DNA of 40,574 nt. It comes from a virus. The stretch is taken from positions 1 through 40,574 of the IMG/VR virus record IMGVR_UViG_3300029787_000117, one strand, 5' to 3'. Below the pieces are notes generated by a model. That model worked only from the letters and a program-made list of their open reading frames with translations, was not told where the DNA came from and did no database searches. Below, piece by piece: positions 1 through 40,574 of this stretch; position 1 is the first letter of the stretch, and the number at the start of each line of letters is the position of its first letter. Both the position numbers and the translations under genes were made by a program.

Positions 1-84
1 TTACACAAAGTTGTGATGGTTTAAAATTTACAAATGAAAGTTCAGCTAATTGGGATAGTGGAACATTTAAACTTTATGGACTCA
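1..84. repeat. Left copy of the terminal overlap
   Basis: Positions 1-84 align without gaps to 40491-40574, with mismatches only at positions 3 (A versus G) and 83 (C versus T). This is what a circular or terminally redundant assembly shows when the overlap is not trimmed. A very recent extra copy of the last tail gene would look the same. Confidence 0.85.
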
Positions 85-92
85 AAAAATAA
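1..92 (+). CDS. C-terminal end of the last tail-fibre-like gene (type C, second copy)
   Basis: The reading frame is open from position 3 to the TAA at 90-92 and encodes the end of a protein finishing KLYGLKK. It is the same frame as the gene truncated at the right edge (start 40064), and the shared 84 bases let the two be joined into one product of about 172 residues. The first complete codon here gives Thr where the right-end copy has Ala. The LYG ending is shared with the other small tail proteins of the array. Confidence 0.8.
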   Translation, partial: TQSCDGLKFTNESSANWDSGTFKLYGLKK

Positions 93-118
93 ATTAGTAT
101 GGTAATATAGGAGATATT
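88..118 (+). promoter_or_regulatory. Leader resembling the one at 36088
   Basis: The stretch 98-121 (TATGGTAATATAGGAG then an AT-rich spacer and ATG) closely resembles 36088-36112. Both carry TATGGTA, then ATAGGA, then the start codon, and both sit ahead of a tail-associated gene. AGGAG is the ribosome binding site. The upstream TATGGTA may be a promoter -10 element or just a conserved leader. The evidence is similarity between two sites only. Confidence 0.35.
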
Positions 119-421
119 ATGGCAACAAAAGAAGAGCTACAAGCACAAGCAGATGCAGAGATAGAGGCAGCAAAGCCTCTTAATAAATCAGTTAATGGTG
201 TTGTATCAGAATTTTCTGATGCAGATTATGCACAAGCAAAAATTGATTTAGGAAATTCTAAATGGAATGAACAAGAGTTCGGTTACATTGCTGCAAGACA
301 AGCTGCTTACGCAAGTATAGGCGACCAACTAGACCAACAATATTGGGATGCAGTAAATGGTACTACTACTTGGAAAGATGCAATAGCACAAGTCAAATCT
401 GATAATCCAAAGCCTGAATAA
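119..421 (+). CDS. Tail-fibre-associated protein with RxAYxxxGDQLDxxYWD motif
   Basis: A 100-residue acidic cytosolic protein. The second half contains a tail-gene-associated motif seen in many phages: aromatic-basic AARQAAYASIGDQLDQQYWDA (residues about 58-78) followed by TTTWKDAIAQVKSDNPKP. Proteins with this GDQLD signature usually lie directly after the tail fibre genes and are often taken as fibre assembly or fibre-tip accessory proteins. That position is kept here, because the circle places it right behind the A-B-C array. The start is fixed by AGGAG at 109-113. Exact function is not known. Confidence 0.75.
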   Translation: MATKEELQAQADAEIEAAKPLNKSVNGVVSEFSDADYAQAKIDLGNSKWNEQEFGYIAARQAAYASIGDQLDQQYWDAVNGTTTWKDAIAQVKSDNPKPE

Positions 422-426
422 ATCTA

Positions 427-435
427 TGCTATAAT
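427..435 (+). promoter_or_regulatory. Extended -10 promoter candidate
   Basis: TGCTATAAT is a perfect extended -10 box (TGn plus TATAAT) 6 bases ahead of the small gene at 442. No -35 match is visible at 17 bases. Transcription from here would start inside or just before the next gene, so it could serve the downstream lysis block. It may be a chance match in AT-rich DNA. Confidence 0.3.
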
Positions 436-441
436 CCGTTG

Positions 442-567
442 ATGGATTATTTAGTTGGATTTATATTTGGATATTTTTTAAAAAACTTTTATGTTTGGTT
501 AGATGACCTCGTATCACCAAAAGTACCCGATAACTATAATGAAGACGATTGGGATTGGATAAAATGA
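442..567 (+). CDS. 41-residue membrane microprotein
   Basis: The frame begins MDYLVGFIFGYFLKNFYVW and ends in an acidic, Trp-rich tail (NEDDWDWIK). One N-terminal membrane segment covers residues 3-20. The TGA stop overlaps the next gene's ATG (ATGA), the coupling used throughout this genome, which supports it being real despite its size. Similar short proteins opening with MDYLxGFxxGY occur in marine phages by recollection. Role unknown; its place next to lysis genes suggests a membrane function. Confidence 0.6.
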   Translation: MDYLVGFIFGYFLKNFYVWLDDLVSPKVPDNYNEDDWDWIK

Positions 568-749
568 GTAATGGTAATGGTTATACTAATAAAGAACTTC
601 TAAATATAATTATTGATACTCAAGAAAAAACTAATGAAAGAATAGATTTACTACACGAAAAAGTAAATAGTAAGATTTCAAGACAAGAACTAAGTGGTTG
701 GCTAGTTGCAGGTTCTGCATTGGTGGTGTTGGTTAACGCATTAATGTAA
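564..749 (+). CDS. Small membrane protein with N-terminal coiled coil, possible lysis accessory
   Basis: A 61-residue protein: a polar helical region with heptad spacing (residues about 10-43) followed by one C-terminal membrane segment (GWLVAGSALVVLVNALM). ATG at 564 overlaps the previous stop; a TTG 15 bases upstream in frame is less likely. The layout of a cytoplasmic coiled coil with a single C-terminal anchor resembles the haemolysin XhlA/antiholin class of phage lysis proteins. That identification rests on architecture and neighbours only. Confidence 0.6.
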   Translation: MSNGNGYTNKELLNIIIDTQEKTNERIDLLHEKVNSKISRQELSGWLVAGSALVVLVNALM

Positions 750-758
750 GGGGGGAAT

Positions 759-794
759 ATGTGCTGTGGTCAAGGCTGCTGCAAGGGTGGTTAG
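759..794 (+). CDS. Possible 11-residue Cys-rich micro-ORF overlapping the next start
   Basis: An ATG at 759, well placed behind the AGGGGGG at 749-755, opens a frame reading MCCGQGCCKGG and then stops. The GTG start of the 654-residue protein lies two bases downstream in another frame. The tiny frame may be a leader that tunes initiation at the GTG, or simply a by-product of it. Four Cys in eleven residues is odd but not proof. Confidence 0.2.
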   Translation: MCCGQGCCKGG

Positions 795-2725
795 TAGTAT
801 TATTGGTTTTTATGCCGTTAAAGGCATTAGCTGACCATGTTCCTACACAACCTGCATACAATCAATCAATAGCTTTAGACACCACAACTGGTGATTTAAC
901 TATTGGTATTTACACATCTGATGGATTTGAAGATAGTCCACCTGAAAAATATACAATATGGTTTACCATAAGTGATACAGATATAGATACCTCTACTGCT
1001 TATTGTATATCTACATCTTTTGGACATACAGATAATCTTGTGTGGAATTATCATGTCTTTTCTTTAGAAGATTTACAAACATATTTTGAAAATCCTTATG
1101 GTACATTCAGAACAAAGATAAGGTCTGATAATGATACTGACCAAAGTTACAGTACATTAACATTACAACAAACAATAGAGATACCTAATCAATTACCTTT
1201 TATAAACTTAGGAGAATGGACTGCACCTACAAATACTTGTACAGATACAAGCACAACAACTACAACTACTACAAGTTCTACAACAACAACTGTTCCTGAA
1301 GAAACTACAACAACAACAAGTAGTACAACTACTACTACTACTACTACAACCTTACCACCTAAGCCTGAACCACCACCACCTGCACCTGAACCTGAGCCTG
1401 AGCCTGAACCTGAGCCAATAGAAATTGTTATGGATAATGGAACTGTATCTGAATATACAGAGAATGAAATAGAAGATGGTACAGTAGAAAGAGATAATGA
1501 ACGTGCTAAAAACGAAGAGTTATATGGTGTAGCACTTACTGATGAACAGGTAGCGAGAGGAGATTTAGATAATTATGACATTGAGATTATTGAAATTAAA
1601 GAAGAAGATATGGAAGAAATCGGAGAAGAGTTTTTTGATGATGTTGATATACCTGAGTTTGTGGAAGATGAACCTATTGAAGAAGAGTATATTGAACTTT
1701 CTGAAGAGGAAGTTGAAGAACTTGAACGAGAAATGGAAAGAGATGTTAAAAAACTTGAGTATGAAGAGGAAGTTGAAATATTTATATTTGATAACGAAGA
1801 AGAGTTTGAAGAGTTTATTGATACTATTATTGAAGTAGAAGAATATTTAGAAGAGTTTGAAGAAGTTGAAATTGTTATAATAGAAGACATAAAAGACTTA
1901 GATGTTGACATAGAAGATATACAAATAAATATAATAGAGGATAAAGATGAAGAGGACAAAACAGATATACGAAGAACTGATGATGAAGAACCTGAAGTTT
2001 TACCGTTGGAAGATATTACCGAAGAAGTTGAAGAGATACTTACTGAAGAAATGGTTGAAGAAGAGGTTGCAGAACTAGAAGAAGTAATAGAAGAGATTAT
2101 AGTTATTGATATACCAAAAGTTACCGAGGAAGAACTAGAAGAATTTACTGAAGAAGAGTTAGAAGAGTACGAAGATGCTAAAGAAGAAGCCATTGAAGTA
2201 TATGTGCAAGAACTCGCAACCGAAGAAGTTGTAGAAGTATTAGAAGAAGTTAATGATATAGGTGTACAAAACTTAGAACAAGTGTCGGAAGAAGTACAAG
2301 AAGTTGTACAGGCTGTAGTAGAGGAAGCTATTGATGATATTGAAATACTTACTGAAGAACAAGTTGAAGTTGTCGCTGAAGTATTACAGGTACAAACTGA
2401 AGACGTTGAAATCATTGCAGAAACAATACAAGAAGATGAAGTTGTAGCTGAAGCTGTTGAAGAGTACGTTGAGAGAGCTGTAGAGAATGCTGACGTAGAA
2501 AATTATACACTTGCTGATGTTGTAACTGAAGTTACTTACGAAGCATTTATTGAAAATCCTATAGAAGTTTTTGTTGATTTAGATTTTGAAGATATAAGTA
2601 TAAGTAGTATAGGAGATGATATGACACAAGACCAAAAAGAAAAAGCACAAGAGGTGGTAGTTCCGGTTATTTTGACTAGAATAGCTACTATGGCAGCTTT
2701 TGTATTTAGGAGAGGCAATGTTTAA
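761..2725 (+). CDS. Exported, extremely acidic protein with Thr-rich and Pro-Glu linkers
   Basis: A 654-residue protein in four parts. Residues 1-24 are a signal peptide (SRLL, a hydrophobic core, then KALA before the predicted cut). Residues about 25-165 form a Thr/Asp-rich, probably beta, domain. Residues about 165-220 are a Thr/Ser tract interrupted by VPEE, then PPKPEPPPP and PEPEPE repeats. From about 225 to 630 there is a Glu/Val/Ile-rich domain with almost no Lys or Arg clusters, likely long amphipathic helices. The last residues (VVVPVILTRIATMAAFVFRR) form a hydrophobic segment with a basic end, so the protein may be anchored at both membrane-facing ends or released by cleavage. Thr tracts ending in VP are common in secreted actinobacterial proteins. 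The GTG start is preceded by AGGGGGG. I know no family for the acidic domain. Confidence 0.75.
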   Translation: MLWSRLLQGWLVVLLVFMPLKALADHVPTQPAYNQSIALDTTTGDLTIGIYTSDGFEDSPPEKYTIWFTISDTDIDTSTAYCISTSFGHTDNLVWNYHVFSLEDLQTYFENPYGTFRTKIRSDNDTDQSYSTLTLQQTIEIPNQLPFINLGEWTAPTNTCTDTSTTTTTTTSSTTTTVPEETTTTTSSTTTTTTTTTLPPKPEPPPPAPEPEPEPEPEPIEIVMDNGTVSEYTENEIEDGTVERDNERAKNEELYGVALTDEQVARGDLDNYDIEIIEIKEEDMEEIGEEFFDDVDIPEFVEDEPIEEEYIELSEEEVEELEREMERDVKKLEYEEEVEIFIFDNEEEFEEFIDTIIEVEEYLEEFEEVEIVIIEDIKDLDVDIEDIQINIIEDKDEEDKTDIRRTDDEEPEVLPLEDITEEVEEILTEEMVEEEVAELEEVIEEIIVIDIPKVTEEELEEFTEEELEEYEDAKEEAIEVYVQELATEEVVEVLEEVNDIGVQNLEQVSEEVQEVVQAVVEEAIDDIEILTEEQVEVVAEVLQVQTEDVEIIAETIQEDEVVAEAVEEYVERAVENADVENYTLADVVTEVTYEAFIENPIEVFVDLDFEDISISSIGDDMTQDQKEKAQEVVVPVILTRIATMAAFVFRRGNV

Positions 2726-2927
2726 AAAGCTAGGTAATTGGATAGTAGAAGCAATAAAAGAAACATTGAACCTTAGTTGGACTTTAGTTGGATTAGTTAT
2801 AGCCACTCTTACACTTACCGGTTCAGCCCAACAAGTCACTGGTTTAGCCACTGTAATTACATTAGGTGTTTGGTTATTAACTATAGGTTTTAGAAAAGAA
2901 AAATCAAAAGGAGGTAAAAGCAAATGA
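2718..2927 (+). CDS. Two-segment membrane protein, holin candidate
   Basis: A 69-residue protein with an amphipathic N-terminus, two hydrophobic stretches (about residues 20-35 and 43-60) and a strongly basic tail (RKEKSKGGKSK). Size, two membrane helices and basic tail fit a class II holin. The ATG at 2718 is chosen because AGGAG lies 4 bases ahead; it overlaps the end of the acidic protein by 8 bases. The TGA overlaps the start of the lysin gene (ATGA), so the two are probably translated together. A second holin-like gene lies at 4246. Confidence 0.6.
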   Translation: MFKKLGNWIVEAIKETLNLSWTLVGLVIATLTLTGSAQQVTGLATVITLGVWLLTIGFRKEKSKGGKSK

Positions 2928-3508
2928 AACTACAGGTTGTTAGAACACAACTAGGAAAAGATGCAACTAATGGATTGTTGTTTATTAACGGTGTATTTGA
3001 ATGTTATACACTTGAAGACCAGTATCAAGTAGAAAAAGTTATGCACGAAACATGTATCCCTGAAGGTGAATATGAAATAAAGTTTAGAACTACAGGTGGT
3101 TTTCATACAAGATACTCTACAAGATATGGTACAGCACATCATGGTATGTTACATTTACAAGATGTACCCGGTTTTCAATACATTCTTATACATACAGGGA
3201 ATACAGATGAACATACAAGTGGTTGTTTAATTGTAGGTGACACACAACAAGATTTAGATGTAAATTATAATGGCATGGTAGGTAGCTCAACAGCAGCTTA
3301 TAAAAAGCTTTATCCTAAAGTAGCTAAAGAATTATTGATTGGAAATAAAGTTACTATACAATATTCCAAGATAAATTTAGACACACCATCTGTACAAGAA
3401 ATTGACAATACAGATATAAGTTGGGATGATATATCAGAAAAATTGTCAGAGATTAATGGTAATGTGCAAATTATTAATGCTAAACTTGATGGCAGGAATA
3501 TAACATGA
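2924..3508 (+). CDS. DUF5675-like protein, candidate peptidoglycan-cleaving enzyme
   Basis: A 194-residue protein. Its first 140 residues match the DUF5675 pattern from memory: a start of MKLQVVRTQ...GLLFINGVFECYTLED, then IPEGEYEI, then the VPGFQYILIHTGNTDEHTSGCLIVG block. H90, H97 and C101 within HxGNxxxHTxGC resemble the His/Cys arrangement of L,D-transpeptidase-like folds, so a role in cutting or remodelling peptidoglycan is often proposed. That role is not established. Residues after 150 form an acidic spacer and a coiled-coil-like end. GGAGG precedes the ATG, and flanking holin-like genes support a lysis function. Confidence 0.7.
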   Translation: MKLQVVRTQLGKDATNGLLFINGVFECYTLEDQYQVEKVMHETCIPEGEYEIKFRTTGGFHTRYSTRYGTAHHGMLHLQDVPGFQYILIHTGNTDEHTSGCLIVGDTQQDLDVNYNGMVGSSTAAYKKLYPKVAKELLIGNKVTIQYSKINLDTPSVQEIDNTDISWDDISEKLSEINGNVQIINAKLDGRNIT

Positions 3509-4245
3509 GTAAAAAAAGATATAGAGTATCAGGCAGACCTAAGATTGCAGCTCAAAATGAATATATATATACAAATCTTCGTGAAGGTAAAATAAAATCT
3601 ACAATGGTCAATAGACCATACAAACCATTTAAGTTAAGAAAAGCTGCAAGAAATGTAAATGTTAAAGTAAGTTACGGTAAAATACCTGCTGCTAAATCAA
3701 TGTATACAAAAGCAAGTAAAGTAGGTAATATTAAATCAACAAAAGTTTTACCTCAATTAGGTACTAATACTATTGCTGAAATATCAAGATTAGGTGGAGG
3801 TAAGAAACCAATACCTAAAAATATTAAATTACCTCCTGTTATTAGAGATAAATATGGAAGTGCTATTACTCCACAAACAGGTGTAAGAACTCCATATACT
3901 CCACCTGCAGATTACACACCCCCAAGTAAGTTACCTGTTGAAAGACAAAAAATAAAAATAAAAGGTGCTGACCCATTAAAAGGATATAAAGCAGGTCAAT
4001 TTTCACCTATAAATCTTCGTAAGGCAAGTAAAGCATTAAGTCCTGCAGCTAGAAAAGCTGTTATGCAAGGTGCAAAGATTGCAACAAAAGGTGCTACTAG
4101 ATTAATACCGGGAGTTGGTACAGCATTATTATTAAAAGATGTTTATGACGTTTATAGTTGGGCAACATCACAACCAAAACGTAAAACAAAAAACATTGCT
4201 TTATATGGAGCAAAAATTAGTAAACAAAAAAAGTATACTTATTAG
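3505..4245 (+). CDS. Highly basic protein with a hydrophobic C-terminal segment
   Basis: A 246-residue protein rich in Lys, Arg, Pro and Tyr, with a low-complexity repeated style (KIKSTxxxRPYKP, VGNIKSTKVLPQ, TPYTPPADYTPPSKLP). Near the C-terminus, residues about 195-215 (TRLIPGVGTALLLKDVYDVY) form a Gly-containing hydrophobic helix of the type seen in membrane-penetrating or toxin-like segments. The end is basic again. It starts by ATGA overlap with the lysin gene. It may bind nucleic acid or the envelope; no family was recognised. Confidence 0.65.
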   Translation: MSKKRYRVSGRPKIAAQNEYIYTNLREGKIKSTMVNRPYKPFKLRKAARNVNVKVSYGKIPAAKSMYTKASKVGNIKSTKVLPQLGTNTIAEISRLGGGKKPIPKNIKLPPVIRDKYGSAITPQTGVRTPYTPPADYTPPSKLPVERQKIKIKGADPLKGYKAGQFSPINLRKASKALSPAARKAVMQGAKIATKGATRLIPGVGTALLLKDVYDVYSWATSQPKRKTKNIALYGAKISKQKKYTY

Positions 4246-4527
4246 ATGTTAGAAAAAATTTCAAGAAGAAGAAACCAAGACGGCACGTTCAAGAAGGATG
4301 TGGGGTGGACCCCGTGGAATGAAGCATGGAGTTATAAAATGAGTGATTCACTTAAAGACATGCTAGAGAAGACCATATGGACGTTCATTGAAGCATTCAT
4401 AGGTGCATTAGTAGTTAGCCCATTAGTCGGTGTTGACGCAAATGCAGTTGAACTTGCAGCTATTGCAGGTGGTGGTGCAGCTCTAGTAGTCGTAAAAGAA
4501 TACGCAAAAAAACAGATAAGTAAATAA
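4246..4527 (+). CDS. Holin-like protein (r1t type)
   Basis: A 93-residue protein with a basic, Trp-containing N-terminus, a first membrane segment (TIWTFIEAFIGALVVSPLV), a short acidic turn (GVDANAVE), a second segment (LAAIAGGGAALVVVKEY) and a Lys-rich tail. This two-helix pattern with an Ala/Gly-rich second segment matches the r1t-like holins common in actinobacteriophages. It follows the previous stop directly and is coupled to the next gene by TAATG. Together with 2718-2927 it gives two holin-like genes in one lysis block. Confidence 0.7.
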   Translation: MLEKISRRRNQDGTFKKDVGWTPWNEAWSYKMSDSLKDMLEKTIWTFIEAFIGALVVSPLVGVDANAVELAAIAGGGAALVVVKEYAKKQISK

Positions 4528-4787
4528 TGAATTATCAATATGATGGTCTAGGCAATCAAGAACGTGCTAGGCGAATTAAACAGAATAAAGCTATGCTCAA
4601 GAAAGCACAGGCAAAGACTATGGAAAGGTCTAAAGTTATTAATGAACTTATGGCTATAAAACCTTTTACAATGAAAGCAGTTGCTTCTTTACCTAAGTTA
4701 GCTAGAGAAGCTAAGAAACAACGTAAAGGTGCAGCAAGAGTTGCTAAGCTACGTGTACAAGGTTACATGTTAGAGAAAGGAAAGTAA
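4527..4787 (+). CDS. Small basic helical protein
   Basis: An 86-residue protein, about one quarter Lys plus Arg and largely helical (ERARRIKQNKAMLKKAQAK, then KLAREAKKQRKGAARVAKL). It has no Cys and no membrane segment. It begins a run of tiny basic proteins that continues to 5966, each linked to the next by overlapping or nearly touching stop and start codons. Composition suggests nucleic-acid binding; function unknown. Confidence 0.6.
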   Translation: MNYQYDGLGNQERARRIKQNKAMLKKAQAKTMERSKVINELMAIKPFTMKAVASLPKLAREAKKQRKGAARVAKLRVQGYMLEKGK

Positions 4788-4834
4788 TGCCGGGTAAGAA
4801 AAAAAAGAAAAGAATGCCTAAAAGAGGGTACTAA
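4787..4834 (+). CDS. 15-residue Lys-rich micro-ORF
   Basis: The frame MPGKKKKKRMPKRGY sits between two clear genes; its ATG overlaps the previous stop (TAATG) and its own stop lies 2 bases before the next start. It shares composition with the surrounding basic proteins and may be translated, but at this size coding cannot be proven from one sequence. Confidence 0.35.
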   Translation: MPGKKKKKRMPKRGY

Positions 4835-4836
4835 TC

Positions 4837-5112
4837 ATGGCAATCGTTTATCGTGGAGAACGTTTTTCAGGTTATAATAAACCCAAAAGAACACCTAAAC
4901 ATAAGACTAAATCTCACGCAGTATTAGCAAAAAAAGGTGATAAGGTAAAGCTCATACGCTTTGGACAACAAGGTGTTAAAGGTGCAGGTAAAAACCCTAA
5001 GAGTAAAAAAGATAAAGCTCGTAAGAAAAGTTATTATGCAAGACACAATGCACAAGACAGAAATCCTGATAAATTGTCTGCACGTTATTGGTCGCATAAG
5101 GTAAAGTGGTAG
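4837..5112 (+). CDS. Conserved marine-phage basic protein (DUF6321-like)
   Basis: A 91-residue basic protein. The core KSHAVLAKKGDKVKLIRFGQQGVKGAGKNP, followed by KARKKSYYARHNAQ and the ending SARYWSHKVKW, is a conserved pattern I recall from many marine phages and annotated as DUF6321 or hypothetical. A beta-hairpin followed by a basic helix is likely. No biochemical function is known. It is the best-conserved-looking member of the microprotein cluster. Confidence 0.7.
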   Translation: MAIVYRGERFSGYNKPKRTPKHKTKSHAVLAKKGDKVKLIRFGQQGVKGAGKNPKSKKDKARKKSYYARHNAQDRNPDKLSARYWSHKVKW

Positions 5113-5113
5113 T

Positions 5114-5233
5114 ATGCCTAAAAAAAATGGATACTCAGAAAAACAAAAGAAGATTGCCCGTATAGCTGAACCAAGAGATAAGATTACAGGTGCAGATTTT
5201 AAAGCACTAAAGAAGCGTAAGAGAAGAAAATAA
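5114..5233 (+). CDS. 39-residue basic microprotein
   Basis: The product MPKKNGYSEKQKKIARIAEP continues with RDKITGADFKALKKRKRRK. The phrase YSxKQKKIAR...DKITGADFKxLK recurs in marine phage microproteins by recollection. It starts one base after the previous stop and ends in TAATG shared with the next gene. About 40 percent of residues are Lys or Arg. Role unknown. Confidence 0.6.
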   Translation: MPKKNGYSEKQKKIARIAEPRDKITGADFKALKKRKRRK

Positions 5234-5409
5234 TGGGTGCAGGAGCTAAACATTATTTCAAGAGTGGTAAAGAATACAAAGGTAAAACACATAGAATGAA
5301 TGGACAAATACACACAGGTGCAAGTCATTCTAAATCTTCAAAACAAGTTGTTCACTATGGTGCTTTGTCAAAGAGTGCAAAGATGAAAGCAAAGAAAGGT
5401 TGGAAGTAA
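5233..5409 (+). CDS. 58-residue Lys/His-rich microprotein
   Basis: Contains YKGKTHRMNGQIHTGASHSKSS, then a Gly-Ala-Leu-Ser-Lys turn and a Lys-rich end (KMKAKKGWK). The G-K-T-H...H-x-G-A-x-H-x-x-S arrangement is recurrent in phage microproteins of this kind. Five His among many Lys could allow metal or nucleic-acid contact. Coupled by TAATG on both sides. No known function. Confidence 0.6.
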   Translation: MGAGAKHYFKSGKEYKGKTHRMNGQIHTGASHSKSSKQVVHYGALSKSAKMKAKKGWK

Positions 5410-5528
5410 TGGCACAGGTATCATGGATGTGGGGTGGTAAGAGATACTACGGTACTCTTATACGTGAAACTAAAACACATAAGTTTGCAAGAACCAAGAA
5501 TGGCAAAGTAAAGAAGATTAAGAAGTAA
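5409..5528 (+). CDS. 39-residue basic beta-type microprotein
   Basis: The product begins MAQVSWMWGGKRYYGTLIRE and continues TKTHKFARTKNGKVKKIKK. The alternating aromatic/basic pattern suggests a small beta-hairpin, unlike the helical neighbours. TAATG overlaps join it to both neighbours. Unknown function. Confidence 0.55.
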   Translation: MAQVSWMWGGKRYYGTLIRETKTHKFARTKNGKVKKIKK

Positions 5529-5797
5529 TGGCTAAGAAACCTGCAAGAAAACCACTCAATGCTAAGACCAAAGCTACGCTACAAAAGAAAGCAAAGAACT
5601 CTAAATACACCTATGGACAACTTGCACAGGTATACAGAAGAGGACAGGGAGCTTATCTATCATCAGGTAGTAAGTCAGCTTCCATGGCTGCATGGGCTAT
5701 GGGGAGAGTTAATTCTTTTATTAGGGGTGGTCATTCTCAAGATAATGACATAAAAGGTGGGGGTAAGAAGAAGTCTAGTGGCAAAAAAAAGAAGTAA
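5528..5797 (+). CDS. DUF5824-like protein
   Basis: An 89-residue basic protein with the pattern LNAKTKATLQKKA...TYGQLAQVYRRGQGAYLSSGS...AAWAMGRVNSFIRGG, which I associate with DUF5824, a small family found in many phage genomes near structural or packaging genes. The conserved YRRGxGAY and WAxxRVNSF blocks are both present. The Lys-rich tail (KKKSSGKKKK) overlaps the next gene. No activity has been assigned to the family. Confidence 0.7.
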   Translation: MAKKPARKPLNAKTKATLQKKAKNSKYTYGQLAQVYRRGQGAYLSSGSKSASMAAWAMGRVNSFIRGGHSQDNDIKGGGKKKSSGKKKK

Positions 5798-5966
5798 GAA
5801 ACGTAAAGTTGCGTATCAGCATGGTGTTCCAAAGAAGTATTTACAGAATAAAAAGAACTCTAAACGTCAGGTTGCGTCTGAAATTAGAAGAACAGCTAAG
5901 GCTTACAAGCAAGGTAAAAAAATAAATCTTAAAGCCGTAGCTAAATCACGTGCGTCAAAAAAATAA
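5778..5966 (+). CDS. 62-residue Lys/Arg-rich protein
   Basis: Starts at a GTG inside the previous gene and reads AKKRSKKRKVAYQHGVPKKYL, then a helical basic region ending KAVAKSRASKK. A GTG 21 bases upstream (5757) is also possible. It is the last gene of the + strand microprotein run and meets the - strand SET gene end to end. Very basic; no recognised family. Confidence 0.55.
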   Translation: MAKKRSKKRKVAYQHGVPKKYLQNKKNSKRQVASEIRRTAKAYKQGKKINLKAVAKSRASKK

Positions 5967-6290
5967 TTAGGTTGGGTCGTACAAACCGTACGATAAAGTT
6001 AATTCTTCATCAGGCATAATATCTTTAGTTGTTACTAGGGTATTCCACTCGTCAAAGAAACTACTCTCTAATTTACAATTAGGATGTTCACTGTGATTTA
6101 TAAACCCACCTAATGGTGTACGTATTAACCCGTGCGTAAAGCTTGAGTTAGTTGTTTTTACATGTGAAATGCCTATGAATGTACCTACGGGAATTATCTC
6201 TTGTGCAAATATACCAAAGCCATGTATTGGACTTTCAGCTAGATATACTTCCGGAGGTAGGGGTTCGTATTTATCACCAATTAAACTCAT
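5967..6290 (-). CDS. SET-domain protein, putative protein-lysine methyltransferase
   Basis: A 107-residue protein, a minimal SET domain. The N-terminal SET motif is ESPIHGFGIFAQEIIPVGTFIG (residues about 19-40). The S-adenosylmethionine/knot motif is GGFINHSEHPNCKLE (about 61-75), with the expected Asn-His-Ser and Pro-Asn-Cys. The closing ELTLSYGLYDP includes the active-site-type Tyr. SET enzymes transfer methyl groups from SAM to lysines in proteins; phage members are known but their substrates are not. It overlaps the upstream nuclease-like gene by 17 bases and faces, tail to tail, a block of lysine-rich proteins that are obvious candidate substrates (inference). Confidence 0.85.
   Translation of the reverse strand: MSLIGDKYEPLPPEVYLAESPIHGFGIFAQEIIPVGTFIGISHVKTTNSSFTHGLIRTPLGGFINHSEHPNCKLESSFFDEWNTLVTTKDIMPDEELTLSYGLYDPT
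5977..5993. terminator. Weak hairpin at the convergent gene junction
   Basis: TCGTAC and GTACGA form a 6-bp stem with loop AAACC at the meeting point of the two operons. It lies inside the SET gene's last codons and has no T-run, so a terminator role is only possible. Confidence 0.2.
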
Positions 6291-6771
6291 AATAATCCAT
6301 TCTGTTATCTTCGTAATAACCTAGTTTAGCTTTAGGTATCAGTAACATTAACTCATCTATCGTTAGTAGTTTTACTTCACCTTTCTTAAAACAAAATGCT
6401 ATTGCATATTTGGTTGGGCGACCCTCTGAATACAATGTGTTGAGTGTACAGTAGTGCATAAGGTCTTTTACTTTCACACGATTAGATGACTTTACTTCTA
6501 CTAGAAACTGCATAGTATCGTTGTAAACAAAGTAATCGGGGAACGACTTGAGTAATGGTGACATCCTATACCAATTAGGTATGGGTGAATTTTCAAAGTC
6601 ACTTCTATCGTTCAAGTGTAACTGCTTGTATTTCATACCTTTCTTTTCACAGTACTCTTCAAATACTTTCTCTGCGAATGGTATGTAGTTATCAATACGT
6701 TCTTGATACTCTAGCTTGTGGTGTTCCCCGTCAGGGCTTACTCGTTTGTCAGGTTGTTCATTATGAACCAT
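6274..6771 (-). CDS. PD-(D/E)XK-type nuclease-like protein
   Basis: A 165-residue protein. The middle shows the core of the PD-(D/E)XK fold: FPDYFVYNDTMQFLVEVKSS, with Pro-Asp, then Glu-x-Lys after a beta strand. A following helix (KDLMHY) and strand (KYAIAFCFKKG) fit the fold. Such enzymes cut DNA with a metal ion; members in phages act in recombination, DNA degradation or resolving branches. The AAAGGA 4 bases ahead of the ATG fixes the start, inside the preceding gene. Substrate cannot be told from sequence. Confidence 0.65.
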   Translation of the reverse strand: MVHNEQPDKRVSPDGEHHKLEYQERIDNYIPFAEKVFEEYCEKKGMKYKQLHLNDRSDFENSPIPNWYRMSPLLKSFPDYFVYNDTMQFLVEVKSSNRVKVKDLMHYCTLNTLYSEGRPTKYAIAFCFKKGEVKLLTIDELMLLIPKAKLGYYEDNRMDYYEFNW

Positions 6772-7058
6772 GGGTTTCCTTTTCCACCGGGCAATAACGT
6801 ATTAATCATACGACACATATCCTCAAAACTGTTAGGTTTGTATGGTATAATACTATCTCTCTCAACGTTCTTGTCATCTTCTGCCCATCCTTGTAACACA
6901 TTATCTAATTTACTTTTGTCCAAAGAAAATACTTTGTATGTATCACCGTCTTCATAGTAGGTCAATACCCAAAATGTAAGACCCTTGTCATTGTCATGTT
7001 CCGGATGGGATACAAAGTCTTCTTCAAATTTTTCCCATGCGTCTTTTGTATAACTCAT
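6738..7058 (-). CDS. Unknown acidic protein
   Basis: A 106-residue soluble acidic protein with no recognised motif. It begins MSYTKDAWEKFEEDFVSHPE, has a strand-rich centre (TFWVLTYYEDGDTYKVFSL) and ends NPWFIMNNLTNE. It starts by ATGA overlap with the upstream gene, and its 3' end overlaps the nuclease-like gene by 34 bases. Operon membership suggests an early role. Confidence 0.55.
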   Translation of the reverse strand: MSYTKDAWEKFEEDFVSHPEHDNDKGLTFWVLTYYEDGDTYKVFSLDKSKLDNVLQGWAEDDKNVERDSIIPYKPNSFEDMCRMINTLLPGGKGNPWFIMNNLTNE

Positions 7059-7195
7059 TTAACTTCCTTTCGTAATATTTTAAAATTAGGATGTACATAT
7101 TTTAAATCTTCATCCAATATTTCAAATGCGTGATTAACATTTTCAGCTAGATATGTTCTCGTCATCTTAACTTCTACTTGATATTTGTGCCTCAC
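7055..7195 (-). CDS. 46-residue small protein
   Basis: GTG start at 7195 overlapping the stop of the upstream membrane peptide (GTGA), giving RHKYQVEVKMTRTYLAENVNHAFE, then EDLKYVHPNFKILRKEVK. The strand YQVEVKMTRTYLxExxNxxxAFE resembles short conserved phage proteins with a beta-beta-alpha start. A longer version starting upstream (to 7291) would overlap two other genes and is less likely. Confidence 0.5.
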   Translation of the reverse strand: MRHKYQVEVKMTRTYLAENVNHAFEILDEDLKYVHPNFKILRKEVK

Positions 7196-7269
7196 AATCC
7201 TTTGCCTATCATTATACCTACAATGATTGCACTCAATGTAAGTATCGTGATTAGAAAATAAATTTCCAT
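7192..7269 (-). CDS. 25-residue membrane peptide
   Basis: Reads MEIYFLITILTLSAIIVGIM then IGKGL: almost entirely one membrane helix. Its ATG overlaps the preceding stop (TAATG) and its stop overlaps the next GTG, so it fits exactly between two coupled genes. It may be a spanin-like or regulatory membrane peptide; nothing more can be said. Confidence 0.5.
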   Translation of the reverse strand: MEIYFLITILTLSAIIVGIMIGKGL

Positions 7270-7472
7270 TATTCCTCTTCTTTCTGTTCATCTATTGCAA
7301 CACGTGTTTTTTCGTAATCCTCAATGAACTTGTCCATTTGTTTTTGTAATAGTGACATGCTTGTAGGGTTCATGTTCATACCTTTGACACCAACCTCTTG
7401 TCCACCACATGCGTTTGCAGTAGTGACACACCACTTCTTTAGTTCTTTAGGGTCTGAAAATATATTCTTCAT
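7269..7472 (-). CDS. Small acidic unknown protein
   Basis: A 67-residue protein, starting at the ATG at 7472 behind AAAGGATG rather than an upstream GTG. It contains CVTTANACGGQEVGVKGM and a helical acidic tail ending KEEE. It overlaps the lysozyme-like gene by 26 bases and the membrane peptide by one. No family recognised. Confidence 0.55.
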   Translation of the reverse strand: MKNIFSDPKELKKWCVTTANACGGQEVGVKGMNMNPTSMSLLQKQMDKFIEDYEKTRVAIDEQKEEE

Positions 7473-7866
7473 ACCAACATCCTTTACTACTATTCCAATG
7501 GTGCCAACCGTCATTGTATACAAGCCAACTTGCTATACGTGTTGACACTATCGGGTTACTTCTACTTTCTTTTATGTTGAGTTTAGGGGTAAGCCATGCC
7601 CAAGTATTATCATTGAACTGCCAAAGACCTACGTCATTTGTACCATCAGTATTAGTACCAACAGCATTAGCGTAACCACTACTCTCACAGAAGACTACAA
7701 GCATAGCTTGTAATATATCTTCCGGTTCAAAATATTCTGCTATGACATCATGCCATTCAGTAACATATTGAATTTTCTCTTCTACATCCTTACATGCTAT
7801 GTAGTCACTCATATCACTAGGAGTAGGTGTCTGTATGAACAGACACAATATAATTGTTTCAATCAT
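7447..7866 (-). CDS. Lysozyme-like / lytic transglycosylase-like secreted protein
   Basis: A 139-residue protein with a short hydrophobic N-terminus (IETIILCLFI) that may act as a signal or anchor. The catalytic-type core is MLVVFCESSGYANAVG, with the Glu of the ESSG motif, followed by DVGLWQFNDNTWAW and a C-terminal ARNA-like WLVYNDGWHHWNSSKGCW. This matches SLT/lysozyme-superfamily enzymes that cut the glycan of peptidoglycan. The gene sits in the early - strand operon, apart from the + strand lysis block, so it may help in cell entry or in a second lysis path. Two Cys in the core and one near the end could form disulfides outside the cell. Confidence 0.7.
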   Translation of the reverse strand: MIETIILCLFIQTPTPSDMSDYIACKDVEEKIQYVTEWHDVIAEYFEPEDILQAMLVVFCESSGYANAVGTNTDGTNDVGLWQFNDNTWAWLTPKLNIKESRSNPIVSTRIASWLVYNDGWHHWNSSKGCWYEEYIFRP

Positions 7867-8264
7867 TCTTCTTCTTGTCTAGCTTTGTACTTTACACCTT
7901 GTATGTGTAAGTTGTACGCTGCACAAAACTCATCCAAGTCTTTTATGTTGAAACAAACTAGACCCTCACTTGTACCGTCAGGTTTAGCTATGAACACAAA
8001 AGGTCTATCATCATTAGGTAAATTAGTATCGTTCTGTTCTTTAGCTTTAAGAAACCTATTCCACAGTGTTTGTACTTGTTTACCTGCTTTTACCTCTACA
8101 CGTATGAATGCTTCTTTCCAACCCTCTTCATGTACTTTCAAGTACCTTAGTTTAGGTTCGGGCATCTGCATTTGTCGTAGAGCTTCTAACTGCTTTCGTC
8201 TACCTTTACGTTTGTTCTGTGAACCTTGACGTTTGTAGTCTATTTTTTTACTCAAATATTCCAT
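7863..8264 (-). CDS. PD-(D/E)XK / resolvase-like nuclease candidate
   Basis: A 133-residue protein. A basic N-terminus (KRQGSQNKRKGRRKQLEALRQ) is followed by a strand with Glu and EVKAGKQ (FIRVEVKAGKQVQTLWNRF), then RPFVFIAKPDGTSEGLVCF. The E-x-K plus downstream Gln matches small Holliday-junction-resolvase-like proteins of phages. It begins inside the end of the annealing-protein gene, which fits a recombination role. Confidence is limited because the first acidic metal ligand is not obvious. Confidence 0.5.
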   Translation of the reverse strand: MEYLSKKIDYKRQGSQNKRKGRRKQLEALRQMQMPEPKLRYLKVHEEGWKEAFIRVEVKAGKQVQTLWNRFLKAKEQNDTNLPNDDRPFVFIAKPDGTSEGLVCFNIKDLDEFCAAYNLHIQGVKYKARQEEE

Positions 8265-9256
8265 TCCTTTGGTAGGTCTGATGAGTTAATCCACCATGAT
8301 TTACGCCACTTACCTGTATGACCTGAACACTCACTAGGTTCATTGGTGCCACAGGAAAAGTCAGGGCTTTTCTCATTACGTTTATTGAAACGATTATCAA
8401 ATACTTTGCCACTACAAAATGGGCATTTCAAATCATCTCTAACGCCTTGGTTGGCTACTGTTTTGTCCATTACTTCCCCCAACTCCATCTGAACTCTATC
8501 TATAAAGTCATCTCCTGTACTTGCAGGTATGATTTTAGTCAGTCCAATCTCTAGCTTAGCGAAGTAATCGTCCATTTGTTTGTTTGTCCACATGGATTTA
8601 TCAGGGTACTTCTTGATTTTTGCATAGTTATCTGCTAAATCTAAGGCATATTTCTTGACCTCGTCAGTTTTCCCGTCAAGTAATCTTGCAATAGTATCCT
8701 CAATTATCTTGAGTTTACCGTCAGTAGACTTAACGGGGTCACTAAAAGGTGCTTCATCCTCTGATATTTCATCCAATGGACGTGGTTCTACGGGTTCCGG
8801 TTTGGTTCTTACTTTCTGTGACTGTACTTGTGTACTTGAAGAGTAGACTGCATTCTGCATACTTTCTTCTTCACTCTCATCTGAACCTGACCATAGCTCA
8901 ACACCTAATCCGAAACGCATACAAGCACGTTTGAAAGCGTCACTCTCTGCGTCCTTTAGATTAGAACCGTCATTGAACTTGGGATTGTCAAGTTTTATGG
9001 TATCAACGTCACCACAACCCATGAAACTACCCATGTCTTCTATTTCAATGGTGCCGATTGCACCTACTATCCTCTTCACACCTTTGTGTGTACCATACAA
9101 TGGTTCAACTGACCATGAGTACTTAACACCACTATCACGTAGTCTTTCTACGTAGTGTGCATGAGGAACATAATCTCCGAACTTACCTTTAGGAGCTGAT
9201 TTTACTAGCTTCTTTGGGAACGGGGATAGCAATTTAATTGGCTTTTTTTCTGCCAT
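8252..9256 (-). CDS. Rad52-family single-strand annealing protein with zinc-ribbon tail
   Basis: A 334-residue protein. Residues 1-125 match the Rad52/Rad22-type annealing fold: YVPHAHYVERLRDSGVKYSW, a strand-rich AIGTIEIEDMGSFMGCGD, and the signature SNLKDAESDAFKRACMRFGLG. A long acidic, flexible middle follows (residues 130-190). The C-terminus carries CPFCSGKVFDNRF with later Cys residues (FSCG, SECSG), a probable zinc ribbon. Such proteins pair complementary single strands and support phage recombination. A clear AGAGAGGATA precedes the ATG. It leads an operon with nuclease-like genes downstream. Confidence 0.8.
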   Translation of the reverse strand: MAEKKPIKLLSPFPKKLVKSAPKGKFGDYVPHAHYVERLRDSGVKYSWSVEPLYGTHKGVKRIVGAIGTIEIEDMGSFMGCGDVDTIKLDNPKFNDGSNLKDAESDAFKRACMRFGLGVELWSGSDESEEESMQNAVYSSSTQVQSQKVRTKPEPVEPRPLDEISEDEAPFSDPVKSTDGKLKIIEDTIARLLDGKTDEVKKYALDLADNYAKIKKYPDKSMWTNKQMDDYFAKLEIGLTKIIPASTGDDFIDRVQMELGEVMDKTVANQGVRDDLKCPFCSGKVFDNRFNKRNEKSPDFSCGTNEPSECSGHTGKWRKSWWINSSDLPKEWNI

Positions 9257-9274
9257 AAATTATCCTCTCTATGT

Positions 9275-9314
9275 ATTTTGTTTTTTATTACAAAGTAATA
9301 ATAAAAAACAAAAT
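9275..9314. repeat. Perfect 16-bp AT-rich inverted repeat
   Basis: The arms ATTTTGTTTTTTATTA (9275-9290) and TAATAAAAAACAAAAT (9299-9314) are perfect complements around an 8-base loop. It lies between two - strand genes just ahead of the annealing protein. It could end transcription, act as an operator, or extrude as a cruciform at an origin. Perfect arms of this length are unlikely by chance even in AT-rich DNA. Confidence 0.7.
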
Positions 9315-9318
9315 AATT

Positions 9319-9471
9319 TTACTTGTCTAGGCGTAGAATACCACGCTGAAGATGTTGGAAAGATAGATTTCCTTCAGTATCTTTGAAGAACAACAACGGT
9401 GTGTCACCATTGTATTCTATCCCCACCAACGTCATAGATGGTTCTACATCCTTGACATTTATACTTGTCAT
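9319..9471 (-). CDS. 50-residue small protein
   Basis: Reads MTSINVKDVEPSMTLVGIEY, then NGDTPLLFFKDTEGNLSFQHLQRGILRLDK. It has a balanced composition and an alternating beta pattern, unlike random frames. It fills the gap between the phosphoesterase gene and the AT-rich inverted repeat on the same strand. Unknown function. Confidence 0.55.
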   Translation of the reverse strand: MTSINVKDVEPSMTLVGIEYNGDTPLLFFKDTEGNLSFQHLQRGILRLDK

Positions 9472-9486
9472 ATACTGTCCATTTTA

Positions 9487-10551
9487 CTATTCATCTTGTA
9501 GATTTACAAGGTATTCTGCTGTTACACCATACTTTGGTTTACAAAAGAGCAACCATTGGCATGGTCTACCCATACTTGCAAGTTGTTCTAATGCATAAGT
9601 ATTGTAACTTTCAGTACTTCCATTTACCCACAGTCGTATGTCGTTAACATACATTGTCGTAGGAGTATGAAAATGTCCTGCAATAGCGTAATCAAAGTCG
9701 GGCATTAGTCCATTACTAGCTAATGTTTTCCAACCCATTAGTTTTTTACCAAATCCATACCATGGGAACCCACCAAATCCTCTGATGTTATCACCATGCC
9801 ACAGAAAAAATTTACATTTTTCACCTAAGTCTGCAATATCAAACCAATGATTATCGCCTGTACTATCAGGTATTGTGAACTTAATTCTCTTTTCTTTAGC
9901 GTATATCATGTCCATTATCTTGCCTAGCATACGGTCTGCGTTGCTATCGGGATGATAGTTCTTTCTGTTTCTACCACCTAAATGTCCATGATTACCTATT
10001 ACCCAATGTACATCTACTTCTTTGAAGTTAGCTAACAATATGTCAAAGAACTGTGTCAATATACGTGGTGCGTCTACTGTCACTTGACTGTATAACGAAC
10101 TGTCTATTGTATGTTCTTGTCCGGGAAATATTAATTCACCCTCTATAATGTCACCAACAGCAAATACTGAAATCTTCGTGATGTTTGTCGCCTCGCGTTG
10201 TATGTTTGTAAGGTCAACAATCTTATTAGCGTATCGTATGACACGTTCTTCTGCTATCTGCGTATTGTATGTAGGTGTAACCTTTGCAAGTTGTACATCA
10301 GAGAGTATCGCACAGGCTATTTCCTTTCCTTTCTTCTTTATCGGGGGAAGATTTGGGGTCGGGATTTTACCTGCACGATAGGTGCTAAGACCTGTTTTTA
10401 CAGCCTCATAAACTGCCTCAACCATTCTCTCTGTCTTGTTTTTAGCTTTGTCTAACTGTCTTAGTAAACTAAGGTTAGCCTTTTCTAGCTCAAGTATGCG
10501 TTCGCTTTCTGCCTCTGCTAAAAGTTTAGAAATCTTATCTTCATCAACCAT
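9487..10551 (-). CDS. Calcineurin-like metallophosphoesterase
   Basis: A 354-residue protein. After a coiled-coil N-terminus (KANLSLLRQLDKAKNKTE) it shows the ordered metallophosphoesterase motifs: SDVQLAK (degenerate D-x-H, with Gln in the usual His place), VGDIIEGE (GDxx), a WVIGNHGHLGG (GNH), a FLWHGDN and AGHFHTP (GHxH). These bind two metal ions and hydrolyse phosphodiesters. Phage members near recombination genes may act as SbcD-like nucleases or on nucleotides. Start taken at MVDEDK; a Met 18 bases upstream is possible. The Gln in motif I resembles known variants and need not abolish activity. Confidence 0.8.
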   Translation of the reverse strand: MVDEDKISKLLAEAESERILELEKANLSLLRQLDKAKNKTERMVEAVYEAVKTGLSTYRAGKIPTPNLPPIKKKGKEIACAILSDVQLAKVTPTYNTQIAEERVIRYANKIVDLTNIQREATNITKISVFAVGDIIEGELIFPGQEHTIDSSLYSQVTVDAPRILTQFFDILLANFKEVDVHWVIGNHGHLGGRNRKNYHPDSNADRMLGKIMDMIYAKEKRIKFTIPDSTGDNHWFDIADLGEKCKFFLWHGDNIRGFGGFPWYGFGKKLMGWKTLASNGLMPDFDYAIAGHFHTPTTMYVNDIRLWVNGSTESYNTYALEQLASMGRPCQWLLFCKPKYGVTAEYLVNLQDE

Positions 10552-10786
10552 TGATATGTAACCTATCAAAGTATCTTCGTATTGCAGTGTCGCTTACTAC
10601 TACGTTATATTCTCTTTCCAATATCTTGTGTATACGATAAGGTTTTATAGGTTTTCCTGCTTTGGCACGTTCAACACAAGCTTCCCAAAAGGGTTTAGCT
10701 TCGTCTGTTATTTTATTTTGCCAAAACTTCTCGGGTGTTTTAGTTCCATTTATTGCTTCTTCAAGTAGTTTTTCTATATCTACCAC
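10544..10786 (-). CDS. Small HTH-like DNA-binding protein
   Basis: An 80-residue protein, GTG start. The N-terminal helix (IEKLLEEAINGTKTPEKFW) is followed by a likely helix-turn-helix: KPYRIHKILEREYNVVVSDTAIRRYFDRLH, with VSDTAIRRYFDRL as recognition helix. This could be a repressor, replication-associated or terminase-small-subunit-like protein. It lies at the 3' side of the structured gap 10787-11001, whose inverted repeats might be its binding sites (inference). Confidence 0.55.
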   Translation of the reverse strand: MVDIEKLLEEAINGTKTPEKFWQNKITDEAKPFWEACVERAKAGKPIKPYRIHKILEREYNVVVSDTAIRRYFDRLHING

Positions 10787-11001
10787 AACAAAATACTAGC
10801 ATAATACAAATAAATTATGAGTAAATATAGAAAAAATGTGCGATAGGTGTTCATGACGGAAACAAAACTCTGCCTAATGAAAGAAATAACAAAGTAAAAT
10901 ACCGGTATAGAACTCTCTTCTATCTCTATTCCTATCGCACTAGCCCATGTGTAACACGGGAAAGGATTACCATGCACAGTTGCCTGTTCATGGGCATACC
11001 T
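10787..11001. ncRNA. Hairpin-rich gap, candidate structured RNA or control element
   Basis: Between two - strand genes. GTGCGATAGG (10838-10847) pairs perfectly with CCTATCGCAC (10931-10940), and right next to it GCCCATG (10943-10949) pairs with CATGGGC (10989-10995). ATACCGGTAT, a perfect palindrome, lies within the first loop. Two adjacent long-range stems suggest a folded RNA of about 160 bases. Strand is uncertain; the operon runs on -. A 65-codon - strand frame also crosses it but looks unconvincing. Confidence 0.4.
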
Positions 11002-12537
11002 TTATCTTACTTTATTTAATCTTCTAGCGTAACGTTTAACTTCATCAACGTCGGCAAGTCTGAATATGTTGTTACTATGCATAGCGTCAACACACTCTTT
11101 CAAGCCTTGTTTTGTAACTCCGTGATTGTCAACAACTTGCATGTCACTAACCCAAATACGTCTAGGTTGTTGTTTGCCAAGCCATTGCAATGCAGGTAAG
11201 TCAACAATATTACCATGCCCGGAATGTTCATGAATGTAATCTTCTTGAACACGTCTACCGTTTCTAGCAATGATACGTAAGTAGCCCTCTTTTGACCAAC
11301 CATTGTACATTGCAATAGTAACAGCAGGTACTTGTTGCATAATCTCAACAATATCCTGTCCGGATAATCGCATAGACCCACTAGCGTCAATCAAAACAGT
11401 ACCACCGTAAACTTTACCTTTACGTCCGAATACTTTCTTGTCTTGTGTCCACCTGTGCATGTTACGAATATTCTGCCCTCTGTCCTCAGCTATGTTGTTA
11501 TATCCAATACGAATACGATTAGATAAATTAACATTGCATGGAGGTTTGAGTATGTGCATTTTACCCCATTGACTTTCACCGTCATTACGCTCAACCATTT
11601 CTCTATTGATGTCACTCTTGTTACGGGATATAAGTCGTTTGATGTCATTGTCGGTAACACCAACTCCACCTGCATTCTTATGTGCTTCATCACGTTCATG
11701 GTCATAACGATAGCTTTCTTCATAGACTTCATCTTCGCCATGAGTTTCTTTGAACTCTTCTCGTAGACGTTCTAGTTCTTCTTGAAGTTCTTTCTTCTCT
11801 TGTTCACTTAAGAAAACATCATACTCTTCGGGCTTGTCACTCCACAGAAGTAGAATGTCTGATAGCTCTTTCGCATACTTCTTTACCCTTTTGAATGATA
11901 TTTCCTTTGCGAACTTGTCTGAACGAACAGAGATTGTAGTTAGATTTCGCCAAAATCTAATCGCTGTATCAATAGCGAACTGTACATCCTCTACCCTATT
12001 CCATGTAAGAGTTTCCTCTTTCTTGAACTTGTCAAAGGTAGTTATGAGTGATACCCACTCTTTACCCATTGCTTCTATGAAGTAATGATTTAACTTACCG
12101 GGATGACCCGACCAAGAACGTTTTTCAGCTATGAATATAGACGCTAGACCGAACTTAATGATATCTGCAACAGAACCTTTCTCAACAAGTTCTCGCATTC
12201 TCATCTCATGTAACTCTTGACAAGTGTGCCAATCGTACATAGGTATACCATGCATACACAGAAGATGATTAATTCTAATCTCTTCTAGTAGATGTACGGC
12301 TTCTTCAATCACACCTTTTTGTAGTTTACCTAACGACTTAGGTGACCACTTGACGTGACCTAGTTCATGTCTACGTATAACTCTCCCATGATTAATGCCA
12401 CAATGTGTACATTCCCCACCGAGTGGTACATACATCTTACGATTAGTCATGTCGGTACGAGGTTGGTTTGTTTCCTCGTAGACTTCCCAATCTTTATCTT
12501 GTGATACTATCTCGGGAAAAGGTCTATGTTCCATCAT
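11002..12537 (-). CDS. VWA-domain protein with an HExxH metallopeptidase-like motif
   Basis: A 511-residue protein. Near the N-terminus CTHC...NHG is followed by RRHELGHVKW (HELGH at about residues 57-61), a zinc-protease signature, and downstream HLLEEIRIN supplies a likely third acidic ligand. A charged coiled-coil (about 235-270) leads to a VWA domain: VLIDASGSMRLSG (MIDAS, about 383-389), and IWVSDMQVVDNHG near the end. This layout resembles CobT-like and other VWA partners of MoxR ATPases, in which the ATPase remodels a target bound by the VWA domain. The ATPase gene lies directly upstream and overlaps by 14 bases. Start taken at ATG 12537; a TTG 12 bases upstream is possible. Target unknown. 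Confidence 0.8.
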   Translation of the reverse strand: MMEHRPFPEIVSQDKDWEVYEETNQPRTDMTNRKMYVPLGGECTHCGINHGRVIRRHELGHVKWSPKSLGKLQKGVIEEAVHLLEEIRINHLLCMHGIPMYDWHTCQELHEMRMRELVEKGSVADIIKFGLASIFIAEKRSWSGHPGKLNHYFIEAMGKEWVSLITTFDKFKKEETLTWNRVEDVQFAIDTAIRFWRNLTTISVRSDKFAKEISFKRVKKYAKELSDILLLWSDKPEEYDVFLSEQEKKELQEELERLREEFKETHGEDEVYEESYRYDHERDEAHKNAGGVGVTDNDIKRLISRNKSDINREMVERNDGESQWGKMHILKPPCNVNLSNRIRIGYNNIAEDRGQNIRNMHRWTQDKKVFGRKGKVYGGTVLIDASGSMRLSGQDIVEIMQQVPAVTIAMYNGWSKEGYLRIIARNGRRVQEDYIHEHSGHGNIVDLPALQWLGKQQPRRIWVSDMQVVDNHGVTKQGLKECVDAMHSNNIFRLADVDEVKRYARRLNKVR

Positions 12538-13255
12538 CTTGTGGTGCAAGTTTCATTGCGTCCATTAGTTCTTGAGAACGTTCCCCAAATACCAAAGCAC
12601 CTGCGTCGTCATCACTCAAGCCTTTCTCTTTGGTCAATTTGAAGTACTCATCCCATTTACGTACAGAGATACGTTCATACTCATCATTGAGTATGGCTGT
12701 ATCTTTAATTACTTGGTGCCATTGTTCCGGAAACTTCTCAATAGCTTTTGGATGTATTTCATCTATGTGCAGTTGCACAGGAAATCTATCCTTGAGTGCT
12801 TCCGGTAGGCTTTCGGGGTCTTGGTTTGTAGTCGCAATCACCTGAAAACCCTCAACGGGTCTAACAGTTTCTTTAGTATTGTTGTTCAACGTAATACCTG
12901 CAATATCTACATCATCAAGCACAGCATGTAAGAACGTCATAGCGTCCGGCGAAGCGTGGTCAATCTCATTGATAACCAATCTACCCCCATTACGCCATGC
13001 CTGAATTGCGATACCGTCTACCCATTTGAAAGAACCATTGTCGCTTATCTGAAAGCCACCCTCAAGATTTGCACTTGATGTTTCTTCTGTCATGGTTAGT
13101 TGGAATACGTTTGCTTCCCCATTGATATTCAATGGTGCATTTTGTTTTACAGCAGAATACGTCTTACCGGTACCGGGTGCACCGTATAATAATATTCTAT
13201 TTGTTTTTCCAATGATGAGATTGGCTAAATCCCAACATGATTTTTCGTTTGTCAT
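12524..13255 (-). CDS. MoxR/CobS-type AAA+ ATPase
   Basis: A 243-residue protein with every AAA+ landmark: Walker A GAPGTGKT (residues 25-32), Walker B LVINEIDHA (93-101), sensor 1 ATTN (141-144) and arginine finger DRF (156-158). The stretch EETSSANLEGGF is typical of MoxR/CobS-like ATPases. These form rings that use ATP to remodel protein partners, usually with a VWA protein encoded beside them, as here. Related cobS genes are frequent in marine phages. It overlaps the upstream gene by ATGA. A classical cobalt-chelatase role is unlikely because no other cobalamin gene is present. Confidence 0.88.
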   Translation of the reverse strand: MTNEKSCWDLANLIIGKTNRILLYGAPGTGKTYSAVKQNAPLNINGEANVFQLTMTEETSSANLEGGFQISDNGSFKWVDGIAIQAWRNGGRLVINEIDHASPDAMTFLHAVLDDVDIAGITLNNNTKETVRPVEGFQVIATTNQDPESLPEALKDRFPVQLHIDEIHPKAIEKFPEQWHQVIKDTAILNDEYERISVRKWDEYFKLTKEKGLSDDDAGALVFGERSQELMDAMKLAPQDDGT

Positions 13256-13548
13256 ATATTATCCTTTCTCATGAACCGACAATAAATATCAATCCATGAT
13301 GTTTCATTGTTTTTTCTTTGTCTTACCTGAAAGACGCCTTTATCTTTCAAGTGTTTGATGTTGCTTTGAGTTCCGTTTTGGATGTTCGCAACAACACCAC
13401 TTATCCACTGAGGAACGGTAGCTATTTGATACCACTCTTCAGGGTTGTTCAATAGCACTTTAACTTTGTCGTCTGACAAAATTTTAGGCTGTTTACCACC
13501 ACGTTTAACGGTAGGTAAGTCTGCTTTTTTCATACCCTCGGGTAACAT
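13252..13548 (-). CDS. Small winged-helix-like protein, first gene of the ATPase/VWA operon
   Basis: A 98-residue basic protein. The N-terminus is MKKADLPTVKRGGKQPKIL; the middle SGVVANIQNGTQSNIKHLKDKGVFQVRQRKN reads like a recognition helix and wing. It is joined to the ATPase by ATGA. ATG at 13548 follows a GGGGG; a second Met at 13533 is close behind a GAGGG. It may regulate the operon or act as an adaptor for the ATPase/VWA pair. No family recognised. Confidence 0.55.
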   Translation of the reverse strand: MLPEGMKKADLPTVKRGGKQPKILSDDKVKVLLNNPEEWYQIATVPQWISGVVANIQNGTQSNIKHLKDKGVFQVRQRKNNETSWIDIYCRFMRKDNI

Positions 13549-13796
13549 ATTGTTAACCCCCTTTCGTTTTTACTGTTCGTAGGTAGCGTCCACATGGTTA
13601 CACTTGCGTGTAGCTTTCGTATATTACGTAGCTTGGAGGCACAGTAGTACACTCATGAAAGCGTGAACGCTTCCTACTTTACAAGCTATTCAGGTAATGA
13701 ATAGCACGAACGTTACAGGTACAGGGTTATGTATATAGACGTTTGGTACGTATATCCTATAACGTTCGGGCTACTCACGTATGAGTAACCTTAGCC
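13549..13796. ncRNA. 248-base gap with five inverted repeats
   Basis: No convincing gene. Stems seen: TACAC/GTGTA (13599-13612), AAGCG-TGAA-CGCTT (13659-13672), GCTATTC/GAATAGC (13685-13705), CGAACGTTA/TAACGTTCG (13707-13715 and 13760-13768), and GGGC-TACTC/GAGTA-GCCC (13768-13797, with an asymmetric bulge). It would be the 5' leader of the ATPase/VWA operon on the - strand. Higher GC than the flanks and dense stems suggest a structured RNA or leader regulator. Confidence 0.45.
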
Positions 13797-14027
13797 CTAT
13801 TGAGTTTTTACTCGTGACTTGTATGTTTTCTCGTCAACAACAACCCATGCGTCGTTATTGAAAACCTTTTGTTGTGGGTTATCAATACTTCCGTACGTAA
13901 CTGTTGTTCTTCCGAATGCTTGTGATAAAGCAATTATGGGTACGTCTGTGCCGTCCACAGTAATTAACCTATCTTCACTTACAAGCCATTTTGCCTTTCG
14001 TGAAAGACCTTTATATTTCTTTTTCAT
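13797..14027 (-). CDS. Small basic beta-type protein
   Basis: A 76-residue protein. Start at ATG 14027 behind TTAGGAG; two codons upstream in frame are ignored. It begins MKKKYKGLSRKAKWLVSEDRL, then a strand pattern (ITVDGTDVPIIALSQAFG, TTVTYGSID). No family recognised. It follows an AT-rich inverted repeat at 14043-14075 that may hold its promoter. Confidence 0.55.
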   Translation of the reverse strand: MKKKYKGLSRKAKWLVSEDRLITVDGTDVPIIALSQAFGRTTVTYGSIDNPQQKVFNNDAWVVVDEKTYKSRVKTQ

Positions 14028-14042
14028 ACACAACTCCTAATT

Positions 14043-14075
14043 AATTTATTTTTATAATAAATTATAAAATAAATT
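14043..14075. repeat. AT-only inverted repeat
   Basis: AATTTATTTT(T)ATAAT at 14043-14058 is complementary to ATTATAAAATAAATT at 14061-14075, with a single unpaired T. All A/T. One of three such AT-only repeats in the early arm. Possible promoter/operator or duplex-unwinding site. Confidence 0.5.
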
Positions 14076-14078
14076 ATA

Positions 14079-14252
14079 TTACTTTTCATCTTTCATGTCA
14101 CGCATGTCACGTAACATTTGCAAGAACTCTTTGCTAAAGCCACCTGCTTTTTGTTCCTGTTGTATTTTATACAACTGTACACACAATTCCAACACAAGAT
14201 ATGTCGCGTATGTAAATCCGAGTATTAAAAATACTCCCTGCCATGAATACAT
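14079..14252 (-). CDS. 57-residue single-pass membrane protein
   Basis: Begins MYSWQGVFLILGFTYATYLV: one membrane helix over about residues 5-28, then a cytosolic helix (LYKIQQEQKAG) and a charged end (EFLQMLRDMRDMKDEK). TAATG overlap with the upstream gene supports it. Unknown role. Confidence 0.55.
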   Translation of the reverse strand: MYSWQGVFLILGFTYATYLVLELCVQLYKIQQEQKAGGFSKEFLQMLRDMRDMKDEK

Positions 14253-14386
14253 TATTCTTCCTTATCTGTAAAAAGAATTATCTTTTTACTTATACTGTTT
14301 ATCATCTCTGTTGGTGGGTTGTCATCCCATTCGCATGATGATGTGAGTAACTCATTTATGTATTGTTGTTCTTTTTTCGTGAACAT
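14252..14386 (-). CDS. 44-residue small protein
   Basis: Reads MFTKKEQQYINELLTSSCEW, then DDNPPTEMINSISKKIILFTDKEE. It is linked by TAATG at both ends within a chain of coupled small genes, which is the main evidence for translation. No motif beyond an N-terminal helix. Confidence 0.5.
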   Translation of the reverse strand: MFTKKEQQYINELLTSSCEWDDNPPTEMINSISKKIILFTDKEE

Positions 14387-14634
14387 TACTCTTCCTCTCT
14401 CAGGTCGCCCTGATATAAGCTAACTTGTGCGTCGTCGCCGAACTCAACACCGTCAAATACAACAGTTACTTGTACACCTGTGTCAAGTTTTATTGTCTGT
14501 GGTTTTTGTCCGTCACTCATGTCGGCTTGACAAAACGCGTCATTTATTTCTTTTTTTGTAAGTGTACGTGTAGATGATATAGACCAATGTCTTTCATCCA
14601 TTGACGCTTCACCTATATGATATTCATACTTCAT
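14386..14634 (-). CDS. 82-residue unknown protein
   Basis: A soluble acidic protein: KYEYHIGEASMDERHWSISS, RTLTKKEINDAFCQADMSDG, then TGVQVTVVFDGVEFGDDAQVSL. Probably alternating strands with one helix. Starts by TAATG from the gene upstream. The TRTLTKKEINDAF phrase is a typical small-phage-protein layout but I cannot assign a family. Confidence 0.55.
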   Translation of the reverse strand: MKYEYHIGEASMDERHWSISSTRTLTKKEINDAFCQADMSDGQKPQTIKLDTGVQVTVVFDGVEFGDDAQVSLYQGDLREEE

Positions 14635-14933
14635 TATTCTTCTTCCTGTCGTTCTCGTAAGTGTTCATTCATAGCCATCATGAACAACTTGATTTCATCA
14701 GGTGCACCCTTTTCATTTAGAAATTCCGTAAAGTCATCTCTAAAACCGTCATGTGCTAGAACTGTTGACATCATTTTACGCATGAACTCGGGGTTATCTT
14801 TCGCTAATGTTTCTGTAATTAGCGATTGAATAGTACCCAACATAGCTATTTTTTCATTCATACTATCAATAGTAAGTATCAATGTACGTATGTGGTCTTT
14901 GATATCATCCATTGTGAATTGTTGTTCGCTCAT
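14634..14933 (-). CDS. Helical acidic protein
   Basis: A 99-residue protein starting at the ATG overlapping the upstream stop (ATGA, 14933), not at a further upstream GTG. Nearly all helix: MDDIKDHIRTLILTIDSMNE, then Met-rich MRKMMSTVLAHDGFRDDFTE and an acidic tail (RERQEEE). It is probably an oligomeric coiled-coil protein. Function unknown. Confidence 0.55.
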   Translation of the reverse strand: MSEQQFTMDDIKDHIRTLILTIDSMNEKIAMLGTIQSLITETLAKDNPEFMRKMMSTVLAHDGFRDDFTEFLNEKGAPDEIKLFMMAMNEHLRERQEEE

Positions 14934-15331
14934 GCGTCTTCCTTTGCCCAATCGTAATCACTCCATACGCCGAACATAGTTTCTACGTTCACGAGATACA
15001 ATCCCCTGTCATCAGCTACTATCGGCATATCGTTAGCCGACGGTAACACATACCTGAACTTCCACACCTCTTTAAAGTTGTAGACTTGTGGCTCTGCACC
15101 TGCTTGTGCAAAAGCGTTTACAAGTATGGGGAACGTTCGTTCCACTTCTTGCCTGAGAAAAGGTGTCATGTTCCTATCCTCGTCGCGTTCAATATAGAAT
15201 TGTTGTACACTTTGTACAATTTCTTCTACTTGTCCACCTGCCCAATGAGTATAAATTACAGGACTGTAATCATACTGATTAGGACTTGCTTGTCGTTGCT
15301 CATACAGAACAACGGTCGCTCTATCTCCCAT
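14930..15331 (-). CDS. Unknown protein with MGDRATVVL start
   Basis: A 133-residue protein. The opening MGDRATVVLYEQRQ and SPVIYTHWAGGQVEEIVQ resemble a group of uncharacterised phage and bacterial proteins that begin MGDRAxVxx and contain YxHWxG. The end is VWSDYDWAKEDA. Probably a compact alpha/beta protein. Coupled by ATGA to the next gene. No activity known. Confidence 0.6.
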   Translation of the reverse strand: MGDRATVVLYEQRQASPNQYDYSPVIYTHWAGGQVEEIVQSVQQFYIERDEDRNMTPFLRQEVERTFPILVNAFAQAGAEPQVYNFKEVWKFRYVLPSANDMPIVADDRGLYLVNVETMFGVWSDYDWAKEDA

Positions 15332-15443
15332 TTTGTTTCTCCATTTCCACCACTCTCGTGGTAATTGTCGTCGTCTTTATGTACGCCTTGTGCTGCATCC
15401 ACGCTCGTCGTAGACTTTGTCGCCGACGTTAAGCCCACCTTCG
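15321..15443 (-). other. Short stretch with competing micro-frames
   Basis: Between two - strand genes, three frames are open: MQHKAYIKTTTITTRVVEME (15398 to 15321, 25 residues), a GTG-started 26-residue frame reading LRRSEGGLNVGDKVYDERGC (15457 to 15377), and a 60-residue frame running into the next gene (15438 to 15256). None has a clear ribosome binding site. The GGLNVGDKVYDERG phrase looks most protein-like. At most one is likely real. Confidence 0.25.
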
Positions 15444-15590
15444 CTACGTCGTAACACGCTTGACGTTACCTTTTTTAACATCTCTATGCCCACACGTAGG
15501 ACACTGCACCATATACAATATACTGCTTTTTACGTTTCCGTACGTCATGAGATATTTATATTCGTCTTTTCTACACATGTCGCATAACAT
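15444..15590 (-). CDS. 48-residue zinc-ribbon protein
   Basis: MLCDMCRKDEYKYL then VQCPTCGHRDVKKG: two CxxC knuckles about 27 residues apart, a complete zinc ribbon. GGAGGT lies 4 bases ahead of the ATG, the strongest site in this region. Such tiny ribbons bind nucleic acid or protein; a transcription-related role is possible. AT-rich DNA with a TATAAT upstream likely holds its promoter. Confidence 0.65.
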   Translation of the reverse strand: MLCDMCRKDEYKYLMTYGNVKSSILYMVQCPTCGHRDVKKGNVKRVTT

Positions 15591-15741
15591 GTCAACCTCC
15601 ACACTATTATATTTATTTATTCAATCCTTTCATAAATAAATATATTGTTGATAATTATAATAATAATATTACTGTGTAGCAATATTGATACTTGAATAAG
15701 TATCCTACACCCACCTGCATACACAAGTGGGTGCGAGATAA
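15591..15741. promoter_or_regulatory. AT-rich control stretch with two hairpins
   Basis: TATATTTATTTAT (15608-15620) is perfectly complementary to 15632-15644, an all-A/T stem of 13 bp with an 11-base loop. On the - strand a TATAAT (about 15604-15609) sits ahead of the zinc-ribbon gene. CACCCAC and GTGGGTG (15707-15732) form a 7-bp stem just after the stop of the 16074-15742 gene and may end or protect its transcript. Confidence 0.45.
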
Positions 15742-16074
15742 TTACTCGGCTGAAGCCTCAGCTAAAGCCTTTTTCTTTGCCCAAGCACGTTTACCTCTCT
15801 CACTTCTGATAGCTGTTAAGCCCTCAGGTGTGATAGCTTTTAACGTAGGGTCAAGTGCCATAATCCTTACCATATCCTGTACATCAGCATAATTCTTAGT
15901 AACAGGGGATAATATCATCTCTGATGTTATCTCATCCCAAGTATCTACTTTTTGGTTACATACAATGTATTCCAATGTTTCAAGATTTTTGATAACAAAG
16001 TTATCAAGTATTATGTTTTTATCATTTCTTACGACGTGTACCTCAATACTGTCGTTCTTAAATAGTTTACTCAC
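15742..16074 (-). CDS. 110-residue unknown protein
   Basis: GTG start 6 bases behind AGGAGG. The N-terminal half is strand-rich (SIEVHVVRNDKNIILDNFVI), the rest helical, ending in a basic/Ala tail (SERGKRAWAKKKALAEASAE). No family recognised. Its ribosome binding site lies in the small hairpin CTCC-AATA-GGAG, and its leader (16081-16252) carries several more stems, so translation may be controlled by RNA folding. Confidence 0.6.
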   Translation of the reverse strand: MSKLFKNDSIEVHVVRNDKNIILDNFVIKNLETLEYIVCNQKVDTWDEITSEMILSPVTKNYADVQDMVRIMALDPTLKAITPEGLTAIRSERGKRAWAKKKALAEASAE

Positions 16075-16080
16075 GTAAAC

Positions 16081-16206
16081 CTCCTATTGGAGTTTGTTAT
16101 TACACTTTGCAATACTCAACTCCACCGAGTACTGCAACCTGTAATCACAGGTGACGCGACGCTCAAACGCCCGTACTTACTCATCCCCACAAACGCAGGG
16201 GAAACT
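16081..16206 (-). promoter_or_regulatory. Hairpin-rich leader of the 16074 gene
   Basis: In order on the + coordinates: CTCC-TATT-GGAG (16081-16092) covering the ribosome binding site of the downstream gene; an 11-bp stem with one A-C mismatch, TTGCA(A)TACTC / GAGTA(C)TGCAA (16107-16137); ACCTGT-AATC-ACAGGT (16137-16152); and ATCCCC...GGGGAAAC (16183-16205), resembling a lone type I-E CRISPR repeat. Denser in G/C than nearby DNA. A regulatory or stable RNA is likely. Confidence 0.45.
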
Positions 16207-16212
16207 TAGGTG

Positions 16213-16244
16213 TTTTATACCCTCTAATACTTAGAGGGTTAAAA
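16213..16244. promoter_or_regulatory. Bulged hairpin 1 of a family of three
   Basis: TTTTA, an unpaired T, then ACCCTCTAA-TAC-TTAGAGGGT and TAAAA. It lies 8 bases after the stop of the - strand gene 16253-16435. No T-run follows on either strand. Same plan as 16564-16597, with a compensating base-pair change. Confidence 0.55.
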
Positions 16245-16252
16245 CTCCTACA

Positions 16253-16435
16253 TCAAGACATATCCCATTCGCAATAGCATTCCAACGAACACACATACAC
16301 ATACGGGCTTGGATTAATATTCCATTCCATCCAACCCTCGTTAATCTTTTCATCAACCGTGTAATCTATCGTTTTGAAACACATAGAACAGTTTTTACTA
16401 GGTATTACAATCCTATTAGTTCTATTGTTATTCAT
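16253..16435 (-). CDS. 60-residue Cys-rich, zinc-finger-like protein
   Basis: After a polar start (NNNRTNRIVIPS) it has CSMCFKTIDYTVDEKINEGW and ends YVCSLECYCEWDMS. C-x2-C near the start and C-x3-C near the end make a treble-clef-like zinc site likely. Coupled by TAATG to the gene upstream. Role unknown; nucleic-acid or protein binding is plausible. Confidence 0.55.
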   Translation of the reverse strand: MNNNRTNRIVIPSKNCSMCFKTIDYTVDEKINEGWMEWNINPSPYVYVCSLECYCEWDMS

Positions 16436-16545
16436 TATTTCCTATCCTTACCAAGCACGTGACCGTGCCACGCGTACGAAATAATATTTTTAATTCCATA
16501 CATCTGCACAGGCAAGATAAATTTCCAATACAATTTTTTTCTCAT
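16435..16545 (-). CDS. 36-residue basic microprotein
   Basis: Reads MRKKLYWKFILPVQMYGIKN, then IISYAWHGHVLGKDRK. AAAGGA lies ahead of the ATG and its stop overlaps the next start (TAATG). Aromatic and basic; might bind membrane or nucleic acid. Evidence is position and ribosome site only. Confidence 0.5.
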   Translation of the reverse strand: MRKKLYWKFILPVQMYGIKNIISYAWHGHVLGKDRK

Positions 16546-16563
16546 AATTATCCTTTCTTAGAT

Positions 16564-16597
16564 GATTTATACCCTATAATTCTTATAGGGTTAAATC
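16564..16597. promoter_or_regulatory. Bulged hairpin 2 of a family of three
   Basis: GATTTA, an unpaired T, then ACCCTATAA-TTC-TTATAGGGT and TAAATC. Compared with hairpin 1, one C-G pair is replaced by A-T in both arms. The stop codon of the - strand gene 16583-16705 lies inside the stem. Next gene on - starts 19 bases beyond. Confidence 0.55.
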
Positions 16598-16705
16598 TTC
16601 TACATAATCATCATCTGTTGGGTTGTTGTACAGAAAATCTTGTATGCACTTGTCACACGCAATCCCCTGTGTACGCAACAGTTTATAACATTCTTTACAT
16701 CTCAT
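16583..16705 (-). CDS. 40-residue zinc-ribbon protein, first gene of the early arm
   Basis: Reads MRCKECYKLLRTQGIACDKC and then an acidic tail (NNPTDDDYVEDLTL). CxxC twice, 10 residues apart, gives a compact zinc knuckle. It is the outermost - strand gene, facing the control region, so it is probably transcribed first. AAAGGATG precedes by 9 bases. Early regulatory role is possible. Confidence 0.55.
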   Translation of the reverse strand: MRCKECYKLLRTQGIACDKCIQDFLYNNPTDDDYVEDLTL

Positions 16706-17306
16706 AAAATACCCATCCTTTTTCTCACAGGGAATAAGGTATTTATCCCCTTACTAAAGTAAGGGGTAAATATCCTTACTTTTTCACGGCACCACTACAT
16801 CTAGTGCTATTCATTGGACACCACAATATCTAGTGGCTCATTGGCTTACCCACAACATATTGGGGGGTGGGCTTCTTCCTACTTTATATTAAGAGTTCAT
16901 TTATTTACAGAAGAAGTTAAATTAATTACATACTAGGGTACTTTAAAACAACTATACCCTATATTGTAGCACTACATCTAGTACCACTATATCTAGTATT
17001 ATTCTGCACACATTATGTGCTACCTACACGCATTACATACACACGATACATGCGTACATGACCCACACATCTTAATGTGCGTACCCCCACCTGTATATAT
17101 GTAAGTAGTAAAAGATATGTTAGAAAACCCTGTAGGGGAAAGGCTCTAATGGACATAACAGGCTATTATAGAAAGTTAGTTTGATTAAAAGTTTTCCGTT
17201 ATCCTCGGGTACTACCTTTGCGTTACTCCGTTATACTTTTATGTATCGGTAGCTTTCGTGAGCCTGATTCCCTCTTTACCTGTAATAAATTAATAGCTTT
17301 CAATGT
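16706..17306. promoter_or_regulatory. Divergent control region: iterated motifs and hairpins
   Basis: About 600 bases with no convincing gene. It holds bulged hairpin 3 (16738-16775: TATTTA, T, CCCCTTAC-TAAA-GTAAGGGG, TAAATA). CAC(T/A)A(C/T)ATCTAGT occurs four times (16793, 16822, 16970, 16985). AGGGTA/TACCCT pair at 16935-16960, GCACA-CATTA-TGTGC lies at 17006-17020 and CACAT-CTTA-ATGTG at 17066-17079. Two micro-frames joined by TAATG (MLENPVGERL and MDITGYYRKLV, from 17118) have no ribosome site. It probably combines promoters and regulator sites, possibly an origin. Confidence 0.5.
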
Positions 17307-17335
17307 TTGTAATTATAGCCACCTTACCATATAAT
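17307..17335 (+). promoter_or_regulatory. Promoter for the virion arm
   Basis: TTGTAA (17307-17312), a 17-base spacer and TATAAT (17330-17335) form a good sigma-70-type promoter. Transcription would begin about 17343, next to AACGTTAACG, which may be an operator, and 30 bases ahead of the terminase ATG. Confidence 0.6.
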
Positions 17336-17373
17336 TATCATTACGCAAACGTTAACGAAAATCATAAGGAAAC

Positions 17374-19260
17374 ATGTCAAAAAAGATATGTCACGCGACA
17401 GACTGTAGGAAAAGGTTAGCTGCAGGAAAATCTAAATATTGTTCTAGTGGATGTCAACAAAAGCAATATATGAGAGAATATAGGCACAATAAGAAACAAG
17501 AGAAGCCTATTAACTCTGAATACTCCCCACTTACCCCTATGAAGGGTAAATACTATAAAGAGTATGTAGATACAGGTCTAGCAGACAAAGTAATGAATAG
17601 TGAGATGACTGCAACTGCAGCCTCTAAGGAACTAGGTTGCGTTGTTGCTACTGTATCTAAAATGAATGCTGCTTATAAGATTGATGTGCAGAACGAGAAA
17701 GATGCAGAAACTTGGGCTGTACCAAAAGATGCCCAAAAAGCTTTAAAAAATTTTTCGGCTTTTCGCCGAAAGTACTTTGCTACAGAAACAGGAGAGAAAT
17801 ACGAAACAGCTCCTTTCCATACAAATTGGATAAATAACATTATTGAGGCTATAGAAGAGGGTAATGAGTTATTAGTACTTAGTCCTCCACGACATGGCAA
17901 GACAGAGTTGTTAATACATTTTGCAGTATATCAAATATGTAAAAATCCTAATACAAGAATTATGTGGGTTGGTGGTAATGAAGACATTGCAAAGAATGCT
18001 GTATCTTCAGTACTTGACCAACTAGAGAGTAACGAGAGATTACAAGAAGATTTTTGTGAACCGGGTAAAAACTTTAAACCTGATAACAGAAGTGGTAAAC
18101 AATGGTCACAGAATCAGTTTACTGTAGGAACAAGAACGGTACCCGGTATCAAATCACCAACTATGGTAGCCGTAGGTAAGGGTGGTAAGATTCTATCACG
18201 TGACTGTGACATAATTATTGCAGACGACATAGAAGACCACCAAACTACTATGCAACCCGGTGCAAGAGAAAACACTAGACAATGGTGGACAACAACATTA
18301 TCAAGTCGTAAAGAGGAACATACTGCAGTTGTAGTAATTGGTTCACGTCAGCATCCTGATGATTTATACCATCATCTATTAAACAACGAAGCTTTTACAA
18401 GTATTGTAGAAACAGCACATGATTTAGAATGTCAGATACCGGAAACAGAAGAACATGATGAATGTATGTTATGGGCAAGTAAACGTTCTTACCCATGGTT
18501 GATGTCAAGAATGAAAGCAGCAGAAACTACAGGTGGTAAACAAATTTTTGAAATGGTTTATTACAACCAAGCATATGTACAGGGTACACAAATATTTAGT
18601 CCTGATGCTATTGATTCATGCAAACAACCTGAACTCGTAGTAGGGCAGATACCTAAGCAACTACAATTAGTTGCCGGACTTGACCCTTCTAGTTCAGGCT
18701 TTCAAGCTGCATTCTTATGGGGTATAGATACATATAATTCAGAACTGTATTGTATAGATATAGATAATCAAAAAGGTGGTGGTGTAAAAGCAGCACTACA
18801 GATTATGTCTGATTGGTATTTCCAATATGATTGCCTACATTGGATAGTAGAAGAAAATGGTTTTCAAACTGCTATACGACAAGATGAAAAGATAAAAGAG
18901 TTTGTATTGAAGACAGGTACATTATTACAAGGACATCTTACAGGTAAAAATAAACATGACCCACTATATGGTGTAGGTGCAATGACAGAATTGTTTGAAA
19001 ATAATAAAATACATTTACCTTATGGTGATGCAGAAAGTCAAGCTAAAATAGATAGTTATAAAAGACAGCTAGTTTATTTTGATGGCAAACCTGTATCTAG
19101 TCGTAATAAACATAAAACAGACATAGTTATGGCTAGTTGGTTTCCAATGAAAGTATTTAGAAGAGTACAGAAAGAACACCTTGCAGAAGTAGGAATGGAG
19201 TACAATCCTAGTTTTTCAGGGTATAATGTTACAGAGATGAATGATGCACCATGGCAATAG
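17374..19260 (+). CDS. terL: Terminase large subunit with N-terminal zinc finger and HTH
   Basis: A 628-residue DNA-packaging motor. The C-terminal two thirds are the usual terminase: Walker A SPPRHGKT (170-177), Walker B DIIIADDIED (279-288), a coupling region around VVIGSRQHPDD, then the RNase H-like nuclease with AGLDPSS (D437), IVEENGF (E493-494) and TDIVMASW near the end. The first 110 residues are extra: a Cys cluster (C6, C11, C23, C27) followed by a helix-turn-helix-like TATAASKELGCVVATVSKM. This looks like a small-subunit DNA recognition module fused to the motor, and no separate small terminase gene is visible. AAGGA precedes the ATG. Portal follows with a 10-base overlap. Confidence 0.92.
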   Translation: MSKKICHATDCRKRLAAGKSKYCSSGCQQKQYMREYRHNKKQEKPINSEYSPLTPMKGKYYKEYVDTGLADKVMNSEMTATAASKELGCVVATVSKMNAAYKIDVQNEKDAETWAVPKDAQKALKNFSAFRRKYFATETGEKYETAPFHTNWINNIIEAIEEGNELLVLSPPRHGKTELLIHFAVYQICKNPNTRIMWVGGNEDIAKNAVSSVLDQLESNERLQEDFCEPGKNFKPDNRSGKQWSQNQFTVGTRTVPGIKSPTMVAVGKGGKILSRDCDIIIADDIEDHQTTMQPGARENTRQWWTTTLSSRKEEHTAVVVIGSRQHPDDLYHHLLNNEAFTSIVETAHDLECQIPETEEHDECMLWASKRSYPWLMSRMKAAETTGGKQIFEMVYYNQAYVQGTQIFSPDAIDSCKQPELVVGQIPKQLQLVAGLDPSSSGFQAAFLWGIDTYNSELYCIDIDNQKGGGVKAALQIMSDWYFQYDCLHWIVEENGFQTAIRQDEKIKEFVLKTGTLLQGHLTGKNKHDPLYGVGAMTELFENNKIHLPYGDAESQAKIDSYKRQLVYFDGKPVSSRNKHKTDIVMASWFPMKVFRRVQKEHLAEVGMEYNPSFSGYNVTEMNDAPWQ

Positions 19261-21026
19261 ATTTAACTAGAAAAAATGCAGAAGAGATTATTGATGCAGC
19301 TCAGGAGTTAGTTGCAGGTTCTCCATCTGATTCAAGACAATTAAGTAAATATAGAATTAGGGCAATCCTTAATGGAGGTGCTGATGGAATAAAAGCATTA
19401 CTAGGTAATCAAATGGATACAGCAGATGCTGACCTTTTACCTGCACCTAATTTATTACAATCAGGTATTGATAGATTAGCACAAAAAATATCAGGTATAC
19501 CACAGGTACGTGTTGATGTTGCAAACAATAATGACAGTAGTCGTGCAAAAAACAGAGCAGAAAAAATAGAACGTATCGTTACATCTTATGATGAAAAACA
19601 AAGATTAAATTTACAACTTGCCCAAGCTGCAAGATGGTTACCGGGCTATGGATATTGTGCATGGATAGTTACATACAAAAGAGATAAAAATGGTTTTGTA
19701 TATCCTTGTGCAGAACTTCGTGACCCTTACGACACATATCCGGGTAACTTTGGTGCAGACCAACAACCACAAGAACTAGCAATACTTAGAAATATTCCTA
19801 GATGGAAACTAGCACAGATATATCCTGAATATTCAAATACAATTCTTAAACCACAAGCAGACAATCCAAACCAAAGGAGTATGCCGTTATATGCATATGG
19901 TGATAACACAGGTGGTGGAGATTGGGAGGACAACACAGGACAAGGTGTTGACATTATTGAATACTATGACATAACAGGTACTTATGTTGTTTATCCCGAA
20001 ACAAGAGAGTTATTTGACTATATACCAAATGGTTTAAGCACAGTGCCTTTTGTATTTATGAAACGATTTAGTTTTGATGAATTAAAAGGACAGTATGACC
20101 ACACAATAGGTCTTATGGCTATGATGGCAAAAATTAATATTATGTCTGCTATAGCTATGGAAGATGCTGTATTTACTGAAACCAACATATCGGGTGAATT
20201 AGAATCAGGACAATACAGAAAAGGTAGATTTGCAATTAACTATTTATCACCGGGAACACAAGTTTCTAAACCTGCAAATAACATACCATATCAGTTATTT
20301 CAACAAGTTGACAGGTTGGAAAGACAGCTAAGGCTTGTAGGTGGATATCCTGTTACGGACGACGCTCAATCTCCTACAAGCGTAGCTACAGGTGCAGGAT
20401 TGGCAGAACTAAACTCATCTATGTCTTTGATGATTAATGAATATAGAGAGATTATAAAAGTCGGTGTTGCAGAGATGGATAGCAAAAGATTAGAACTTGA
20501 TGAAATTATTTCTATGGAATCAGGTATGGATAGCAAACCTATTGCAGGATATTATAATGGAACAGCATTTTCTGAAAATTATAAACCATCATCAGATATT
20601 GGTGGTGACCATAGAACAAGACGTATTTATGGTGTTATGGCAGGATTTGACGAACCACAAAAAATTGTTACAGGATTACAATTATTACAAGCAGGTGTAA
20701 TAGATACAGAAACTTTACAAGATAACATTGATGGTTTAGAAAATATTGTCAAAGTGCAAGAACGTATAAGAAAAAATAAAGCAGAAACAGTATTATTTGA
20801 AAGTGTATTGGCAAGAAGTGCTCAAGGTGACCCTGCCTCAACCATGGCTGTTGTAGCTATTTATGAAAACCCAAATGCTATGACAGATATATTAAAACAA
20901 TTCTATACACCTGAAGAGCCACAAATGTCACCTGAAGAACAGGCTTTGATACAACAACAACAACTAGCACAACAGTTACCACAACAACCACCAAGCATTG
21001 CAGATGCTTTTGGACTAGCACAATGA
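19251..21026 (+). CDS. Portal protein
   Basis: A 591-residue protein encoded directly after the terminase. It shows the portal layout: acidic helical N-terminus, mixed alpha/beta wing (GYGYCAWIVTYKRDKNGFVYPCAELRDPYDTY), a long central helix (FDELKGQYDHTIGLMAMMAKINIMSAIAMEDAVF), the QSPTSVATGAGLAELNSSMS stretch common in actinophage portals, and a Gln/Pro-rich end (QQQQLAQQLPQQPPS). It forms the dodecameric ring through which DNA enters the head. Start inside the terminase end, with no better choice. High confidence from position and pattern. Confidence 0.88.
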   Translation: MAIDLTRKNAEEIIDAAQELVAGSPSDSRQLSKYRIRAILNGGADGIKALLGNQMDTADADLLPAPNLLQSGIDRLAQKISGIPQVRVDVANNNDSSRAKNRAEKIERIVTSYDEKQRLNLQLAQAARWLPGYGYCAWIVTYKRDKNGFVYPCAELRDPYDTYPGNFGADQQPQELAILRNIPRWKLAQIYPEYSNTILKPQADNPNQRSMPLYAYGDNTGGGDWEDNTGQGVDIIEYYDITGTYVVYPETRELFDYIPNGLSTVPFVFMKRFSFDELKGQYDHTIGLMAMMAKINIMSAIAMEDAVFTETNISGELESGQYRKGRFAINYLSPGTQVSKPANNIPYQLFQQVDRLERQLRLVGGYPVTDDAQSPTSVATGAGLAELNSSMSLMINEYREIIKVGVAEMDSKRLELDEIISMESGMDSKPIAGYYNGTAFSENYKPSSDIGGDHRTRRIYGVMAGFDEPQKIVTGLQLLQAGVIDTETLQDNIDGLENIVKVQERIRKNKAETVLFESVLARSAQGDPASTMAVVAIYENPNAMTDILKQFYTPEEPQMSPEEQALIQQQQLAQQLPQQPPSIADAFGLAQ

Positions 21027-21193
21027 ACCAAGAATTTATAGATGCAGAGTTTTGGTCTTTGGTAAACGAAGGCAGTTTAGATAATCAATTTTTTAATTTT
21101 GATGATTTACAAAGTTATTCAATTATACAACCACATCCAAATGTGTACATAGTAATTAGGGAGGAGTTTAGAGATGGCGAAGAAACGTACTAG
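21023..21193 (+). CDS. 56-residue acidic protein
   Basis: The ATG overlaps the portal stop (ATGA). Reads MNQEFIDAEFWSLVNEGSLD, then NQFFNFDDLQSYSIIQPHPN and a charged end; it overlaps the following gene by 20 bases. Acidic and aromatic. The tight overlaps on both sides make a real gene likely. Unknown, possibly a head accessory or regulator. Confidence 0.6.
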   Translation: MNQEFIDAEFWSLVNEGSLDNQFFNFDDLQSYSIIQPHPNVYIVIREEFRDGEETY

Positions 21194-21572
21194 AGGGGGT
21201 TACCGAAAGCCTCAAAATCCTGCAGCAGTTAGTGGACCGGGTGCGTTATCCAAAAGAACAGACGGTAAACAACCAGTAGTCAGAGTACCGGACGTACCTT
21301 ATGGAGAACAAGCAGCTTTAACTGCACAACAACAAGCTGCTCCTTTGCCACAACAAAGACCTATACCTATACCTAGAACTCCGGCACCACAGTTAAATGT
21401 TTTTGGAACAACAGAAAGACCTGCAGAACCTATAACAGAAGGTGCAATGTTAGGAGCAGGTAGTCCACCTGCACAAGCAATAGAAGAAGACGAGAATATG
21501 TTATTGGCTGCTATGTATCAAATAGCACCAAGTTCTCTTATATCGGAGATGATTAATCAAGGGAGTATCTAA
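21174..21572 (+). CDS. Pro/Gln-rich protein of the actinophage post-portal type
   Basis: A 132-residue protein. The start KKRTRGGYRKPQNPAAVSGPGALSKRTDGKQ is, by recollection, a typical opening of a small conserved protein placed after the portal in actinobacteriophages. The middle is low-complexity Gln/Pro/Ala (AALTAQQQAAPLPQQRPIPI) and the end is a helix (EDENMLLAAMYQIAPSSLIS). GGGAGG precedes the ATG. Probably a head component. It is a main argument for an actinobacterial host. Confidence 0.7.
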   Translation: MAKKRTRGGYRKPQNPAAVSGPGALSKRTDGKQPVVRVPDVPYGEQAALTAQQQAAPLPQQRPIPIPRTPAPQLNVFGTTERPAEPITEGAMLGAGSPPAQAIEEDENMLLAAMYQIAPSSLISEMINQGSI

Positions 21573-24500
21573 TTATATTTCCTGACCCAATATTTGAAGA
21601 ATCAGTTGTTCGTAACAACGAATCTAGACAAAATAAATTTACAGATTTAAAAAAAAATCTTTTAGAAACTAATGCACAATCTTTAGTAGCTATTACAAGA
21701 AAGTATCCTAACTTACCAAAAGCATTAGCTGTACCTATGGCAATGCTAGGTGTAAACCCTGAAAGTTCATCTGTTGAAGCTGTTGCAAATAAATTTAGTA
21801 ACGCACAAGTAGATAATGAAACAAAAGCATGGGAGATAGCTAGTACAGATTTAGAAGGCAATCCTTTAGTTCCTGAAAATCAAGATATGGTATTTAATTT
21901 TTTTGATGCAATTAGAGGCAAAGAACAATTAGGTATATGGGCATTACTTGGTATGGAAAGTATGGGAGAAAAAGTAAGAAAAATAAATAGGCAACTTCAA
22001 TATGTAGAAGATTTAGTGCATTATGACAACTTATTAGAAAAAGGTTATACCTCTGAAGAAGCACAAGAAAATATAAGAATGTTTGTATCTAATACAGAAG
22101 TTCCTGATATTGGTAAAGATAAAGGTATGTGGGGAGAACTAAAACAATATGCACAAATGTGGAAAGAATCAGGTAAGTTAGCAGGTAAAACTGCTTTTGC
22201 TGCTGCATTTAGAGAAGCTATGCTTGGTAATCCTGTTAACTATAAAAGAGATAAACCATTTCTTTTTGAAAGCATTATTGCTGAAGATGATGCAAGATAC
22301 CACAGACTTGTAGATATGGGATTTTCTGATACAGAAGCTAGAAAAATATTTTATGATAATGTTGGTACACCTATAAAAGCAAATGAAGCATTAGGTTTAC
22401 AAGAATATACAAGTTTAACTAACCCAAATCAAATACAATTTTTTGAAGGACGTAAAACAGATTATACGCCCGGCAAAACAACTTTTGATGAATACCTAAG
22501 TGTTAGTAATTGGTGGAGAAATAAAAGAGGATTAGATACAGGTAAGTTACAACCATATAGCTATGGAAGAGCTGTGACATATAACTTACAACCTTCAGGA
22601 ACAAAAGCAGCAAATGTTATGTCAGGTCTTATTGATGCAGGTGTACAACTAGCATCTGATATTCCTTTAGCAAAAGGTATAGGTGCTTTAGGAAGATTAA
22701 AACAAGCAGCAATATCTGTAGATAAATTACAAGATGCAAAACAAGCAGGTTTAGTAGATGATTATTTAGATACATTTAAAAAAGGTTTAGATGAATTAGA
22801 ACCATCTGTTGACCCTTTTACAGGTAAAAATCCAAAAATATCAGGTAAGAATGGACAGCTTGTAAGAGTTATGCGTGGAGAAGATAGACAAAAATTTAAA
22901 GCAGGAAGAAAACTTTATAAACAAGCAGGTGTCATAAATGGTACAAGAGCATCTTTATTTAGTAACTCAGTGCTTGATTTAATGAATAGTCCTTTTGGAA
23001 GAAAAGTTACTCGTGCATTAACAGAAGAAGATAATGTAGCAAAAATTATGACAACACCGGGATTAAATAACTTAACATATACACAAGCTAAATCTATTGC
23101 TGATGCAACAGATTACTTAACTGTACGTTCAACACTTGATAATTTATTTCAAACAGGAAAAATTACACAACTACCCGGTAAACAATCAGGATTAACAAAT
23201 GCTGTATTAAGAACAGCAGCACAAAAAGGTAACGAATTACTTGCTAAAAATAATCCAATACAAAAAGGTTTAGGTAGAGCATTATCATCTATAGGTAATG
23301 AACAAGCAGCATTAAGAAGTGTAGGTTCTTATCTTGCAGGTGGTACTAAAAAAGTAAATAATTTAATTCAAGGCACAGATGAAACAAGTGAACTTGGTCA
23401 ATTATTTGGATTTAGTGCAACACTTAGAGCAGGTGCAAAACCATATTTTAATAAAATATTATCTGTAACACCGGAACAAGGTTTATCTTTTACAGATAGA
23501 GAACATGCTGTAAGAAATATAATTGCACACATGCAAGTTACAGGATATAAATTTGACGAAATGAAACCTATTGTAGATGAGCTTATAGATATAGGAGAAG
23601 GTGATTTTGAAGGAATACAAAAATTTGCTTATGAACAAATAAAAAGAGATGAACTTAGAGCAGCAAAATCAGGTAAAAGATTACCTGCAACTATGATTGC
23701 AAAAAAAATATTTGAAAGCAATGCCGATATAAGAAAATACTTTATTGATAGCGTTACAGGAGATAATATGCCATTTGTTGGTGACGTTGTAGAAACAATT
23801 ATAGAACGTGGACCAAATGGTGAAAAGATAGAAATGTTAGTTCCATCTTTACATTTATTAGCAGAAGGTGCAGATTTGTATGCACCCCTAATGGATTACA
23901 GATTAATCAACAGAGCTATGGGTAAAGTATTTACAACATATGGAGATGAGTTTGAAGGTGGCATGAAAGCAAGTCTTAAACATACAAGTAAAAACGTTAT
24001 GTCTTTATTTAGTGGTGGAGAAAACTATACAGGTTTAATTGCAAGTAAAAATTTAACTGATGATGCATATACATTAACACTTGATTACATGACAAGAAAT
24101 TTATTTAAACCATTAGTTCTTCTTAGAGGTGCATGGTTTGTAAGAGTTTTCTTTGAAGAATCAATGCGTATGGCTGTTGCAGGATTAGACAATATGTTTA
24201 TACATCCTGCTAGTCATTTAGTATGGGCTAGGTCACATAATCATGCAGGTAAATTATCAAAGAAATTTATTGGTGAATCTGCAGGTGGAGTTGATAGTGC
24301 TAAATTACGTGAAAGTTTAGAGTATGCAGAAGTAACAAATTCAAATTGGTCAGCAGGACAATTACGAGGTAGACCAACATCTTATGGAAGCATGTCACGT
24401 GACTTTGTTGAAATAAGACCGGGTCAACAAGATTATGTAAATGCTGTTGGTTTTGAGCTTATACAATTAAGAAATGACCCTGTAGCTAGATATTTAGCTG

Positions 24501-26863
24501 CTAATGGTTTTAATGATGCATCTAAAGCTTGGTTTAGAAGTAAAGAAGCATTACCTATTAGACAAGAACTTGCACGTGTTGGTGGAAATAAATATAAAAG
24601 TATTCTTACAAATCAAAAAGATATGGATGCATACCTTGCATCTGTAGAAGCAAGAATAAGAATTAAGACAGGAGAAAAATTAACAGAAGGTGTTAATTAT
24701 GTAGCAGGAGATAAATATAGTTATAAATTTGGAATAGACGGTGGAGATTCAAGATTAAGACAAGCAATAGCTACAGGTAAACTTGAAACTGTAAAAGGAG
24801 ATAGTATTGGTTTTATTCCTGATATTTCAAAAGAATATGGTAAAAAACATCTTAATGAAATTTATAGAGCTTTATCAGGATATATAGATGATGGCATGGA
24901 ATTTGGTTTAGTTAAAGGTCATAAGACAGGTGGAGATGTTACAGGTTTTCTTGGTTCTATAGAGAAACGACTAGATACAATGGTAGACATTGGTTTTAAA
25001 TATTTAATGACAAAACCAAATGCTTACCTTTCAAGGTCTGTTGTATTTAAACAATATTATTGGCAATGGACAGCAGACAATATTTCAAACATGACTAAAG
25101 AAACTCAACAAAGATTTATTAGAGAAGCTGTAGACGCAAAAATACCTAAAAAAGTAATAGAAGAAATTAAAGGTATAGCTTCTGCAGGTAGTGGCAAGAT
25201 TGATGATTATGACCTAATGTCTGTTCAAGCAAGAGCTTATGGTTTATCTGCAACAAAAGAATTATTATATGACGCAAGTAGAAAACATCTTATATCTGAT
25301 ATAACAAGAAACATTTTTCCATTCCCTGAAGTATGGTTTGAATTAGCACAAACATGGAGCAAATTACTTATAGCTAATCCATATAGGGCAAGACAAGCAC
25401 AACTTGCTGTTACAGGTGCTAGAGGTTCAGATGCACTTGGATATTCAGAAGAAGGTTTCTTTGCACCTGACCCTAATGGCAGTGGTTCAGAAATGTTTAT
25501 TTATCCTTTCACAAATGCACTAACACGTGCTATTTATGGTAAAGATTCAAATGTACGTATATCACCTAGAGGTTATGTACAAGGCGTAAACTTACTCGGA
25601 CAAGGTTTTATACCTGCACCTTTACCTTATGTAGGTGTTTTAGCAGACACAGTATTACCAAGACATGGTATTGCTAACGAAATAAGAGGATTATTGTATG
25701 GTGAGTTTGGACCACCAAGAGCTTCTGATATTATTCCTTTACCTGCATGGTTAAAGAAATTTACTGCAGCAGCAGGATTTGGTGATGAATCAAGTCAATT
25801 ACGTGCATCTACATCTATTGATGTATATAGATATGGTAAATTAGTTGGAAGAGATAAAGCTTTATTAGAACAAGGAAAATTAGATAAATATATAAATCAA
25901 GGTTTATCAGTTGATGAAGCATTTAGAAAATACAGTAAAAGACAAGCTGGACAAATGTATTTATTTAGAGGTTTATCACAGTTTGTTTTACCAACAGGAT
26001 GGACACCAAGATATTACGTAGAAGACAAAAATGGTAAATATTGGGGTACACAAATACTAGCTAATGAATATACCAAATTAGTAGATGAAAATAATAATGA
26101 TACAACAAAAGCATTTAACATCTTTGTTTCTAAATTTGGTATGGAACATGGATGGTTGACTGCTGCAAAAACACAATCAAAAGTAGGTAAACAATCTTAT
26201 ACAGACAGAGTATTGGAATGGCAAAATAAAAATAAAAAAGTTATAGAAGATGTACCTTTGTCTAAATATTACGTTTTACCTGATAGTCCTTATGATGAAA
26301 GAAATTATGCAAATATGTATGATGCTTTTAATAAAGGTGATATAGAAACATTAGACCTTGATGAATACGGTAGACAAGTAAACGATACTATTGGATATTT
26401 TAGATATACAGCATTTAAAGAACAAGTAGAAGCTGCAGGTTTATCAAGTGCTGAAAAAACACAAGTATTACGTATATATAGAAATTATTTAATAGAAGAA
26501 TTACCCGGCTTTCAAAGAGATTATGGATTAATAAATCCTGTGCAATCTAAACAAATTTTAGAAGAAATGCAAAAAAAATGGTTACAAAATGATGTAATAT
26601 TAAATACAGAAAGTGGTAAAGCCTTTCAAGTATTTGACCCTATTTGGCGACAAGCAGAACAAATATCAAGCGAGTTATCACCAACAGGTAATCCTAAATG
26701 GTGGTTGACAAGTACTGATGATGATGCAAGAGCACTTAGATTAGGAATTGCACAAATAGCAAAAAATATTACAGAAGAATATCCGGACTTTAAATATGTT
26801 TGGATGGGAGTTTATAGTAGACTTTTTAGAGATGACACAGAGATAGCAGGATTGTTTAGCTAA
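21572..26863 (+). CDS. Giant (1763-residue) putative internal virion/ejection protein, ATT start
   Basis: The largest gene. The first ATG in frame is at 21737, but the frame is open and protein-like from 21557, and an ATT at 21572 overlaps the previous stop as TAATT, where neighbours use TAATG, 6 bases after GGGAG. The added 55 residues read IFPDPIFEESVVRNNESRQN onward. No enzyme motif was recognised. The product is mainly helical, Lys- and Asn-rich, with a hydrophobic central part (LFKPLVLLRGAWFVRVFFEE, about residue 850) and a C-terminal half of short helices. Size, position between portal and scaffold, and lack of a tape measure suggest an internal core or ejected protein. Without the ATT start it would be 1708 residues. 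Confidence 0.78.
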   Translation: MIFPDPIFEESVVRNNESRQNKFTDLKKNLLETNAQSLVAITRKYPNLPKALAVPMAMLGVNPESSSVEAVANKFSNAQVDNETKAWEIASTDLEGNPLVPENQDMVFNFFDAIRGKEQLGIWALLGMESMGEKVRKINRQLQYVEDLVHYDNLLEKGYTSEEAQENIRMFVSNTEVPDIGKDKGMWGELKQYAQMWKESGKLAGKTAFAAAFREAMLGNPVNYKRDKPFLFESIIAEDDARYHRLVDMGFSDTEARKIFYDNVGTPIKANEALGLQEYTSLTNPNQIQFFEGRKTDYTPGKTTFDEYLSVSNWWRNKRGLDTGKLQPYSYGRAVTYNLQPSGTKAANVMSGLIDAGVQLASDIPLAKGIGALGRLKQAAISVDKLQDAKQAGLVDDYLDTFKKGLDELEPSVDPFTGKNPKISGKNGQLVRVMRGEDRQKFKAGRKLYKQAGVINGTRASLFSNSVLDLMNSPFGRKVTRALTEEDNVAKIMTTPGLNNLTYTQAKSIADATDYLTVRSTLDNLFQTGKITQLPGKQSGLTNAVLRTAAQKGNELLAKNNPIQKGLGRALSSIGNEQAALRSVGSYLAGGTKKVNNLIQGTDETSELGQLFGFSATLRAGAKPYFNKILSVTPEQGLSFTDREHAVRNIIAHMQVTGYKFDEMKPIVDELIDIGEGDFEGIQKFAYEQIKRDELRAAKSGKRLPATMIAKKIFESNADIRKYFIDSVTGDNMPFVGDVVETIIERGPNGEKIEMLVPSLHLLAEGADLYAPLMDYRLINRAMGKVFTTYGDEFEGGMKASLKHTSKNVMSLFSGGENYTGLIASKNLTDDAYTLTLDYMTRNLFKPLVLLRGAWFVRVFFEESMRMAVAGLDNMFIHPASHLVWARSHNHAGKLSKKFIGESAGGVDSAKLRESLEYAEVTNSNWSAGQLRGRPTSYGSMSRDFVEIRPGQQDYVNAVGFELIQLRNDPVARYLAANGFNDASKAWFRSKEALPIRQELARVGGNKYKSILTNQKDMDAYLASVEARIRIKTGEKLTEGVNYVAGDKYSYKFGIDGGDSRLRQAIATGKLETVKGDSIGFIPDISKEYGKKHLNEIYRALSGYIDDGMEFGLVKGHKTGGDVTGFLGSIEKRLDTMVDIGFKYLMTKPNAYLSRSVVFKQYYWQWTADNISNMTKETQQRFIREAVDAKIPKKVIEEIKGIASAGSGKIDDYDLMSVQARAYGLSATKELLYDASRKHLISDITRNIFPFPEVWFELAQTWSKLLIANPYRARQAQLAVTGARGSDALGYSEEGFFAPDPNGSGSEMFIYPFTNALTRAIYGKDSNVRISPRGYVQGVNLLGQGFIPAPLPYVGVLADTVLPRHGIANEIRGLLYGEFGPPRASDIIPLPAWLKKFTAAAGFGDESSQLRASTSIDVYRYGKLVGRDKALLEQGKLDKYINQGLSVDEAFRKYSKRQAGQMYLFRGLSQFVLPTGWTPRYYVEDKNGKYWGTQILANEYTKLVDENNNDTTKAFNIFVSKFGMEHGWLTAAKTQSKVGKQSYTDRVLEWQNKNKKVIEDVPLSKYYVLPDSPYDERNYANMYDAFNKGDIETLDLDEYGRQVNDTIGYFRYTAFKEQVEAAGLSSAEKTQVLRIYRNYLIEELPGFQRDYGLINPVQSKQILEEMQKKWLQNDVILNTESGKAFQVFDPIWRQAEQISSELSPTGNPKWWLTSTDDDARALRLGIAQIAKNITEEYPDFKYVWMGVYSRLFRDDTEIAGLFS

Positions 26864-28011
26864 TGCCAACAGTAGAAGACATAATAGTACAAAGGTATCA
26901 AATGACCTTGGAGGACTTTATAGCAAGAGGTCCACAAATAGTTCCTGCATATTATAGCAGAATAATTAATGCAATTAATGCTGAAGATAGTGAAGCACTA
27001 CAAGAAATACTTATTGATATGGACGGTGGTGTTATAGGTGGAGAAGATGCAGCAGAAGATACATTAGGTATACCAAGTTCAAATGATATAGAAGCACAAA
27101 TAACAGCAGGTATAAATGAAGCATTATCTGCAGCAGGGCTATCTTTATCTACTGATAGAGTTAATTATACATATGACCCTGAAACAGGTACTGTACAGCA
27201 ATTAACATTGCCATCTGCTTTTCCAAAAGGTTTTGCACAATTATACAATCCAACATTACAACCTGAATTAATAGCAGGATTACATAAAGATTTAGAAAGA
27301 GCAGGAGTTGTAGAACCCGGTTTCTTTGATGAAGAAACAGAGTTTGGTGAAAAAACACAAAATGTTCTTGGTGTAGTTTTAGAGTTTGCAGACACTAATT
27401 TTTTTATTGATATAAATTCTGAAGAAGGACAAAAACTTATTGAAGAGTATGGAGCCAATTCTTATGGATATTTAGAAAACGAAGCAGACGAAGTTATCTT
27501 TGCTAGAGCTATATTAGATAAAGCTATCATTGCTTTGGGTAATGATGTAAGAGAACAAGAAGAAATACAAAAAAAATTAGAAGATGAAGCAGCAGTACAG
27601 GCAATAGCAGCTAGGTTTGTAATGCCTACTGATGATGAGTTTGATGAGTTTACAGAAGAAACATATCAACAACTTGTAGGTAGACCACCTACTGCAGCAG
27701 AAAGAGATAAATATGCTACTAGACAAGCAGAATTGTATTCAACAAAAATGAAAAATTTACTTGCATTAGAAAAAGCAATATCAGCAAATGAAATATTTAA
27801 AGGTGTAGAAGTTGCAAAAGAATTTGAAGGTAGAGATATAACTGTGACAGAAGATAGATTAAATCCACTATTTCAAGTAGTTGACCCTGAAGCTCAAGCA
27901 GGTAGCGAGATAGCTAGTGACCTTGAGGGTGAAGTATCAGCAATAGAAAAAGGTAATGCTTACCGTACACAACAAGCAGCATTACTTGACGCAATGTTTG
28001 GACAGATATAA
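26863..28011 (+). CDS. Acidic virion-block protein
   Basis: A 382-residue acidic protein, linked by TAATG to the giant gene. Helical and repetitive in Glu/Ala. A part (PSAFPKGFAQLYNPTLQPE) near residue 115-135 and the segment FTEETYQQLVGRPPTAAERDKYATRQAELY (about 265-295) resembles the helical repeats found in actinophage head/tail proteins in which GRPPTxxE recurs. That motif suggests a structural or peptidoglycan-associated role. Unassigned family. Confidence 0.65.
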   Translation: MPTVEDIIVQRYQMTLEDFIARGPQIVPAYYSRIINAINAEDSEALQEILIDMDGGVIGGEDAAEDTLGIPSSNDIEAQITAGINEALSAAGLSLSTDRVNYTYDPETGTVQQLTLPSAFPKGFAQLYNPTLQPELIAGLHKDLERAGVVEPGFFDEETEFGEKTQNVLGVVLEFADTNFFIDINSEEGQKLIEEYGANSYGYLENEADEVIFARAILDKAIIALGNDVREQEEIQKKLEDEAAVQAIAARFVMPTDDEFDEFTEETYQQLVGRPPTAAERDKYATRQAELYSTKMKNLLALEKAISANEIFKGVEVAKEFEGRDITVTEDRLNPLFQVVDPEAQAGSEIASDLEGEVSAIEKGNAYRTQQAALLDAMFGQI

Positions 28012-28769
28012 TGGAAAAAGATATAGAAGATATATTTAAAAAAATACAAGCTGAAGAAGCAGGTATAAGAACTTTTGATGATTTATCTAAGAGTTTTGAT
28101 TCAACATATTTAAAAGGACTATCAAAAGCAGATGCAACAAAATTTGCTAGTTGGTTTCTTGAAAATGGTTATGACAAAGAAGGAGAGGCAAGAGCTTGGT
28201 TAAATGAAAATACAGATAGATTATTAAATCAATCAGCTATTGATGATGATACATCTTTTTCAATGGAACAATCAGGTATGGATGAAGTAGCAGAAACTAA
28301 TAGACAGTTTGAACAAGAGTTAATAGATGACCCACAAGCTACTGCTAGTACAGATAGAATTAATCAAGATATTAAAGAAAGTCAAGGAGCTTCTGATAGC
28401 CAAATATCAAATGCTTCTACAAGACCAACAACTAAAGCTATGAAATTTTTAAAAGCATTAGATTATCTTGACCCTGTTGAAAAAGTTGCAACAGGTTTAT
28501 TAAGTGCACTTAATTTACCAAAAGTTGCAGCAACATATCTTACATATGAAATAAGTAATTTAGTAGGTAATTTATTAATGGGTGGTTTTAAATCTGCAGG
28601 AGATGTACAACTTATGAATAGTTTGATACTTACAGGTGGTGACCCTGAAGAAATAAAAGCTGCAAAAGAAAGAATAGAAAATACAGGTTCAGAAACTATG
28701 GCAAGAGTAGATAAATACTCTATTACAAGTAACATATATGAACAAATAGGAAAGATGTTGGATAGATGA
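28011..28769 (+). CDS. Virion-block protein with an amphipathic membrane-active segment
   Basis: A 252-residue protein. The first two thirds are acidic and helical (DIEDIFKKIQAEEAGIRTFDD; FEQELIDDPQATASTD). Residues about 155-195 are apolar and glycine-bearing (VEKVATGLLSALNLPKVAAT, then ISNLVGNLLMGGF), which could insert into a membrane. The end is charged. Coupled by TAATG to the gene before. A membrane-inserting ejection protein is an attractive but unproven reading. Confidence 0.6.
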   Translation: MEKDIEDIFKKIQAEEAGIRTFDDLSKSFDSTYLKGLSKADATKFASWFLENGYDKEGEARAWLNENTDRLLNQSAIDDDTSFSMEQSGMDEVAETNRQFEQELIDDPQATASTDRINQDIKESQGASDSQISNASTRPTTKAMKFLKALDYLDPVEKVATGLLSALNLPKVAATYLTYEISNLVGNLLMGGFKSAGDVQLMNSLILTGGDPEEIKAAKERIENTGSETMARVDKYSITSNIYEQIGKMLDR

Positions 28770-29986
28770 GTGAGATAACATACGGTGGTGAAGGTACAGA
28801 ACTAATTATTGTAACCGGTACAACCGTTGATGCAGCAGGTAATTTAAAAGAATCAGATGACCCAACATCTACTGCTTACTATTTAGGGTACCAAGATAAT
28901 ACAGGAACATTTTTTATGTGGTATGTGCCTGAATCTGAAATAAAAAATATAACAGATTTAGAAACAGATGCAGTCGGATTTACTCTTAGAAGAACAATAC
29001 AAGAAGAACTACCACATACACTTATAGGTCTTAATGAGTTTAATAATTTATCTATGCAAGGTTCTTTATACTTTGCAGGAAACTATACGCAATTAGATAG
29101 TGAAAGACAAATAGCACCACTTGATGGATTTATAGAAGATATGCAAAAAATATCTGATACTTTGTATTGGTGGAAAGACCCACAGTATTTAAGGATTGTA
29201 CAAGAAAACTATGCAGAAACAGGTAGTTATGATTTAAACCCTGCACAAATGGCAACATTTTTAGATAAATATCAATTATCTAGAGCAGAATATAACGCTG
29301 CTATTGAAAGAGCTACAGATACAAAAGGTTGGAAAATTAAAAAACAAACTTACTATGACCAAATAAAAGATACAGCTATAGGACTTGGTGGTAATATTTC
29401 AGATGCTGCTGCAGATTATGCTGCAGAACAATGGGCTAATGGTGTTTGGGATACAACTAAAGTAACACAACAAGTTACACAGTCAGTAGATAGTTATGCA
29501 AACTTTACTTTAGATAAAACCTTTGAAGCTTTACTTGGTGATGATAGACAAATATCTACAAAAGAAACAGAGATACAAGGATTATTAGACCAATATCTAC
29601 CTTCTTATATGCATACGCAATTTGATTTAAAAGCAGAAGCAGGTAATTTAAGAAACATAGGTGGGTACAAAGATAAATTTATTGAAACATTAAAGAATAA
29701 AAGATTTGCAGACTTTTCTATGTATGACAAAGATATTGCATGGCAAGATATACTTTCAACAAACTTATCTAATGCTGCTACTACATGGGGTATTACTCCT
29801 GATGTAGATGACCCTGCAATATTAGAAGCCATAAAATTAAATGATTTTACAAAAGCTAAAGAATTGTATAAAAAAGTTGGACTTGAAAGAGGATACCAAG
29901 GTACAGTCAACTCATTTATAGAAGGCTTATCAGATGCATTTGGACAAGGAATAGTACGTTCCTCAAATTTTTTGGAAGGTAGATAA
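28766..29986 (+). CDS. 406-residue putative virion protein
   Basis: Starts by ATGA overlap. Residues 1-80 are strand-rich (GEGTELIIVTGTTVDAAGNL; AYYLGYQDNTGTFFMWYVPE); the rest is helical with repeated Trp/Tyr (DTLYWWKDPQYLRIVQENYA). The C-terminus ends LEGR after DAFGQGIVRSSNF. No catalytic motif. The block order suggests an internal or tail-tip component; the family is not recognised. Confidence 0.6.
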   Translation: MSEITYGGEGTELIIVTGTTVDAAGNLKESDDPTSTAYYLGYQDNTGTFFMWYVPESEIKNITDLETDAVGFTLRRTIQEELPHTLIGLNEFNNLSMQGSLYFAGNYTQLDSERQIAPLDGFIEDMQKISDTLYWWKDPQYLRIVQENYAETGSYDLNPAQMATFLDKYQLSRAEYNAAIERATDTKGWKIKKQTYYDQIKDTAIGLGGNISDAAADYAAEQWANGVWDTTKVTQQVTQSVDSYANFTLDKTFEALLGDDRQISTKETEIQGLLDQYLPSYMHTQFDLKAEAGNLRNIGGYKDKFIETLKNKRFADFSMYDKDIAWQDILSTNLSNAATTWGITPDVDDPAILEAIKLNDFTKAKELYKKVGLERGYQGTVNSFIEGLSDAFGQGIVRSSNFLEGR

Positions 29987-30945
29987 TGGTTAAAGTATAC
30001 AGAAAAGATTTAGATACTTTTTATGAAGTATCTGAAGAAAGAGCCATAGAATTAGAACAAGCCGGATATTCAAGGGACCCTTCTGTAGCAGGAACAGAAT
30101 TTAGTGGTGGAGGTGGAAGTAGTTCTACTAAACCTCAAGGTCCATCTTTTGATTCTGCATTAGCTACAGCTAGAGCTTTATTTGGTTTTATGCCTGAAGA
30201 AGTAATAAACGAGTATGCAAAGCAATGGATTAAATATGATGATACAGAGTTAGCTATAGCTCAAACTAGACAATCTGATGCTTGGAATAAAAACTTTTCT
30301 TATCTTAAAAGAGATGACGGTACTTTAATTATGTCAGAAGCAGAATCATTATCTGTAAAAGCAAGTTATGCAGAAACACTTAGAGAAGTAGGAATAACAG
30401 ATTCATCACAATTTGATAATAAATTTAATGATTTAATATCAGGAGAAGTATCAGCAGCAGAGTTTCAACAAAGAGTAGATTTAGTTTATAACCAAGTTGT
30501 TAATCAAATACCTGAAGTAGAAAGACTTTATAGAGAAAGATACAATATTAATGTTGACCAACCAACTATATTTGGTGCATTAATAGATGATGAAATATCT
30601 GACAAAGTATTAAGTGGTGACATACAAACATTACAACTACAGGCACAAGCAAGTATTAGAGGATTTACTCAATCATTTGCTAGGTTTGAAGAACTTAGAA
30701 AAGCAGGATTAACTACAGAACAAGCTGCTCAATTATATGAACAAGCACAACCACTAATTGATTTAGCAACAAATGTTGGTAGAGAACTTGATATAACAAC
30801 TTTAGAAGATGCTGCATTAGGTGATGTATCTGCATCAGATAACCTAAAGAGAATAGAAGCAGAAATAGCTTCATCATTAGGTGGTCCTGACCTAGGTGCT
30901 GCAAGAACAAGAACCGGCGAAATAAGTGGACTTATTGCAGATTAG
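29986..30945 (+). CDS. 319-residue putative virion protein with flexible Gly/Ser linker
   Basis: Coupled by TAATG. The N-terminal 40 residues (KVYRKDLDTFYEVSEERAIE, LEQAGYSRDPS) form a small folded unit, then GGGGSSSTKPQGP is a linker, then a long helical region (DSALATARALFGFMPEEVIN onward). Near the end ITTLEDAALGDVSASDNLKR. The small N-terminal unit resembles host-like protein-binding modules placed at the start of several actinophage proteins. Function unknown; last gene before the structured gap. Confidence 0.6.
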   Translation: MVKVYRKDLDTFYEVSEERAIELEQAGYSRDPSVAGTEFSGGGGSSSTKPQGPSFDSALATARALFGFMPEEVINEYAKQWIKYDDTELAIAQTRQSDAWNKNFSYLKRDDGTLIMSEAESLSVKASYAETLREVGITDSSQFDNKFNDLISGEVSAAEFQQRVDLVYNQVVNQIPEVERLYRERYNINVDQPTIFGALIDDEISDKVLSGDIQTLQLQAQASIRGFTQSFARFEELRKAGLTTEQAAQLYEQAQPLIDLATNVGRELDITTLEDAALGDVSASDNLKRIEAEIASSLGGPDLGAARTRTGEISGLIAD

Positions 30946-31148
30946 TGTCTAATATAGAATTGACGTTGCGTGGTCCGTCTAAAGACCTGCAAATCAGCTT
31001 TCAAAGCCTACGTAGAAAGCTCGTATAAAAACCGTAGAGTAAGGACTTTAATTAGTGTTACAGTAACTAAAGTCAAGTGTGGTCTGTAACCCCACGATAA
31101 GTTACCACAGGACTTATCTGATAGGGAAACACTGTGAGGAGGTACGAA
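30946..31148 (+). ncRNA. Hairpin-rich gap ahead of scaffold and capsid genes
   Basis: About 200 bases without a gene inside a packed operon. Perfect stems are GGTC/GACC (30972-30987), AGCTTTC/GAAAGCT (30996-31021), GACTTTA/TAAAGTC (31044-31074) and GATAAGT/ACTTATC (31096-31118). It is G/C richer than the flanks. The downstream gene has a strong AGGAGGT. Candidate structured RNA, leader or processing site that raises capsid gene output. Confidence 0.5.
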
Positions 31149-31625
31149 ATGACAGACGAATATAACGATAATGCTACTGAGGATTTATCTTCAGGTGCAA
31201 AACAGATGCGTGAAACCATTAAGAGGAAAGACGATACAATAGCCGATTTAGAGGCTAAGCTACAAATCTTTCAACAGAAAGAACTAGATTCTGCTGTATC
31301 TGAGATTGGTTTAGACCCATCAACAGGTTTTGGAAAAGCATTAAAGCAAGTGTATAAAGGAGATGTTGAACAAACTGCTCTTTTAGATTTTGCAAAGCAA
31401 GAGTATGGCTATGAGCCTGATGGCGTTCCTGCACAGGATACACCACAACCTGAACCGGAAGCAACAGTTCAGAGTGATGCTAGAGCTAGAGTAGAAGCAC
31501 TTGGTCAAAATTCAGAAAGTAACGTACCCGAAGATGCACAAGAACTTTTAAAAAAAGTTAGTGATAGTGGGAACACGGTAGATTCAATACGTGCGAAACT
31601 AAACATGCTTGATGCACAAAAATAA
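31149..31625 (+). CDS. Capsid scaffolding protein
   Basis: A 158-residue acidic protein. The ATG at 31149, 7 bases after AGGAGG, is preferred to an upstream GTG. It has the scaffold look: an acidic start (MTDEYNDNATEDLSSGAKQM), a coiled coil (KRKDDTIADLEAKLQIFQQK), a flexible Pro/Glu/Gln middle (APQDTP-like PQPEPEATVQSDA) and a helical end. It sits directly before the major capsid gene, as in most tailed phages. It guides shell assembly and leaves before DNA entry. Confidence 0.78.
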   Translation: MTDEYNDNATEDLSSGAKQMRETIKRKDDTIADLEAKLQIFQQKELDSAVSEIGLDPSTGFGKALKQVYKGDVEQTALLDFAKQEYGYEPDGVPAQDTPQPEPEATVQSDARARVEALGQNSESNVPEDAQELLKKVSDSGNTVDSIRAKLNMLDAQK

Positions 31626-31662
31626 TTAAGTAATAAATATACGAGTTAAGTAGGAGGTCGTT

Positions 31663-32694
31663 ATGGCAGCTATAGGCAGCCCTAGCCCAATCTCAGCTAA
31701 TGAGATTAACAACTTTACAGGTGAACTGTTTAAAGTCACTCCACAAAGAACTCCATTATTGTCAGCTACGGGTGGTTTGACAGGAGGAAAAGTAGTTAAT
31801 AGTACTTTCTTCCAATTTCAAACTATTGATAATGCTACAGTTTCTTCTGTAACACCGGGCTCAGAAGGTGGTACACCTAACTATAACGGTAGGTCACGTT
31901 CTGCAGTTCAAGGCGTTGTGGAAATTTTTCATGAAGCTGTACAACTTACATATACAGCCCAAGCTGCATTTGGAGAAATTGTGCCGTTTGACTTGGCAGC
32001 AGCCTATAAGAATAGTATTGACAAGATAGCTCTTGAAGGTACAAACCCAGTTAATGATGAGATGGCAGCTCAGCTAGAATTGGTACTTGAATTAGTAGCA
32101 AAGAAAGCAGAGTTCCAAGCATTTAATGGAACATTCTCAGATGGAACATCATCAGATAGACAAATGAGAGGCATTAATGCACATTGCGATTTATCAGGAG
32201 GTAACATTTATTTCAATGATACTAATGGTAATGGGTCTGGAACAGACCAAAAAATCCATTGGGATACAGTCGCAGGAGCAATGAAGAAGCTTTATGATTC
32301 AGGAGCACCAATGCGTGAACCTGTTCTCTTCATCTCTCCACAAATGTTATTAGACCTAAACAAAGAGCTTTTAGCTCCAACTGTTTCAGGTGCATTAACA
32401 GGAGGTATTTTACCTAGAGATAGAAATGTTGGTGGTGTTGATATTGACACAGTCGTTACACCTTTCGGTGCAATGGGAATGGCATTATCAGACAACTTAC
32501 CAAGTGGCAAGGCATTTATAATTGACTTGGCATTTGTATCACCGGTATTCTTGAACATACCCGGAAAAGGCACAGTGTTTATTCGTGACCTTGACCAAAG
32601 TGCTAACGCAAGAATTGGAAAAGCAATTTACATGGAAATGGGATATGACTTCGGTCCACCTCAATACCATTGTAATATTTCTAATATTGCCTAA
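31663..32694 (+). CDS. Major capsid protein (HK97 fold, SU10/DUF5309-like)
   Basis: A 343-residue protein. Start at ATG 31663 behind GGAGG. Features in order: N-arm with INNFTGELFKVTPQRTPLLS, the E-loop-like stretch (ATVSSVTPGSEGGTPNYNGR), a long spine helix (NDEMAAQLELVLELVAKKAEFQAF), an FNGTFSDGTSSDRQMRGI turn, and a C-terminal beta-rich P-domain ending MGYDFGPPQYHCN. Pattern and length fit the SU10-like major capsid proteins of HK97 fold. It builds the icosahedral head with the scaffold product. Strong hairpin follows. Confidence 0.85.
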   Translation: MAAIGSPSPISANEINNFTGELFKVTPQRTPLLSATGGLTGGKVVNSTFFQFQTIDNATVSSVTPGSEGGTPNYNGRSRSAVQGVVEIFHEAVQLTYTAQAAFGEIVPFDLAAAYKNSIDKIALEGTNPVNDEMAAQLELVLELVAKKAEFQAFNGTFSDGTSSDRQMRGINAHCDLSGGNIYFNDTNGNGSGTDQKIHWDTVAGAMKKLYDSGAPMREPVLFISPQMLLDLNKELLAPTVSGALTGGILPRDRNVGGVDIDTVVTPFGAMGMALSDNLPSGKAFIIDLAFVSPVFLNIPGKGTVFIRDLDQSANARIGKAIYMEMGYDFGPPQYHCNISNIA

Positions 32695-32703
32695 GTAATA
32701 TTT

Positions 32704-32742
32704 GAACTTCAAGGGGAGAACTCCACCTCTCCCCTGAAGTTC
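32704..32742 (+). terminator. Strong hairpin after the capsid gene
   Basis: GAACTTC-(A)-AGGGGAGA pairs with TCTCCCCT-GAAGTTC: 15 bp with one unpaired A and an 8-base loop. No T-run follows, so it may act as a partial terminator or protect the capsid message from 3' decay. Confidence 0.75.
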
Positions 32743-32758
32743 TGCTAAAGTAGGAGAT

Positions 32759-33103
32759 ATGAATTACAGTAAATCAATAGCAAAAAATGCTTTAATAGAT
32801 GTTTCAGGTAGTAATCCTAGCTCTGATGGAGTGAGTACTGATGGCATGTTATTAGCAGGTATTCAGTTCCCTGCAGCAATGTCAGGTTCTAATGTTACAT
32901 TTGATTTTTCTACAGACAACAATTCATGGGTTGACGTAGTAGAAACAGATGGAACAGAAGTATCGTACACTGTATCAGCAGGAAATTTAGTAAGAGTTGA
33001 CCCTAGTGGTTGGGCTTTTGCTTCATCAGGTTATTTAAGAATTACATCAGATAGTTCAGAAGCAGCAGATAGAAATATAACTTTAATATTTAGAGCTTCC
33101 TAG
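32759..33103 (+). CDS. Small beta-rich head protein (decoration-like)
   Basis: A 114-residue protein, all-beta by pattern: SKSIAKNALIDVSGSNPSSD, FPAAMSGSNVTFDFSTDNNS, then ITSDSSEAADRNITLIFRAS. An ATG behind TAGGAGAT sits just beyond the capsid hairpin. Short, Ser/Thr-rich, Cys-free beta proteins in this position often decorate the capsid. Similarity is by layout. Confidence 0.6.
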   Translation: MNYSKSIAKNALIDVSGSNPSSDGVSTDGMLLAGIQFPAAMSGSNVTFDFSTDNNSWVDVVETDGTEVSYTVSAGNLVRVDPSGWAFASSGYLRITSDSSEAADRNITLIFRAS

Positions 33104-33111
33104 GGGTATAA

Positions 33112-34107
33112 ATGAGTACCACCATAGGAAACCTGATTGACAGGGTATATAGAGAATACCTTGAACCACCTGACAATGTAGAAAGTTATTCTTATTTAAC
33201 AAGTGGTATTAGCGATAGTGATACATCTATATCATATGATGGAAACCTTTTTTCTGTAGAAGAAGAAGATGCATTAGACGCAGGTGCATTGATAGAAGTT
33301 GGCAGAGAGTTAATGTATACAACTGCATTGAACTCAGTATCCAATACAATTACAGTGAAAAGAGGACAAAGAGGTACAACAGCAGCAGCACACAGTGCAA
33401 ATGCAATTATAAAAATAGCTCCTACATTTCCTAGACAATCAGTATTTGATGCAATCAAAGACCAAGTAGAAAATTTATATCCAACTATTTATGCTATTGA
33501 AACAAAAACAGTTACTGCTAAAACAGGTATAAACGTTTTAAGTGGTAGTACAGATAATTATTTAATAGCTCCTGTAAAAGCAATATCACAATATACAGAC
33601 TTTGATGCAGGACAAGACCAAACAACTTCGCAGTTTAGAGGAGTATCTGTAGAGGTAGTTGATTTACCTAACCCGTTTACTTACACAGATGATGCAGGTG
33701 CTTCACAAACAGTTACATATACATCAGGACCTAGTCAAGTAAAAGCAATTCAAAACTATGGTATTACATCAGGTAAAACAATGTATATAACTTTTAAAAA
33801 GAAATTTGTTGTTATCACAGCAGAAACAGATACATTAGCAAACATTGGTTTAGAAACAGAATATGAACCTATTGTAATGGCAGGTGTTGCAGCACAAGTT
33901 GTAGCAGGTAAAGACATAAATAAAATTGATAGTGCTTACATTACTGAACAATTAAATATAGCAAATGTACCTGTTGGTAGTTCTAACACAATTAGAAATG
34001 CATTATTACAATATCAACAGTTGTTACTACAACAAGCAAGAAAAGATTTGAGAGCTAGATTTCCTGAACCTGTTACATATAATTCAATTAACTACTCAAC
34101 TACATAA
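33112..34107 (+). CDS. Head-to-tail connector-like protein
   Basis: A 331-residue protein. It starts with a helical IGNLIDRVYREYLEPPDNVE and has a strand-rich middle with KRGQRGTTAAAHS, a phrase typical of neck/adaptor proteins that follow capsid genes. A large C-terminal helical part (PVGSSNTIRNALLQYQQLLL) ends QARKDLRARFPEPV. Compatible with a gateway/tail tubular A-like protein of podoviruses. No catalytic motif. Confidence 0.6.
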   Translation: MSTTIGNLIDRVYREYLEPPDNVESYSYLTSGISDSDTSISYDGNLFSVEEEDALDAGALIEVGRELMYTTALNSVSNTITVKRGQRGTTAAAHSANAIIKIAPTFPRQSVFDAIKDQVENLYPTIYAIETKTVTAKTGINVLSGSTDNYLIAPVKAISQYTDFDAGQDQTTSQFRGVSVEVVDLPNPFTYTDDAGASQTVTYTSGPSQVKAIQNYGITSGKTMYITFKKKFVVITAETDTLANIGLETEYEPIVMAGVAAQVVAGKDINKIDSAYITEQLNIANVPVGSSNTIRNALLQYQQLLLQQARKDLRARFPEPVTYNSINYSTT

Positions 34108-36077
34108 TGCCAAGAGTAGCAACTACAGACTTAATATCTAACCCAAAAAGATATGGGTATGATTTACGAATAGACAATATTCTTTTACGTTCTGCTGTAG
34201 GAATAAATAGAGAAATGACAATACAGTCATCTGATGTTAGTTCTGCAAATCAAATAAATGTAAAACAAAACCCTGAAGACTTTACATCTAATTTAGGACG
34301 TATTTATTCAAGAAATAATTTTAACGCAGGTCAAGGATTAGATACTGCACACAGAGCTGATGCACAACCGGATGATGCAAATAGATATTGGGATAGTAAA
34401 GGTGTAGATGTATTTCATGCAGATGATGAAACAGCTTATAATGTACATTTATTATTTAGCACTTCTGACCAAGGCATAAATTTTTCAGGTACAAATAACT
34501 ATATTGCACAAACAACTAATGGTAATTTATATGTTACTGATGGTACAACAATATATCTAAGCACAGATGATGGAGATACATGGAGCACTGTAACTACAGG
34601 TTTAACAATAAATCATAACTTTACAGGCATAGCTGCATTTGGAAATGGTTTATATCTTACAACTTCAAATGGTACATCAGCATCAGAATTAATAAAATAT
34701 GATGGTTCCTCGTGGTCTGAACAAACAACTGCACAAACAGGAAGTGGTGGACTTACAGGTGTGTGGTTTATAAAACAAAGATTATGGATAAGTGGTAATG
34801 ATGGTAGTGCTGCATATTTATGGGAAGTAAATCCTTTTAATAAAACATGGTCATCTTCTGATTTGACAGACGCATCTACAATAGTAGAAATAGAACCTAC
34901 ACATGAAGTAACAGATGTTATAGATGGTGGTGCTGCAGTTTTAGCAAGTAGTTCTGATGGTAATATATATTCTTTTAAATTATCTTCAGGAGTATTTGTT
35001 AATCAAGGACAAACAAAAATACCTTTTGAAGAAGTACATTCTATTGCAGCTTCAGAAGGAATTATATTTTTTGGTACAAAAGAAACAGGAACAAACATTG
35101 GTAGATTTTATAAAGCTAGATTAGTTGCTGTAGATAACTTATATGTATTAGCAGAAAGACAACTTATAAAAGAATGGGATGTATCAGGAATAGATACAAC
35201 GCCTGATAGTTTATTTGTATCTAGAGATAGTGTTTATTTAGGAATAAAAGAAGCAACTAATGAAGTTAATCTTTGGAGATATTATTTACCAACAGGTGGT
35301 ATTGCAAGAGATATACAAACTGCAGGGAATAGTTTTGTATATGGTATTACACAAGCAGCAGGAAAATTTATTGTTGTAGTATCAGGGTCAGATGTATATA
35401 AAGAAACATCAACTTATGAAACTACAGGATACATTATTACATCAGCAGCAGACTTTTTTACAGCAGAAGAAAAACAATTTGTTGGTGCAGAAATAAGCAC
35501 ATTTGATTTACCTTCAAATACATCTATTGAATTACAATTTACAAATAAATTTGAAGCATTAAATAATCCAAATGATTCTTCTTTTGAAACTGCATTTACA
35601 CAATTTGCAGGTACAGGTGATAGCGAGTTTCAGATTGCACCTGTTGCAAGATTTATTATAGGTAAAGTAGTATTTACATCTACAGGTTCGGCGTCACCAC
35701 AGTTAAAGTCATTACAGTTTAGAGCGTTAGCAAGACCTGAATTAGTAGTAGCACAAATACCTATAAACATATCAGATAGAGTAGAAAGACCGGGTAGGAA
35801 ACCAATACGAGTAAAACAACTCGGTAATAAATTATATGACAGTTTACGTACTCTTGAAGGTGATGCTGTTACTTTAGAATTGTTTGAACCTGATGAAGTT
35901 ATTAGAGGAGTGGTGGAAAAAATAAGTTACCCTATATCTGAAAGAACACAAAGAGGTTCAGACTTGCAATATGCCGTTGTTACTATACGTGGTACTAGAC
36001 AAACAGTTGTTAAAGCTGTTACTTCTATACATACATTTGGTGTAGCTGCATTAGGACAGTTGAGATTTGGTGGATAA
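34107..36077 (+). CDS. Beta-propeller-like tail protein (nozzle candidate)
   Basis: A 656-residue protein, almost all beta: repeated units such as TTNGNLYVTDGTTIYLSTDDG, AAFGNGLYLTTSNGTSASEL, SSSDGNIYSFKLSSG and GTKETGTNIGRFYKARLVAV. This is the pattern of a beta-propeller of 6-7 blades (residues about 130-460), as found in podovirus tail nozzles such as T7 gp12. The end has a small folded domain (TLEGDAVTLELFEPDEVIRG) of a baseplate-like type. Start by TAATG-like overlap. It is the best candidate for the short tail body. Confidence 0.65.
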   Translation: MPRVATTDLISNPKRYGYDLRIDNILLRSAVGINREMTIQSSDVSSANQINVKQNPEDFTSNLGRIYSRNNFNAGQGLDTAHRADAQPDDANRYWDSKGVDVFHADDETAYNVHLLFSTSDQGINFSGTNNYIAQTTNGNLYVTDGTTIYLSTDDGDTWSTVTTGLTINHNFTGIAAFGNGLYLTTSNGTSASELIKYDGSSWSEQTTAQTGSGGLTGVWFIKQRLWISGNDGSAAYLWEVNPFNKTWSSSDLTDASTIVEIEPTHEVTDVIDGGAAVLASSSDGNIYSFKLSSGVFVNQGQTKIPFEEVHSIAASEGIIFFGTKETGTNIGRFYKARLVAVDNLYVLAERQLIKEWDVSGIDTTPDSLFVSRDSVYLGIKEATNEVNLWRYYLPTGGIARDIQTAGNSFVYGITQAAGKFIVVVSGSDVYKETSTYETTGYIITSAADFFTAEEKQFVGAEISTFDLPSNTSIELQFTNKFEALNNPNDSSFETAFTQFAGTGDSEFQIAPVARFIIGKVVFTSTGSASPQLKSLQFRALARPELVVAQIPINISDRVERPGRKPIRVKQLGNKLYDSLRTLEGDAVTLELFEPDEVIRGVVEKISYPISERTQRGSDLQYAVVTIRGTRQTVVKAVTSIHTFGVAALGQLRFGG

Positions 36078-36081
36078 AATA

Positions 36082-36109
36082 TACTAATATGGTAGGATAG
36101 GAAAGAATT
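36082..36109 (+). promoter_or_regulatory. Leader resembling the one at 98
   Basis: TATGGTAGGATAGGAAAG (36088-36105) matches the 98-121 leader, and it precedes the tail-adaptor gene at 36110. It may carry a promoter or enhance translation. Two copies only. Confidence 0.35.
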
Positions 36110-36673
36110 ATGACAGCACAACAATTAAATTACAGTAACTTTTTTGAAACAACATTAGCTGCAATAGTTGGAGCATCAGATAATAACTTAACATTAGCAG
36201 TAGCTCCTACATCAAATGGTAGTTCTGCTATATCACCACCTTTTTATTTAGTAATTGACCCTGATAACGAAACAAATAAAGAAGTTGTATTAGTAACAGC
36301 AGCTTCAGGTACAAATATGTCTACAGTAACAAGAGATGTAGAAGGTAGACATTCACCTAACCCATCACATACAAGTGGTACAACAGTACGTATGGCTGTA
36401 GTTAGTCAAATGTTTGAAGATTTACATGACCAATTAGTTAGTGGAACAATTACATTTACAAACAAAACTTTTGATGCAGAAGGTACAGGTAATGCTTTAT
36501 CTAATGTTGATGTAGCTAATCTTAAATCAGGAGTTTTAGATACAGACATAAGTTCTGTTAGTGGTAGTGACGATACTCTTGCATCTGCAAAAGCAATTAA
36601 AACATATATAGATGCACAAAATGCAGCACAAAGTTCAGGTGCTAGTTTAGGATTAGTAATAGCTTTATCATGA
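36110..36673 (+). CDS. Tail-fibre base/adaptor-like protein
   Basis: A 187-residue protein. N-terminal half: QQLNYSNFFETTLAAIVGAS and TFYLVIDPDNETNKEVVLVT-like strands (positions around 40-65), a GTNMSTVTRDVEGRHSP turn. C-terminal half: GTITFTNKTFDAEGTGNALS, VDVANLKSGVLDTDISSVSG, then a helix (TLASAKAIKTYIDAQ) as in proteins that attach fibre segments. It opens the fibre gene run. Typical of tail-fibre bases in short-tailed phages. Confidence 0.65.
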   Translation: MTAQQLNYSNFFETTLAAIVGASDNNLTLAVAPTSNGSSAISPPFYLVIDPDNETNKEVVLVTAASGTNMSTVTRDVEGRHSPNPSHTSGTTVRMAVVSQMFEDLHDQLVSGTITFTNKTFDAEGTGNALSNVDVANLKSGVLDTDISSVSGSDDTLASAKAIKTYIDAQNAAQSSGASLGLVIALS

Positions 36674-36867
36674 CAATTTTAATTACCATGAAAGAAGGTG
36701 GTGGATTAAATATTGATACTATTGGTAATCTACCAATAGATGAAGATATAGATTTACTTCCTGATGCAGGTGGCAATTTATCATTTGCATTTAGAGTAAT
36801 AATGAACGCAATTTCTAATACAAGTAGTGCAAGTTCTCAAGCTCGTGCTATAGTATTAGGAGTATAG
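36670..36867 (+). CDS. 65-residue tail-run protein
   Basis: Starts by ATGA overlap. Reads MTILITMKEGGGLNIDTIGN, then IDLLPDAGGNLSFAFRVIMNA. Mostly beta with a Ser-rich end. Possibly a small head-fibre-linking protein. Unassigned. Confidence 0.5.
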   Translation: MTILITMKEGGGLNIDTIGNLPIDEDIDLLPDAGGNLSFAFRVIMNAISNTSSASSQARAIVLGV

Positions 36868-36886
36868 AAATATATTGGAGAGATAA

Positions 36887-37219
36887 ATGGCAGAAACATT
36901 TAAGTCAAATCAGATAGCAATAACAACGTCTAATCAAGACATTGTTCCTGCAATCGCTGCTTCAACTACAGCTATAGTTCTTTCAATTAGAGCAACAAAC
37001 GTAGATGGAACAAATGACGCAACAGTTGATGTACAAGTAGTAGATACAGGTGGTTCTCCTACGGCATACATAGCTAAAACAATGTCAGTACCTGCAGATA
37101 CATCATTAGAGTTAGCAGGTCAATCTAAATTAGTTTTAGAAACAGGCGATAAGATACAAGGTTTAGCATCAGCTGATAATGACGTAGAAATATTTGTAAG
37201 TTATTTAGAGATAACATAG
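36887..37219 (+). CDS. Small beta-sandwich-like tail protein
   Basis: A 110-residue protein, all-beta: FKSNQIAITTSNQDIVPAIA, VLSIRATNVDGTNDATVDVQ, SLELAGQSKLVLETGDKIQG and ADNDVEIFVSYLEIT. The order of strands resembles small baseplate/fibre-tip subunits seen in marine phages. GGAGA precedes the ATG. It comes just before the A-B-C array, perhaps its anchor. Confidence 0.6.
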   Translation: MAETFKSNQIAITTSNQDIVPAIAASTTAIVLSIRATNVDGTNDATVDVQVVDTGGSPTAYIAKTMSVPADTSLELAGQSKLVLETGDKIQGLASADNDVEIFVSYLEIT

Positions 37220-37228
37220 GAGTAACAA

Positions 37229-37864
37229 ATGTCATTTGGATATTTGGGAGATACTTCTACCAAGATAAAACAACAAGTTAAAAATCAAGGTGTAATATCT
37301 ATTTCTGAGGCTTATGAATTAGAAAAAGCAGACCAATTTAGTGGTAGTTTAGAATTAATAGAAACTGTAACAATATCAAGTGCAACTGCTTCTGTAGATT
37401 TTACTAGCATTAAAGGAGATATATATGAATCTCATTTTCTTACTGCAACAAATATTCAACCTGTTACAGATGGAGCAATTTTAAGAATAAGATTTAGTAA
37501 TGATGGTGGTTCTTCATTTGAATCAAGTAATTACGAAATGGGTAGACAGTATCAAGATTCCTCAGGTACAAATGGAACTTCTGATAGCACTTCAATAGGT
37601 TATATAGAATTTTCAGTAAACATAGGTTCAAGTACAAATGAGAGTGGTGGTGCATCTGCTTATTTTCACAGGTTAAACAACGCATCTTATTATAGTGTTG
37701 TTGCATTAGAGTCAACTGGACTAAACGCATCAGGTGTTTATTTAAACCATTTTGGTGGTGGCACATATAAAGTTGCTGAAAAAGTTGATGGTATTAGGCT
37801 AGTTATGTCAAGTGGAGATATTGATGCAGGAGTGTATAAATTGTATGGAATTAAAGAGCAATAA
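37229..37864 (+). CDS. Tail-fibre-like protein, array type A, copy 1
   Basis: A 211-residue protein. It begins SFGYLGDTSTKIKQQVKNQG, then an N-terminal linker with SEAYELEKADQFSGSLELIE, followed by a beta domain with an ending shared through the array (GVYKLYGIKEQ). Copy 2 (38911) aligns with it over the full length: same length class, ELxxxxxISSATxSVDFT start of the beta domain, and IGSxTNEx then YxxxxN. Likely receptor-binding or fibre-tip subunit. GGAGT lies 8 bases ahead of the ATG. Confidence 0.72.
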   Translation: MSFGYLGDTSTKIKQQVKNQGVISISEAYELEKADQFSGSLELIETVTISSATASVDFTSIKGDIYESHFLTATNIQPVTDGAILRIRFSNDGGSSFESSNYEMGRQYQDSSGTNGTSDSTSIGYIEFSVNIGSSTNESGGASAYFHRLNNASYYSVVALESTGLNASGVYLNHFGGGTYKVAEKVDGIRLVMSSGDIDAGVYKLYGIKEQ

Positions 37865-38400
37865 TGGGTAATAGTTTAAGATTTTTAAAACAAGTAAGTT
37901 TTAGTGATGTTACTGCAGGAGATGTTACTGATGTTTTTTCATCAGATTTTGATATATATAAAATTGTTTCAACAGGCTATGATGAAACAAGTGGAGATGC
38001 CAATAGAGCAAACATTAGATTTATAAATAGTTCAGGTTCTATTGACAGCTCATCATCGTATGACCATGCTTCATTAGCAATAGAGGCAGCAGCAAGTGGT
38101 GCTTATCCAACAGTAAAATCTAGTTCAGCAGACCACATTAACTTTGTTTTATATGATAATGGACAATCTGGAGCATCTAGTTCTGGACAAATTTATGTAT
38201 TTAATCCATTTAATTCTTCTTCTTATACATTTGTAACTTTTTCAGAATCACATTTTCAGCAAGGATATGGAGCATCTACAGAAAAAGGTGTTGGTACTTA
38301 TAAAGTACAAAGTTCTTTAACTGGTTTTAGATTATATTCAAGTGCTAGTGGTAATTTTAATGTAAGAATTAATGTTTATGGAATAAGGATAGATTCATAA
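37864..38400 (+). CDS. Tail-fibre-like protein, array type B, copy 1
   Basis: A 178-residue beta protein starting MGNSLRFLKQVSFSDVTAGD. It matches the copy at 39549 (NSLRFLKQV versus TNFQFLDKI, YEQYNIFL-like first strands, GDxxxANIRFI/GYIGLRFID, SSYDHA versus SEYSHA). It ends VYGIRIDS, the array's closing pattern. TAATG joins it to A and to C. Ser-rich exterior suits a secreted tip domain. Confidence 0.72.
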   Translation: MGNSLRFLKQVSFSDVTAGDVTDVFSSDFDIYKIVSTGYDETSGDANRANIRFINSSGSIDSSSSYDHASLAIEAAASGAYPTVKSSSADHINFVLYDNGQSGASSSGQIYVFNPFNSSSYTFVTFSESHFQQGYGASTEKGVGTYKVQSSLTGFRLYSSASGNFNVRINVYGIRIDS

Positions 38401-38906
38401 TGGGATTAGCACAAATATCAACAGATACAATATCATCTGCAGTATCTAGTGTAACCTTAACAGGCATAGATAGTGATGATGTTTATGTGGTTGCTTTTAG
38501 TAATGTTGGTGTAAATACTGATAGTTCTTATGTTTTATGTCAGGTTGGCACTACAGGTGGAGCAAGTACTACAGATTATGCAAGAGCTGAAAAAGTATTA
38601 AAGTCAAATACAGATTTTCAAAACAATAGTTCTAATTCAACTATTGAATGTCAGTTGTGTTATTTTATTGGAAATGCAACTAATGAAAAAGGAAATGGAA
38701 TTATCTATTTATATAATATGTACAATGCAAGTGAATATTCTTTTGGAACTGTTGAAACTGTTTATATGAATGCTAGTGATAATGGTTGGGGATTAGCAGG
38801 TGGTTTTGTTCATAAAGTAGCAGAACAAAATGATAGATTTGTATTTAAAAATAGTGGAAGTAATACTTTAACAAGTGGAACATTTACATTGTATAAGGTA
38901 GTGTAG
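38400..38906 (+). CDS. Tail-fibre-like protein, array type C, copy 1
   Basis: A 168-residue beta protein. It begins MGLAQISTDTISSAVSSVTL, with TLTGIDSDDVYVVAFSNVG matching TLTGIDSTYDIYVCHFDNV of the copy at 40064. Cys residues (CQVGT, CQLCYF) are unusual in this array. The ending is TFTLYKVV, a shortened version of LYG. It closes the first module; 4 untranslated bases follow before the second A gene. Confidence 0.72.
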   Translation: MGLAQISTDTISSAVSSVTLTGIDSDDVYVVAFSNVGVNTDSSYVLCQVGTTGGASTTDYARAEKVLKSNTDFQNNSSNSTIECQLCYFIGNATNEKGNGIIYLYNMYNASEYSFGTVETVYMNASDNGWGLAGGFVHKVAEQNDRFVFKNSGSNTLTSGTFTLYKVV

Positions 38907-38910
38907 AAAT

Positions 38911-39549
38911 ATGAGTTATATACCTAAAGATGCAGTAACACAATCCTTCAGAAGTAACAAGGGTGTGCTTACACCTAATCAAATTATTGAATTAGACAAT
39001 GAAAATAAATTTACAAAGTATGGACAGCTAGAACTGTTACTTACAAATGCTAGTATAAGTAGTGCATCAACAGTAGATTTTACTGGGCTTGATACTTATG
39101 GAAATTTTGATGTTTTCTTTCTTACTTTTAATGATTTAACTATTGCAAATGACAACAAAAGAATAGGTTTAGAGTTGTTAAGTAATGGTACTGCAAGTGG
39201 TACTAGCTATCATGCAGCAGCATCAGTTATGGAAACAGATGGAACTTTTACTGCTACAAAAAGCACATCTCTTCCTGGATTACGAATAACTGACAATATA
39301 GGAAGTGCTACAAATGAAAATGCAAATGGATATATACATATATATAATGCTTTAGACTCACAAAAATTTACAAATATTACTTATCATTCTACATTTGTTA
39401 ATTCATCAGGAGTTGCGGGTTTTGAATTTGGTAGTGGTGTTCACCCATTATCACGATTTGATAATGGATTAAGATTTCACCCTGACATAAATGGTAGTTC
39501 TACTTTTACAGGTGGTAGTTTTAGTTTGTATGGAATAAGGAATTATTAA
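38911..39549 (+). CDS. Tail-fibre-like protein, array type A, copy 2
   Basis: A 212-residue protein. The N-terminal linker (SYIPKDAVTQSFRSNKGVLT, then QIIELDNENKFTKYGQLEL) differs from copy 1 at nearly every position yet keeps the order. The beta domain from ASISSASTVDFTGLDT onward is closer. It ends SFSLYGIRNY. The linker may attach to the virion and the domain may bind host. Diverged enough to be an old duplication. Confidence 0.72.
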   Translation: MSYIPKDAVTQSFRSNKGVLTPNQIIELDNENKFTKYGQLELLLTNASISSASTVDFTGLDTYGNFDVFFLTFNDLTIANDNKRIGLELLSNGTASGTSYHAAASVMETDGTFTATKSTSLPGLRITDNIGSATNENANGYIHIYNALDSQKFTNITYHSTFVNSSGVAGFEFGSGVHPLSRFDNGLRFHPDINGSSTFTGGSFSLYGIRNY

Positions 39550-40064
39550 TGGCTACTAACTTTCAATTCTTAGATAAAATATCCTCTGGTGGAAGAGTAA
39601 CTAATTTTGATTTGCAAAATATTTTTGATAAAGGCTACGAACAATATAATATTTTTTTAAATGTAAATGATGCATCAGGTGATGGTTACATAGGTTTAAG
39701 ATTTATTGATGCCTCAGATGCAGTAATTACAGGTTCTGAATACAGTCATGCAGGAAGAGAGTTTAAATCAAACGCAGCTTTTGATAGCACTTGGAATACT
39801 GAAAATGCCTCACAAATAGCACCTATAATGACAGGTGGTGCTACAGCTACAGGTGGAGGAGCATTAGTTAGAATATTTAATGCAGATAATTCAAGTGGTT
39901 TTACTTTTGTTACTTGTCAATCATCAATGACAGAAGGCACACCTAATTTAAGAGGAACTAAAACTATAGGTGTACATGAAACTGCAGAACAAATTACAGG
40001 TGTAAGATTTCTAGGTGTTTCACATAGTTACGATACTACTGCAACTATATATGGAGTTAAATAA
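39549..40064 (+). CDS. Tail-fibre-like protein, array type B, copy 2
   Basis: A 171-residue beta protein starting MATNFQFLDKISSGGRVTNF and ending ATIYGVK. It mirrors the 37864 gene, with Gly-rich TGGATATGGGALVRIFNADN replacing the longer Ser-rich loop of copy 1. The main length change is in that loop, where binding surfaces often vary. TAATG couples it to the A gene before and the C gene after. Confidence 0.72.
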   Translation: MATNFQFLDKISSGGRVTNFDLQNIFDKGYEQYNIFLNVNDASGDGYIGLRFIDASDAVITGSEYSHAGREFKSNAAFDSTWNTENASQIAPIMTGGATATGGGALVRIFNADNSSGFTFVTCQSSMTEGTPNLRGTKTIGVHETAEQITGVRFLGVSHSYDTTATIYGVK

Positions 40065-40574
40065 TGGCAGGTAGTTTAATTTTAATAAATACAGTAGAGT
40101 GTGCAGGAGTTTCTACTGCAACATTAACTGGTATTGACAGCACTTATGATATTTATGTATGTCATTTTGATAATGTAAAAACAGGAACAGATAATAAAAA
40201 TATTGGTGTTCAAGTTACAGTAAGTGGAAGTGCTGATACATCTGCTAACTATGACCAAGCATTTGCTTTTTTTAGGACTGATACATCATATACAAATGTT
40301 AGTGCTGAAAATGGAACTTCAGTAACAATTACTGCGTCAGCAGGTAATGACGCAGGTGCAGGAAGTAATGGAACTCTTTATTTGTATAATTTTAACAATT
40401 CAGGTGAGTTTTCTTTTGTAACAGTAGAACAAGTATATAGAAACATATCACCAAATACTATGGGATATCAAGGGGGTTTTGTTAATACTGTTGCACAAAG
40501 TTGTGATGGTTTAAAATTTACAAATGAAAGTTCAGCTAATTGGGATAGTGGAACATTTAAACTTTATGGACTTA
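40064..40574 (+). CDS. Tail-fibre-like protein, array type C, copy 2 (cut by the window end)
   Basis: The frame is open to the window end and reads MAGSLILINTVECAGVSTAT, then GIDSTYDIYVCHFDNVKTGT and a Ser/Thr/Asn-rich beta body. 170 codons are visible; joining to positions 3-92 adds the end KLYGLKK. It starts by TAATG. Together with 38400 it forms the type C pair. Alignment of its last 84 bases to the window start shows one Ala/Thr difference, which suggests mixed strains in the sample. Confidence 0.75.
   Translation, partial: MAGSLILINTVECAGVSTATLTGIDSTYDIYVCHFDNVKTGTDNKNIGVQVTVSGSADTSANYDQAFAFFRTDTSYTNVSAENGTSVTITASAGNDAGAGSNGTLYLYNFNNSGEFSFVTVEQVYRNISPNTMGYQGGFVNTVAQSCDGLKFTNESSANWDSGTFKLYGL
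40491..40574. repeat. Right copy of the terminal overlap
   Basis: Matches 1-84 with two differences (see the left copy). It lies inside the last tail gene, so the contig was opened in mid-gene, as expected for a circular map rather than a natural end. Confidence 0.85.

Follow-up and report, generated by a model that had tools for sequence, protein, structure and literature searches.

Tandem sets of three paralogous tail-fibre-tip genes in a marine phage: a probable heterotrimeric receptor-binding tip

The window analysed here, a stretch of viral DNA 40,574 nucleotides in length, carries six consecutive genes in the order A-B-C-A-B-C, all on the + strand, which run from position 37229 through the map junction to base 92. 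We propose that each A-B-C set probably specifies one heterotrimeric receptor-binding tip anchored by its A protein, with the phage bearing two such appendages. A preliminary description of this DNA had suggested a heteromeric fibre tip with two sets, and this notion fits all of the comparative evidence, from which we infer the trimer. The genes and their neighbours are as follows.

36110..36673, + strand: 187-aa conserved gene, the start of the variable appendage locus in relatives
36670..36867, + strand: 65-aa protein opening MKEGG..LGID..IDEDIDLLP
36887..37219, + strand: 110-aa phrog_1276-like protein, directly upstream of A1
37229..37864, + strand: A1, 211 aa, N-terminal anchor and beta-sandwich tip domain (AlphaFold2, tree)
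37229..37348, + strand: A1 anchor segment, residues 1-40, kept across phages and also present on glycine-rich fibres of relatives
37864..38400, + strand: B1, 178 aa, tip domain only; its start overlaps the A1 stop (TAATG)
38400..38906, + strand: C1, 168 aa, tip domain only; its start overlaps the B1 stop; C-terminal LYKVV
38911..39549, + strand: A2, 212 aa, second anchor type and tip domain; 4-base gap after C1
39549..40064, + strand: B2, 171 aa, tip domain only
40064..40574, + strand: C2, first part, running on through the circular junction (172 aa overall)
1..92, + strand: C2, end; bases 1-84 duplicate 40491-40574 with two mismatches
119..421, + strand: 100-aa gene, phrog_9114, directly 3' of the ABC array in relatives

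Inside each set, the stop and start of neighbouring genes overlap by one base, and only the four bases between C1 and A2 separate the sets. The first 84 bases of the window recur at its end with two mismatches, so the contig closes and C2 is a protein of 172 aa ending at base 92. When A1 was used as a query against the whole contig, exactly these six places were matched. The phrog_1276-like gene accompanies the 40-aa anchors in relatives and is missing where A opens MAPLG or MPLGAAR; its product is a candidate docking partner of the A anchor. The opening of the 65-aa protein is fused to A in one relative (L037), and this protein may be part of the attachment region, while the phrog_9114 product is a candidate assembly factor. 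Just 3' of the array lies a 654-aa ORF (761-2725), extremely acidic and Glu/Val-rich, which has no PHROG match and keeps its place in many relatives. A DUF5675 protein (2924-3508; E 1.4e-30), found in the same gene order in relatives, is possibly lysis-related, and a series of small lysine-rich ORFs (4527-5966) stands 3' of a lysis-like gene. A tRNA search found none.

All six array proteins are homologous; every pair outscored shuffled sequence, by 3.5 sd at the least (B1/C1). By this measure B1 and B2 (16.7 sd) and C1 and C2 (30.9 sd) are mutual best partners. A1 is closest to A2 (21.5 sd), yet A2 and C1 are equally close (22.0 sd), leaving the A pair ambiguous from the six sequences alone. 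Because percent identity by itself also fails to pair the genes (33% for A1/B1 versus 30% for A1/A2), trees were used. In a tree of 87 proteins including relatives, many of whose branches are long, the A, B and C proteins of the window's phage group each formed one clade (96/63, 100/99 and 99/98, respectively). In a separate count over 53 triplets of this group, the position label changed only 3 times. These results, with the six genes lying where the preliminary description had placed them, bear out its claim that a three-gene module was duplicated whole. The expected clustering of like-positioned genes was seen for B and C from the six proteins alone, and for A only when the relatives were included. 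First and second copies fall into largely separate subclades inside A, B and C, from which the module duplication is old. Of the single sets, L054 and L198 combine A2-like, B1-like and C2-like genes and so are hybrids, and all genes of L068 are of the second type.

Copy-specific signatures are found at the C-termini (GVKQI in A1, LRVDS in B1, LYKVV in C1, YGVK in B2 and YGLKK in C2). The LYG-type close ascribed to nearly all of these proteins holds for five of the six but not for C1, whose LYKVV end is typical of first-set C proteins in relatives. Divergence had been placed mainly in loops and N-terminal linkers; instead it is general, with identities of 26-40% within pairs, and the A anchor is better kept than the tip. 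A1 (E 4.7e-14, 22-206) and C2 (E 6.3e-10, 24-205) match the phrog_14820 profile of 206 positions directly, whereas B1, C1, A2 and B2 do not and were joined to it through an iterated profile. A Pfam scan of the six array genes, taken up to E 1, returned nothing.

AlphaFold2 models were made of A1 and B1 as monomers. B1 was modelled as almost all beta (pLDDT 87.5, pTM 0.85), and A1 as all-beta from residue 41, with low confidence for residues 1-21 (pLDDT 86.1, pTM 0.78). The B and C proteins lack an N-terminal extension; their first residues lie at or close to the first strand. Searches of the PDB by fold and by sequence yielded no convincing relative (E of the best hits about 1e-3, with TM under 0.4 when scaled to query length), which makes trimer formation by the array domain itself presumptive. 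In a viral structure library, 151 predicted proteins matched at E<=0.001, and the annotations of several read side tail fibre or tail fibre. The pelagiphage HTVC034P has, beside its triplet, an annotated tail fibre, gp39, with a phrog_18673 tail fibre match at residues 1-122 and the array tip domain at residues 182-356, by which the array domain counts as a tail-fibre C-terminal tip. The view of these genes as tail-fibre-like is thus upheld in the narrower sense of tip-like, both by gp39 and by the anchor that is common to glycine-rich fibres. A link to PF07484 or C1q proteins was considered and rejected, as no Pfam match supported it.

Among A, B and C, only A carries the anchor of about 40 residues, and the segments of A1 and A2 are related but distinct. 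Mean identity across phages is higher for the anchor than for the tip (0.55 versus 0.38 for A1; 0.49 versus 0.36 for A2). Profiles of the anchor segments also match the glycine-rich (PF21722) fibres of L055, L083, L080 and L206 (E 4e-6 to 2.5e-11), and in L083 and L206 the glycine-rich fibre occupies slot one and is followed by one ABC set. For A proteins opening MAPLG or MPLGAAR, glycine-rich counterparts with a similar opening occur in L022, L046, L074 and L077, the matches being short and weak. As the anchor is common to A and to single-gene fibres, we take A to be the subunit that is anchored, with an ABC set standing in for a single-gene fibre. Glycine-rich fibres share with A the locus and the N-terminal anchor types, but they are encoded by one gene, end in a glycine-rich tip and usually have a phrog_7759 partner in place of B and C.

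Four relatives that have no ABC set (L040, L042, L055 and L064) carry extra genes 3' of the glycine-rich fibre. These include a 370-387 aa protein opening GKGTAG, a flavin enzyme that is perhaps halogenase-like, and several proteins of 230-245 aa with a common P.WYKN-type motif, probably oxygenase-like; they are candidates for modification of the fibre or the host surface. The fibre locus of L064 also holds four consecutive short paralogues (8671-9876; 84-115 aa) with IRSIQ or IKSIQ near the N-terminus, a further tandem family of small size.

To place the array among relatives, 79 related contigs were gathered with the major capsid protein, and later scans added arrays. Single proteins served as queries in the collection scans, since alignments of A and of C offered no sufficiently conserved stretch; C1 of L049 matched itself only. 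In these relatives the variable appendage locus sits 3' of a 656-aa gene and the 187-aa gene. Surveyed for module copy number, it shows that the triplet recurs: there is one ABC set in L018-L021, L037, L054, L063 and L068, there are two sets in L011, L034, L038, L049, L053 and L079, and in other relatives a glycine-rich fibre stands at the head of a run of unrelated genes. The count of array lengths took in only short single-domain genes from related and pelagiphage contigs and left out arrays truncated at a contig end; of the 79 non-redundant complete arrays, 71 have three (48) or six (23) genes. Deviating cases are an array broken into three pieces (L084), a five-gene array (L092), two lone proteins of 230 aa, a further single from a pelagiphage and L009. 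Under simple null models a multiple of three is expected at a frequency of about 0.24 to 0.33, so that chance is excluded, although the arrays are related, their counts are therefore non-independent and binomial figures overstate the case. Within the phage group of the window, complete arrays most often have six genes in this order (22 of 36 when counted without redundancy). The five-gene array of L092 (1416-4184) has apparently lost A1, and in the 1.4 kb that precede it no ORF on the + strand reaches 60 aa.

The same family also occurs three in a row in pelagiphages (HTVC010P gp30-32, HTVC019P gp45-47 and HTVC034P gp37-35). The HTVC010P proteins match phrog_14820, a family without an assigned function, with E below 1e-98, and the triplets are annotated only as hypothetical proteins. 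They resemble the arrays described here in protein family, in their three consecutive genes with mostly overlapping starts, and in having tail-fibre and tail-fibre-assembly neighbours. They differ in that their first gene has no 40-aa anchor and that they make up a separate, distant clade (100/100), within which c is again a single clade. Trees joining pelagiphage a with A, b with B or c with C were rejected (AU p 6e-4, 0.008 and 1e-6, respectively). From the separate clade and these rejections, the three-gene state seemingly arose twice: judging by sequence, triplication seems to have occurred independently in pelagiphages, giving at least two origins, a pattern that early gene conversion could mimic. 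Three pelagiphage contigs (L124, L138 and L192) contain a further type of triplet, with genes of about 216-225 aa, and in L124 and L192 it precedes the usual triplet, so that two sets stand together in pelagiphages too.

Divergence among the 22 six-gene arrays is correlated within a set (r 0.48-0.64) and far less between sets (0.04-0.18), even for the adjacent genes C1 and A2 (0.05). The A1B1C1/A2B2C2 split was the best of ten, also with outliers and anchors removed; after removal of five outlier arrays, the set-linkage difference was 0.28, and bootstrapping placed it between -0.007 and 0.443. Pairs of phages show exchange at two scales. L106 and L110 have the first set in common (97, 98 and 89%) but not the second (47-54%), whereas L106 and L102 have only C1 in common (93%), with A1 and B1 at 43-47%; in DNA comparison, identity shifts near gene borders. 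Single-subunit swaps of this kind mean that the subunits are not strictly co-inherited. Subunits are exchanged singly between phages inside a position class, by which tips would diversify combinatorially.

Fibre tips are usually three-fold homotrimers. Exactly three paralogues per array, two apparent origins, a single anchored member, overlapping genes and position-specific evolution are together the trace expected of a heterotrimer. We suggest that: the three paralogues, with their common beta-sandwich tip domain, would assemble 1:1:1 in place of the usual homotrimer; the A anchor of about 40 residues would attach the trimer to the virion; B and C would be held through the trimer interface and supply two different binding faces; two sets with two anchor types would give two different appendages made simultaneously; and gene-by-gene exchange within a position class would change receptor specificity combinatorially. 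More broadly, we give even chances to the proposition that tailed phages infecting abundant marine bacteria evolved heterotrimeric three-paralogue tips independently at least twice, with faces that reassort, with the tip duplicated in one lineage and with anchors exchangeable with those of homomeric fibres.

Several other explanations were weighed against the heterotrimer. Each gene might form a homotrimeric tip of its own, giving an arsenal of three or six separate receptor binders; the fold is indeed a C-terminal tip on ordinary fibres, which are normally homotrimers, and individual genes are swapped between phages. We consider this unlikely, as an arsenal does not demand multiples of three, as triplets seem to have evolved twice, and as B and C possess no anchor of their own and begin at or near the first strand. 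The anchor on A only and the fixed operon order would also suit a serial stack of homotrimers or monomers, with A at the base and with B and C as adhesins at the far end, in the manner of gp37 and gp38 of T-even phages. However, all three proteins have the same domain and size without a special linker or partner region, and two independent origins with exactly three paralogues are not what a stack predicts, making it quite improbable. Many capsids are decorated by exposed beta-sandwich proteins. That the array encodes such outer capsid or head decorations of an immunoglobulin-like kind, rather than tail appendages, is very improbable, given that the locus 3' of the 656-aa and 187-aa genes holds fibre genes in relatives, that the anchor is common to glycine-rich fibres and that the tip of an annotated tail fibre is the same domain.

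The preliminary description went further and saw in the two sets alternatives chosen by a switch, a counterpart to fibre-switching systems. Two diverged module copies side by side do invite this idea, yet it finds no foothold here and we regard it as scarcely credible. The sets lie head-to-tail on one strand, with genes overlapping or nearly touching; the longest inverted repeat flanking or spanning them is 44 nt at 70%; promoter-like sites at the sets are not above chance; no recombinase or reverse transcriptase was found near them among the ORFs scanned, which were part of all ORFs; and the six-gene order is the most frequent complete form in the window's phage group. The two sets are better read as two appendages that are presumably co-expressed.

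The closest precedent for the heterotrimer is the tail of the DSLV2 virophage, in which three consecutive paralogous tail proteins co-purify as a 1:1:1 heterotrimer and group by position, not by virus (PMC12724248). The array genes share with it both the three consecutive paralogues and relatedness by position. DSLV2 differs in being a virophage and not a tailed phage, in having one set only and a gp37-like collar domain (PF07484) instead of the array beta-sandwich, and exchange of anchors with other fibres is not described there. The array genes gave no match to PF07484 up to E 1, so that, by analogy, the array may work like the DSLV2 tail without being a member of its family. Tips of the T4 gp37 and T7 gp17 type likewise place a C-terminal receptor-binding tip on a virion-anchored protein, but they are homotrimers of one gene, whereas each set of the array consists of three genes, only the first of which encodes an anchor. 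Our search of the open-access literature turned up no description of such three-gene tips for tailed phages.

In a comparison of capsid proteins, the nearest isolates were phages of mycobacterial, propionibacterial and similar kinds, and the sole genome match is an Actinomycetota MAG that could itself be a phage contig placed in a bin; on these grounds the host probably belongs to the marine Actinobacteria. It is almost always assumed that fibre tips are homotrimers, and host-range predictors seek one receptor-binding gene. The predictions of the heterotrimer model, namely its stoichiometry and interchangeable subunits, are testable in cultured pelagiphages. If the model is true, the host range of abundant marine phages would hinge on reassortable three-gene combinations.
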